Below, piece after piece: positions 1 to 29,124 of a stretch of DNA of 29,124 nt. The stretch is from a virus, in IMG/VR virus record IMGVR_UViG_3300034010_000071, positions 1 to 29,124 of that record. One strand, given 5' to 3'. Each line of letters opens with the position of its first letter. Within the stretch, counting starts at the first letter, position 1. The notes under the pieces were generated by a model. The model ran no database searches. It was not told the origin of the DNA and worked only from the letters and a program-made list of their open reading frames with translations. A program made the translations under genes and the position numbers.

Positions 1-1
1 A

Positions 2-100
2 AAACCCAAGGTAAAACGCCCAAACGTACACGCAAAAAGCAAAGCGAGTAAGTTAAAAACAAGTAAGAATTATTTAAAAATATATAAAGGTCAAGGATAA
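2..100 (+). CDS. Small basic phage protein, 5' end cut by the window edge
   Basis: The frame opens at the window edge and reads 32 residues beginning KPKVKRPNVHAK and ending YKGQG. It matches almost residue for residue the C-terminal part of the complete 44-residue protein at 28922-29056, and the DNA is about 90 of 100 bases identical to 28957-29056. It is rich in Lys with no acidic residue, so nucleic-acid binding is possible but unproven. Its stop overlaps the next start (TAATG). Short Lys-rich proteins of this look recur in Bacteroidota phages; the function is unknown to me. Confidence 0.75.
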   Translation, partial: KPKVKRPNVHAKSKASKLKTSKNYLKIYKGQG

Positions 101-273
101 TGATTGAAGGTAAAAGAAGCAGCCCAATAGGGGGCAAAAGAGGGTGTCTATGCAAAAACGGAAAATATCATAAAAAATGTTGTACGGGCGAACTACAAAA
201 CCAAGGAATAGGAAGCGACGTTACACCACCGAACCCCGTACCACCCCCACCCCTTTGGTATCCGAAACCATAA
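100..273 (+). CDS. 57-residue protein with SEC-C-like Cys motif and Pro-rich tail
   Basis: The start overlaps the previous stop (TAATG). Residues 16-28 show C-x-C followed eight residues later by C-C (CLCKNGKYHKKCC), the spacing of a SEC-C-type zinc-binding motif in which the last position is Cys. The tail is Pro-rich (PPNPVPPPPLWYPKP). Small proteins of this kind are common in Bacteroidota phages and prophages. It lies in the small-gene cluster between the protease and the capsid genes. A zinc-binding accessory role is inference from the motif alone. Confidence 0.75.
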   Translation: MIEGKRSSPIGGKRGCLCKNGKYHKKCCTGELQNQGIGSDVTPPNPVPPPPLWYPKP

Positions 274-310
274 AAATGCAACAAAAAAAAATTAAATAAG
301 TTATTAGATT

Positions 311-688
311 ATGAAAAACATTTTAGACAAAATTAACCGAGCCGATGAAATCCAAGCGGGTTTAGAATTAGATAAAACCGAGTTAGGAACGCACGAAGTA
401 GAATTAGCTTCTTTAGATATGATTAAAGCAATGTTAAACGATTCTAACGCCACTTATAAAAAAGGCCTTGATTGGACTAAAGAAATGGAAGCGTTTACAA
501 AAAAAGCAAGGGTGTTAAATGCAGAAGCAAAAGGTTTAATTAGTGGTTTATCAAAAGAATTAAACGACTTTAAGCAACAAGCAAACCAATTAGGGTTAAA
601 AGCCGAAACGCTACCCGAATTCAAAAAAGCTAACGATTCTTTAGGGCCGTTAGATAATATCGTAAAAATGACTCAAAAATTTATCTAA
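311..688 (+). CDS. Coiled-coil-like virion-region protein, diverged paralogue of the 28509 gene
   Basis: This 125-residue, charged, probably helical protein is of unknown function. It shares two blocks with the product of 28509-28919: ELxTHExxLAxxD (residues 25-36 here) and QAxxLGxxxxxLPxxKxxxxS (near residues 90-110), and the overall size and helical character agree. The two genes are therefore likely paralogues that flank the copies of the small Lys-rich gene. The position just upstream of the scaffold-like and capsid genes suggests a head-assembly or virion accessory role. The only two GGCC sites I found in the window lie inside this gene. Confidence 0.8.
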   Translation: MKNILDKINRADEIQAGLELDKTELGTHEVELASLDMIKAMLNDSNATYKKGLDWTKEMEAFTKKARVLNAEAKGLISGLSKELNDFKQQANQLGLKAETLPEFKKANDSLGPLDNIVKMTQKFI

Positions 689-699
689 ATAAAAACAAA

Positions 700-1296
700 A
701 TGAAAAATAGCACACTATTAGAAAAAATCAAAGCAATGTTATCTAACGAAATTAAGTTAGAACAAATGCTTATGGGCGACGGAGTTACCAAAATCGAAGC
801 CGAAACTTTCGAAGCAGGAAAAGAGGTTTTTGTCGTAACTGAAGACGAACAAAAAATAGCCGTTCCCGTTGGTGAATACGAATTAGAAGACGGACGTATT
901 TTAGTTATCGTAGAAGAAGGTATTATTTCTGAAGTAAAAGAAAAAGAAGAAGAAGTAGAAGAAGAAGTTAAAGAAGAAGAAACTACCGAGGAAAAGCCCG
1001 TAGAAGAAGAAATGTCCGAAGCCGTAGCAACGCCTAAAAAAACTATCGAGTCTATTGTTAAAGAAACGTTCTTTAGCGAAATCGAAAGACTAACAAATGA
1101 AAACGAAATGTTAAAAGCCGAATTGGCAAAGATTACTAAAGTTGACGAAGTAGCAAATGAGTCTACCGAACTTTCAGAAATTCCCGCGCCTATTTCTTTT
1201 AACCCCGAAAATGAAAGCGCAGTAACCCACGTAAAAATCGGTTCTAAAGCGCCTAAAGGAATTATTGATTCCGTACTTAATAAAATGTATAAATAA
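700..1296 (+). CDS. Scaffold-like acidic protein upstream of the capsid gene
   Basis: 198 residues. The N-terminal half is a compact-looking region with conserved-looking blocks (VPVGEYELEDGRILVIVEEG near residues 56-75). A strongly acidic low-complexity stretch at about residues 80-105 is mostly Glu, Val and Lys, followed by a helical stretch (about 115-150) and a short basic C-terminal motif (DSVLNKMYK). An acidic, helical protein immediately before the major capsid gene, with a prohead protease encoded on the other side of the small-gene cluster, fits an assembly scaffold that is removed during maturation. The alternative is a head decoration protein. No catalytic motif is visible. Confidence 0.7.
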   Translation: MKNSTLLEKIKAMLSNEIKLEQMLMGDGVTKIEAETFEAGKEVFVVTEDEQKIAVPVGEYELEDGRILVIVEEGIISEVKEKEEEVEEEVKEEETTEEKPVEEEMSEAVATPKKTIESIVKETFFSEIERLTNENEMLKAELAKITKVDEVANESTELSEIPAPISFNPENESAVTHVKIGSKAPKGIIDSVLNKMYK

Positions 1297-1311
1297 TTAA
1301 AATTTAATAAA

Positions 1312-2250
1312 ATGCCAAATCCAACAATTACTACAACGTATGCAGGTCAGTGGGCAGGGAAATATGTTTCCGCAGCCCTACTTTCTGCACCAACTATCGA
1401 AGGCGGCGGGGTTACCGTTATGCCTAACGTAAAATTTAAAGCGGTTATCCAACGTTTGGAGACTACCGATTTCTTGAAAGATGCCACTTGCGACTTTACC
1501 CCCGTGGGTACGGTAGACCTTACCGAAAGAGTATTGGAAGTTAAAGACCTTCAAGTAAATATGACTCTTTGTAAGTCTGAATTCCATAGAACTTGGCAAT
1601 CAATCGAAATGGGTTATTCTTCTTTCGATACTTTGCCTAAATCTTTTGCTGATTATCTTATCGCGTATGCCGCTGAAAAAGTAGCTGCCGCTAACGAAAT
1701 TTCTATTTGGCAAGGTTCTAACGCAACTTCAGGACAATTCGACGGGCTTTATTCAACTGCATTGGTTGACCCTAACTTACCACCCGCTCAATTAGTGCCT
1801 TCGGTTGCTATTACTGCCGCTAACGTTATCGGTGAAATGCAAGCCGTTTACGATGCTATCCCGTCTACTCTTTACGGAAAGCCCGACCTTAAAATCTATG
1901 TTTCTCAAAACGTAGCTAAAGCATACGTTGCCGCTCTTGGTGGTTTCGGATTACTTACGGGTTCTGAAGCTAACGCGGGTACTAACAACTTGGGAACTCA
2001 GTGGTACGCTAACGGAAGCCTTAGTTTTAACGGACTGCCTATTTTTATGGCAAACGGACTTCCTGCCGATTCTATGATGGCTACAACTGTATCTAACCTT
2101 TACTTCGGTTGTTCACTTTTAAGCGACACTCAAGAAGTAAGAGTAATCGATACAAGCGCTACATTGGGAGACGATAACGTACGAATCGTTATGCGAATGG
2201 CAGCGGGTGCGCAATACGGAGTTATCGAGGACATCGTAGTTTACGGATAA
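1312..2250 (+). CDS. Major capsid protein, probably HK97 fold
   Basis: 312 residues, usual length for a small-phage capsid protein. The N terminus is followed by an E-loop-like region, a long helical segment around residues 105-135 (FADYLIAYAAEKVAAANE, the spine-helix position) and a C-terminal domain with VRIVMRMAAGAQYG, the style of an HK97-type A-domain in Bacteroidota phages. Codon use is more GC-rich and regular than in the neighbours, as expected for a highly expressed gene. It directly follows the scaffold-like gene and is followed by an intrinsic terminator. The fold assignment rests on length, context and motif style, not on alignment. Confidence 0.88.
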   Translation: MPNPTITTTYAGQWAGKYVSAALLSAPTIEGGGVTVMPNVKFKAVIQRLETTDFLKDATCDFTPVGTVDLTERVLEVKDLQVNMTLCKSEFHRTWQSIEMGYSSFDTLPKSFADYLIAYAAEKVAAANEISIWQGSNATSGQFDGLYSTALVDPNLPPAQLVPSVAITAANVIGEMQAVYDAIPSTLYGKPDLKIYVSQNVAKAYVAALGGFGLLTGSEANAGTNNLGTQWYANGSLSFNGLPIFMANGLPADSMMATTVSNLYFGCSLLSDTQEVRVIDTSATLGDDNVRIVMRMAAGAQYGVIEDIVVYG

Positions 2251-2270
2251 TCAATAACTAAAATATAACG

Positions 2271-2300
2271 GGGTGGTGGATAAACTGCCACCCTTTTTTT
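2271..2300 (+). terminator. Intrinsic terminator after the capsid gene
   Basis: GGGTGG at 2271-2276 pairs with CCACCC at 2288-2293 across an 11-base loop, followed by seven T. It lies 20 bases after the capsid stop and 23 bases before the next start, inside what otherwise looks like one transcription unit, so partial read-through is likely. Confidence 0.85.
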
Positions 2301-2322
2301 AAACTTTTTAAAACTAAAAATT

Positions 2323-2886
2323 ATGAGCTGCGATATTAGCCACGGACGGGAAGAGCAATGTAAAGACGCGGTTGGTGGACTTCGAAATATCTATATTTTG
2401 AATTATGGTCTTTATGACCCTCAAACCGACATTACTTACGACCCTACACCCGCCCTTTCAGATTTAATTACGGGGATTTCTTTACCCGCCTTATCTTCTA
2501 TTTACAAGTTCGAATTAAAGGGTACAAACTCTTTCGAACAAACTATTACAAGTTCGCGCGAAAACGGAACTACTTTCTTTGAGCAAGTGTTGTCTATTCA
2601 GTTGAAAAAACAAGACGCAGTAACACACAAAGAAATTAAATTGTTATCTTACGGACGACCTAACATTATCGTTGAAAATAACAATAACCAATACTTTATC
2701 GCAGGTCTTGTAAGAGGTATGGACGTTACTGCGGGGACTATCTCAAATGGTACTGCGTTGGGCGATATGAACGGATACGGATTGACTTTTACGGGTCAAG
2801 AGCCCGTAATCGCTAACTTCCTTGATTGTTCAGACGAAGCGGCATTGGTTGCTTTACTTAACAACCCTACGGTAGTTAATTCATAG
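2323..2886 (+). CDS. Major tail tube protein (probable)
   Basis: 187 residues, beginning MSCDISHGREEQCKDAVGGL and carrying FELKGTNSFEQ and SYGRPNIIVE blocks that I associate with the tail-tube-like protein of flavobacterial siphoviruses. It is rich in beta-type sequence, has no membrane segment, and lies between capsid and portal genes. An intrinsic terminator follows it, as for the capsid gene, which fits a protein needed in many copies. A head decoration protein is the main alternative. Confidence 0.7.
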   Translation: MSCDISHGREEQCKDAVGGLRNIYILNYGLYDPQTDITYDPTPALSDLITGISLPALSSIYKFELKGTNSFEQTITSSRENGTTFFEQVLSIQLKKQDAVTHKEIKLLSYGRPNIIVENNNNQYFIAGLVRGMDVTAGTISNGTALGDMNGYGLTFTGQEPVIANFLDCSDEAALVALLNNPTVVNS

Positions 2887-2909
2887 AACTTTTGTTCATA
2901 GCGTAAATT

Positions 2910-2932
2910 GGGGGTTAATAGCCCCCTTTTTT
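2910..2932 (+). terminator. Intrinsic terminator after the tail-tube-like gene
   Basis: GGGGG at 2910-2914 pairs with CCCCC at 2922-2926 around a seven-base loop, then six T. The octamer CATAGCGT at 2897-2904 lies just upstream; the same octamer precedes the terminator at 8353-8374. Confidence 0.88.
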
Positions 2933-2967
2933 ATTGCACAAAAAAACGAATAAAGAGTTATTATAAT

Positions 2968-3300
2968 ATGATAGTAGTACAACAGACTAACGTTAGCCAA
3001 ACGTTCGATTTTATACCACGCTACGGAACGCCCGTAACTTTTGAACTAACGGACGAAAACACTAACGACACGGTATTAGTAGTCGGTACGTTTACGGCGG
3101 GTGACTACGTTTATTCTTTTAACGGGGTTTTACCCACAGAAGAAAACCACTTTTATTGGATGGTACTAAAAGACGGGGGTTCAAACATAGTTTTAAAGGA
3201 ACGTATTTTTTGTACTAACCAACCTATTAACACTTTCTCTGTAAATAACGGGGGCTACGTTTCTAATCAAACCATTAACGACTTTATAATGTATGAATAA
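2968..3300 (+). CDS. Unknown virion-region protein
   Basis: 110 residues from ATG 2968. The frame is open upstream to 2908, but that extension would start inside the terminator hairpin, so I place the start at the first ATG after it (MIVVQQTNVSQ). The sequence alternates polar and hydrophobic residues and looks like a small beta-rich domain (TPVTFELTDE, YVYSFNGVLP, FYWMVLKDG). It overlaps the portal start by eight bases. Position between tail-tube-like and portal genes suggests a head-tail or tail accessory part. I do not recognise the family. Confidence 0.75.
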   Translation: MIVVQQTNVSQTFDFIPRYGTPVTFELTDENTNDTVLVVGTFTAGDYVYSFNGVLPTEENHFYWMVLKDGGSNIVLKERIFCTNQPINTFSVNNGGYVSNQTINDFIMYE

Positions 3301-5071
3301 TATACACGTTTTACATTTAGCAGAATACCAACAACCAACGATTCAAGAATCGAAGCGCGATAATTGGGTAGAGTTCGGCGAAGATAATAACTATTTCGGT
3401 TACTTGATAGAAAGGTACACCAAGTCGACCACGAATAGCGCCATTATAAACAACGTAGCGCGACTTATTTACGGAAAAGGTTTAAGCGCCTTGGACGCTT
3501 CAAGAAAGCCCAACGAATACGCGCAAATGATGACTTTGTTTTCTACCGATTGCGTTAGAAAAATGGTATTCGATAGGAAGTTATTTGGTCAATTTGCAAT
3601 ACAAGTACATTATAACGACAAGCACGATAAGATTCTAAAGGCTTATCATATACCCGTGAACCTATTACGCGCAGAAAAATGCAACGAAAAAGGAGAAATT
3701 ACGGGTTATTATTACTCGGATAATTGGGAAGACACACGAAAATACGAACCTAAAAGGCTACCCGCCTTTGGATTCTCAAAGGAGAAAGTAGAAATCCTTT
3801 ATGTTAAGCCTTACGGCGTAGGGATGAAATACTATGCTTATCCCGACTACCAAGGCGCGATACCTTACGCAGTTTTAGAAGAAGAAGTTTCCGACTACCT
3901 TATTAATGAAGTTCAACACGGCTTCAGCGGAACGAAAGTAATCAACTTTAACAACGGAGTCCCGAGCGAAGAACAACAAGACTTAATAGCCCAAAAGGTT
4001 ATGGGTAAGTTAACGGGTTCGAAGGGAGAAAAAGTAATAGTAGCTTTTAATCAAAATTCGGAATCCAAGACGACAATAGACGACGTACCATTAAACGACG
4101 CGCCCGACCATTATACTTACCTTTCAGAAGAATGTTTGCGTAAAATAATGTTAGGACACAACGTTACTTCGCCTTTGCTTTTTGGTATTGCAAGTTCTAA
4201 CGGGTTTAGTTCGAATGCAGACGAATTGCAGAACTCTTTTATTCTTTTTAATAATATGGTTATTCGACCATTTCAAGAAGAAATATTAGAAGCCTTCGAC
4301 CGCATTTTAGCATATAACGGAATTAGTTTAAAACTATTCTTCAAGACGCTCAAACCACTTGAATTTACAGACCTTGAAAACGCACAAACAGAAGAACAAG
4401 TAGCCGAAGAAACGGGGGCAGATACAACAGAACTAAAAGCCCAATCCAATTTAGACAACGAAGTAGCTAACGCCCTAATCGACTTAGGCGAAGACCCTAA
4501 CCCCGAATGGTTATTAGTAGACGAATACGAATTAGATTACGACACCGACGAAGCGGAAAACGAACTATTTAAAGAGCGCAAAAAAACACTATTTGAGAAA
4601 GCGAAAAAGATAGTTTCCACGGGCGTAGCGTTTCCTAACTCAAAGAGTAAACAAGACGATGTTATAGACGGTATTAAATTTATTACACGTTACGTTTATG
4701 CAGGAGTTACAACGGCAAAGAGTCGGGAGTTCTGTAAAAAAATGATAGCCGCAAATAAGATTTACCGAAAAGAAGACATAGAAAGAATGTCAAAGCAAGT
4801 AGTTAACGAAGGTTGGGGGGCGCGAGGCGCTAACACTTATTCGATTTGGTTTTACAAAGGGGGCGGTAACTGCCACCACAGATGGAATAAACAAGTTTAC
4901 GCAAGTTTTGAAGGCACGGGAATAGACGTTAATTCCCCTAACGCTAAAGTAATTGCAGGGACTAAAGCGGAAAAATTAGGCTACGTTATTAAGAATGACA
5001 AGAAGGTAGCGCAACGCCCCGTGGATATGCCGTATAACGGCTTTTTACCAACCAATAAAAGATTTAAATAA
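3293..5071 (+). CDS. Portal protein with Cys/His-containing C-terminal extension
   Basis: 592 residues. The first about 370 residues look like a siphovirus portal: early NNYFGYLIERY, many Tyr and charged residues, a central GFSG...VINFNNG segment, and the NVTSPLLFGIASSNGFSS block followed by LFNNMVIRPFQEEIL typical of portals in this phage group. After an acidic linker (about 360-430) comes a separate C-terminal region of about 110 residues with RYVYAGVTTAKSREFCKKM, then YSIWFYKGGGNCHHRW. The final part recalls the C-terminal segment of Mu gpF/SPP1 gp7-type head morphogenesis proteins, fused here to the portal. The portal forms the DNA channel at the capsid vertex. It abuts the next gene at its stop (TAATG). 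Confidence 0.85.
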   Translation: MNNIHVLHLAEYQQPTIQESKRDNWVEFGEDNNYFGYLIERYTKSTTNSAIINNVARLIYGKGLSALDASRKPNEYAQMMTLFSTDCVRKMVFDRKLFGQFAIQVHYNDKHDKILKAYHIPVNLLRAEKCNEKGEITGYYYSDNWEDTRKYEPKRLPAFGFSKEKVEILYVKPYGVGMKYYAYPDYQGAIPYAVLEEEVSDYLINEVQHGFSGTKVINFNNGVPSEEQQDLIAQKVMGKLTGSKGEKVIVAFNQNSESKTTIDDVPLNDAPDHYTYLSEECLRKIMLGHNVTSPLLFGIASSNGFSSNADELQNSFILFNNMVIRPFQEEILEAFDRILAYNGISLKLFFKTLKPLEFTDLENAQTEEQVAEETGADTTELKAQSNLDNEVANALIDLGEDPNPEWLLVDEYELDYDTDEAENELFKERKKTLFEKAKKIVSTGVAFPNSKSKQDDVIDGIKFITRYVYAGVTTAKSREFCKKMIAANKIYRKEDIERMSKQVVNEGWGARGANTYSIWFYKGGGNCHHRWNKQVYASFEGTGIDVNSPNAKVIAGTKAEKLGYVIKNDKKVAQRPVDMPYNGFLPTNKRFK

Positions 5072-5574
5072 TGGCTGAAGCATTATTAATAACCCGCGAC
5101 GATTTAGTACGATTTACCGCAGTCAACGGGAATATGGATACGGATACCTTTATACAATGGATTAAGGTAGCGCAGGACATACATATACAAAATTACACGG
5201 GTACGGACTTATTAGAGAAGATTAAAACCGACATAATAAACAATACGTTAATAAACCCTTATTTAACCCTTGTCGAAACCTATTTAAAGCCTATGTTAAT
5301 ACATTGGGCAATGGTTGAATTTCTACCCTTCCAAGCCTATACAATAGCAAACAAGGGAATCTTTAAACATAGTTCCGAAAACGCCACTAATATAGATAAA
5401 AACGAAGTAGACTTTTTAATAGAAAAGCAACGGCAGTTAGCGGTTTATTATACGGAAAGATTCATAGATTATATGTCTTTTAATAGTGCGTTATTTCCCG
5501 AATACAACACTAATAGTAACGGAGACGTTTACCCTTCGTCTGATTCCACAACTTACACCGGTTGGTTTTTATGA
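5071..5574 (+). CDS. Head-tail connector-like protein
   Basis: 167 residues. The sequence (LLITRDDLVRFTAVNGNMDT, IQWIKVAQDIHIQNYTGTDL, LKPMLIHWAMVEFLPFQAY) resembles a family found directly after the portal in Bacteroidota phages and has the mostly helical character of gp6/gp15-type head-tail adaptors. It starts at the last base of the portal stop and its own stop overlaps the next start (ATGA), so it is probably translated together with both. A role in closing the head below the portal is inferred from position and style. Confidence 0.75.
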   Translation: MAEALLITRDDLVRFTAVNGNMDTDTFIQWIKVAQDIHIQNYTGTDLLEKIKTDIINNTLINPYLTLVETYLKPMLIHWAMVEFLPFQAYTIANKGIFKHSSENATNIDKNEVDFLIEKQRQLAVYYTERFIDYMSFNSALFPEYNTNSNGDVYPSSDSTTYTGWFL

Positions 5575-5648
5575 AAAAGATTTACACGCCTAAAAAACAA
5601 AACATTATTAAGCTAACGAAGTTATTAATTAAACTGAATAAGAAATGA
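5571..5648 (+). CDS. 25-residue basic peptide
   Basis: ATG 5571 overlaps the connector stop (ATGA) and the peptide ends in TGA overlapped by the ATG of the next small gene. It reads MKKIYTPKKQNIIKLTKLL and onward, with about one third Lys. The chained ATGA overlaps on both sides are the main argument that it is translated. No function can be assigned. Confidence 0.5.
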   Translation: MKKIYTPKKQNIIKLTKLLIKLNKK

Positions 5649-5767
5649 ATTATTGGGGACAAGGCGCAGTTAATATGATAGGTTGGGGACAAGCTGCAAA
5701 AAATATAATAGGTTGGGGTTCTATTTGTGCCGATAGTTGGTCACCCAATACAAATTTAGTCGGGTGA
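5645..5767 (+). CDS. 40-residue GWGQ-repeat peptide, probable tail-related protein
   Basis: The peptide holds three copies of a Trp-Gly unit: YWGQGAVNMI, GWGQAAKNII, GWGSICADSW. Tiny proteins with repeated WGQG/GWG units recur next to portal and connector genes in phages of Bacteroidota as I recall them. The start overlaps the previous stop (ATGA) and its own stop is overlapped by a GTG start (GTGA), so it sits in a coupled chain. The aromatic-glycine repeat suggests a structural or tail-tip role, which is inference. Confidence 0.65.
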   Translation: MNYWGQGAVNMIGWGQAAKNIIGWGSICADSWSPNTNLVG

Positions 5768-5943
5768 AAAAATTAGACCACCTTCAAGGATTAGGACTTA
5801 TCTATTATATATGCGGTTACGCGGGTTTTCTGTTTGCCGTATTCGATGACATACCAATTTACCAAAAACTATTTAGCGCTACCTTTTGCGCATACATTAC
5901 ATACCAATTATTAGCCCATTGGAACTACCCAAATGAAAACTAA
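5764..5943 (+). CDS. Small membrane protein at the head of the lysis block
   Basis: 59 residues from GTG 5764, which overlaps the preceding stop (GTGA). The longer frame starting at TTG 5737 would overlap the repeat peptide and has no support. Two hydrophobic stretches (LGLIYYICGYAGFLFAVF and LFSATFCAYITYQLLA) predict two membrane segments. It overlaps the holin gene by 11 bases. Small size, membrane topology and position suggest an accessory holin or antiholin, but nothing more specific can be seen. Confidence 0.65.
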   Translation: MKKLDHLQGLGLIYYICGYAGFLFAVFDDIPIYQKLFSATFCAYITYQLLAHWNYPNEN

Positions 5944-6361
5944 ACTTTCCCTTTTCTTACTTTCGATACTATCAATATTAGCACCCGTCAAACCGATGGT
6001 TTTAATTGCCGTTGGGTTTATAATATTAGATATGTTTTTCGGAGTTTGGCGAAGCGTAAGTTTATATGGTTGGAAGTCTTTTAGGTCAAGACGTTTAAGT
6101 AATACCGCTTCTAAATCTTTTCTTTATGCGGGGGCTATTGTGTCCGTTTACTTCTTGGAAAAGTATTTATTAGCTGATTTGTTAGGTCTTTTCGTAAGCG
6201 TTCACCTTGTCTTAACTAAAGCGTTTACCTTCTTTTGTACGTTTATCGAGATAAAAAGTATAAACGAATCTTACGAAGACGTCACGGGAAAGAACGTACT
6301 TAAATCATTTAAGGAGTTTTTGACGCGAACCAAGAACGATTTAACGGAGTTTAAAAACTAA
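5933..6361 (+). CDS. Phage holin (holin_4/toxin-secretion-holin-like)
   Basis: 142 residues with several hydrophobic segments: about 5-34 (LSLFLLSILSILAPVKPMVL and following residues), about 66-80 and about 83-108. Between the first two lies a basic loop (GVWRSVSLYGWKSFRSRRLSN) with the GVWRS...KSFRSR pattern known from holin-family proteins of Bacteroidota phages. The C terminus is polar. It would open the inner membrane at the end of infection. It sits immediately before the candidate endolysin and the spanin-like lipoprotein. Confidence 0.82.
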   Translation: MKTKLSLFLLSILSILAPVKPMVLIAVGFIILDMFFGVWRSVSLYGWKSFRSRRLSNTASKSFLYAGAIVSVYFLEKYLLADLLGLFVSVHLVLTKAFTFFCTFIEIKSINESYEDVTGKNVLKSFKEFLTRTKNDLTEFKN

Positions 6362-6365
6362 ATAT

Positions 6366-6971
6366 ATGTACACAAATATGTACACACGCGAACAAATTGA
6401 AAAAGCCGTAAAGGCTAAGGGCTATAAATGGTTTGAAGATAATTCAAATAAAGGTTACGACGTTAATATAGTAGGGGTTAGAAATAACGCGCCTTCGATA
6501 GCCGACAAAGTAACTAACGTGTTTGACGATTTCATAACCATATCTTACAAAGATTCTTTGGGGAATTGGCAGTTCTTTTGTTGGAATGCCACTACCGACG
6601 CAGGTAAAAAAGGCGTTGAAAAATTCGGAAACCCAAAAGGAGTTGCGCGGTTAGTAGCGGGTCAATATCGCGGGGCTTGGGCTATTGATAAACACCGTGG
6701 AAAATACGACGCATTATGCCAAAGATTAGGGAACGTTACGGTGTGGCGCGATGCCAACCGAGACTTAAAGTTTGACGAAATCAAAACCGACACGGGAATT
6801 TTTGGAATCAATATACACAAGGCGGGTACGGATTCTACTTGGGTAGAAAATTGGTCTGAAGGTTGCCAAGTTTTTAAAAGAGTAAAAGACTTCGAAACCT
6901 TTATGTTTATATGCAAGAAAGCTGCGAAGATTCACGGGAATAAGTTTAGTTACACTTTGCTCGAAATATGA
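6366..6971 (+). CDS. Candidate endolysin with L,D-transpeptidase-like His/Cys centre
   Basis: 201 residues, no signal peptide. The likely catalytic region is near the C terminus: His151 (NIHKAG) followed 16 residues later by Cys167 in SEGCQVF. This H...S-x-G-C spacing is that of YkuD-type L,D-transpeptidases, enzymes acting on peptidoglycan peptides. Between holin and spanin-like genes, a peptidoglycan-cleaving role is the natural inference; whether it hydrolyses or transpeptidates cannot be read from sequence. The first four codons are a 12-base in-frame duplication (MYTNMYT), so ATG 6378 is an equally good start. Confidence 0.7.
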   Translation: MYTNMYTREQIEKAVKAKGYKWFEDNSNKGYDVNIVGVRNNAPSIADKVTNVFDDFITISYKDSLGNWQFFCWNATTDAGKKGVEKFGNPKGVARLVAGQYRGAWAIDKHRGKYDALCQRLGNVTVWRDANRDLKFDEIKTDTGIFGINIHKAGTDSTWVENWSEGCQVFKRVKDFETFMFICKKAAKIHGNKFSYTLLEI

Positions 6972-7462
6972 GACTATTTTTAATAGCGTTTTTAATCGTT
7001 TTAACGGCGTTTTCGTGTTCAAGTGAACGCCAAGCACAATACCATTACAGAAAGGCTCTTAAACACGGGCTAAAGGTGGTTAATGACCGCGATACAATAC
7101 GAATAAGTACAATAGATTCTTTCCCCATTATAATTAACGACACTATCGTATGGGAAAAGTTTATTGCGTATCGCGATACGGTAATACAATTGAAGAATGT
7201 ATATATTCCTAAAACCAAATGGCAAACTAAAATCGAATACCGAGAACGAATTAAGACCTTAAAAATTAAAGGGGACACCCAAGTAAAGATAGTTAAACAC
7301 GAATCTAAAGCAAAGGTAAAAACGCAACAAGTTGTTAAATACCGTACTTCGTGGTGGTTGGTATTGATAGCTTTTGTGTTGGGGTTCTTTTTAAGGTTAT
7401 TTTTAAATTCTTCGTTATTTAATAGGATTAGTTTACTTTTACGTTATCGTAACCAATTATAA
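6968..7462 (+). CDS. Lipoprotein with C-terminal membrane anchor, unimolecular spanin candidate
   Basis: 164 residues. The N terminus is a lipoprotein signal (hydrophobic residues 3-15, then AFSC with Cys17 and a following Ser-Ser). The middle (about 20-125) is polar, with beta-like and helical stretches. A single strong membrane segment lies near the C terminus (about 129-146, beginning WWLVLIAFVLGFF). A lipid-anchored N terminus in the outer membrane plus a C-terminal inner-membrane helix is the architecture of unimolecular spanins such as T1 gp11, which disrupt the outer membrane in the last step of lysis. It follows holin and endolysin genes with a 4-base overlap, which supports this reading. 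Confidence 0.72.
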   Translation: MRLFLIAFLIVLTAFSCSSERQAQYHYRKALKHGLKVVNDRDTIRISTIDSFPIIINDTIVWEKFIAYRDTVIQLKNVYIPKTKWQTKIEYRERIKTLKIKGDTQVKIVKHESKAKVKTQQVVKYRTSWWLVLIAFVLGFFLRLFLNSSLFNRISLLLRYRNQL

Positions 7463-8329
7463 ATGAAAGTAATTAAACACGGGCGAAATGTCCACGAACT
7501 AAAGTTAGAAGGCAAATTAGTTCACGTAGCTATGTTATCAGACATACATTGGGACAACCCACATTGCGACCGCGACCTATTAAAAAAGCATTTAGATTTC
7601 TGCAAAGAGAATGACATTCCCGTAATAATTAACGGGGACTTCTTTTGTTTGATGCAAGGGCGAGGCGACAACCGACGCAATAAATCCGACATACGACCCG
7701 AACATAACAACGCGAGGTATTTAGATTCGATTGTAGAAACTGCCGTAGAATGGTTCGAACCTTACGCTGAAATCATTAAAGTAATCGGTTACGGAAACCA
7801 CGAGACCGGAGTAATTAAATTTCAAGAAACAGACCTATTAAGAAGATTCGTAGACCTACTTAACTACAAGTGCCAAACCGAAATACATACGGGCGGGTAC
7901 GGTGGTTGGATAATTGTTAAACAAAACTTCCATAGTAATTCAATAATTAGTACGAAAGTTAAGTATTTTCACGGAAGTGGTGGCGGTGGAATAGTCACAA
8001 AAGGAGCGTTAAACCTTACAAGGGCTTTAGAAATGTACGAAGATATGGACGTATTTTCGATGGGGCATATACACGAAAATAGTGGACGAAACGACCAACG
8101 GGAAGAACTGCATTTTCATTCGAAGCAAGGTTACTCAGTTAAACAGAAACCTATTCACCTTATGCTAACGGGAACTTATAAAGAAGAATATAACGACGGG
8201 TACATAGGTTGGCACGTTGAAAGAGGCGCACCCCCGAAGCCTTTAGGCGGTAGGATATTGAAAATAGAAACAAAAGAAGTTAATAACTCGTACGTTAAAA
8301 ACATAGATTCTTTCAAATTTCCGTTGTAA
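7463..8329 (+). CDS. Calcineurin-like metallophosphoesterase
   Basis: 288 residues with the full motif series in order: SDIHWD (Asp27, His29), NGDFF (Asp59), GYGNHE (Asn112, His113), a later FHGSGG histidine and GHIH near residue 200. These bind the two metals of calcineurin-type phosphoesterases. Substrate cannot be told: DNA, nucleotides, cyclic nucleotides or phosphoproteins are all possible. The gene begins at the base after the spanin stop and ends before an intrinsic terminator, closing the structural-lysis transcription unit. Nuclease-type members take part in DNA processing; a counter-defence role is only speculation. Confidence 0.88.
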   Translation: MKVIKHGRNVHELKLEGKLVHVAMLSDIHWDNPHCDRDLLKKHLDFCKENDIPVIINGDFFCLMQGRGDNRRNKSDIRPEHNNARYLDSIVETAVEWFEPYAEIIKVIGYGNHETGVIKFQETDLLRRFVDLLNYKCQTEIHTGGYGGWIIVKQNFHSNSIISTKVKYFHGSGGGGIVTKGALNLTRALEMYEDMDVFSMGHIHENSGRNDQREELHFHSKQGYSVKQKPIHLMLTGTYKEEYNDGYIGWHVERGAPPKPLGGRILKIETKEVNNSYVKNIDSFKFPL

Positions 8330-8352
8330 TTTAGCGCATAGCGTTTTAATTA

Positions 8353-8374
8353 GGGGGCAAAAGCCCCTTTTTTT
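8353..8374 (+). terminator. Intrinsic terminator closing the lysis block
   Basis: GGGGC at 8354-8358 and GCCCC at 8363-8367 form a five-base stem around AAAA, followed by seven T. CATAGCGT at 8337-8344 lies upstream, as before the terminator at 2910. It separates the lysis block from the early promoter at 8450-8480. Confidence 0.92.
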
Positions 8375-8449
8375 ATGTCTTGAAAACGCTTATAAATCAA
8401 GGGTTTAGAAAATAATTTGTTAAAAAATCAAAAAAAAATGTTAAAAAGT

Positions 8450-8480
8450 TTGGTAGATTGAAACTTACTATTTATATTTG
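8450..8480 (+). promoter_or_regulatory. Bacteroidota-type promoter of the early operon
   Basis: TTG at 8450-8452 and TATATTTG at 8473-8480 with a 20-base spacer match the TTTG/TAnnTTTG promoter of Bacteroidota. The bases that follow (TATATTTGCGTATAGTTA, 8473-8490) agree at 16 of 18 positions with the promoter at 14113-14142. Transcription would start near 8487, giving a leader of about 30 bases before ATG 8517. The rest of the 187-base gap after the terminator is AT-rich and shows no gene. Confidence 0.75.
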
Positions 8481-8516
8481 CGTATAGTTATTCACTAAAC
8501 AATTAAAAAAAACGCT

Positions 8517-8678
8517 ATGAAAACTTTTAAAATTGAATTTTTAGACAAAGATGGAAATGAACTTTGGACTTCATTAACCGAGCAGGTTAATTTGGAAGAC
8601 TGCCAACTTTACGCAGAACTATTATTTGCCAACTCGAATGTAAATGATTTATCTAACTATTTAATAACTGAATTATGA
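8517..8678 (+). CDS. Small early protein, unknown function
   Basis: 53 residues, beginning MKTFKIEFLDKDGNELWTS, acidic overall. It is the first gene after the promoter and its start lies in a 16-base leader (AAAACGCTATGAAAAC, 8509-8524) that is repeated exactly at 14159-14174 before another early gene. Its stop overlaps the next start (ATGA). First genes of early operons often act on the host, but no specific function is visible. Confidence 0.7.
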   Translation: MKTFKIEFLDKDGNELWTSLTEQVNLEDCQLYAELLFANSNVNDLSNYLITEL

Positions 8679-8770
8679 AAGACCCTTATGTTAACTCTAT
8701 TGTTAGTTTTTTAGCCTTGGTTGCTATGTACATTTTATCTTATAACCTTTTATTCTTAATAATATGTTAA
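8675..8770 (+). CDS. 31-residue single-span membrane peptide
   Basis: ATG 8675 overlaps the previous stop (ATGA) and the gene runs into the start of the next one (8764). The peptide is almost one membrane helix (SIVSFLALVAMYILSYNLLF). The two overlaps support translation. A role at the inner membrane, such as altering host envelope or excluding other phages, is possible but not supported by any motif. Confidence 0.55.
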   Translation: MKDPYVNSIVSFLALVAMYILSYNLLFLIIC

Positions 8771-9063
8771 TTACCTTAAACAAAAACAGAGAAACGGTTG
8801 AATTCGAATACTTCGACCGGTACGGGACGTGTGACTATCAAATCAAAGTGGATAAACACGGGGCTTACGAAATCGAATTAAGTAACATCTATTGTGAACT
8901 ATGCCACTCTGATTATTGCGAACCATACGAAATGAAGGAAGCCGAAATAGAAGGTCTTTACTATTGGACTTGGGAAGAATTAGCCGCTGAAGGTGTTTTT
9001 GATTGGTGGCAACAAATCGAAGACGATTGGCATAACTACGGATTGGAAAACGAAAAATACTAA
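8764..9063 (+). CDS. Acidic early protein, unknown function
   Basis: 99 residues, strongly acidic with many aromatic residues (ELAAEGVFDWWQQIEDDW). Three Cys within YCELCHSDYCEPY (about residues 43-55) could form a partial metal site. It overlaps the membrane-peptide gene by 7 bases. The acidic character recalls DNA-mimic or host-takeover proteins in general terms only; I do not recognise the family. Confidence 0.75.
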   Translation: MLITLNKNRETVEFEYFDRYGTCDYQIKVDKHGAYEIELSNIYCELCHSDYCEPYEMKEAEIEGLYYWTWEELAAEGVFDWWQQIEDDWHNYGLENEKY

Positions 9064-9065
9064 CG

Positions 9066-9254
9066 ATGAAAAATAATTTAATAGAACAAATTAAATGGTG
9101 GGTGCAGGATAAGGATTGGACACACCGAAACGGACACTTTAACTTTAACCATTATTGCAACGTAATACAAGCGAAATATGAAGACTTATATAATAACACA
9201 CTATTACCAACAGAACCCGAAAGCAAGGAGAAAGAAAACGATTTCGATTGTTGA
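9066..9254 (+). CDS. Small early protein, unknown function
   Basis: 62 residues rich in Trp, Asn and His (IKWWVQDKDWTHRNGHFNFN) with an acidic tail. Starts two bases after the preceding stop. The last 77 bases overlap another open frame starting at ATG 9178. No family recognised. Confidence 0.65.
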   Translation: MKNNLIEQIKWWVQDKDWTHRNGHFNFNHYCNVIQAKYEDLYNNTLLPTEPESKEKENDFDC

Positions 9255-9330
9255 AGCCTACGACACAAGACACGCTAAATTAGTGTTGGACATTTGGGAA
9301 AAATTAATAATAAATATAAAACAGATATGA
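9178..9330 (+). CDS. Overlapping small protein MKTYIITHYY, unknown function
   Basis: A 50-residue frame begins at ATG 9178 inside the 3' part of the previous gene and fills the otherwise empty stretch 9255-9326. The composition (MKTYIITHYYQQNPKARRKK, then TISIVEAYDTRHAKLVLDIW) looks like a real small phage protein with a beta-hairpin and helix, and its stop overlaps the next ATG (ATGA at 9327). Without this frame there would be an unusual 72-base gap in the operon. It was judged by eye only. Confidence 0.55.
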   Translation: MKTYIITHYYQQNPKARRKKTISIVEAYDTRHAKLVLDIWEKLIINIKQI

Positions 9331-9548
9331 CACCAAAAGAAAAAGCAAAAGAACTATTTAAACGTTATATTGAATTTACCCAAGAATGGGACGAATTAGA
9401 CGGGTACATAGTAAATAAATATAACGCCAAACAATGCGCGTTAATTGCTATCGAATTATCTAAAGAATTTATAACGGGAGATTTAGACGAATCATTTGAC
9501 AAATTTTTATACCTACAAGAAGTCGAACAAGAAATAAAAAAATTATGA
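9327..9548 (+). CDS. Small helical early protein, unknown function
   Basis: 73 residues from ATG 9327 (MTPKEKAKELFKRYIEF). An upstream TTG at 9294 is in frame but has no support, and the ATG overlaps the preceding stop. MTPKEKAKELxxxY followed by KQCALIAIELSKEFI is a pattern common in small proteins of Bacteroidota phages. The stop overlaps the next start (ATGA, 9545). Confidence 0.75.
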   Translation: MTPKEKAKELFKRYIEFTQEWDELDGYIVNKYNAKQCALIAIELSKEFITGDLDESFDKFLYLQEVEQEIKKL

Positions 9549-9943
9549 CACTTTACGAAAAGGCGAAAGACCTAATTAACCAACTTGAACTCGAAAAAAA
9601 ATGCAGAAAAAGACGATTCGTTAACCAACGAAGCTACCTTGTTTATTTTCTACGAAGACACGGTGCAAGTTATCCGTACATAGCAGAACTGCTAAAACAG
9701 AACCACGCTACTTGTATTCACGCATATAATAACGCAAGGTATTGGGAAAAGAAAAGCGACAAGTTCTATATGTTAGACACGGAGTTTTTAAGAAACGAAC
9801 TAAACAACTTTGAAATTAGCAGAAGTTTAAGCGACTTGTTTATAGATGTTTTGAACTGCGGAAGTATTAAAGAACTCGAAGCAATCCAAGAACGTATAAA
9901 AAGAAATGAATATAAAAACGAAAATAAACAAATATTAAATTAA
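9545..9943 (+). CDS. Protein with DnaA C-terminal-like helix-turn-helix
   Basis: 132 residues. Residues about 22-66 (RRFVNQRSYLVYFLRRHGAS, then YPYIAELLKQNHATCIHAYNNA) resemble DnaA domain IV: a helix, then a Tyr-containing turn, then the N-H-A-T-x-x-H-A signature close to the DHTTVIHA loop with which DnaA reads its box. The ATPase part of DnaA is absent. It could therefore bind DnaA-box-like DNA, either as a phage replication factor or to redirect the host initiator. It is the last gene of the early operon and lies next to the replication block. Confidence 0.65.
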   Translation: MTLYEKAKDLINQLELEKKCRKRRFVNQRSYLVYFLRRHGASYPYIAELLKQNHATCIHAYNNARYWEKKSDKFYMLDTEFLRNELNNFEISRSLSDLFIDVLNCGSIKELEAIQERIKRNEYKNENKQILN

Positions 9944-9948
9944 TTAGT

Positions 9949-9956
9949 TATATTTG
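9949..9956 (+). promoter_or_regulatory. TATATTTG -7 element before the candidate ncRNA
   Basis: TATATTTG matches the -7 element seen at 8473, 14135 and 17083. No TTG lies 18-21 bases upstream, so the -33 part is weak. Transcription would begin near 9961-9963, exactly where the folded RNA starts. Confidence 0.6.
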
Positions 9957-9960
9957 CAAA

Positions 9961-10053
9961 TGGTTCGTCTCTCACATTATAGAACCTTAAAGAAGTTACT
10001 AACCCTTGTAATGAAGTAGAAGTGAGAGCCTACGGAGTTGCGAGGGTTTTTTA
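9961..10053 (+). ncRNA. Candidate structured RNA with kissing loops and terminator
   Basis: About 90 bases between two genes. Hairpin 1: GGTTC (9962-9966) with GAACC (9982-9986), loop of 15. Hairpin 2: 12 pairs between 10001-10012 and 10037-10048 (three G-U), a 3x3 internal loop GAA/GGA that could form G-A pairs, then GTAG (10016-10019) with CTAC (10030-10033) and a loop of 10. Loop 1 contains CTCTCAC (9969-9975) and loop 2 contains GTGAGAG (10022-10028), a perfect seven-base complement. Hairpin 2 is followed by six T (10047-10052 including two stem bases), so it doubles as an intrinsic terminator. A -7 box lies just upstream. It may be a free small RNA or a leader controlling the 10073 gene. 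Confidence 0.6.
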
Positions 10054-10072
10054 TTGATTAAAATTTAGGCAA

Positions 10073-10693
10073 ATGGCTAAAGAAAAAAATGGGTTTGTAT
10101 TGTATTGCGATGTAATACATACCGCCGAAAAACTAACCGACGAACAAGCGGGTAAATTGTTCAAACATATTTTACGTTACGTTAACGACCAAAACCCCGA
10201 ATGCGATTTTGTAACTGAGATAGCCTTTGAACCAATTAAGCAAACGCTTAAAAGAGATTTAGTTAAGTACGAAAACAAACGAGCGCAGAATAAAGCAAAC
10301 GCAGAAAAGCGATGGAATGCGACCGCATCCGAACGTATGCCAACCGATGCGAAAGATGCCGTAAGAGATAGAGTAATAGTAAGAGATAAAGTAATAGATA
10401 ATAATACTATACCTTCTTGCGAAGATTTTATAGCTTATGCAGTTAGTCAAATTTCAGATATCAATACGGAAGAAGTTAGATTGAAGTACGAAAGTTGGAA
10501 AGTTAATAATTGGTGTACGAATGTAAAGGGAAAAGAAAAACCGATTAAAAATTGGAAGTCCACTTTATTAAATACTTTACCTTACCTTGGCAGAAAAAAA
10601 CCCGAAGAATTATCCGACGATATGAAGGCTTATAACTACGTTCAAAAAATGAAAAATTACATAGACACTAAAGATTACAGAAATGCTGACTAA
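10073..10693 (+). CDS. Replication initiator/helicase-loader-like protein
   Basis: 206 residues. The N-terminal about 70 residues (FVLYCDVIHTAEKLTDEQAG, then KLFKHILRYVNDQNPE) match a domain often found at the start of replication proteins in Bacteroidota phages. A basic and variable linker includes an 18-base tandem repeat (10361-10396) giving VRDRVI-VRDKVI. The C-terminal part (ESWKVNNWCTNVKGKEKPIK, then NWKSTLLNTLPYL) has the pattern of DnaD-like replication proteins. It overlaps the ATPase gene by 11 bases. A role in loading the helicase is inferred from this pairing. Confidence 0.65.
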   Translation: MAKEKNGFVLYCDVIHTAEKLTDEQAGKLFKHILRYVNDQNPECDFVTEIAFEPIKQTLKRDLVKYENKRAQNKANAEKRWNATASERMPTDAKDAVRDRVIVRDKVIDNNTIPSCEDFIAYAVSQISDINTEEVRLKYESWKVNNWCTNVKGKEKPIKNWKSTLLNTLPYLGRKKPEELSDDMKAYNYVQKMKNYIDTKDYRNAD

Positions 10694-11546
10694 ACAAGGA
10701 GATACTATTAAATACTTATTAGACTACAAAGAAGGGAAGATTAAAGAAGGGTTGGGGATAGGTTGCGGGTTAGATGACTACCTACGATTCAAACGCAAAC
10801 AACTAAATATTATTTTAGGACACGATAATGTCGGAAAAACATATTGGATTAATTGGTACTTCCTTGTATTGGCACTAAAACACGGATTAAAGTTCTGTTT
10901 ATGGAGCGGTGAAAACCAAAAGGGACAAATATTAAGAGACTTAATACAGATGTATGCGGGTGAACCATTTAAAAACCTAACTACTCAACAGATTCAAAGT
11001 TACCTTGGCTACCTTGAACAATTTTTTTACTTCGTGGATAACTCAAAACTTTACAAGCCTTTGGAACTTTTGACCATATTCGAAAATTCGCGGTGCGACG
11101 TTGCGTTAATTGACCCTTTTACGGGGTTAGATAGAGAAATGACATACGAAGGTAACTATACTTTTATGAATAAAGCCCGTGAGTTCGTTAATAGAACGGG
11201 TATGACTATCTATATTAACACCCACCCCAATACGGAAAGTGGACGAAGTGGCAACTTATATACTGAAGGCGATTGGAAAGGACATTTAAAGCCCCCATTA
11301 AAAGACCATATCGAAGGCGGGAAGGCTTTTCTTAATAGATGCGACGATATGTTTGTAATTCACAGGTTAATTAAACACGAAGAAATGAAGTATAAAACTA
11401 TGGTAGGAGTAGAAAAAGTAAAGGATATGGACACGGGCGGGAAACACACGGGGTTAAATGAGCAAGTTTTATGTAATTTTAACTACGGATTAGGCTTTGA
11501 AGTGTACGGTGTTAACCCAATAGAAGTAATAAAACACGGATTTTAA
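10683..11546 (+). CDS. RecA/DnaB-like ATPase, probable replicative helicase
   Basis: 287 residues. Walker A is GHDNVGKT (46-53), and DVALIDPFTGLD (139-150) is the Walker B region. THPNTE near residue 180 is at the sensor position of RecA-fold helicases. The order and spacing resemble the C-terminal motor of DnaB-type helicases without the N-terminal primase-binding domain. It immediately follows and overlaps the initiator-like gene. No polymerase or primase gene is visible, so host replication proteins would be needed. Confidence 0.78.
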   Translation: MLTKQGDTIKYLLDYKEGKIKEGLGIGCGLDDYLRFKRKQLNIILGHDNVGKTYWINWYFLVLALKHGLKFCLWSGENQKGQILRDLIQMYAGEPFKNLTTQQIQSYLGYLEQFFYFVDNSKLYKPLELLTIFENSRCDVALIDPFTGLDREMTYEGNYTFMNKAREFVNRTGMTIYINTHPNTESGRSGNLYTEGDWKGHLKPPLKDHIEGGKAFLNRCDDMFVIHRLIKHEEMKYKTMVGVEKVKDMDTGGKHTGLNEQVLCNFNYGLGFEVYGVNPIEVIKHGF

Positions 11547-11556
11547 ATTAAAAATT

Positions 11557-11850
11557 ATGGACGATTATACGTTAATTAAAGCAAGTGTACTTTTAAACCA
11601 CACTTTTACAAAGGTTCGAGTAAGTATTGACGAGATTAAAGAAAAACACCCCCATAGAAAAGACCTTATAGATTCAATGGAGCAAAGTTTAATCGATTTA
11701 AACGATGTTCGAAACGCTTACCATACCTTGGAGAAGGAATATAGGGCAGCTATGCAAACTTGTTTCAGACTTGAACGAATCAATTTAGAATTAAAGTTAG
11801 AAAACAAGGAGTTAAAAACGGAAATAGAAAGCCTAACCACGGAGTTATGA
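11557..11850 (+). CDS. Coiled-coil protein, unknown function
   Basis: 97 residues, predicted mostly helical. The C-terminal half (LERINLELKLENKELKTEIE) has clear heptad spacing of Leu/Ile, so a coiled coil or dimer is likely. It is in the replication block, after the helicase-like gene, and its stop overlaps the first small gene of the cargo cassette (ATGA). Function unknown. Confidence 0.75.
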   Translation: MDDYTLIKASVLLNHTFTKVRVSIDEIKEKHPHRKDLIDSMEQSLIDLNDVRNAYHTLEKEYRAAMQTCFRLERINLELKLENKELKTEIESLTTEL

Positions 11851-12020
11851 AAGATTTAGAAAATAAAATATTATTTGGAAACCTTAATTTAAAAAACAAA
11901 AAAGGTACATATATAAAAAAAGATTGTGTTTTTTGTATTAATGATATTGAACACAAAGGAGAAAAAATAATAAAAGTTTTAGATTATAAAATAATAGGAA
12001 CTAAAAATAAAACGTTATGA
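11847..12020 (+). CDS. 57-residue companion of the ABC-GNAT gene
   Basis: Starts by ATGA overlap with the preceding stop and ends by ATGA overlap with the ABC-GNAT start at 12017, so the two are probably translated together. The protein is basic (MKDLENKILFGNLNLKNKKG, later DCVFC). The DNA is markedly more AT-rich than the neighbouring genes, like the gene that follows, which suggests they arrived together. It could be a small partner subunit, but there is no recognised motif apart from the Cys pair in CVFC. Confidence 0.6.
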   Translation: MKDLENKILFGNLNLKNKKGTYIKKDCVFCINDIEHKGEKIIKVLDYKIIGTKNKTL

Positions 12021-13180
12021 AACAAATAGAATTAAAAAATAAAATCTTAAACGATAAATACACCGAGTATATATTTGAAGCGTTTGATATTCAAAATAAA
12101 GAAGAAACTTCAGTTAACATACCTATGAATTTTGGAGAATGCAAAACGTTTAATTGGAATATAGGTGTAATTTATGGTGGTAGCGGAACAGGTAAAACCA
12201 CATTATTAAAACAATTTGGTAATTTAGAAACTATAAATTTTGATAGTGAAAAAGCATTAATATCAAATTTTGATTGGTTAGAACCAAAAGAAGCTACGTC
12301 TTTATTGAGTGCTATTGGTTTAAGTAGTGTGCCAACTTGGTTAAGACCTTTTCACACATTAAGCAATGGAGAACAATATAGAGCAGAATTAGCATATAAG
12401 ATAGGAAAAGCAAATGAAAATGAAGTTGTATTAATAGATGAATATACTTCTGTTGTAGATAGAGATGTAGCTAAATCAATGTCTTATGCGTTGCAAAAAT
12501 ATATTAGACGATATAATAAAAAAATTGTTCTTGCTTCGTGTCATTTTGATATAATGGAATGGTTATTGCCTGATTGGACATATTCACCACTTAAAGGGCG
12601 TGTCGAAAGACACGAATGTCTTAGGCGCAGTCGACCAACCATTAACCTTTCGATATTTCGATGTAGATATGAAACTTGGAATATATTCAAACAACATCAT
12701 TATTTAACAAGTGATTTGTCTAAAAGTGCTAAATGCTTTATTACTCTTTATAATGATAAGCCAATTTGTTTTAACGCTGTTTTGCCTTTGCCAAGTGGCA
12801 CATTAAAAAATGCTTTTAGAATGAGCAGAACTGTTGTGTTGCCTGATTTTCAAGGCATAGGTATAGGTGGATTTGTTAGTGATTATATTGCAAGTTTATA
12901 TGTTAAAGATGGTAAAAGATTTTACGCAAAAACTTCTAATCCTGCTTTATGGAATAAAAGAGAAAATTCAAAAAAATGGAGGATTTGTGATATACAAAAT
13001 AATTTAGAAAAAATACGATTAGAAAATGAAAAGGGAGGACAACAAAGAAAAGTTAGCATAACTAAATCTTTTGAATATATTGGAGATGTTTCACATATAA
13101 AAGAAAAGGAGTTAGATATAATTAGATTTAATGCTGACGCTTGGAAAGATATTTCACAAAATCAATTAAGTTTATTTTAA
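12017..13180 (+). CDS. ABC ATPase fused to GNAT-type acyltransferase
   Basis: 387 residues. N-terminal ABC ATPase: Walker A GGSGTGKT (54-61), signature LSNGEQ (115-120), Walker B VVLIDE (137-142) with D-loop SVVDRD, and the switch His176. No membrane segment, so this is not a transporter subunit. After a linker (190-208) comes a GNAT domain: YETWNIFKQHHYLTSDL (218-234) and acyl-CoA motif A around RTVVLPDFQGIGIGG (271-285). AT-rich codon choice differs from the flanking genes. Phage Mu Mom, a GNAT-fold enzyme, modifies adenine in phage DNA, so a Mom-like DNA modification is one possibility; acylation of a host protein or tRNA is another. The fusion is seen; the role is inference. Confidence 0.8.
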   Translation: MKQIELKNKILNDKYTEYIFEAFDIQNKEETSVNIPMNFGECKTFNWNIGVIYGGSGTGKTTLLKQFGNLETINFDSEKALISNFDWLEPKEATSLLSAIGLSSVPTWLRPFHTLSNGEQYRAELAYKIGKANENEVVLIDEYTSVVDRDVAKSMSYALQKYIRRYNKKIVLASCHFDIMEWLLPDWTYSPLKGRVERHECLRRSRPTINLSIFRCRYETWNIFKQHHYLTSDLSKSAKCFITLYNDKPICFNAVLPLPSGTLKNAFRMSRTVVLPDFQGIGIGGFVSDYIASLYVKDGKRFYAKTSNPALWNKRENSKKWRICDIQNNLEKIRLENEKGGQQRKVSITKSFEYIGDVSHIKEKELDIIRFNADAWKDISQNQLSLF

Positions 13181-13695
13181 TGAAGTGCAAACAATGTAAA
13201 GTCGAATTTACTCCCGTTCGATTTAATCAAAAATATTGTTTAGAATCCGATTGCGTTCGTGTTTGGGTAGAAGTTGAAAAGGAAAAGCAATGGAAGAAAA
13301 AGAAGAAGATGCTAAAAGACGAACTCCAAACGCTTCCCGAACTTCTGAAATTAGCCCAAATAACCTTTAACAAGTACATACGACTACGCGATAAGGATAA
13401 ACCTTGCGTAAGTTGTGAAAAGCCGTTAGGAGCGAAATACGACGCAGGACACTATTTCAGTATGGGTGGACATAAGGCAGTAACTTTTGACGAAGATAAC
13501 GTACACGCCCAATGCGTAACGTGTAATCAATATAAACACGGAAACTTAATTAACTACCAAATAGGAATCCAACAGAGAATAGGCGCTGAAAGATTAATAG
13601 AACTACACGCCAAAGCCCACGAAGTAAAGAAGTGGACAAAAGACGAACTTAAAGAAATCATTAAACGCTATAAAACAAGAATAAATGAGATTTGA
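13180..13695 (+). CDS. ninG: NinG-like HNH-type nuclease/recombination protein
   Basis: 171 residues from ATG 13180, which overlaps the ABC-GNAT stop (TAATG). A longer in-frame start at 13141 lies inside the previous gene and is rejected. The N terminus has a zinc-type Cys set (MKCKQC, later YC and DC). The C-terminal half shows CVSC, AGHYFSMG, DNVHAQCVTCN, the Cys/His pattern of lambda NinG (Rap), a Holliday-junction-directed endonuclease. Phage recombination genes for annealing and exonuclease lie downstream. Overlaps the next gene by 11 bases. Confidence 0.85.
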   Translation: MKCKQCKVEFTPVRFNQKYCLESDCVRVWVEVEKEKQWKKKKKMLKDELQTLPELLKLAQITFNKYIRLRDKDKPCVSCEKPLGAKYDAGHYFSMGGHKAVTFDEDNVHAQCVTCNQYKHGNLINYQIGIQQRIGAERLIELHAKAHEVKKWTKDELKEIIKRYKTRINEI

Positions 13696-14092
13696 AACGC
13701 TTAAAGACCTACAAAACGAATGCGAGGCAATAGCGATTTTTTGCGATGAATACGATTTAAGTTGCAGAAAGTTGGACGAAAACGACATAGATTTTGAGTT
13801 ATTAAAAGACGAACGAATAATAGGTTACGCAGAAGTAAAAGGGAGAAACAAAACAATAGAAGAAGCCTACCCGTTACCCATAGCCGTAAGAAAGTTAGTT
13901 AAGCTAATGGACAAAAAGACGAACCCCGTAATTATTTGGAAGTGTTACGACGGCATTATATATGGCAAACTTGAAAAACTAAAGGGACAAATAAGAATAG
14001 GGGGAAGAAAACCCCGTGAAAATTCCTTTAACGATATTGAGTTAATGGCTTACTTTGAAAGGTCAAAAGAACTAATAGAAAAAAAAATTTAA
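13685..14092 (+). CDS. Unknown protein with possible PD-(D/E)xK-like core
   Basis: 135 residues. Residues 34-52 read from D-I-D-F-E to Y-A-E-V-K-G, giving Asp34/Asp36, Glu50 and Lys52 with the E-x-K spacing of PD-(D/E)xK nucleases, and EVK lies at the end of a predicted strand. Such a fold would fit its place between NinG and the ERF/exonuclease genes. The fold is suggested by three residues only, so I hold it as a possibility. Confidence 0.7.
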   Translation: MRFETLKDLQNECEAIAIFCDEYDLSCRKLDENDIDFELLKDERIIGYAEVKGRNKTIEEAYPLPIAVRKLVKLMDKKTNPVIIWKCYDGIIYGKLEKLKGQIRIGGRKPRENSFNDIELMAYFERSKELIEKKI

Positions 14093-14112
14093 AAAAAATT
14101 TATATCAAAGTA

Positions 14113-14142
14113 TTGCAGATTAAAAAATAAGTATTATATTTG
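14113..14142 (+). promoter_or_regulatory. Bacteroidota-type promoter, second copy of the early module
   Basis: TTG at 14113-14115 and TATATTTG at 14135-14142 with a 19-base spacer. The following sequence (to 14152) and the 16-base translation leader at 14159-14174 are shared with the promoter of the 8517 gene. Expected start of transcription near 14149. Confidence 0.78.
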
Positions 14143-14166
14143 TGTATAATTAAAAACGAAAACGCT

Positions 14167-14469
14167 ATGAAAACAATTAAATTAACACAAGAGCAGTATA
14201 ATAGAAGCCTAAAAGCTAAAGGAATGAATCACTTATGGATTTATTCTAAAAACGATACCACTCAACGTACTCATAACAATAGTATATTTTTAACAAAAAC
14301 AATCGGAGAACCTTTTGCTTGTTTGGTAGTTGAATATGATGGATGGTTTTCCGATAATGATATTGAAAAAGTATTTGGTAAAGGTGTTTTTTATGATGGC
14401 GCAGTAAGTCCTGATGATAAAGAAAATATGAATGTACCCGTTTACTACGTTAAAGGATTGGTTAAGTAA
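14167..14469 (+). CDS. Early protein behind its own promoter, unknown function
   Basis: 100 residues from ATG 14167. The frame is open to 14140, but that would begin within the -7 promoter element, so the later ATG in the shared leader is chosen. The sequence (MKTIKLTQEQYNRSLKAKGM, later PFACLVVEYDGWFSDNDIEK) has no motif I recognise. Codon use is more AT-rich than in the flanking nuclease genes. Having a dedicated strong promoter suggests early expression in quantity. Confidence 0.75.
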   Translation: MKTIKLTQEQYNRSLKAKGMNHLWIYSKNDTTQRTHNNSIFLTKTIGEPFACLVVEYDGWFSDNDIEKVFGKGVFYDGAVSPDDKENMNVPVYYVKGLVK

Positions 14470-14482
14470 TTAAAAACAAGGG

Positions 14483-14501
14483 GTGCGACTTGGTAACGCA
14501 C
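14483..14501 (+). other. Hairpin in the leader of the ERF gene
   Basis: GTGCG (14483-14487) pairs with CGCAC (14497-14501) around a nine-base loop, 18 bases before the ERF start. TTAATTTTTA follows. It may be a weak terminator for the upstream gene or a structure that protects the downstream message. Confidence 0.5.
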
Positions 14502-14518
14502 GTTAATTTTTATACGCT

Positions 14519-15046
14519 ATGAAACATTTATTCAAATCGTTGGCAGCCTTCCAACAAGAAGTCCCCGTAATTCACAAGGGAACGCAAGGCTTCGGGTATT
14601 CTTATGCTGATTTACCCGCTATCTTTGAGAAGATTAACCCACTTTTAGCTAAACACGGATTAGGATTTACGCAGTTGCTAAATTCTAAAGAAGGTGAAAA
14701 CTATTTAGTTACCGTACTTTTTCACGTTGAAAGTGGGGAATCAATAGAAAGCACTACCCTAATTCCGCAAGTAGAACTTAAAGGTATGAACTCTTACCAA
14801 TCCTTCGGGAGCGGTTGTACTTATTTTCGTCGTTACTGCTTATCTTCTATTTGTGGGTTAGTTACGGACAAAGATACCGACGCTTCGGGCGAACAAGTAA
14901 AGCACGAACCGAAGAAACCAAGCATTGACCAAAAGCGTTTAGGTAAGGCTTTAGAAGCTATCGCAGGGGGTAAGTACACTAAAGAAGAATTACTATCTAA
15001 CTTTACTTTAACAGATTCACAATTAACACTAATCGAAAACGTTTGA
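14519..15046 (+). CDS. erf: ERF-family single-strand annealing protein
   Basis: 175 residues. GYSYADLPAIFEKINPLLAKHG (split as GYSYADLPAIF and EKINPLLAKHG) and SYQSFGSGCTYFRRYCLSSI followed by GLVTDKDTDA are the hallmark blocks of ERF single-strand annealing proteins: the Y-x-Y-A-D-L start, the G-S-x-x-T-Y-x-x-R-Y motif and the D-D/T-A end. It would anneal complementary strands produced by the exonuclease encoded next. The start lies in an ACGCTATGAAA context like those at 8517 and 14167. Confidence 0.92.
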   Translation: MKHLFKSLAAFQQEVPVIHKGTQGFGYSYADLPAIFEKINPLLAKHGLGFTQLLNSKEGENYLVTVLFHVESGESIESTTLIPQVELKGMNSYQSFGSGCTYFRRYCLSSICGLVTDKDTDASGEQVKHEPKKPSIDQKRLGKALEAIAGGKYTKEELLSNFTLTDSQLTLIENV

Positions 15047-15069
15047 AGTTCTAATCTAATAAAACTGCT

Positions 15070-15741
15070 ATGAAAATAAGATGCTCAGCAATAGGAAAAA
15101 TAATGACTAACCCCCGAAAGTCGGGGGAAGTCCTTTCGCAAACTGCTAAAACGTACGTTCAAGACCTTGTCTTAGAAGAAAAGTACGGCATAAAAAAAGA
15201 ATTTAGTTCACGTTACACGGATAAAGGAAACGAAGTAGAAGACCTTTCGATAGGGTTGGTTAACGAGGTTCTTAATTATAACTTTATCTACAAGAACGAC
15301 GAATTTTTTGAAAACGATTGGGTTAAAGGAACTCCCGACGTAAACACGGACGAAGTATTAATAGATGTTAAATCTTCTTGGGACGCTTCTACCTTCCCGT
15401 GGTTTGAGACAGAAATACCAAACAAGGATTACTATTTTCAGTTACAAGGTTACTTATGGTTAACGAATAAAACGGAAGCCGTTTTAGCTTATTGCCTAAT
15501 CGACACCCCTTTAGAAATAGTTGAAGACGAAATACGGCGCACCCATTGGAAACTTCACCTAATCGAAGAAAACACGGAAGTACGAAAAGAAGTAGAATCT
15601 AAACACAAGTTCGGGCATATTCCGAAAAACCGAAGGGTTAAATATTGGTTCGTACAAAAAGACGAAGCCGTAATAGAACAAATAAAAGAACGTGTCGAAC
15701 TATGTAGAGAATACTATAACCTATTAATGAAAACCTTATGA
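15070..15741 (+). CDS. RecB/YqaJ-type exonuclease of the PD-(D/E)xK superfamily
   Basis: 223 residues. An N-terminal KIRCSAIGKIM block, then KGNEVED (52-58), the active-site core VKGTPDV (Asp90) and VLIDVKSSWD (Asp99, Lys101), then YYFQLQGYLWL with the Gln-rich QxxxY pattern of RecB-type nucleases. Together with the ERF protein just upstream it forms a two-component recombination system like lambda Exo/Bet. A perfect 7-base hairpin (CCCCCGA/TCGGGGG) lies at 15111-15127 within codons 14-20. The last codons overlap the next gene (ATGA). Confidence 0.88.
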   Translation: MKIRCSAIGKIMTNPRKSGEVLSQTAKTYVQDLVLEEKYGIKKEFSSRYTDKGNEVEDLSIGLVNEVLNYNFIYKNDEFFENDWVKGTPDVNTDEVLIDVKSSWDASTFPWFETEIPNKDYYFQLQGYLWLTNKTEAVLAYCLIDTPLEIVEDEIRRTHWKLHLIEENTEVRKEVESKHKFGHIPKNRRVKYWFVQKDEAVIEQIKERVELCREYYNLLMKTL

Positions 15742-15929
15742 AGCAAAGAGTTATAGAAGTAATCTTAAGTAAATACGAAAAAGCTATTGAAAGTTCGGTT
15801 TATTACAAAGAACGGGTAAATAGACACGAAGACCAACTAAGGAAGTTTAATAAAGAAATTCAACAACTAAAATCCGAAATATATTTTTATAAGGCTAAAA
15901 TTGATGAATTAGAAAAAGAAAACAAATGA
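15738..15929 (+). CDS. Small coiled-coil protein, unknown function
   Basis: 63 residues, nearly all helical with heptad spacing (QLRKFNKEIQQLKSEIYFYK and on), so a coiled coil is likely. Starts and ends by 4-base ATGA overlaps with its neighbours. No function can be assigned. Confidence 0.75.
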   Translation: MKQRVIEVILSKYEKAIESSVYYKERVNRHEDQLRKFNKEIQQLKSEIYFYKAKIDELEKENK

Positions 15930-16141
15930 ACATAACACACGACCAAGAACCAATTAAACACGAAGACACTATTTTAATTTCCGTTATGACTAAATACAAC
16001 GAACGCAGTAAAAGAGGGATACGAAAATACGGAACTAACTTAGACCGCAAAGACGTAGATTTAATAGGGTGGCTTAATCATTTACAGGAGGAACTTATGG
16101 ACGCTACCTTGTATATTGAGAAACTAAAAAACGAGATATGA
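15926..16141 (+). CDS. Small protein resembling nucleotide-pyrophosphohydrolase N-terminal domain
   Basis: 71 residues. The central sequence RGIRKYGTNLDRKDVDLIGW followed by LNHLQEELMDATLYIEKL matches a helical domain found in phage dATP/dGTP pyrophosphohydrolase-like and MazG-like proteins, in which E-E-x-x-D/E residues bind metal. Here EELMDA supplies the acidic set. It is short for a complete enzyme, so it may act as an oligomer or be a regulatory piece. Confidence 0.65.
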   Translation: MNITHDQEPIKHEDTILISVMTKYNERSKRGIRKYGTNLDRKDVDLIGWLNHLQEELMDATLYIEKLKNEI

Positions 16142-16371
16142 AACAAACAGCAGTAGAGTGGTTCTTAAATGAATTCAAAAAACAAGTTTGGTTTGAAGAA
16201 AATTCCGAACTTGATATTTGGATAAATGATTTAATACCAAAAGCGTTAGAAATGGAGAAGGAACAAATGAGAAAGGCAAGTTGCCCATACATTGGAGGAT
16301 GGGAGGAAGGTGAGTTTGAAGATTGGTATAACGAAACGTATAATAAAGATGAAAGCAAAACTAACATTTGA
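16138..16371 (+). CDS. Conserved-looking small phage protein, unknown function
   Basis: 77 residues. MKQTAVEWFLNEF at the start, MEKEQM in the middle and DWYNETYNK near the end are the recurring blocks of a small acidic protein I associate with many Bacteroidota phages. Coupled to the previous gene by ATGA overlap. The last 23 bases overlap the next gene. Confidence 0.75.
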   Translation: MKQTAVEWFLNEFKKQVWFEENSELDIWINDLIPKALEMEKEQMRKASCPYIGGWEEGEFEDWYNETYNKDESKTNI

Positions 16372-16570
16372 CTTACCCGAAGACGAACACGAATTTTACT
16401 GCGCTAACAAAGGCAAAGATATGTTTGTCGTACTTTGGAGAATTGAACAAGAACTCCGTAAGCTATACAAGTACGAAGAACTAAACGAAGACGAATGGAA
16501 TATGGTTGAAAGGCTACGGGATTTTCTAAATGATAGCCTAAATGAAAACGAAATAAACTTAAACAAATAA
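16349..16570 (+). CDS. Small acidic protein MKAKLTFDLPED, unknown function
   Basis: 73 residues from ATG 16349; an upstream in-frame ATG at 16292 lies well inside the previous gene and is less likely. The opening MKAKLTFDLPEDEHEFYCAN and the LWRIEQELRKLYKYEELNED block are familiar from short genes in recombination-replication blocks of Bacteroidota phages. Function unknown. Confidence 0.75.
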   Translation: MKAKLTFDLPEDEHEFYCANKGKDMFVVLWRIEQELRKLYKYEELNEDEWNMVERLRDFLNDSLNENEINLNK

Positions 16571-16575
16571 ATAAA

Positions 16576-16812
16576 ATGGAAACAAAAGTAAACACAGGAG
16601 CGATTTTTAAGAACGACAAAAAGCAAGGTAACCAACCCGACTACCGAGGAAAAGGAAATTTTCACGGATTAGAATTTGATATGTCTTTATGGTTTAAAGA
16701 ATCTTCAAAAGGTACAAAGTATTTTTCTTGTTCATTTAGCGAACCATACGCTAACGAAAAGCCTAAACAAGTTCACACGCAAGTAATTGAAGAAGACGAT
16801 TTACCCTTTTAA
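16576..16812 (+). CDS. Small protein ending in an SSB-like acidic tip
   Basis: 78 residues. The body (GAIFKNDKKQGNQPDYRGKG, then LEFDMSLWFKESSKGTKYFS) looks like a compact beta-rich domain of the kind seen in small phage and plasmid proteins. The last seven residues, EEDDLPF, closely copy the conserved C-terminal tip of bacterial SSB (DDDIPF), which docks repair and replication enzymes. No full OB-fold SSB is seen elsewhere in the window. It may recruit host SSB partners to phage DNA or compete for them, and it lies beside the ERF and exonuclease genes. Confidence 0.75.
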   Translation: METKVNTGAIFKNDKKQGNQPDYRGKGNFHGLEFDMSLWFKESSKGTKYFSCSFSEPYANEKPKQVHTQVIEEDDLPF

Positions 16813-16814
16813 TT

Positions 16815-17021
16815 ATGTTTATAGACGATAATTCATTACGCAAGGGGTTAAAAGAAATTCTCCTTACCAAAACACGAAACCAAGTAGTCAAGGAAATAAA
16901 GTCCAAAGGGTTAAAGATGCACCAATATACAATAGACCGTTTTTTGTCGGGAGCGTTGGTAAGCATAAAAACGTTAAGAACCTTGGACGAATACGTTTAC
17001 AGAGTAAGCAAGGGAATGTAA
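16815..17021 (+). CDS. Small helix-turn-helix-like protein, possible regulator
   Basis: 68 residues, mostly helical. Residues about 22-60 (NQVVKEIKSKGLKMHQYTID, then RFLSGALVSIKTLRTLDEYV) have the spacing of a Cro/Xre-type helix-turn-helix, with a recognition-helix-like YTIDRFL followed by VSIKTLRTLDEY. It is the last gene before an intrinsic terminator and the promoter of the sigma gene, a good place for a regulator. It is not a full repressor and carries no oligomerisation domain. Confidence 0.65.
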   Translation: MFIDDNSLRKGLKEILLTKTRNQVVKEIKSKGLKMHQYTIDRFLSGALVSIKTLRTLDEYVYRVSKGM

Positions 17022-17028
17022 CATTAAG

Positions 17029-17053
17029 CCGACTTTTTTTAGTCGGTTTTTTT
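17029..17053 (+). terminator. Intrinsic terminator after the recombination block
   Basis: CCGACT (17029-17034) pairs with AGTCGG (17041-17046) around six T, then seven T. Ends the early-middle transcription unit immediately before the sigma-gene promoter. Confidence 0.92.
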
Positions 17054-17061
17054 GTTTTTTG

Positions 17062-17090
17062 TTGCGATTAAAAATTAATCATTATATTTG
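17062..17090 (+). promoter_or_regulatory. Bacteroidota-type promoter of the sigma-factor gene
   Basis: TTG at 17062-17064 and TATATTTG at 17083-17090 with an 18-base spacer. Transcription would begin near 17097, leaving only about ten bases before ATG 17107, a nearly leaderless message. Confidence 0.75.
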
Positions 17091-17106
17091 ACTACAAACT
17101 AAACAA

Positions 17107-17637
17107 ATGGAATGGCTTAACATCGTCGCAAAAGACCATAAGGAATGGGTAAAAGTAGTCGAATCTTTCGGTGAAGATTTTTTTGCTGAAGACATTGTAC
17201 AAGAAGCCTACCTACGAATTTACAAGTATTGCCAACCCGAAAATATTATAAAGAATGGTCAAGTTAACAAAGGATTTATGTATTTTACTCTTCGGAATCT
17301 TTACCTTCTTCATTTACGCAGTAATTCACGATTGGAAAAAGTCCCGCTCGAACAAGTCGTAATTAAAGACGAACCAAGCGAAATGGAGAAAGAAGAAGCC
17401 TACTATAAGTTATTAATGAAGGTACAAGACGAAGTGGATTCTTGGCATTGGTACGACCAAAAATTATTCGAAGTGTATAAAGACACGGATTTAAGCATAA
17501 GAGACATAGCCAAAGAAACTACCATATCGAGCAGTTCGATTTTCAACACGTTAAAAAACTGCAAGGCAAAGATAAGAGAAGCCGTTGGCGAAGAATACGA
17601 GGACTACAAAAACACGGATTTTGAATTAATAAAATGA
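17107..17637 (+). CDS. Phage-encoded sigma factor, ECF/sigma-70 type
   Basis: 176 residues. Residues about 25-41 (FFAEDIVQEAYLRIYKY) match sigma region 2, with the D-I-V-Q-E core, and the C-terminal part (YDQKLFEVYKDTDLSIRDIA, then ISSSSIFNTLKNCKAKIREA) matches the region 4 helix-turn-helix. The length equals that of an ECF sigma factor. It would direct host RNA polymerase to phage promoters. Placed just before terminase and the long structural region, it is the best candidate for the late-gene switch. Confidence 0.8.
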   Translation: MEWLNIVAKDHKEWVKVVESFGEDFFAEDIVQEAYLRIYKYCQPENIIKNGQVNKGFMYFTLRNLYLLHLRSNSRLEKVPLEQVVIKDEPSEMEKEEAYYKLLMKVQDEVDSWHWYDQKLFEVYKDTDLSIRDIAKETTISSSSIFNTLKNCKAKIREAVGEEYEDYKNTDFELIK

Positions 17638-17849
17638 AAGCAAAACGAAGGGTATTAACTGAAATGATAAAAAAAACGGGTTGGAGTTCCCAAGCCCTGC
17701 GAGAAATAAAAGTAAAGTTTTGGTTGTCGAAAGAATATACGATTTACCCAAAAGAACACCACGGGTTAGAAGTAATTAAAACCGAAACACTAACCGACGG
17801 CACAATAATATTAGGAACTAAAGAACAAGTATTAACATATAAACAATAA
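17634..17849 (+). CDS. Small basic protein, unknown function
   Basis: 71 residues. The N-terminal half is basic and could be helix-turn-helix-like (VLTEMIKKTGWSSQALREIK), and the rest looks beta-rich (GLEVIKTETLTDGTIILGTK). Coupled by ATGA overlap to the sigma gene, so possibly expressed with it. No family recognised. Confidence 0.7.
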   Translation: MKAKRRVLTEMIKKTGWSSQALREIKVKFWLSKEYTIYPKEHHGLEVIKTETLTDGTIILGTKEQVLTYKQ

Positions 17850-17852
17850 ATT

Positions 17853-18257
17853 ATGGCACGAAAAAAGAAACAAGCCGAAGGATTAGGCGACACCGTAGAA
17901 CAAATTTTAGAAGCTACGGGAGTAGCAAAAGTTGCTAAATGGATATTAGGAGAAGACTGCGGGTGCGAAGAACGTAAACAAAAGTTAAACGAACTTTGGC
18001 GATACAAGAAACCTGAATGCCTAACGGAAGACGAATACAACTTTTTGGACAAATTCTACAACCGTCAAAGAAGTAGCGTTAGCCCAAGCGAACAAAGAGA
18101 AATCTTAAAAATATACAATAGGGTTCTACACGAAAAACAACAACCTACCCAATGTGGTTCTTGTCTCCGTGAAATCGTTAATAAATTGAATACACTTTAC
18201 GCAGTTTACAAAGAAGAAAAAGATGCCGATACCGAATCCAACACCGAAGGAGAATAA
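17853..18257 (+). CDS. Cys-containing protein conserved in this phage type, unknown function
   Basis: 134 residues. GLGDTVEQILEATGVAKVAK and then GEDCGCEERKQKLNEL form an N-terminal block I associate with Bacteroidota phages and prophages. Later come QCGSC and an acidic tail. The CGC and CGSC pairs could together bind a zinc ion. It lies between the sigma gene and terminase, a usual place for this family. Function unknown. Confidence 0.78.
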   Translation: MARKKKQAEGLGDTVEQILEATGVAKVAKWILGEDCGCEERKQKLNELWRYKKPECLTEDEYNFLDKFYNRQRSSVSPSEQREILKIYNRVLHEKQQPTQCGSCLREIVNKLNTLYAVYKEEKDADTESNTEGE

Positions 18258-18270
18258 AAAGGAGTTTGTT

Positions 18271-18399
18271 ATGCGATGTATGTCAGATGACACAATGAAT
18301 AAAGAATTTCCCGACACAGACCAACGTTTAGCGGTTTGTTCGTCTACCTACGAAGAATCTAAACTATCAAAACACGAATCAAAATGGGAAGACCTTTAG
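18271..18399 (+). CDS. 42-residue CMSD...EFPD protein
   Basis: ATG 18271, preceded by AAAAGGAG, one of the few starts with a purine-rich site. The sequence MRCMSDDTMNKEFPDTDQRL then AVC contains a C-M-S-D...E-F-P-D...Q-R-x-A-V-C pattern known from phage proteins in which it can also occur within head genes. It overlaps the terminase small subunit start by 16 bases. Function unknown. Confidence 0.7.
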   Translation: MRCMSDDTMNKEFPDTDQRLAVCSSTYEESKLSKHESKWEDL

Positions 18400-18833
18400 G
18401 AAGCACAAAGATAAACACACCCGAAGAACTTTGGCAATACTTTTTAGACTATGTAGAATACGCCCGAAATTCACCTATGTACAAAGTAGAATACGTAGGT
18501 AAAGAAGGAAGGGAAGAATACAAGCCTTTAAGCGTACCAATAACCTTTGAAGGCTTCGAATGTTATTTAGCTGATAGGGACATAATACAAGACCTTGGAA
18601 GCTATTCGAGTAATCAGAGGGGAAGATACAAGCGTTTTTCTACCATCATAACACGTATAAGAAAAAATTGCTTTGTAAACAACTTCAACGGAGCGGCAGT
18701 AGGATTGTTTAGCCCTAACCTAATTGCACGTAAATTAGGATTAAGCGACAAGAAAGAAATTACAAACGTAGAACAACCATTATTCCCCGATGTTTCAGAA
18801 AACGACGGCGATTCGAAAGATACTGAATCTTAA
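18384..18833 (+). CDS. terS: Terminase small subunit
   Basis: 149 residues. Begins MGRPLGSTKINTPEELWQYF, a GRPxGS start common in small terminases of this group. The C-terminal part contains FNGAAVGLFSPNLIARKLGL, which matches the gp3-like DNA-packaging family. The subunit recognises viral DNA for packaging and hands it to the large subunit. It overlaps the large subunit gene by 44 bases. Confidence 0.85.
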   Translation: MGRPLGSTKINTPEELWQYFLDYVEYARNSPMYKVEYVGKEGREEYKPLSVPITFEGFECYLADRDIIQDLGSYSSNQRGRYKRFSTIITRIRKNCFVNNFNGAAVGLFSPNLIARKLGLSDKKEITNVEQPLFPDVSENDGDSKDTES

Positions 18834-19950
18834 AAAGCGGGTTAAGATTATTCAAGGGGGAACATCGGCGGGTAAGACCTTCGGAATAATTCCCGTGTTA
18901 ATTGACAAGGCAGCCAAGGTAGAAGGGTTAGAAATATCAATAGTCGCGGAAACTATCCCCCATTTAAGGCGTGGTGCGCTACGGGACTTCCTAAAAATAA
19001 TGAAATCAACGGGCAGGTATTTCGAAGAACGTTTTAACCGCTCATTACTTCGTTACGAGTTCGCAAATGGAAGCGTAATAGAATTTTTTTCCGCTGATGA
19101 CTCAAGTAAACTACGGGGTGCGCGAAGGGACATACTATACATAAACGAATGTAACAATATTACCTTTGATGCCTACAACGAATTAGCTATTCGAACACGG
19201 AAGGAAGTTTATTTAGACTTCAACCCCGCCAACGAGTTTTGGGTACACACCGAACTAAAAGACGAATCAGACTCCGACTTTTTAATATTGACTTACAAGG
19301 ATAACGAAGCGTTAGACCAATCAATTATAGACCAAATAGAAAAGAACCGCGACAAAGCCAAGACAAGTTCTTATTGGGCTAATTGGTGGAAGGTATACGG
19401 CGAAGGTCAATTAGGAATGTTAGAAGGTGTTGTATTCTCTAATTGGAAACAAATTGACACTATACCAAAGGAAGCCAAGCTAATTGGATTAGGGTTGGAC
19501 TTCGGTTACACGAACGACCCGACCGCAATAATTGAAATATACAATTACAACGGGCAACGAATAGTAAACGAATTAGTTTACCAAACGGGGTTATTAAATA
19601 GCGACATAGCTAAGTTGCTACCAAAAAACGTAATAGTTTATGCTGATAGTTCCGAACCTAAAAGCATAGATGAAATAAGAAGATACGGAATAACGATTAA
19701 AGGAGTAACAAAGGGTAAGGATTCCATAAACTACGGAATAGACGTAATTCAGCGTAACGAATACCTTGTTACTTCTAATAGCGGTAATTTAATCAAAGAA
19801 TTACGCTCGTACATTTGGGACACGGACAAGCAAGGAAAACGATTAAACAAACCAATCGATTTTAATAACCACGCTATCGATGCGTTTAGATACCACGAAA
19901 TGGAAACGTTAGGGTTAGGTTCATATTACGGGAGTTATGCAGTACGGTAA
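18790..19950 (+). CDS. terL: Terminase large subunit (PBSX/terminase_3 type)
   Basis: 386 residues. ATPase half: Walker A QGGTSAGKT (22-30) and Walker B with catalytic Glu in DILYINECN (about 114-122). Nuclease half: LGLDFGYTNDPTAI, VYADSSEPKSIDEIRRYG and NHAIDAFRY supply the metal-binding acidic residues of the RNase H-like fold. The protein pumps DNA into the prohead and cuts it. All key motifs are intact. The full motif set makes this the most secure call in the window. Confidence 0.96.
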   Translation: MFQKTTAIRKILNLKKRVKIIQGGTSAGKTFGIIPVLIDKAAKVEGLEISIVAETIPHLRRGALRDFLKIMKSTGRYFEERFNRSLLRYEFANGSVIEFFSADDSSKLRGARRDILYINECNNITFDAYNELAIRTRKEVYLDFNPANEFWVHTELKDESDSDFLILTYKDNEALDQSIIDQIEKNRDKAKTSSYWANWWKVYGEGQLGMLEGVVFSNWKQIDTIPKEAKLIGLGLDFGYTNDPTAIIEIYNYNGQRIVNELVYQTGLLNSDIAKLLPKNVIVYADSSEPKSIDEIRRYGITIKGVTKGKDSINYGIDVIQRNEYLVTSNSGNLIKELRSYIWDTDKQGKRLNKPIDFNNHAIDAFRYHEMETLGLGSYYGSYAVR

Positions 19951-20119
19951 TACGAACGACCTTCAAGTAATGATTGCGCGGGTAGAATCGTACATATATG
20001 AACGAACGGGTAAGCAGGTTAAAATAGTATTTAATAATATGGCACGTTTTCCCCAACACTTTGAAATGCTTGTACGAGCGCACGAATTTGTTTTGAATTA
20101 CAAAAACACGAAAAATTAA
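19937..20119 (+). CDS. Small protein after terminase, unknown function
   Basis: 60 residues, overlapping the end of terL by 14 bases. MQYGNTNDLQVMIARVESYI and VKIVFNNMARFPQHFEML suggest a small alpha/beta domain. It has no motif I can name. The position between terminase and tail-assembly genes gives no firm hint. Confidence 0.65.
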   Translation: MQYGNTNDLQVMIARVESYIYERTGKQVKIVFNNMARFPQHFEMLVRAHEFVLNYKNTKN

Positions 20120-20129
20120 TTATAATAAT

Positions 20130-20831
20130 ATGAAGTTAGATATAGTCGTACCAAGTTCAATTAGTGAAATACCATTATGTAACTACCAAGAGTTTTTAAA
20201 GCTACAAGCAACGTCAAACGACGAAGAATTTATAGCACAAAAAATGATTGAAATATTTTGCGGTCTGAAATTACAAGAAGTAGTCAAACTAAAACTAACT
20301 TCTATTAATGAACTAATCGTACACTTTACGGAAATCTTCAAGGCTAAACCAAAGTTTAAACCTACCTTTAAAATAGGCGATATAGAATTTGGATTTATTC
20401 CCGACCTTGAGAATATAACCTTTGGGGAATATGTAGACCTTGAAAACTATTTAAGTAAGTGGGAAGATTTCCACAAAGCAATGGCAGTAATGTACCGACC
20501 AATTACAATTCGTAAAGAAGACAAGTACGAGATTATGGAATACACGGGGGCAGCTGCATTTAGCGAAGGTATGAAGTTCGCGCCTATGGACGTAGCTATT
20601 TCTTCAAGTGTTTTTTTTTGGAGTTTAGGAAGCGAGTTATTAAGCGCTACCCTCGATTATTTGACGAGCGAGATAAAGACGAACGAGAAAGAGTTTCTGA
20701 CTTTAGCGCACGAACTCAGTTTGGCAAAAAGTGGGGGTGGTATTCAAGCATTTACGGACTCGCTAAAGGAGACCTTACAAAATATGACACAGTTACAAAA
20801 TACGGATTATTTAAATGTCTTACCTATCTAA
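20130..20831 (+). CDS. Tail assembly chaperone, unshifted product
   Basis: 233 residues, mostly helical after an N-terminal beta-like part. It lies between terminase and the tail completion genes, well upstream of the tape measure, where lambda-type phages encode gpG/gpGT. A run of nine T (20611-20619) gives the slippery heptamer T-TTT-TTT at 20612-20618 in this frame (codons GTT TTT TTT TGG). Translation without slipping continues another 70 residues (SLGSELLSATLDYL, GGGIQAFTDSLKE). The unshifted and shifted products would share residues 1-163. Confidence 0.72.
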   Translation: MKLDIVVPSSISEIPLCNYQEFLKLQATSNDEEFIAQKMIEIFCGLKLQEVVKLKLTSINELIVHFTEIFKAKPKFKPTFKIGDIEFGFIPDLENITFGEYVDLENYLSKWEDFHKAMAVMYRPITIRKEDKYEIMEYTGAAAFSEGMKFAPMDVAISSSVFFWSLGSELLSATLDYLTSEIKTNEKEFLTLAHELSLAKSGGGIQAFTDSLKETLQNMTQLQNTDYLNVLPI

Positions 20832-20890
20832 CTTTTGAATCGGAGAAAAACGAAATAGAATTAATGGAAATAAAAAAGGCTAAATTATGA
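20618..20890 (+). CDS. Frameshifted C-terminal extension of the tail chaperone (GT-like)
   Basis: An open frame in -1 relation to the chaperone starts exactly at the slippery heptamer and has no good start codon of its own. It encodes 90 residues with QFGKKWGWYSSIYGLAKGDL and LFKCLTYLTFESEKNE, a pattern I associate with a conserved tail-chaperone extension in Bacteroidota phages. A -1 slip after Phe163 would give a 253-residue fusion. About 210 bases (20618-20831) are open in both frames, and both translations look protein-like. Confidence 0.7.
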   Translation: MEFRKRVIKRYPRLFDERDKDERERVSDFSARTQFGKKWGWYSSIYGLAKGDLTKYDTVTKYGLFKCLTYLTFESEKNEIELMEIKKAKL

Positions 20891-21342
20891 CGGGTTACTA
20901 TTCTTTACTTGACACACTTAAAACACACTTCACTAACGACCCCTTGGTTAACACGATAACGCAAGGGTCTATTTTTAACGTGGATTTAGGCAAACAAAAT
21001 ATCTTTCCATTGGTTCACGTTATGGTAAATAATGTAAACTTTAACGACAACGTTATTAGCGCGTCGGTTACTATTCTCGCAATGGATAACGTAAGCCAAC
21101 GCAAGGAAGAACCTACGGGAAAATTTGAAACTTCAGACAACGAAATAGACGTTTTAAATACTCAGTTAGCAATTTTAAACCGATGTTTCGAGATGCTAAA
21201 ACACGGAAACATTTGGGACGATTTGTACCAACTAAACGGCGCACCTAACTGCGAACCATTTATAGAAAGATTCGAAAACTATTTGGCGGGTTGGGCAATG
21301 ACTTTTAACGTGGACTTCCCTAACGAAATGACTATTTGTTAA
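20887..21342 (+). CDS. Tail terminator/completion-like protein
   Basis: 151 residues, starting by ATGA overlap with the frameshifted frame. MTGYYSLLDTLKTHFTNDPL followed by FPLVHVMVNNVNF and a later block with DVLNTQLAILNRCFEML resembles tail-terminator-like proteins in layout (N-terminal helix, beta region, C-terminal helix). Position between chaperone and gp10-like gene supports a tail completion role. The assignment is moderate. Confidence 0.6.
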   Translation: MTGYYSLLDTLKTHFTNDPLVNTITQGSIFNVDLGKQNIFPLVHVMVNNVNFNDNVISASVTILAMDNVSQRKEEPTGKFETSDNEIDVLNTQLAILNRCFEMLKHGNIWDDLYQLNGAPNCEPFIERFENYLAGWAMTFNVDFPNEMTIC

Positions 21343-21876
21343 ATGGAAAAGGAACGCCAATTAGAAGCCTTAAAGATATTCCGAGACCACGTTATACAGA
21401 ACGCGAAAAATAATCTATCCGCAAAAAATAGTACGGGTAGTTTACAACAAAGTTTAGAAGGCGAAGTAGCGGTTAATCCTAATTCCATTACCCTTTACTT
21501 TGAAATGCTCGAATACGGCTTTTACCAAGACCAAGGGGTACGAGGTGTAAAGTCGGGAAGAAGTTTAAGCGACTTCCAATTTGGCACGGGAACGGGCGTT
21601 AAAGGTGGCTTAACCAAAGGCATAAAAGAATGGGTTAAACGTAAAGGGTTAAAGTTCCGCGACAAGCGAGGAAAGTTTATTTCCTACGATATGACTGCCC
21701 AATTTATTATAAGGTCTATTTGGAATAGGGGAATAAAACCAAGCCTTTTTTTTACACGACCTTTTGAAGAAGCATTTAAAAACCTACCCGACGAAATGGT
21801 AGAACTTTACGGATTAGAAGCCGAAGAATTATTTGACACAATAATGAAAGAAAATTTTAAGAACTATGGCGATTAA
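21343..21876 (+). CDS. HK97 gp10-like tail completion/neck protein
   Basis: 177 residues. The middle YGFYQDQGVRGVKSGRSLSD has the Y-x-x-x-Q-D-x-G block of gp10-like proteins, and FIIRSIWNRGIKPSLFFTRP is the usual C-terminal signature with a helix followed by an aromatic-Pro end. Such proteins join the tail to the head. It begins at the base after the preceding stop and overlaps the next gene by 11 bases. Confidence 0.65.
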   Translation: MEKERQLEALKIFRDHVIQNAKNNLSAKNSTGSLQQSLEGEVAVNPNSITLYFEMLEYGFYQDQGVRGVKSGRSLSDFQFGTGTGVKGGLTKGIKEWVKRKGLKFRDKRGKFISYDMTAQFIIRSIWNRGIKPSLFFTRPFEEAFKNLPDEMVELYGLEAEELFDTIMKENFKNYGD

Positions 21877-22966
21877 TAGAATATTTGCACGAAGCCCTTT
21901 TATAGTGGAAATTAACCAACCTACCCAAGAAGGTAGCAAGGTTGAACTTTACATATATCAAAACGGAAACCCGCCCCCAATAGCACCAAGTTACACGTTG
22001 GAGAAACTGATTCCTGCAAGTAACAACACCCAAACCCTTTACAATATTTCCCCATACCTATTGGAGTACATAGAACACACGACTTTTATTAATAATTACG
22101 CCACAGATGAAGGTTTACTAAACGTAAACGAATACATTATAGTAGACGTTAAAGAATATTGGTTAGACCCCTTTACGCAATCCTATGTACTTTTAGGAAC
22201 TACAACCTATTGGGCATACGATGGCTTCGGTTATTATTCGCAAGGTTACAACCCAAGCCATATATTTACAATGCCCGTACACCTTGACAAAAAAGACTAT
22301 TACTTTTGGAGCGACGCAAACAATAACCCTTTGTTAAATAGCCTTGAACGGGCGGGTACTTTTACGGCATATTTAGAAACACATTGGACGGTAAAATACA
22401 CGCAGTTACAAACGGGTTTGTTTTGGCAGTATTCAATTACGGGTGGAAATTCTATGTACAATCTTTACCGAGTTCGACCAAGTTATTATCTTACGGGAAA
22501 CAAGGTAGAAATATTTAACGGAGCGCAATTACTTTGGACTGCTACTTTTTACCCAATCGAAGAATGTAAATACGACGTTCAAGTAGTGGACTTCATTAAT
22601 ATGTACGGGGCTTGGCAAAGGGAATTTTTCTTTAAAGCATCTTACGAAAATTTAGAAACTTCTACAACCGAGTTTAACCTAATGCAAGAAATGGGATTGT
22701 TTGGAAGTTGGGACACTCAAGCCAACCAACGGCAAACCTTCAACACGAACGGAATAATTAGCTACCGAGTTAATACGGGTTGGGTAGACGAATCATTTAG
22801 TTCTAACCTTCAACAACTAATGTTAAGTGAACGAATCTTATTGAATAACGAACCCGTCAAACTGAAGACTAAAGGAATCGACAAACAAAAGAGCATTAAT
22901 AACTATATGATTAACTACGTTTTGGAGTTCGAGCAAAGTAACGACTTAATTAATAACGTTATCTAA
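21866..22966 (+). CDS. Tail structural protein, unknown class
   Basis: 366 residues, very rich in aromatic and Asn residues and with no charged low-complexity regions. The beginning (FARSPFIVEINQPTQEGSKV) and repeated Tyr-containing beta stretches (NSMYNLYRVRPSYYLTGNKV) resemble beta-rich phage fibre or baseplate components. It is followed directly by another large tail protein (stop and start overlap). A tail-tip role is likely; the exact part is not clear. Confidence 0.7.
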   Translation: MAINRIFARSPFIVEINQPTQEGSKVELYIYQNGNPPPIAPSYTLEKLIPASNNTQTLYNISPYLLEYIEHTTFINNYATDEGLLNVNEYIIVDVKEYWLDPFTQSYVLLGTTTYWAYDGFGYYSQGYNPSHIFTMPVHLDKKDYYFWSDANNNPLLNSLERAGTFTAYLETHWTVKYTQLQTGLFWQYSITGGNSMYNLYRVRPSYYLTGNKVEIFNGAQLLWTATFYPIEECKYDVQVVDFINMYGAWQREFFFKASYENLETSTTEFNLMQEMGLFGSWDTQANQRQTFNTNGIISYRVNTGWVDESFSSNLQQLMLSERILLNNEPVKLKTKGIDKQKSINNYMINYVLEFEQSNDLINNVI

Positions 22967-25263
22967 TGAAAAGACAAGTAAGGGTTTTTGTAGAAGGTCA
23001 ACAATTAGACCTATTTAACGACGAAGTAATAGAAGTAACTTCGACTATTCAAAATATACAAGACATAAGTAAAACGTTTACCGACTTCTCGCAGTCGTTT
23101 ACGATTCCTACAAGCCCCAAGAATAATTCAATTTGGGAATACTTCTACGAGAACGCCTTGAATAGTTCTATTAACTACCAAGAACGTTTAGACGGGTACA
23201 TAGAAATTGATATGACTTTTTTTCGTAGGGGCAAAATTCAAATGGAAAAGAGCCAATTGAAAAACGGGCAACCCGACTCCTATACGATTACTTTTTATGG
23301 AGACGTTACAACCCTTAAAGACTTGGTAGGCGAAGATTTATTAAGCGACCTTGACTACACCCCAATAAATCATACCTATAGTTTCGCTGAAGTTTACCAA
23401 AGAATTACTAACGGGGCTATTGATTGGGACGTATGTTACCCGCTAATAACTTCCAATCGGATTTGGGAATACGGCGCAGTTCAACCGACTGCAACCCTTC
23501 CTAATTGGTTACCTTTTGTTAATATTCCTATGAACACTAACGACATAAGGACGAACCAAGGGGCAATAGACTACAGAGAACTATTCCCTGCCGTTAGGGT
23601 TGCTTCGATATTTAATTTAATTGAAAATAGATACGGTGTTAATTTTACGGGTACTTTTTTGAGCGACCCAAAGTTTACGCAATCTTACCTTTGGTTTAAA
23701 AATAGAAATAACTTTGCCTTTACAAGCCAACCCGAAAATATCACTTTAAATAGTTTTGTCGGTGGGGGTGGTCACGGAATTTATAATCTTATTCCTTACG
23801 TTGACATCTTAAATAGTACGGTAACTTTAAACTTTTTGTCGGGCGTTAGTTTTCATAATGTTTATTTATTTATATCAAACAACTCAAACCCTACAATTCC
23901 ATTTTATATAGATGTTTATCAGAATGGTACTCTTTATGCAACTTGGAATGGATTAGGATATAATACTAACGGAAACTTGGTGGCGATTCCAAACGTTCAA
24001 GGATTAAACGACGTATACACCTTTCAGCTTCGAAGCGACGTTGGTTTAAGCATTGATTTTTTATTGACGTATTCAGTTGATTATGTTATTAGTTCTGTAA
24101 GTTATAATGACTTTGTCGACTATTCAACTAACACCATAACTACAAGCGCTACGACTAACCTTGCTTGGTTAGCGCCTACTATGAAGGTACAAGATTTTGT
24201 TTCGGGAATCCTAAAAGAATATAACCTAACTTGCTACGGCACTGCACCCAACACTTACGAACTTATACCGCTTGACGATTGGTATGCTGCGGGGGCAATT
24301 ATCGACATAACGAAGTTTACAGACAAAACCGAAATAGGAATAGACCGCGTAAGGTTATACAAGAAAATAGCTTTTAGGTATCAGCAATCAAATAGCTTTA
24401 TGAACAAAGCCTTTTTCGACCAAGCGCTACGAGAATACGGAAACACGGAATACCAATACCCATACGACGGGGGAGAATTTAACGTAGAACTTCCTTTTGA
24501 GAATCTACTATTTAATCAATTCTTTGAATTAGGAAACCCAACGGGACTTCAAGTAGGCTATTCGTTAGATAGTGCGTTTGCGCCATATATTCCTAAACCT
24601 TGTTTACTTTACAAATTTGGTTCGGTTACTTTACCGCACCATATCCACTACACAGACGGAACGGGAAACGTTACCAACTTCGACTACGTAATGTTTGGTC
24701 AAGACTTGCAAGTATTGGGTATTGATTACTCTTTGAACTTTGCGCCCGAAACTTCTACCTATTGGTTACAAGTTATTAACCAATCAATGTTCCGAACGTA
24801 TTATTTTCCGTACTTGACGAATTTGTTTAATCCAAAAAACCGACTTACCACAATTAAGGCGAATCTTCCTACAAGTTTACTGACAAGCCTACAACTAAAC
24901 GATAGGTTAGTTATACGAGACAAACGATACCTAATTAATCAGATGAAGACGAATATGGTAACGGGTGAAACTACCTTCGAACTACTTAACGATTTTATGC
25001 CTATTAGTCCAATTCGAACTATTCAAGTAGGCTACGAAGAAGAAGATATAGATATAGGTATTAATTTACCAAACCAAGCCTACAAGGCTACGTTTTCAAG
25101 TGGGCAAAGCGACGTTATTATTGACCCGTTAGAAATAACACAAAGCCAATTTATTAATATTACTTTAAGTGTTGACCAAGTAACAACAATATTCGTAGTT
25201 TACGATTTAACCAACGGAGAAACGCAAGACGAAACTATTAACATAATCAGACAAACGCGATGA
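22966..25263 (+). CDS. Large tail-tip/baseplate protein
   Basis: 765 residues. The N terminus (RQVRVFVEGQQLDLFNDEVI followed by SKTFTDFSQSFTIPTSPKNN) has a domain I associate with tail-tip proteins of this phage group, where DFSxSFTIPxSxxNN is characteristic. The rest is beta-rich with many aromatic residues. A C-terminal segment (EITQSQFINITLSVDQVTTI) could be a small Ig-like domain. It probably joins tail tube to adhesive parts. No enzyme motif is visible. Confidence 0.72.
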   Translation: MKRQVRVFVEGQQLDLFNDEVIEVTSTIQNIQDISKTFTDFSQSFTIPTSPKNNSIWEYFYENALNSSINYQERLDGYIEIDMTFFRRGKIQMEKSQLKNGQPDSYTITFYGDVTTLKDLVGEDLLSDLDYTPINHTYSFAEVYQRITNGAIDWDVCYPLITSNRIWEYGAVQPTATLPNWLPFVNIPMNTNDIRTNQGAIDYRELFPAVRVASIFNLIENRYGVNFTGTFLSDPKFTQSYLWFKNRNNFAFTSQPENITLNSFVGGGGHGIYNLIPYVDILNSTVTLNFLSGVSFHNVYLFISNNSNPTIPFYIDVYQNGTLYATWNGLGYNTNGNLVAIPNVQGLNDVYTFQLRSDVGLSIDFLLTYSVDYVISSVSYNDFVDYSTNTITTSATTNLAWLAPTMKVQDFVSGILKEYNLTCYGTAPNTYELIPLDDWYAAGAIIDITKFTDKTEIGIDRVRLYKKIAFRYQQSNSFMNKAFFDQALREYGNTEYQYPYDGGEFNVELPFENLLFNQFFELGNPTGLQVGYSLDSAFAPYIPKPCLLYKFGSVTLPHHIHYTDGTGNVTNFDYVMFGQDLQVLGIDYSLNFAPETSTYWLQVINQSMFRTYYFPYLTNLFNPKNRLTTIKANLPTSLLTSLQLNDRLVIRDKRYLINQMKTNMVTGETTFELLNDFMPISPIRTIQVGYEEEDIDIGINLPNQAYKATFSSGQSDVIIDPLEITQSQFINITLSVDQVTTIFVVYDLTNGETQDETINIIRQTR

Positions 25264-25442
25264 ACTATTTAAACACGATTATCCAACTTTTGCAAATAGA
25301 TGAATTCGTAAATAAACACGAAACAATAGAGATTGCAAAGGGAAAATACAAACTACATACGTCAGTTAAGGGGGCGTACAAACAAGCGAAACGCGAGTTA
25401 ATTATTAAAAGGGAAAACCAATGGCAGAAAAGCGACAAATAG
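25260..25442 (+). CDS. Small basic protein before the tape measure, unknown function
   Basis: 60 residues, starts by ATGA overlap with the tail-tip gene and overlaps the tape measure start by 22 bases. It is basic (YKLHTSVKGAYKQAKRELII). Its role is unknown; tight linkage with tail genes suggests an assembly function. Confidence 0.65.
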   Translation: MNYLNTIIQLLQIDEFVNKHETIEIAKGKYKLHTSVKGAYKQAKRELIIKRENQWQKSDK

Positions 25443-27904
25443 AAGTAGAAATAAAGGACAATGTTAAATCCTTAAAAAGCCAATACCGCGAAGCGTTAGC
25501 AGAACTTCAAAAAGTTACAGAACAATACGGGGCTACGTCCGAAGAAGCGGTCAAAGCCGCCAAGGCAGCCGCCGAATTAAAAGACCAAATAGAAGATTCT
25601 AAAAACTTAGTAGACGCATTTAACCCCGACGCAAAGTTTAACGCCTTGTCGGGTTCTATTGGGGGCGCACTAAACGCCTTCCAAGCATACGAAGGTGCAA
25701 TGGGTTTAATCGGTGTTGAATCCGAAAACCTACAAAAAACAATGGTACGAATCCAAAGCGCAATGGCTTTAAGTCAAGGGCTACAAGGCGTAATGGAAGC
25801 GAAAGACCAATTCAAAAACTTAGGCACGGTATTAAGCCAAACCGCAATAGGTCAAGGATTATTAACCGCCGCAACTGCCGCCTACCGATTTGTCCAAACG
25901 GGTAGCTTTAAAACTACCAAAGAAAACATAGTAGCCAAACAAGTAGACACGGCGACCACCAAAGCACAAACAACCGCACAAACAACGTTAACTACTACTA
26001 CAACGGCTTCGAGCGTAGCTATGAAAGCATTTAGAGCCGCGTTAATTAGCACGGGAATAGGTGCAATAGTTGTTTTGGTTGGTATGTTAATTGGAAACCT
26101 TGACAAATTAGGAGCTGCATTTACTTGGTGTGGTGAAAAAATAGCCGAGTTTACCGATTGGATTGGACTAACGGACGGGGCTTCCGAACAAATGTCTGAA
26201 AACGACAAGAAACGAACTAACGCCCAAATTGCTAATATAGACCGAGAAATAGCAAAAGCCCGACAACGAATGGCAGTTAGGGAAGAATCCTTTAACACCG
26301 AAGACCAAGCGTTTAATCGCCAAATAAGTTTAGCCAAAGCACAAGGAAAAAATACCACAGATTTAGAAAGAGCGCGACTTAAAGCGTCTATTCAATACCG
26401 AAAAGACTTGGTAAAGGAGAACGAAGGTATCGTTAAGCAAACGAAACTACAATACGACCTTTTTAAAAGTACTTTACGAAAAGGCGAAGGTTCTACCGTG
26501 TTTGGGTCTAAAGAAGAAATAGCCCGACTAAATGAACTTTGGTCTACTATCGAAAAAAGTAATAAAGATTTAGCGGCTTCCAAAAATGATTTAGCCAACG
26601 CGAATAATGACCTAAAAGTATTCGAAGCTGATTTAGCAAGAACACAAAAAGAACAAGCCGCCCAACAAGCCAAGAATAGTAACACTACTACCAAAACTAC
26701 CATAAGCAATAACCAAAAAGTAGTTAAAGACACGAAGGCAGCGAACAAGGAAATAATAGATAATATAAACAAAACACAAGACGAAGAATCCAAACTTCGT
26801 AAGGAGAAATTAAACCAAGACCTTTCCTTACTTGAAGAAGGAATAGACAAAGAGAAACAAGCCCGTAATAATGCGTTTGTAGAATTTAGGGACAACTTCC
26901 TAAAAGAACAAAACAAAGCGGAAAGGGAAGCGTTAGATAAAAAATTTATCGACGGAAAAATAAACCGCACTAAATACGAAGAAGAACTAAAGAATCTTCA
27001 ACTTAACTACGCTAAAAACCTAACTGAAGAAGAAGCCGCTATTTTAAAAACCGCTGAAGAAGTCTTACAAAAAGACCTTAAAGCAATAGATGACAAGTAC
27101 AAAGAAGTCGAACTAAACGCTATTGCCGAAGCGAATAAAAATAAGTTAGCGAAAGAACAAGAATTTCAAGCGACCATTGAAGGAATAGACGAAAGCAACT
27201 TTCAAAAAAGAACCGAAAAACAATTAGGCGCACAAAAATACGAACTCGAATTAGTACGACAAAAATACTTTGAGTTAGAAAACTTAGCGTTAGGAAACGC
27301 CGAACAAGAAGCGATAATAGCCGAAGCCAAAGCTAACGAAATAAACGAAATTGAAAAGAAGTACGACGAAGAAAGTAAAGCAAGAAAACGCGCAGAACTC
27401 GAACGAAACGTAGGCTTTGCCAAGCAAGGACTAACAATTATTGCAGACCTTACCGACCTATTCAATAAGAAAGGAACGGAAAGCGCAAAGAAAGCGTTTA
27501 AGATTAAGAAAGCCGCTCAAATGGCTAACGCGTTAATAGATACTTATATGAATGCAACTGCCGCCTATGGTTCGCAGTTCCTACCTTTACCCGACGCAAG
27601 TAGTCCCGTTCGTGGTGGTATCGCTGCGGGGTTAGCCGTTGCCGCAGGTTTAGCCAACGTCGCTAAAATTGGAATGCAGAAATTCGAAGGCGGTGGTTCT
27701 TCGGGTGGTGGTGGTGGCGCTAACGGTGGCGGTGGTGGTTTAGGTGGTGCAACACAAGCCCCTACGTTTAACGTTGTAGGAAACAACGGACTTAATCAGT
27801 TGGCACAACTTCAACAGCAACCAACCCAAGCCTTCGTAGTTAGTGGACACGTTACCACGGCTCAAAGTTTGGACAGAAACCGAATAGAAAACGCAACACT
27901 TTAA
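25421..27904 (+). CDS. Tape measure protein
   Basis: 827 residues, the longest gene. The N terminus is helical (VEIKDNVKSLKSQYREALAE), then a region with Gly/Ala spacing typical of tape measures, a Thr-rich stretch (about 180-200), a membrane-like segment (about 204-224, ISTGIGAIVVLVGMLIG), long charged coiled-coil regions (about 260-660) and a Gly-rich part near residue 760-780 before the C terminus. Tape measures set tail length; at about 1.5 angstrom per residue, 827 residues would give a tail near 120 nm. It is followed by the prohead protease gene. Confidence 0.92.
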   Translation: MAEKRQIEVEIKDNVKSLKSQYREALAELQKVTEQYGATSEEAVKAAKAAAELKDQIEDSKNLVDAFNPDAKFNALSGSIGGALNAFQAYEGAMGLIGVESENLQKTMVRIQSAMALSQGLQGVMEAKDQFKNLGTVLSQTAIGQGLLTAATAAYRFVQTGSFKTTKENIVAKQVDTATTKAQTTAQTTLTTTTTASSVAMKAFRAALISTGIGAIVVLVGMLIGNLDKLGAAFTWCGEKIAEFTDWIGLTDGASEQMSENDKKRTNAQIANIDREIAKARQRMAVREESFNTEDQAFNRQISLAKAQGKNTTDLERARLKASIQYRKDLVKENEGIVKQTKLQYDLFKSTLRKGEGSTVFGSKEEIARLNELWSTIEKSNKDLAASKNDLANANNDLKVFEADLARTQKEQAAQQAKNSNTTTKTTISNNQKVVKDTKAANKEIIDNINKTQDEESKLRKEKLNQDLSLLEEGIDKEKQARNNAFVEFRDNFLKEQNKAEREALDKKFIDGKINRTKYEEELKNLQLNYAKNLTEEEAAILKTAEEVLQKDLKAIDDKYKEVELNAIAEANKNKLAKEQEFQATIEGIDESNFQKRTEKQLGAQKYELELVRQKYFELENLALGNAEQEAIIAEAKANEINEIEKKYDEESKARKRAELERNVGFAKQGLTIIADLTDLFNKKGTESAKKAFKIKKAAQMANALIDTYMNATAAYGSQFLPLPDASSPVRGGIAAGLAVAAGLANVAKIGMQKFEGGGSSGGGGGANGGGGGLGGATQAPTFNVVGNNGLNQLAQLQQQPTQAFVVSGHVTTAQSLDRNRIENATL

Positions 27905-27925
27905 AAATAATTTAATTAATTAGAT

Positions 27926-28507
27926 ATGAGAATAATCGAACTCATTATAGACGATAAAGACGAACAAAGCGGAATAGATGCGGTTAGCGTTGTACATAGT
28001 CCCGCAATCGAAGAAAACTTTATAGCGCTAAATAAACACGAAGTAGAACTAAAAGAAGTTGACACCGAGAAAAAGATTTTAATGGGTGCGGCTTTAATTC
28101 CAAACAAACAGATATACCGCAAAAACGCAAAGGGCGAAGAATACTATATTTACTTTTCTCCCGACACAATTAGAAAAGCAAGTGAATTATTCTTGATGCG
28201 CTCAAACCAAAACAACGCTACTTACGAACACGAAAAAAAGTTAACGGGTTTAAGTGTTGTGGAATCGTGGATAATTGAAGACGAACAAAAAGACAAATCT
28301 AAATTATACGGATTCGACTTACCTAAAGGAACTTGGATGATTTCGATGAAAGTAAATAACGACGAAGTGTGGAACGATGTTAAAGAAGGAAAGGTAAAAG
28401 GATTCTCAATAGAAGGTTATTTTGCTGATAAATTCGAAATGAGCGCAGAAGAAGACGAAGCAACCGAAGTTGTAAACGAACTTAAAAAACTATTAAACAT
28501 AAAATAA
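27926..28507 (+). CDS. Prohead protease, XkdF-like serine protease
   Basis: 193 residues. An N-terminal SVVHSPAIEENF block is followed by the body and two candidate catalytic residues: His102 in TYEHEKKLTG and Ser161 in VKGFSIEGYF. This His/Ser arrangement, with the G-x-S-I-E-G-Y-F signature, is that of the XkdF-type phage protease family. It would cut the scaffold and capsid proteins during head maturation. It is unusual that it lies after the tape measure rather than next to the portal; on a circular map it would be upstream of scaffold and capsid. Confidence 0.85.
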   Translation: MRIIELIIDDKDEQSGIDAVSVVHSPAIEENFIALNKHEVELKEVDTEKKILMGAALIPNKQIYRKNAKGEEYYIYFSPDTIRKASELFLMRSNQNNATYEHEKKLTGLSVVESWIIEDEQKDKSKLYGFDLPKGTWMISMKVNNDEVWNDVKEGKVKGFSIEGYFADKFEMSAEEDEATEVVNELKKLLNIK

Positions 28508-28508
28508 A

Positions 28509-28919
28509 ATGGCTACTATTAATTCAATCTTAAATAAGATTCATAAAACAGAATTAGAAACACACGAAACAAAATTAGCTTTAATAGACGATTTAAAAAG
28601 CGTTATAGCCAAAGTAAAATCAGAAGAAGGAGAATCTAACAAAATGAAAACGGAAGCATTAAAAGCTAAAAAAATGTTTGACGATGCAACCAACTTAAAG
28701 AACTCTTTACAAAATACCTACGAATCTAACAAGGTTAAATACAACAAACAACTGCAAGAAAACAACGCTTTATTTAAAGGCATTTCTAACCAAGCTAAAG
28801 AACTTGGAATTGCAGTTACTGAATTACCTATTTACAAGGAGTATGTAAATGCTTCAAATATTTTGAACGAATTAAATAAATCTAACCAAACTAATTGGGA
28901 ATTAATTTCTAAATATTAG
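28509..28919 (+). CDS. Coiled-coil-like virion-region protein, paralogue of the 311 gene
   Basis: 136 residues, charged and helical. Shares ELETHETKLALIDDLK (residues 15-30) and the NQAKELGIAVTELPIYKEY block (near 95-115) with the product of 311-688. Codon use is more AT-rich than in neighbouring genes. It starts two bases after the protease stop and is followed by the complete small Lys-rich gene. Function unknown; a head-assembly role is inferred from position. Confidence 0.8.
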   Translation: MATINSILNKIHKTELETHETKLALIDDLKSVIAKVKSEEGESNKMKTEALKAKKMFDDATNLKNSLQNTYESNKVKYNKQLQENNALFKGISNQAKELGIAVTELPIYKEYVNASNILNELNKSNQTNWELISKY

Positions 28920-28921
28920 AA

Positions 28922-29056
28922 ATGGCAAAGCAAACTAACGTAAAAGTTCACGTTGCAAAACCCAAGGTTAAACGCCCAAATGTACACGCAAAAACCAAAG
29001 CGAGTAAGTTAAAAAGTAGCAAAAATTATTTAAAAATATACAAGGGTCAAGGGTAA
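28922..29056 (+). CDS. Small Lys-rich protein, complete copy
   Basis: 44 residues: MAKQTNVKVHVAKPKVKRPN, then VHAKTKASKLKSS and ending YKGQG. About one third Lys/Arg, no acidic residue. The last 100 bases are 90 percent identical to window positions 1-100, where a second copy begins outside the window. A DNA- or RNA-binding role is conceivable from charge only. The remaining 68 bases to the window end hold no supported gene. Confidence 0.75.
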   Translation: MAKQTNVKVHVAKPKVKRPNVHAKTKASKLKSSKNYLKIYKGQG

Positions 29057-29124
29057 AACCACAAAAAACTAAAATGCGTTTTAAGGCTATTTTTAGGAGA
29101 TTTAAGAGACTTTAGGTATTAAGT

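Follow-up and report, generated by a model that had tools for sequence, protein, structure and literature searches.

A putative replication-control RNA with a conserved loop-loop complement ahead of a replication operon of Bacteroidota phages

The window, that is, the whole stretch of 29,124 nucleotides analysed here (positions 1 to 29,124 of the IMG/VR virus record IMGVR_UViG_3300034010_000071), holds at 9944-10072 a gap of 129 bases between two genes (Table 1). The best PHROGs of the downstream, DUF6291 gene are without known function, and its match to PHROG 6451, a primosomal protein, is weak (E 8.2e-6). In the gap, the first-pass annotation had described a -7 promoter box, two hairpins and a T run, with a seven-base complement between the two loops (CTCTCAC/GTGAGAG) and a second hairpin made of 12 outer pairs, three of them G-U, a GAA/GGA internal loop and four inner pairs; direct reading of the sequence bore out each of these elements. 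Within the window, CTCTCAC was found in the two loop arms only. The box TATATTTG agrees with what we take to be the Bacteroidota -7 consensus, and no clear -33 TTG was seen at the box of the window. The internal loop of hairpin 2 presumably resembles a tandem G-A module of the SECIS or k-turn-like kind. The second hairpin (P2a and P2b) is immediately followed by six T, as in an intrinsic terminator; it is missing from a consensus terminator scan, probably because the loop limit of that scan is 8. A type III toxin-antitoxin RNA of the ToxI type was rejected as a candidate: tandem repeats were not found at 9700-10300, and the downstream gene is a DUF6291 gene rather than one of the ToxN family.

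Table 1. Features of the intergenic RNA candidate and of the neighbouring genes (positions in the window)
Feature	Positions	Strand	Basis
Upstream gene, DnaA C-terminal HTH-like	9545-9943	+	Pfam PF08299, E 4.9e-8; no PHROG match
-7 promoter box TATATTTG, presumed Bacteroidota type	9949-9956	+	sequence
Hairpin 1, 5′ arm GGTTC	9962-9966	+	sequence, fold; covaries among relatives
X, loop-1 kissing sequence CTCTCAC	9969-9975	+	sequence, covariation
Loop-1 A/T-rich ATTATA, interval from X to 3′ arm	9976-9981	+	sequence, alignment
Hairpin 1, 3′ arm GAACC	9982-9986	+	sequence, fold, covariation
Linker, 14 bases, loosely conserved AAAGRAnTTATTA	9987-10000	+	alignment
P2a, terminator stem 5′ arm	10001-10012	+	sequence, fold, covariation
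Internal loop GAA opposite GGA; consensus UGAA/GGAU, tandem G-A type	10013-10015	+	
P2b, 5′ arm GTAG	10016-10019	+	sequence, covariation
X′, loop-2 kissing sequence GTGAGAG	10022-10028	+	sequence, covariation
P2b, 3′ arm CTAC	10030-10033	+	sequence, covariation
Internal loop GGA	10034-10036	+	sequence, alignment
P2a, 3′ arm	10037-10048	+	sequence, fold, covariation
T run (six T), intrinsic terminator	10047-10052	+	sequence
Translation start region of the downstream gene; no third X copy	10053-10072	+	sequence
Downstream gene, DUF6291, putative replication/primosomal protein	10073-10693	+	Pfam PF19808, E 6.2e-24
Second gene of the operon, primase/helicase-like	10683-11546	+	PHROGs 239 and 18375; no Pfam match

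Two more intergenic TATATTTG boxes occur in the window (8473-8480 with 8511-8524; 14135-14142 with 14161-14174), both with the start-codon context AACGCTATGAAAAC about 20-30 bases on; similar leaders are present in the loci L401 and L379. The first of them, the box at 8473, and a terminator-like site (8352-8369) are both spanned by an inverted repeat, CATAGCGTTTTAATTA at 8337-8352 and TAAAAAAAACGCTATG at 8504-8519 (88% complementary). A TATATTTG box also stands directly before a sigma-factor-like gene (17083-17637; PHROG 1740), where it follows a terminator-like site at 17026-17049; this arrangement is possibly a switch between gene sets.

Folding with ViennaRNA returned the two proposed hairpins for 9962-10053 at -25.6 kcal/mol, with a z of -2.89 that 2 of 200 shuffles equalled. 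A longer stretch of the window gave a z of -1.37 (20 of 200 shuffles as good), the relative L013 gave -0.67 (50 of 200), and the values for members other than the window, L013 included, lay between -0.67 and -2.52. Folding energy by itself is weak to moderate evidence for an RNA. The decisive test is conservation, and judged by it the feature is real.

Relatives were reached by several routes. The downstream protein led to 23 IMG/VR loci, where the RNA was visible whenever the contig extended far enough upstream; in these relatives the letters of X and X′ differed and the complement was intact, and two of them, L014 and L015, had a sister form. A DNA pattern (-7 box, ACAYTATA, TGAA) returned at least 120 viral stretches and, in bacterial genomes, at least 120 stretches as well. 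An alignment of 26 members, which excludes the window, served to build a covariance model, R1, comprising the two nested hairpins and no loop-loop pairs. This model gave 97 matches in 145 sources (65/96 and 32/49), including the window at 79.1 bits. Because some of the sources are overlapping stretches of the same contig, the 97 matches correspond to 69 distinct sequences. Each of five whole records with a match carried one copy.

On the 80 listed of the at least 120 bacterial stretches, R1 gave no convincing match (one at E 0.77 was counted as chance), and none was obtained on six bacterial genomes, for each of which 150 candidates were scored. Prophage copies were likewise not found with a tight pattern in 397 Flavobacteriaceae genomes, a set containing no positive control. 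A blastn search picked up the same element in a cultured phage, Gundel_1 of Tenacibaculum sp. AHE14PA (L026, 4009-4108), where it occupies an unannotated gap ahead of another gene; it was also matched by the covariance model, and its T run is weak (TTTCTTG). Gundel_1 was the one clear relative among cultured phages by blastn, the covariance model having been applied, among cultured phages, to this one. With four other single RNAs as blastn queries, one gave three records (27 of 121 bases, in the 3′ flank) and three gave none. The genomes that carry the RNA are mostly those of uncultured phages.

The unpaired motifs look very constant, partly because the patterns, the parser and the choice of the alignment A2 (below) required them. 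In the 52 protein-selected R1 matches, the loop-1 stretch was ATTATA or a close form in 31 and another sequence, such as ACCATA, ACAATA or AACATA, in 21. The GAA/GGA internal loop is common among the relatives, with L414, L345 and L378 as the exceptions among the protein-selected members listed. For the -7 box, the fair figure comes from the 17 printed members found by protein and model, since the pattern and the scripts used elsewhere required such a box: 16 have TATATTTG and one, L393, has TAAATTTG. A T run follows the stem in these members (two earlier scripts had required one).

The loop-loop complement is maintained throughout the family. Among the 69 distinct R1 matches, which display 32 different X sequences, 63 have eight Watson-Crick pairs between the loops and no G-U, and the other six have seven (five counted by regular expression and L008, which the expression missed, on reading); the pairing is thus usually 8 bp among relatives, against the seven noted in the window. 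A parser blind to the complement, requiring hairpin 1, the A/T-rich motif and hairpin 2, yielded 74 distinct members, all of them complementary over 7-8 bases. The 145 loci with an R1 match, pattern- and protein-derived (105 distinct, including 21 loci whose loop lacks an ATTATA-like stretch), hold a complement of 7 or 8 in every case. Six loci had been excluded by name from the parser set of 70 rows (L085, L132, L149, L249, L165 and L219), from which Gundel_1 is also absent; L085 was one wrong parse, and the locus L132 was lost through a wrong parse though it holds a true member.

Covariation was scored on the alignment A2, made of 26 of 40 representatives picked for a four-pair P2b with GAA/GGA. 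In A2, 97.2% of the cells pair versus 69.5% after shuffling, and the covariation score was 0.786 versus 0.220, falling to 0.15 or less when the partners were slid by one column. Double changes were found in 23 of 28 pairs, including six of the eight loop pairs, and compensatory changes in all four helices. The 100% loop complement of A2 is partly due to selection, because its rows were first picked for an exact complement and a standard internal loop; the counts of 74 members and 105 distinct loci are fairer figures. When all column pairs were ranked by mutual information with the average-product correction, places 1 to 21 were all occupied by proposed pairs, and the top-ranked one is a loop-loop pair. 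No competing antiterminator helix was present among the 45 best covarying column pairs listed. On these listed pairs, a riboswitch or attenuator with mutually exclusive folds was rejected as a candidate, the top 21 all belonging to one fold. In most parsed members X directly continues the 5′ arm of hairpin 1. Homologues with compensatory changes in the loop pairing, proposed at the outset as a check on the structure, proved abundant among the IMG/VR relatives.

The placement of the RNA ahead of replication genes, suggested by the first-pass annotation, was borne out by the Pfam and PHROG matches in the window and by the protein clusters of the related loci. The RNA shares its strand with the adjacent upstream ORF in 92 of 93 loci and with the adjacent downstream ORF in 94 of 96. 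The upstream ORF ends 15-30 bases before the start of the model in 68/93 loci, and the downstream ORF begins 17-31 bases past its end in 72/96. A DUF6291/DnaD-like cluster is represented in 78 of the 97 loci, always downstream, and a helicase cluster in 69. A DnaA_C-like gene is present in 56/97 loci, being the immediate upstream gene in 43 of these. HNH genes and small ORFs sometimes intervene, and the immediate downstream genes vary. Farther along in the window, the protein encoded at 12017-13180 looks like an ATPase at its N-terminus and gives a weak acetyltransferase-like match at its C-terminus; most of the protein is covered by a match to PHROG 11143, a family with no assigned function.

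A sample independent of the RNA was drawn from relatives of the helicase protein, the best 80 of 449, which are fairly close to the window. Among these best 80 loci, 73 carry a kissing element: 52 of the window's type (type A, matched by R1), 20 of a sister type (type B) and one of a type C. Since type B and type C elements were found mostly through the complement itself, their number attests presence at the site, not independent covariation. In the remaining seven contigs, the sequence starts 2 to 939 bases ahead of the helicase gene. Five of them (L342, L349, L363, L366 and L412) start beyond the site, L415 within a type B element, and L385 within a gene that precedes a replication gene with a third copy of X. 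As these seven start too far downstream, a kissing element is present in every contig that covers the site in full. Loss of the element in related phages, which would have spoken against the original proposal, was therefore not observed. All 52 type A matches lie on the strand of the helicase; together with the many G-U pairs in the outer stem of the relatives, this disfavours a DNA element such as an origin hairpin. Comparison of the sequences establishes the family, its two hairpins, their loop-loop pairing and, for the protein-selected set, a constant place at the head of the replication operon; that the RNA is transcribed from the -7 box, terminates at the T run and controls the operon is what we infer.

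Type B has the same promoter box. Its hairpin 1 loop consists nearly always of X alone, 5-7 letters ending in GCAG, and is followed by an A-rich linker and a terminator hairpin with an AGUA/GAA internal loop, which we take to be sarcin-ricin or loop-E-like, and an X′ that begins with CTGC. A pattern scan for this type returned at least 120 stretches. In the 71 distinct leaders listed, one being a chance match, X recurs downstream in 54; L507 was dropped from the type as a chance match. A third copy was scored where the final six letters of X (five in two cases) recurred within 60 bases past the terminator region; 50 of the 61 distinct leaders listed had one, compared with a mean of 9.1 and a maximum of 19 in 2000 permutations. 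It lies 0 to 6 bases before the next possible start codon. The genes with a third copy at their start (n=47) comprise 41 of the replication cluster, 5 HNH genes and 1 other, and none of 53 helicase genes is preceded by one; 17 replication-cluster ORFs of type B loci have no third copy at their start. Two of the 11 leaders without a nearby copy (11/61) are displaced cases. In L391, L394 and L456 the third copy stands at a replication gene about 1.8-1.9 kb downstream, behind other genes and not at the first gene; in L391 this gene lies 1.9 kb past the RNA. The block between the two in L391 (1629-3420) contains an ORF that on reading resembles thymidylate synthase, and other ORFs. Upstream, the DnaA_C-like cluster is the neighbour in 35 of the 56 type B leaders that have an upstream ORF.

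The letters change together at type B loci (L373, L387, L391, L398, L401, L405, L408 and many of L417-L529). In 29 aligned rows, hairpin 1, the loop-loop helix and P2b are 93.0% paired versus 71.3% after shuffling, and X′ with the third copy is 83.2% paired versus 75.5%. For the pairs within the type B RNA (alignment A7), in which no more than two loop positions vary, two of five measures did not rise above the shuffles (104/500 and 27/500); for the pairing of X′ with the third copy, two of five did not (497/500 and 500/500), partly owing to several rows in which MAFFT had put the third copy in the wrong place. Sequence comparison ties the sister type to a translation start, mostly that of the replication gene. 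Type C is represented by one locus (L379, 3277-3440; CGACCAA/TTGGTCG), where a gene that on reading resembles the replication protein has CGACC immediately ahead of its start codon.

The window itself contains no third copy of X. Across type A, a copy of at least six letters at the next gene was found in 6 of 105 leaders (permuted mean 0.78, maximum 3), five of them in the CTTCGAC lineage and the sixth, a six-letter match, in L076; a third copy as a general trait of type A was accordingly rejected, the exceptions belonging mainly to one lineage. In that lineage (L079, L098, L104, L390 and L397) CTTCGAC, the X word, comes up again directly ahead of the next start codon, which in L390 and L397 is that of a gene starting like the DUF6291 type. 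These recurrences are either remnant or re-gained targets. As a candidate for the window's subtype, an antisense RNA acting on the replication initiator was rejected, the loop having no complement at the start; such a complement is found in type B. With no third copy in the window, the antisense step draws its sequence support from type B and none from the window, and because the subtype lacks that copy, its mechanism is one that we infer.

On balance, we lean towards a replication-control RNA of about 90 nt in which the terminator loop would be the effector and the first loop a built-in copy of its target. According to this model, the gap would encode a structured RNA of that length, transcribed from its own -7 promoter as far as the second hairpin, an intrinsic terminator. 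The hairpin 1 loop X would pair with the terminator loop X′ to form a loop-loop helix of 7-8 bp. In the sister type, X′, the presumed effector, could block translation of the replication gene by pairing with its ribosome-binding site, either in trans from the terminated RNA or from within the same transcript; loop 1, as an internal copy of the target, would occupy X′ and so set a threshold. In the window's subtype, the locked terminator hairpin may gate expression of the replication genes through termination or read-through, and the target possibly lies outside the 29-kb record. We put forward more tentatively, as somewhat short of probable, a wider proposal: in Bacteroidota phages, these RNAs would form a new class that controls replication, with X′ antisense to the start of the replication gene, X its internal target copy and X again at the ribosome-binding site. 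The word would change in all places together, in the manner of an incompatibility or immunity code, and the window's subtype would be derived, having kept the lock and lost or moved the target.

A cis-acting leader of the attenuator or riboswitch kind, in which the loop contact, a protein or a ligand decides between a stop at hairpin 2 and read-through with no role in trans, would fit several of these observations, but we regard it as rather unlikely. The promoter box directly upstream and the terminator directly downstream suit it, as do the same-strand ORF that almost always follows and its short distance from the model end; the common unpaired motifs (the A/T-rich stretch of loop 1 and UGAA/GGA) could then be a binding site. 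Against it stand the varying genes immediately downstream and the list of the 45 best covarying column pairs, which includes no alternative helix for antitermination; it also leaves unexplained the third copy, which in three loci lies behind 1.8-1.9 kb of genes.

An independent small RNA or decoy acting in trans, for instance by binding a host protein or in counter-defence, and parked before the replication operon, seems improbable. It would account for an own promoter box and terminator around a compact conserved fold, for the restriction to phage records (with 0 of 397 Flavobacteriaceae genomes positive by the tight pattern, which had no positive control among them) and for a type A that is mostly without a visible target in the phage; the constant position at one operon in the protein-selected set and the sequence tie of the sister type, mostly to the replication gene, argue against it. 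We consider it very improbable that the RNA works as an oligomer through loop pairing from one molecule to the next, in dimers, chains or rings like those of the phi29 packaging RNA. Mutually complementary loops permit this, and covariation is the same for pairing within and between molecules; yet Rfam, packaging RNA included, gave no match, the tie is to replication genes and not to packaging genes, and X continues the 5′ arm of hairpin 1 in most parsed members, as a coaxial stack within one molecule would. An ordinary intrinsic terminator beside a chance hairpin, which a T run and fold z values of only -0.67 to -2.89 would allow, is already refuted by the covariation, with compensatory changes in all four helices, and the element is present in 73 of the best 80 helicase loci.

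The preferred reading, a replication-control RNA, has counterparts among known systems. CopA/CopT is an antisense control of a plasmid replication initiator. RNAII of pMV158 is described as an antisense control of translation of the replication initiator repB (PMC4485353). Like both, the candidate is a small terminated RNA by a replication gene and, in most of the sister type, has a loop complementary to the start of that gene. Unlike them, the phage RNA lies on the same strand, upstream, and is not antisense-encoded to its target; it has an internal target copy, and the window's subtype is without the copy at the start site. Control of replication initiators by small RNAs is already known from plasmid antisense RNAs; as far as can be tested, the combination of a same-strand arrangement, an internal target copy and a co-changing third copy is new.

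The phi29 packaging RNA has two complementary loops that form about 4 bp. The present RNA resembles it in holding two complementary loops in one phage RNA and differs in its pairing of 7-8 bp, its place at the head of a replication operon and the lack of an Rfam match. Riboswitches with kissing loops, for instance the purine riboswitches, also lie ahead of genes and link two hairpins through a loop-loop contact, as here; unlike them, our RNA shows no three-way junction, no Rfam match and no alternative helix in the covariation list. The c4 antisense RNA is a phage RNA whose short loop sequences pair with target copies. The candidate resembles it in this and differs in the lack of an Rfam match, in its neighbours and, going by what we take the c4 structure to be, in structure. 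The c4 antisense RNA of P1/P7-type phages is tabulated as RF01695 in PMC2864571.

At the gathering score, Rfam 15 had no match in the whole window, in 15 further type A loci or in 12 type B loci, the families thus unmatched including c4 antisense RNA, phi29 pRNA, 6S-flavo, Flavo-1 and riboswitches. A permissive scan of 9900-10100 gave four matches with E values of 1.8 to 6.2, all far below gathering. The match to a known family that would have spoken against the original proposal is accordingly absent, and no published description of it was found in the open-licence literature. To our knowledge, very few small regulatory RNAs have been described from Bacteroidota phages, and it is uncommon for a loop-loop contact in a phage RNA to be backed by comparable covariation.

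Mechanism aside, the element is a candidate new RNA family with a fixed site before a common phage replication operon. A complement that is conserved as its letters change suggests a real switch on viral DNA replication. If the three-copy arrangement works in the way proposed, phage DNA replication would be under a self-contained, self-titrating control, a few bases being enough to change its specificity, and interference between related phages would be directly testable.
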